Source: Nitrospinae bacterium RIFCSPLOWO2_12_FULL_45_22 (GTDB lineage Bacteria; 2-12-FULL-45-22). Taken from it: a stretch of 5,406 nt of DNA. Below are positions 1 through 5,406 of this stretch, one piece after another. Below the pieces are notes generated by a model. The model was not told the DNA's origin. It made no database searches and was given only the letters and a program-made list of their open reading frames with translations. The stretch is from the NCBI GenBank assembly GCA_001803565.1, contig MHDQ01000221.1, positions 892-6,297 of the forward strand, given 5' to 3'. The position numbers were made by a program, and so were the translations under genes. Positions within the stretch are counted from its first letter, which is position 1; every line of letters starts with the position of its first letter.

Positions 1-10
1 GATAGGGCAA

Positions 11-34
11 GGCCAATTTTTGGCCCAATTTTTT
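11..34 (+). terminator. Putative rho-independent terminator of an upstream gene outside the window
   Basis: A perfect 6-bp inverted repeat, GGCCAA (11-16) and TTGGCC (20-25), encloses a three-base loop. After a CAA spacer it is followed by six T residues (29-34). This is the shape of an intrinsic terminator reading rightward. The stem is short and the T tract begins three bases after it, so the call is moderate. Its position directly before a promoter supports a transcription-unit boundary. Confidence 0.45.
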
Positions 35-36
35 GA

Positions 37-65
37 TTGACAAAAAATTTTTTCCTTGATAAATT
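37..65 (+). promoter_or_regulatory. Sigma70-type promoter with extended -10, driving the repeat-protein/cytochrome operon
   Basis: A consensus -35 box TTGACA lies at 37-42. Exactly 17 bases later is TAAATT at 60-65, which matches TATAAT at four of six positions and is preceded by TGA (57-59), an extended -10 element. The spacer contains an A6T6 tract (42-53, partly overlapping the -35), which may bend the DNA. Transcription would start near 71-74, upstream of the first gene. Assignment is by eye; the housekeeping sigma factor of the host is assumed. Confidence 0.55.
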
Positions 66-95
66 GTAGCCATTAAACATGGCGATTGACAGGTA

Positions 96-686
96 ATGCT
101 CTGCCTAACGGCGGTGGTTGATCTAGCGAGCGGAAACATCGTGAATATGCATGAAGTGCCGGCTAATCCTGTTAAGCTGAGAGATGTCTTAAAGAAAGCG
201 AGTGCCTTCTTTCGCTTCATATTCCGCCCTGCTTTCCTTCCCTGGCTACTTTCTCCAGAAAAACTCGATTTTAAAGCTGATTCTATAACTACAGATCAAG
301 GGAGGGTAGGATTTTTCCGTCGGCTTTTATCCTCAGAGGTACTGGAGGAAGAGGGGCCAGAGGCAGTAGCTCGGGAGCCAGGGATTAGTTTCTTGCGCTG
401 GCTGTTTTCATCAGAGACACTCCCTGAGGAGGCTTCTATCCCCAACAAATCCAGAGAAAAAGGGTTCTTCTCATGGCTCTTTGCCTCGGAAGGCCTGGGG
501 TATCAGATGCCAGAACCAGATAATGGTCAAGGGAGGGTAGGATTTTTCCGTCGGCTTTTATCCTCAGAGGTACTGGAGGAAGAGGGGCCAGAGGCAATGG
601 GTGGGGAACTAAGGGCTGGCTTCTTTCGCTGGTTATTTGCATCAGAGAAACTCCCTGAAGAAGCCCCACAAAAACTTAAGCGATGA
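96..686 (+). CDS. Hypothetical protein with six 26-residue repeats carrying an F-F-x-W-L-F-x-S-E-x-L motif
   Basis: I do not recognise this family. After a less regular N-terminus, the 196 residues contain six copies of an 11-residue motif starting at residues 47, 73, 99, 124, 150 and 176 (spacing 26, 26, 25, 26, 26). Examples are FLRWLFSSETL and FFRWLFASEKL, usually followed by PEE or EEE. A degenerate extra copy (FFRFIF, residue 38) overlaps the first. Each motif would form a short amphipathic helix with bulky aromatics, joined by acidic, proline/glycine-containing linkers. There is no signal peptide, clear transmembrane helix or cysteine cluster, so a cytoplasmic or membrane-surface location is likely. 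It precedes the cytochrome gene by 18 bases and is probably co-transcribed. The start is uncertain: ATG at 96 has no good ribosome site, and GTG 141 or ATG 147 are in-frame alternatives. An assembly, scaffold or tether role for the downstream complex is only a guess. Confidence 0.75.
   Translation: MLCLTAVVDLASGNIVNMHEVPANPVKLRDVLKKASAFFRFIFRPAFLPWLLSPEKLDFKADSITTDQGRVGFFRRLLSSEVLEEEGPEAVAREPGISFLRWLFSSETLPEEASIPNKSREKGFFSWLFASEGLGYQMPEPDNGQGRVGFFRRLLSSEVLEEEGPEAMGGELRAGFFRWLFASEKLPEEAPQKLKR
296..365 (+). repeat. 70-bp exact direct repeat, copy 1
   Basis: This stretch is identical base for base to 527-596, an offset of 231 bases (77 codons, in frame). It encodes the FFRRLLSSEVL motif and the flanking acidic linker of repeat 2. 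Identity stops sharply: the bases just outside differ on both sides (295 versus 526, 366 versus 597), and similarity beyond the right edge drops to a diverged level. Confidence 0.97.
527..596 (+). repeat. 70-bp exact direct repeat, copy 2
   Basis: Second copy of the sequence at 296-365, encoding repeat 5 of the same protein. Because repeats 3 and 6, which follow each copy, resemble each other less closely, the array looks like a three-repeat block (231 bases) that was duplicated, with repeats 2 and 5 later kept identical or re-homogenised. Confidence 0.97.
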
Positions 687-704
687 AGGAGATGGGGTAA
701 AACT

Positions 705-1160
705 ATGGAGCACCAAAAGCACTTTTTCCGAGCCATCTTTTTATTGATAGTAATTATTATGGTATACATTTTTGCCCGCTCCCTTATTTTTCATCCTGAG
801 ACCTGGGTACCAGAGGCTAAGGAGATGATTAGATCGCATACACCGGTCTTTGGAAACCTTCATGGCTGTAATGGTTGTCATTCAGAGGTTGCCAGGACCA
901 GGGCAGAGGGGGAGCATAAGGGGGTTTCATGCGAGGTCTGTCACGCCCCCCTCTCAACTCATGCCGAAGGCAAGAAAAAGATCGCACCTATGGTAAAGAA
1001 CCGTTCTGCCAAGCTCTGTATGAGATGCCATCAGCAATTGAGGGCACGACCGGCCAATTTTTCTCAAGTAGTAGTAGCTAATCACTTAAGCGAGAATGGG
1101 ATAGCATTTGAGCCTGAGGTCTGTATTGATTGCCATATGCCCCATTCTCCAAAATTATAG
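705..1160 (+). CDS. Membrane-anchored tetrahaem cytochrome c, electron-transfer subunit of an NrfD-type complex
   Basis: The 151-residue product starts with a short basic segment and one hydrophobic helix (about residues 7-29), which is best read as an uncleaved anchor exposing the rest to the periplasm. Four CxxCH haem sites follow: CNGCH 55-59, CEVCH 76-80, CMRCH 105-109 and CIDCH 140-144. Further histidines at 45, 53, 71, 86, 127 and 147 could be distal ligands. The ending CIDCHMPHSP is typical of small multihaem cytochromes with closely packed haems. AAGGAG (686-691) overlaps the previous stop codon and lies 13 bases before ATG, rather far. The iron-sulfur gene begins 16 bases downstream. 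By arrangement it corresponds to the cytochrome subunit of Cbc4-type quinol oxidoreductases, or functionally to DsrJ (which has three haems); an exact family name cannot be fixed from this sequence. Confidence 0.9.
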   Translation: MEHQKHFFRAIFLLIVIIMVYIFARSLIFHPETWVPEAKEMIRSHTPVFGNLHGCNGCHSEVARTRAEGEHKGVSCEVCHAPLSTHAEGKKKIAPMVKNRSAKLCMRCHQQLRARPANFSQVVVANHLSENGIAFEPEVCIDCHMPHSPKL

Positions 1161-1162
1161 AT

Positions 1163-1168
1163 AAGGAG
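1163..1168 (+). promoter_or_regulatory. Ribosome-binding site of the ferredoxin subunit gene
   Basis: AAGGAG lies eight bases before the ATG at 1177 and fixes that start, which also places the twin-arginine motif at the expected N-terminal position. Confidence 0.85.
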
Positions 1169-1176
1169 TCTATTTT

Positions 1177-1941
1177 ATGGGACTTTGCCGGAGGGATTTT
1201 TTACGCTGGGGTTTAATGGGGCTGGCAGCCGGGGGTATGGTCACCAGGTCTGTTTACCCAATATATGGAACAGAGGAAGAGGAGCCTAAGAGGGGCCTTG
1301 AGTATAACCCCGAAGACCATTATTATGGATACCTGATTGATACCTATAAATGCATCGGTTGTGGTATGTGTGTTCAGGCCTGCAAAATGGAGAATTCGGT
1401 TCCAGAGAAGTTTTTCCGCACCTGGGTAGAGCGCTACCTCATCGCTGATAATGGTGAAGATTTGGTGGTTGATTCTCCCCATGGGGGTATAAGTGGATTT
1501 CAGCCCGAGGTGACTAAATTTAACATCACCAAGGGATTTTTTGTGCCCAAGATGTGCAACCATTGCCAGAATACACCGTGTATACAGGTTTGTCCCGTAG
1601 GCGCTTCTTACATGACGGAAGATGGCCTGGTTTTGGTGGACTTTAAACATTGTATTGGGTGTGGCTACTGTGTGCAGGCCTGTCCCTATGGGAGTCGTTT
1701 TATGAACCCCTATACCCACACCGCTGACAAATGCACCTGGTGTTACCATCGCATTAGTCGCTATATGCTCCCGGCCTGTGTGCAGGCTTGCCCGGTGAAG
1801 GCGAGGCGTTTTGGTGACCTTAAAGACCCAAATGATGAGGTACGTAGGATCATTGCCACGGAGAGAGTTGGTGTATTGCAGCCTGATCTTTTAACCAAGC
1901 CCAAATGCTTCTACTTGGGATTAGACAAAGAGGTGGTATGA
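1177..1941 (+). CDS. Tat-exported four-cluster [4Fe-4S] ferredoxin subunit (NrfC/DsrO/PsrB-like)
   Basis: The 254-residue protein opens with a twin-arginine signal, CRRDFLRWG (residues 4-12), and a short hydrophobic stretch. No AxA cleavage site is obvious, so the signal may remain as an anchor. Sixteen cysteines fall into four groups: 59/62/65/69, 127/130/135/139, 159/162/165/169 and 186/189/201/205. This is the complete ligand set for four [4Fe-4S] clusters in the DMSO-reductase beta-subunit/NrfC/DsrO fold. The tail ARRFGDLKDPNDEV is characteristic of that family. Tat export puts it on the periplasmic face, where such subunits pass electrons between an NrfD-type quinol site and a partner, here presumably the tetrahaem cytochrome encoded just upstream. 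The next gene begins one base after its stop, indicating translational coupling. Family assignment is firm; the name of the complex is not. Confidence 0.93.
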   Translation: MGLCRRDFLRWGLMGLAAGGMVTRSVYPIYGTEEEEPKRGLEYNPEDHYYGYLIDTYKCIGCGMCVQACKMENSVPEKFFRTWVERYLIADNGEDLVVDSPHGGISGFQPEVTKFNITKGFFVPKMCNHCQNTPCIQVCPVGASYMTEDGLVLVDFKHCIGCGYCVQACPYGSRFMNPYTHTADKCTWCYHRISRYMLPACVQACPVKARRFGDLKDPNDEVRRIIATERVGVLQPDLLTKPKCFYLGLDKEVV

Positions 1942-1942
1942 T

Positions 1943-3151
1943 ATGCTAGAACCCACTTATTACTCCTTTCCTAATGACCTCCATATCCACTGGAGCCTCA
2001 TGATTGTCATGTATCCCTATATTACCGGGTTAGTGGCGGGCGCCTTTATTGTCTCTTCGCTCTATCATGTATTTAACCGTAAGGAGCTGTTTCCCGTAGC
2101 CCGTTTCTCTTTAGGGGCATCGTTTGCCTTTCTCTCGGTTGCTACCTTTCCCTTACTTAACCATTTGGGCCATCCTTTGCGGGGGCCCCTAATCATGATT
2201 ACTCCCAACTTTAGCTCTGCAATGGCGGGTTTCGGACTTATTTATGCCTTTTACTTTCTGGTGGTACTATTAGAGATTTGGCTAATAACCCGGGCAGATA
2301 TTATTCGCTACGCCCGCCAGAGTCGAGGGCTCAAGCGGCTTATGTATAAGCTCCTTGCCCTTGGGGTCTATGATGATTCTCCTGAGGCCTTAGAGTTTGA
2401 TCATAAGACCACCAAGGTATTAGCAGGAATAGGTATCCCAGCCGCATGCCTCTTGCACGGATATGTAGGTTTTCTCTTTGGGGCCCTTAAATCAAACCCC
2501 TGGTGGTCAACCCCCCTCATGCCTATTATCTTTCTCTTCTCTGCTATGGTATCAGGGATTGCTATGATTATAATCCTCTATCAGATTATCATGGTTTACA
2601 AAGGAATAACCATCAATTCTGGGTGCATTCAATCCATGTGCCGGTGGCTGTGGCTTTTCATGATCTTTACCGTAACTCTGGAGATGCTAGAAATCATAAC
2701 CCTGGCCTATGAGCAGGCTGAGGAATGGGAAGTGATCTCCCACCTCTTGACTACCTTTTTGCCCTTTAGCTTCCTGGGCATTCAGGTCGTCTTTGGCTCC
2801 TTGATCCCCTTCATCCTTCTAGCCATAATAGTCCTGATGAACCCTTACCTGACCGATAGGCTGAGAAATACCCTGGCTTTTGTCTCCTCATTTATTTTAC
2901 TGATCCAGGTGTGGTCTATGCGGTGGAACGTAGTTATAGGGGGTCAGATCTTTTCCAAAAGCTTCCGCGGCTTCCGGGATTACCAGCCTCAGTTCCTTGA
3001 AAAAGAGGGTATTTTGGCCTCACTCATTATTTTTGCCTTGCCGTTTATCATTATGGTAATCTATGAAAAGATAATACCCAGCTTTGAGGGCCTTAAGGGG
3101 AGAGAGATGATAACGGAGATCGAGCCGACCGTCCAATATAAAGGGGCATAA
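1943..3151 (+). CDS. NrfD/DsrP-family integral membrane quinol oxidoreductase subunit
   Basis: At 402 residues this matches the usual length of the ten-helix DsrP/HybB/ActC branch rather than the shorter eight-helix PsrC/NrfD type. Hydrophobic segments are seen at about residues 18-42, 55-73, 92-116, 158-181, 191-219, 231-256, 265-300 (probably two), 305-328 and 356-375. Family signatures include HLGHPLRGP with the following PNFSSAMAGFG (74-97) and RWNVVIGGQ (327-335), the latter typical of DsrP/HmcC-like proteins. Such subunits bind (mena)quinol in the membrane and exchange electrons with the adjacent ferredoxin; proton translocation has been proposed for the family. No haem-b protein is encoded nearby. 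AGGTGG (1931-1936), inside the end of the preceding gene, is six bases before ATG. The gene is intact with no oddities. Confidence 0.93.
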   Translation: MLEPTYYSFPNDLHIHWSLMIVMYPYITGLVAGAFIVSSLYHVFNRKELFPVARFSLGASFAFLSVATFPLLNHLGHPLRGPLIMITPNFSSAMAGFGLIYAFYFLVVLLEIWLITRADIIRYARQSRGLKRLMYKLLALGVYDDSPEALEFDHKTTKVLAGIGIPAACLLHGYVGFLFGALKSNPWWSTPLMPIIFLFSAMVSGIAMIIILYQIIMVYKGITINSGCIQSMCRWLWLFMIFTVTLEMLEIITLAYEQAEEWEVISHLLTTFLPFSFLGIQVVFGSLIPFILLAIIVLMNPYLTDRLRNTLAFVSSFILLIQVWSMRWNVVIGGQIFSKSFRGFRDYQPQFLEKEGILASLIIFALPFIIMVIYEKIIPSFEGLKGREMITEIEPTVQYKGA

Positions 3152-3289
3152 AAATCCTACGCAGCCTCCAAATCTTGTTGTGCCAGTTCAGCGATCCTTC
3201 CCCTGTTTTATATTTCATGAAAGAAATGAGCCCTATAGGTTAAATAGTAGGGCATTAGCTCATTAACATCTTTATTGGGAGGGAAGGTT
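3152..3289 (+). other. 138-base leader between the NrfD-type gene and the trihaem cytochrome gene
   Basis: This is the only sizeable gap inside the plus-strand cluster. It has no T-tract terminator after the NrfD-type gene, so read-through is likely. It contains a 10-bp palindrome TTTCATGAAA (3213-3222), a -10-like TATATT (3209-3214) without a convincing -35 partner, and a bulged inverted repeat described separately. The last cytochrome may therefore have its own or adjustable expression. Confidence 0.4.
3225..3264 (+). promoter_or_regulatory. Bulged inverted repeat in the leader of the trihaem cytochrome gene
   Basis: GCCCTA (3230-3235) pairs perfectly with TAGGGC (3248-3253) across a 12-base AT-rich loop, and the adjoining AATGA (3225-3229) can pair with TCATT (3260-3264) after a six-base right-hand bulge. 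AATGAGC/GCTCATT is also a 7-bp repeat on its own. It ends 13 bases before the ribosome-binding site and is not followed by a T tract, so it is more likely an operator, mRNA leader structure or processing site than a terminator. Confidence 0.35.
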
Positions 3290-4147
3290 ATGATTTATAC
3301 TCGAAAGGCGCCCCTTATATGCATCCTGGCAAGCCTTATCTTGTCAACTATATTAACCCTCCCGACCTTTGGAGAGGAGCCGAAGACCCCTTTCATATCT
3401 AAAGACCTGCCAGACTCTTTGGCACACTATTATAAAGGTCGGCGCAACCAGTATGCCTTATCCATGATCGAGCTTGGCCGATTGATGGGCGCCAGCTTCG
3501 AGGAGGCCTATTCAAAAAACTATGACCACGCTATAAAACTCTTCAAGAGTTTTGAGGAGCAATATGACCAGGTCTCTCAAATGGTTCCTGAGTGGGATTA
3601 TTACTTCCCTAATGGACCCCTTCAGGAGGTTGAACAGCTTATCAGCCAAAAGGCCCCTCCAGAGAAAATAAGAGAGAGCGCCAGGAGGGTGGAAAATATC
3701 TGTACCAATTGCCATATTTACGAGATGTTTAAAGTGCAGTCAACTTACCACTGGAAAAAATTTAACCAGATATCTATCGTGAATCAAGATGGGGAGGACA
3801 TAAGTTTCCATACCATAATGATCCAGTTATCTAATAAGTTAGCGGTCATTCCCAGTACCGTCCAAAGGGAGGATTTTGAAGCTGCCCAGCGCCATTTTAA
3901 AGATTTATCAGACAATTTTATTTTTTTGGAGATGTCTTGCAATCGTTGTCATGCTCAGCCCCGAGAATATTTCGTGGATCAACGAGTAAAAGCTCATTGG
4001 TACCAGATTGGGGGTTTAATTCGGCATAAGAAGACAGACCTTGCCGCCTATAACAAGCTGGTAGACCAGGTGTATGAACAAAGCTGTATCCCATGTCACC
4101 GGGTGCATATGCCGGTGGCATTCATGCAAATATACCTTAGCGAATAG
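3290..4147 (+). CDS. Exported trihaem cytochrome with two cytochrome c'-like helical domains
   Basis: ATG 3290 is the chosen start: GGAGG (3278-3282) is seven bases upstream, and the in-frame TTG at 3275 lies against that site. The 285-residue product has a Sec signal (basic 5-6, hydrophobic 8-25, cleavage probably near FGEEP 27-31). Three haem sites are present: CTNCH 138-142, CNRCH 217-221 and CIPCH 266-270. Residues about 42-155 look like a cytochrome c'/c556 four-helix bundle, with YYFPNGP at 104-110 before the last helix and CxxCH near its end. Residues about 170-285 repeat the layout, with the terminal CxxCH about 95 residues from each domain start. The middle haem is an insertion unique to the second half. 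It probably receives or delivers electrons for the quinol complex encoded upstream. Two-domain homology is judged by eye, so haem count is certain but fold is inferred. Confidence 0.85.
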   Translation: MIYTRKAPLICILASLILSTILTLPTFGEEPKTPFISKDLPDSLAHYYKGRRNQYALSMIELGRLMGASFEEAYSKNYDHAIKLFKSFEEQYDQVSQMVPEWDYYFPNGPLQEVEQLISQKAPPEKIRESARRVENICTNCHIYEMFKVQSTYHWKKFNQISIVNQDGEDISFHTIMIQLSNKLAVIPSTVQREDFEAAQRHFKDLSDNFIFLEMSCNRCHAQPREYFVDQRVKAHWYQIGGLIRHKKTDLAAYNKLVDQVYEQSCIPCHRVHMPVAFMQIYLSE

Positions 4148-4187
4148 CCCTACCCCTTAAATAAATAGGAGCAGCATGGGGGATAAA

Positions 4188-4218
4188 GGTAAGATTATAC
4201 TTTAAGTACAATCTTACC
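4188..4218 (-). terminator. Hairpin at the convergent junction, probable terminator of the dehydrogenase gene
   Basis: GGTAAGATT (4188-4196) and AATCTTACC (4210-4218) form a perfect 9-bp stem. Inside it, after one mismatch, TACT (4198-4201) and AGTA (4205-4208) add four pairs around a three-base loop. On the minus strand it overlaps the last seven codons and stop of the dehydrogenase and is followed by TTTAT, a weak U tract. On the plus strand it lies 40 bases after the trihaem cytochrome stop but has no T tract there. It may serve both transcripts. Confidence 0.5.
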
Positions 4219-5217
4219 AAAGTTCTTCCTATCCAGCATCTCCTGCTGGGCGGTGGCGGCATCTTTTAGTTCAAAGACCTTATGCACAACCGGTTTAAGC
4301 CTACCTGACTCTATAAACCTCAAGACCTCCAGCAGTTCGTTCTTTCTGCCCATGTAAGAACCAAGTATGGAAAGGTGTCGCGAGAAAACATACCTTAGGT
4401 CAATGCTGGCACTCGGTCCACTGGTTGCACCGCAGGTGACAAGCCGGCCATTTGTTGCCAGAAGCCTTATGCTCTGATCCCATATCTCAGGCCCAATATG
4501 CTCTATTACGATATCAACCCCTTGCTTGCCGGTAATCTTCTTTACCTCACCCTCGAAATCTTGCCTTTGGTAGTTAATGACCTCATCTGCCCCAATACCC
4601 TTTGCCTTTTGCATCTTTTCATCACTTCCTACCGTCGTAATCACAAACGCACCAAAAATTTTTGCAATCTGAATAGCGGCAATGCCTACCCCACTGCCCC
4701 CGGCCTGTACCAGCACAATATCAGAGGGCTTTACCCCGGCGCGGTTTACCAGCATGTGCCAGGCAGTGAGAAAAACCAGGGGCATGGAAGCAGCCTCTTC
4801 AAAGGAAAGCCTCGTTGGTTTTGGGAGAACATTAACCTGGGGCACAGCAATATACTCTGCATAGCCACCGTTGTTCCGGTAACCAATGATGTTGTACTGG
4901 CTACACTGGTTATCATCTCCATTCAGACATCTGCTGCATTTCATACAGCTTATCCCGGGCGACAGAATGACCTCATCACCCTTTTTTATTCCTTCTACTG
5001 AGGCCCCGCATTCCTCAACAACTCCGGCGATGTCACTACCGGAGATATGTGGGAGGTTGACCCCGGGTAGACCCTGTCGCTCCCATATATCCAGATGATT
5101 CAAGGCACATGCCTTTATCCTGACCAGTATCTCTCCTACCCCTGCCTTTGGCTCAGGAAAGTCTTCAAACTTCAACTTCTCTACCCCACCAAATTCATGG
5201 AATACAACTCCTTTCAT
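4195..5217 (-). CDS. MDR-superfamily zinc-binding dehydrogenase / NAD(P)H:quinone oxidoreductase-like
   Basis: This 340-residue protein has the two-domain medium-chain dehydrogenase layout: an N-terminal GroES-like domain (about 1-125), a Rossmann domain (about 140-280) and a C-terminal return to the first domain. The structural-zinc lobe is intact (Cys 91, 94, 97, 105). The nucleotide loop is AGGSGVG (172-178), of the quinone-reductase kind, and TTVGSDEK (194-201) after the next strand suggests NADPH or NADH cannot be separated confidently. The usual catalytic-zinc GHE motif is replaced by GSD (60-62), and ALNHLD (38-43) matches the quinone-oxidoreductase NxxD pattern, so catalytic zinc is probably absent. 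AGGAGG (5223-5228 on the complementary strand) sits five bases before the start. It converges on the cytochrome cluster and is probably a soluble cytoplasmic enzyme unrelated to it. The substrate is unknown. Confidence 0.92.
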   Translation of the reverse strand: MKGVVFHEFGGVEKLKFEDFPEPKAGVGEILVRIKACALNHLDIWERQGLPGVNLPHISGSDIAGVVEECGASVEGIKKGDEVILSPGISCMKCSRCLNGDDNQCSQYNIIGYRNNGGYAEYIAVPQVNVLPKPTRLSFEEAASMPLVFLTAWHMLVNRAGVKPSDIVLVQAGGSGVGIAAIQIAKIFGAFVITTVGSDEKMQKAKGIGADEVINYQRQDFEGEVKKITGKQGVDIVIEHIGPEIWDQSIRLLATNGRLVTCGATSGPSASIDLRYVFSRHLSILGSYMGRKNELLEVLRFIESGRLKPVVHKVFELKDAATAQQEMLDRKNFGKIVLKV

Positions 5218-5231
5218 CTTGCCCTCCTGAA

Positions 5232-5250
5232 AGACTTATAGTGAAAGTCT
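5232..5250 (-). promoter_or_regulatory. Inverted repeat and -10-like box before the dehydrogenase gene
   Basis: AGACTT and AAGTCT (5232-5237 and 5245-5250) form a 6-bp inverted repeat with a seven-base spacer. Read on the minus strand, the region includes TATAAG, matching TATAAT at five of six positions, but there is no good -35 box 16-18 bases upstream, and a start there would leave a very short leader. It could be an operator over a weak promoter, or a leader hairpin if the gene is read through from its upstream neighbour. Confidence 0.25.
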
Positions 5251-5290
5251 CATAAATAAGGTGGCAGGTTAATCAACAACATTCCACTCT

Positions 5291-5406
5291 TTAAATCAAT
5301 CTCTGGATTTCTTGTTTGATATTGATAGCGCCGGTAATAACACCATTATCTCTTTTTACTAAGATAGGCAGAGTCTTCTCTGCTAGAGGGACTAACCCCA
5401 GGTAAG
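5291..5406 (-). CDS. C-terminal fragment of an unidentified protein, cut by the window edge
   Basis: On the minus strand an uninterrupted frame enters from the right edge and ends at TAA (complement of 5291-5293), giving 37 residues. The sequence reads like a real protein end: YLGLVPLAEKTLPILVKR, then a D-N-G turn, then V-I-T-G-A-I-N-I and a terminal helix KQEIQRLI. A strand, a Pro-containing strand, a D-N-G turn and a last helix would fit several alpha/beta folds, including thioredoxin-like ones, but this is too short to name. Its stop lies 73 bases before the dehydrogenase start on the same strand, so the two could be co-transcribed. The opposite frames here are broken by stops. Confidence 0.5.
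   Translation of the reverse strand, partial: YLGLVPLAEKTLPILVKRDNGVITGAINIKQEIQRLI

Follow-up and report, generated by a model that had tools for sequence, protein, structure and literature searches.

A conserved family of evenly spaced short-motif repeat proteins encoded beside one clade of NrfD-type electron-transfer complexes

In many anaerobes, NrfD-type complexes transfer electrons from quinol to cytochromes of the periplasm. In the parts of the literature drawn on here, Cbc4 (CbcSTU) of Geobacter is described as a menaquinol:cytochrome c oxidoreductase (PMC11434368) for which, as in the operon studied in this work, a multihaem c-type cytochrome, a ferredoxin-like Fe-S protein and a quinol-interacting membrane subunit are encoded together; that account names three subunits, with neither a repeat protein nor a DUF2339 partner among them. 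The DsrJOP half of DsrMKJOP has the same multihaem c/Fe-S/NrfD-family architecture, and the portions consulted of the two reviews of NrfD complexes (PMC8076601, PMC11434368) name no repeat subunit. CsoS2 and EPYC1 are presented, in the excerpts used here, as multivalent linker proteins (PMC10484944, PMC11570498). They offer a possible analogy to the protein described below, with no homology claimed: in both cases a chain, disordered there and predicted to lack a fold here, carries spaced copies of a short motif, whereas the motif itself is another one and the setting differs, with Rubisco there and membrane respiratory subunits encoded beside the repeat gene here.

We analyzed a stretch of 5,406 nucleotides from Nitrospinae bacterium RIFCSPLOWO2_12_FULL_45_22 (hereafter, the window), whose features are compiled in Table 1. 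A previous reading of this DNA, made from the sequence only, had placed a repeat gene at the head of a redox operon; this assignment held, as a promoter-like element and a hairpin precede the gene, and the tetrahaem, Fe-S and NrfD genes follow it, the tetrahaem gene starting 18 nt past its end. The gene upstream of the operon is presumably ZIP-like, and an eight-N run (an assembly gap; L003 884-891) lies directly before the window start. The tetrahaem protein, with four CxxCH motifs, matched Cytochrome_C7, and the Fe-S subunit, with four cysteine clusters and NrfD adjoining, matched Fer4 families, while its RRDFLR start reached an E value of 0.074 with the Pfam TAT_signal model, which is under the cut-off. 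The Fe-S and membrane subunits also matched the NCBIfam models for DsrO and DsrP, both with scores under the curated cut-offs (176.6 vs 200 and 38.1 vs 350, respectively). In architecture, the complex belongs to a known type, Cbc4-like or DsrJOP-like (PMC8076601, PMC11434368), the comparison with Cbc4 being drawn from its published description. It differs from DsrMKJOP in that its cytochrome has four haem motifs instead of the three of DsrJ, and no DsrMK genes are present in the window. After the NrfD gene, positions 3275-4147 encode a cytochrome with three CxxCH motifs, which was discarded as a conserved operon member because none of the other loci in the set yielded a match to it.

Table 1. 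Positions of the features discussed, in window coordinates unless a locus is given.
Feature	Position	Strand	Basis
Terminator-like hairpin, 5' of the repeat gene	11..25		
Sigma-70-like promoter, TTGACA-17-TAAATT (L003 928-956)	37..65	+	consensus match only
Repeat protein gene, 196 aa, first in operon	96..686	+	ORF list, homologues
Repeat 0, degenerate, FFRFIFRPAFLP, residues 38-49, overlaps repeat 1	207..242	+	sequence, likeness to L011
Repeat 1, FLPWLLSPEKL	234..266	+	pattern match
Repeat 2, FFRRLLSSEVL	312..344	+	pattern match
Repeat 3, FLRWLFSSETL	390..422	+	pattern match
Repeat 4, FFSWLFASEGL	465..497	+	pattern match
Repeat 5, FFRRLLSSEVL	543..575	+	pattern match
Repeat 6, FFRWLFASEKL	621..653	+	pattern match
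Internal direct duplication, 138 nt, copies 87% identical	296..433 and 527..664	+	direct repeat
Tetrahaem cytochrome c, one N-terminal hydrophobic segment	705..1160	+	four CxxCH motifs
Four-cluster Fe-S subunit, twin-arginine-like start RRDFLR	1177..1941	+	profile matches
NrfD-type membrane subunit	1943..3151	+	PF03916, 7.7e-40; NrfD tree
DUF2339-like gene, examples	L009 4937-6808; L015 8258-9988; L020 3476-5221 (-); L142-L146; L176		

A pattern scan of the repeat ORF returned six exact matches of F-[FL]-x-[WR]-L-[LF]-[SA]-[SP]-E-x-L, starting at residues 47, 73, 99, 124, 150 and 176 (steps of 26, 26, 25, 26 and 26); 20,000 shuffled versions of the protein gave none, so that the six copies and the period of about 26 residues first reported are indeed present. 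A degenerate seventh copy, FFRFIFRPAFLP, resembles the first repeat of the homologue at L011, FARWIFRPDFLP. Part of this repetition reflects recent growth of the array, given the high identity of the duplicated segments, which are offset by 231 nt, that is, by three repeat units. No hydrophobic segment of transmembrane length was found in the protein (highest 19-residue Kyte-Doolittle mean, 1.2) and no export signal was evident by eye, in agreement with the sequence-only reading; its description of the linkers as acidic applies to the window protein, but not to most homologues, in which they are proline-rich or mixed. Profile searches of Pfam, NCBIfam and PHROGs retrieved no family for the repeat protein, nor was a relative of solved structure found by sequence in the PDB. 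The protein is therefore as unrecognised as initially stated, and no known unrelated domain was detected in the repeat in the databases searched. An AlphaFold2 model built with 20 aligned family members (pLDDT 62.8, pTM 0.28) had no overall fold, the motifs forming short helices and the stretches that separate them coil; as the alignment was shallow, the model is read as a lack of predicted fold and not as proof of disorder, although the protein is probably disordered. No description of it was found in the titles and abstracts searched, where few subscription journals were covered, and the family is apparently undescribed.

Homologues of the repeat protein were found at about 40 other loci in at least seven phyla. 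A first search gave a single match, which was weak and came from G026, a distant genome; there, the opposite strand carries, immediately ahead of the same tetrahaem, Fe-S and NrfD genes, an ORF that is syntenic and shares the motif. An NrfD protein scan then yielded 80 named loci, and a motif matrix was run on the short ORFs preceding their tetrahaem genes. Repeat-bearing ORFs were present in Myxococcota/Deltaproteobacteria, including Anaeromyxobacter, which has the operon at L015, L028, L037 and L044, in Acidobacteriota/Holophagae and in Planctomycetota, as well as in Gemmatimonadota, Schekmaniibacteriota, Hydrogenedentota and Krumholzibacteriota, and this distribution across phyla rules out an orphan or chance repeat. 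The matrix counted 123 repeats in the family proteins and 1.3 per shuffled set; since it was trained on the same proteins, the blind profile test presented below carries more weight. With loci added later, the family comprised 156 repeats in 39 proteins, with two to seven copies per protein and a mean spacing of 25.4 residues (SD 1.6); spacing ranges from 23 to 28 residues across this NrfD clade, and L142 has seven repeats with every step of exactly 28. The family consensus is S/G-[FW]-L-R-W-L-F-[AS]-x-E-x-L-P, in which the glutamate at position 9 occurs in 84% of the repeats and is otherwise mostly aspartate (99% for both together), the leucine at position 11 in 89% and the proline at position 12 in 57%. 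Arginines often precede the motif (33% at position -2) but form no fixed pair, and twin-arginine mimicry by the repeats was accordingly rejected.

Because the NrfD scan selects loci by their NrfD gene, linkage was also tested from the side of the repeats: partly overlapping sets of 386, 289 and 192 whole genomes were searched with no query other than the repeat profile. Matches were obtained in 23 genomes (E < 2e-4), and in 23/23 the repeats adjoin the tetrahaem gene; these genomes are not all independent, as relatives of known carriers formed the core of two sets and some genomes had been sources of the profile. In the first set (386 genomes) alone, 7/7 matches were linked, and they came from seven genera and five families. 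That set also held nine genomes with an NrfD at least 55% identical to that of the window, and repeats were found in all eight of those in which the upstream region is visible, while no profile match appeared in its 18 genomes with a more distant NrfD, three of which were also checked with the motif matrix. Among 30 genomes carrying this NrfD family, the profile matched in 27, the off-locus matches being weak. Two candidate second loci were discarded: G000:C11, the one off-locus match that was read in context, lies out of frame inside a glycosyltransferase gene, and a Desulfocapsa match (60 aa, E 0.008) is weak and was taken as chance. The proposed tie of the repeats to tetrahaem, ferredoxin and NrfD genes is thus strongly supported, and homologues, far from being always unlinked to redox genes, were found linked to them by the profile search. 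Linkage persists even in the rearranged locus L018, where the repeat gene is found immediately beyond NrfD, in opposite orientation. Separately, a second, different Tat Fe-S/NrfD gene set was observed beside the operon at L004 4694-6851 (-), L018 5335-7597 and L021 2202-4594.

A maximum-likelihood tree of NrfD placed every one of the 40 repeat-bearing rows in a single clade of 47 (99/93). Of the other seven rows of this clade, five are truncated at a contig end, and the remaining two are L008 and L010, which have no repeats. These last two keep the complex, show no repeat genome-wide and group together in the tree. Since the carriers share one clade and the two exceptions group together, the repeat gene has had a single gain and probably one loss, and because L008 and L010 keep the complex without repeats, the repeat protein is not indispensable. 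Six of the 22 clade-specific NrfD residues lie in or beside a charged loop at about 115-153, which serves as a lead only, confounded by descent. The join between the repeat and tetrahaem genes is tight: at 25 of 29 loci, no more than 25 nt separate the stop codon of the former from the start of the latter. At L013 (5338-6207) and L039 (1172-1831), repeats and tetrahaem cytochrome share one frame with no stop between them; if these are fusions, the repeats would be cytoplasmic, because such anchors are usually N-in. Both keep a possible internal start codon and may be mere in-frame neighbours. At L009 (2284-3000), the reading frame of the repeats continues into that of a tetrahaem protein without its anchor and first haem motif, which represents a deletion or an assembly error.

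We judge that the repeat protein, conserved and cytoplasmic, serves a new subclass of NrfD complexes as a multivalent tether or as an assembly subunit. Because the family always lies beside the same membrane electron-transfer complex, it is probably a flexible tether with multiple sites, or else a subunit for assembly, of that complex. To the more specific reading we give about an even chance of being correct: one clade of NrfD-type quinol:cytochrome c complexes would possess the protein as a conserved accessory subunit, its mostly disordered chain bearing two to seven short helical motifs on linkers of near-fixed length and sitting, most likely, on the cytoplasmic side. All motifs would dock at a single shared surface on one of the subunits, the candidates being the N-terminus of the tetrahaem protein, NrfD on its cytoplasmic face or an adjoining DUF2339-like membrane protein, and docking would tether several complexes to one another, or a complex to the DUF2339-like protein. 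Location, partner, multivalent binding and clustering are what we infer here. A scaffold mechanism is plausible, and a multivalent tether fits motifs that are helical in a chain without a fold. Furthermore, the near-fixed spacing, combined with free linker sequence, suggests that the distance between the putative binding sites matters. Repeats are more alike within one protein than between proteins, which fits a shared partner for all of them, although recent duplication alone can equally produce this likeness; the first and the last repeat differ from each other more than each does from its own kind in other proteins, and the putative sites may therefore not all be equivalent. That such a disordered scaffold would cluster the NrfD complex and the DUF2339-like protein into arrays from the cytoplasmic side is possible, if doubtful.

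The main rival, which we consider unlikely, is an assembly factor absent from the mature complex, whose repeats would hold several unassembled subunits, be they NrfD, the N-termini of emerging tetrahaem chains or Fe-S subunits awaiting Tat export. The first position in the operon, the tight spacing before the tetrahaem gene, the dispensability in L008 and L010 and the variable copy number are all in line with such a role. However, one-to-one escorting needs no array of two to seven evenly spaced motifs, and the known dedicated Tat chaperones are folded proteins.

Less probable still is that the motifs are amphipathic helices inserting into lipid, in the manner of the MinD tail, and that the protein coats or bends the membrane surface near the complex. 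The aromatic and hydrophobic character of the motif and the basic residues often found just before it would suit an anchor of this type, but in the single motif analysed, the helical hydrophobic moment did not exceed that of its shuffles, on which ground a lipid-binding helix was rejected. Moreover, the nearly fixed spacing, the strongest conservation at E9 and L11 and the common P12 give the motif the look of a protein-binding site.

As for the DUF2339-like polytopic membrane protein, its gene adjoins 23 of the 34 repeat loci and none of the 47 loci not scored as repeat-bearing, which include some short contigs and a few loci without a visible upstream region; in the blind sample, it adjoins the locus in eight of nine genomes of the clade. 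With the DUF2339 model PF10101, three of six neighbours scored above the curated cut-off and two below it, and one gave no match. A genome-wide search with a profile for this protein located an unlinked gene in three repeat-bearing genomes, found no match in several others, including that of the window (85% complete), and found none in any searched genome lacking or not showing the repeat; these negatives are not absolute, because the profile missed G112, whose locus L021 has a diverged copy. On gene neighbourhood, the protein is a frequent companion of the repeat operon and another candidate partner. Its predicted structure is a chain of membrane hairpins with a 37-residue N-terminal helix. 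A Foldseek search of this model against the PDB gave nothing significant (best E 2.8e-3), and VIA-align returned mostly designed helical repeats (best Z 16.6, rmsd 15.4), as is common for helical chains, so this comparison was set aside as uninformative; DUF2339 is named in no title or abstract of the literature searched. It is improbable that this protein is the real partner, with the repeat protein as its ligand or regulator and an indirect link to NrfD: the distribution among loci, blind-sample genomes and repeat-less genomes argues for it, while its lack of a profile match in several repeat genomes, whose assemblies are incomplete, and the fact that the ever-present neighbour of the repeats is the tetrahaem gene argue against it.

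Finally, the coding status of the repeat ORF was assessed in eight pairs, in which dN/dS was 0.24-0.73 in frame and 0.85-3.5 in the other frames, which indicates a real gene under purifying selection. That the ORF encodes no functional protein, being a leader or a low-complexity expansion, is nearly refuted by this selection and by the conservation of motif and spacing across phyla, in spite of the internal duplications and of a five-codon mini-ORF (MAIDR, 79-96; noted by eye) that ends in a TAA overlapping the repeat gene's own ATG.

The repeat family marks a discrete subclass of NrfD complexes in Myxococcota, Acidobacteriota, Planctomycetota, Gemmatimonadota, Krumholzibacteriota, Hydrogenedentota and others, and points to a subunit and a candidate DUF2339 partner that are testable in cultured Anaeromyxobacter. 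If the scaffold reading is true, a membrane electron-transfer complex would have a multivalent scaffold built of short motifs, of a kind not described so far and occurring in many phyla, and the family would reveal how bacteria arrange their respiratory complexes within the membrane.
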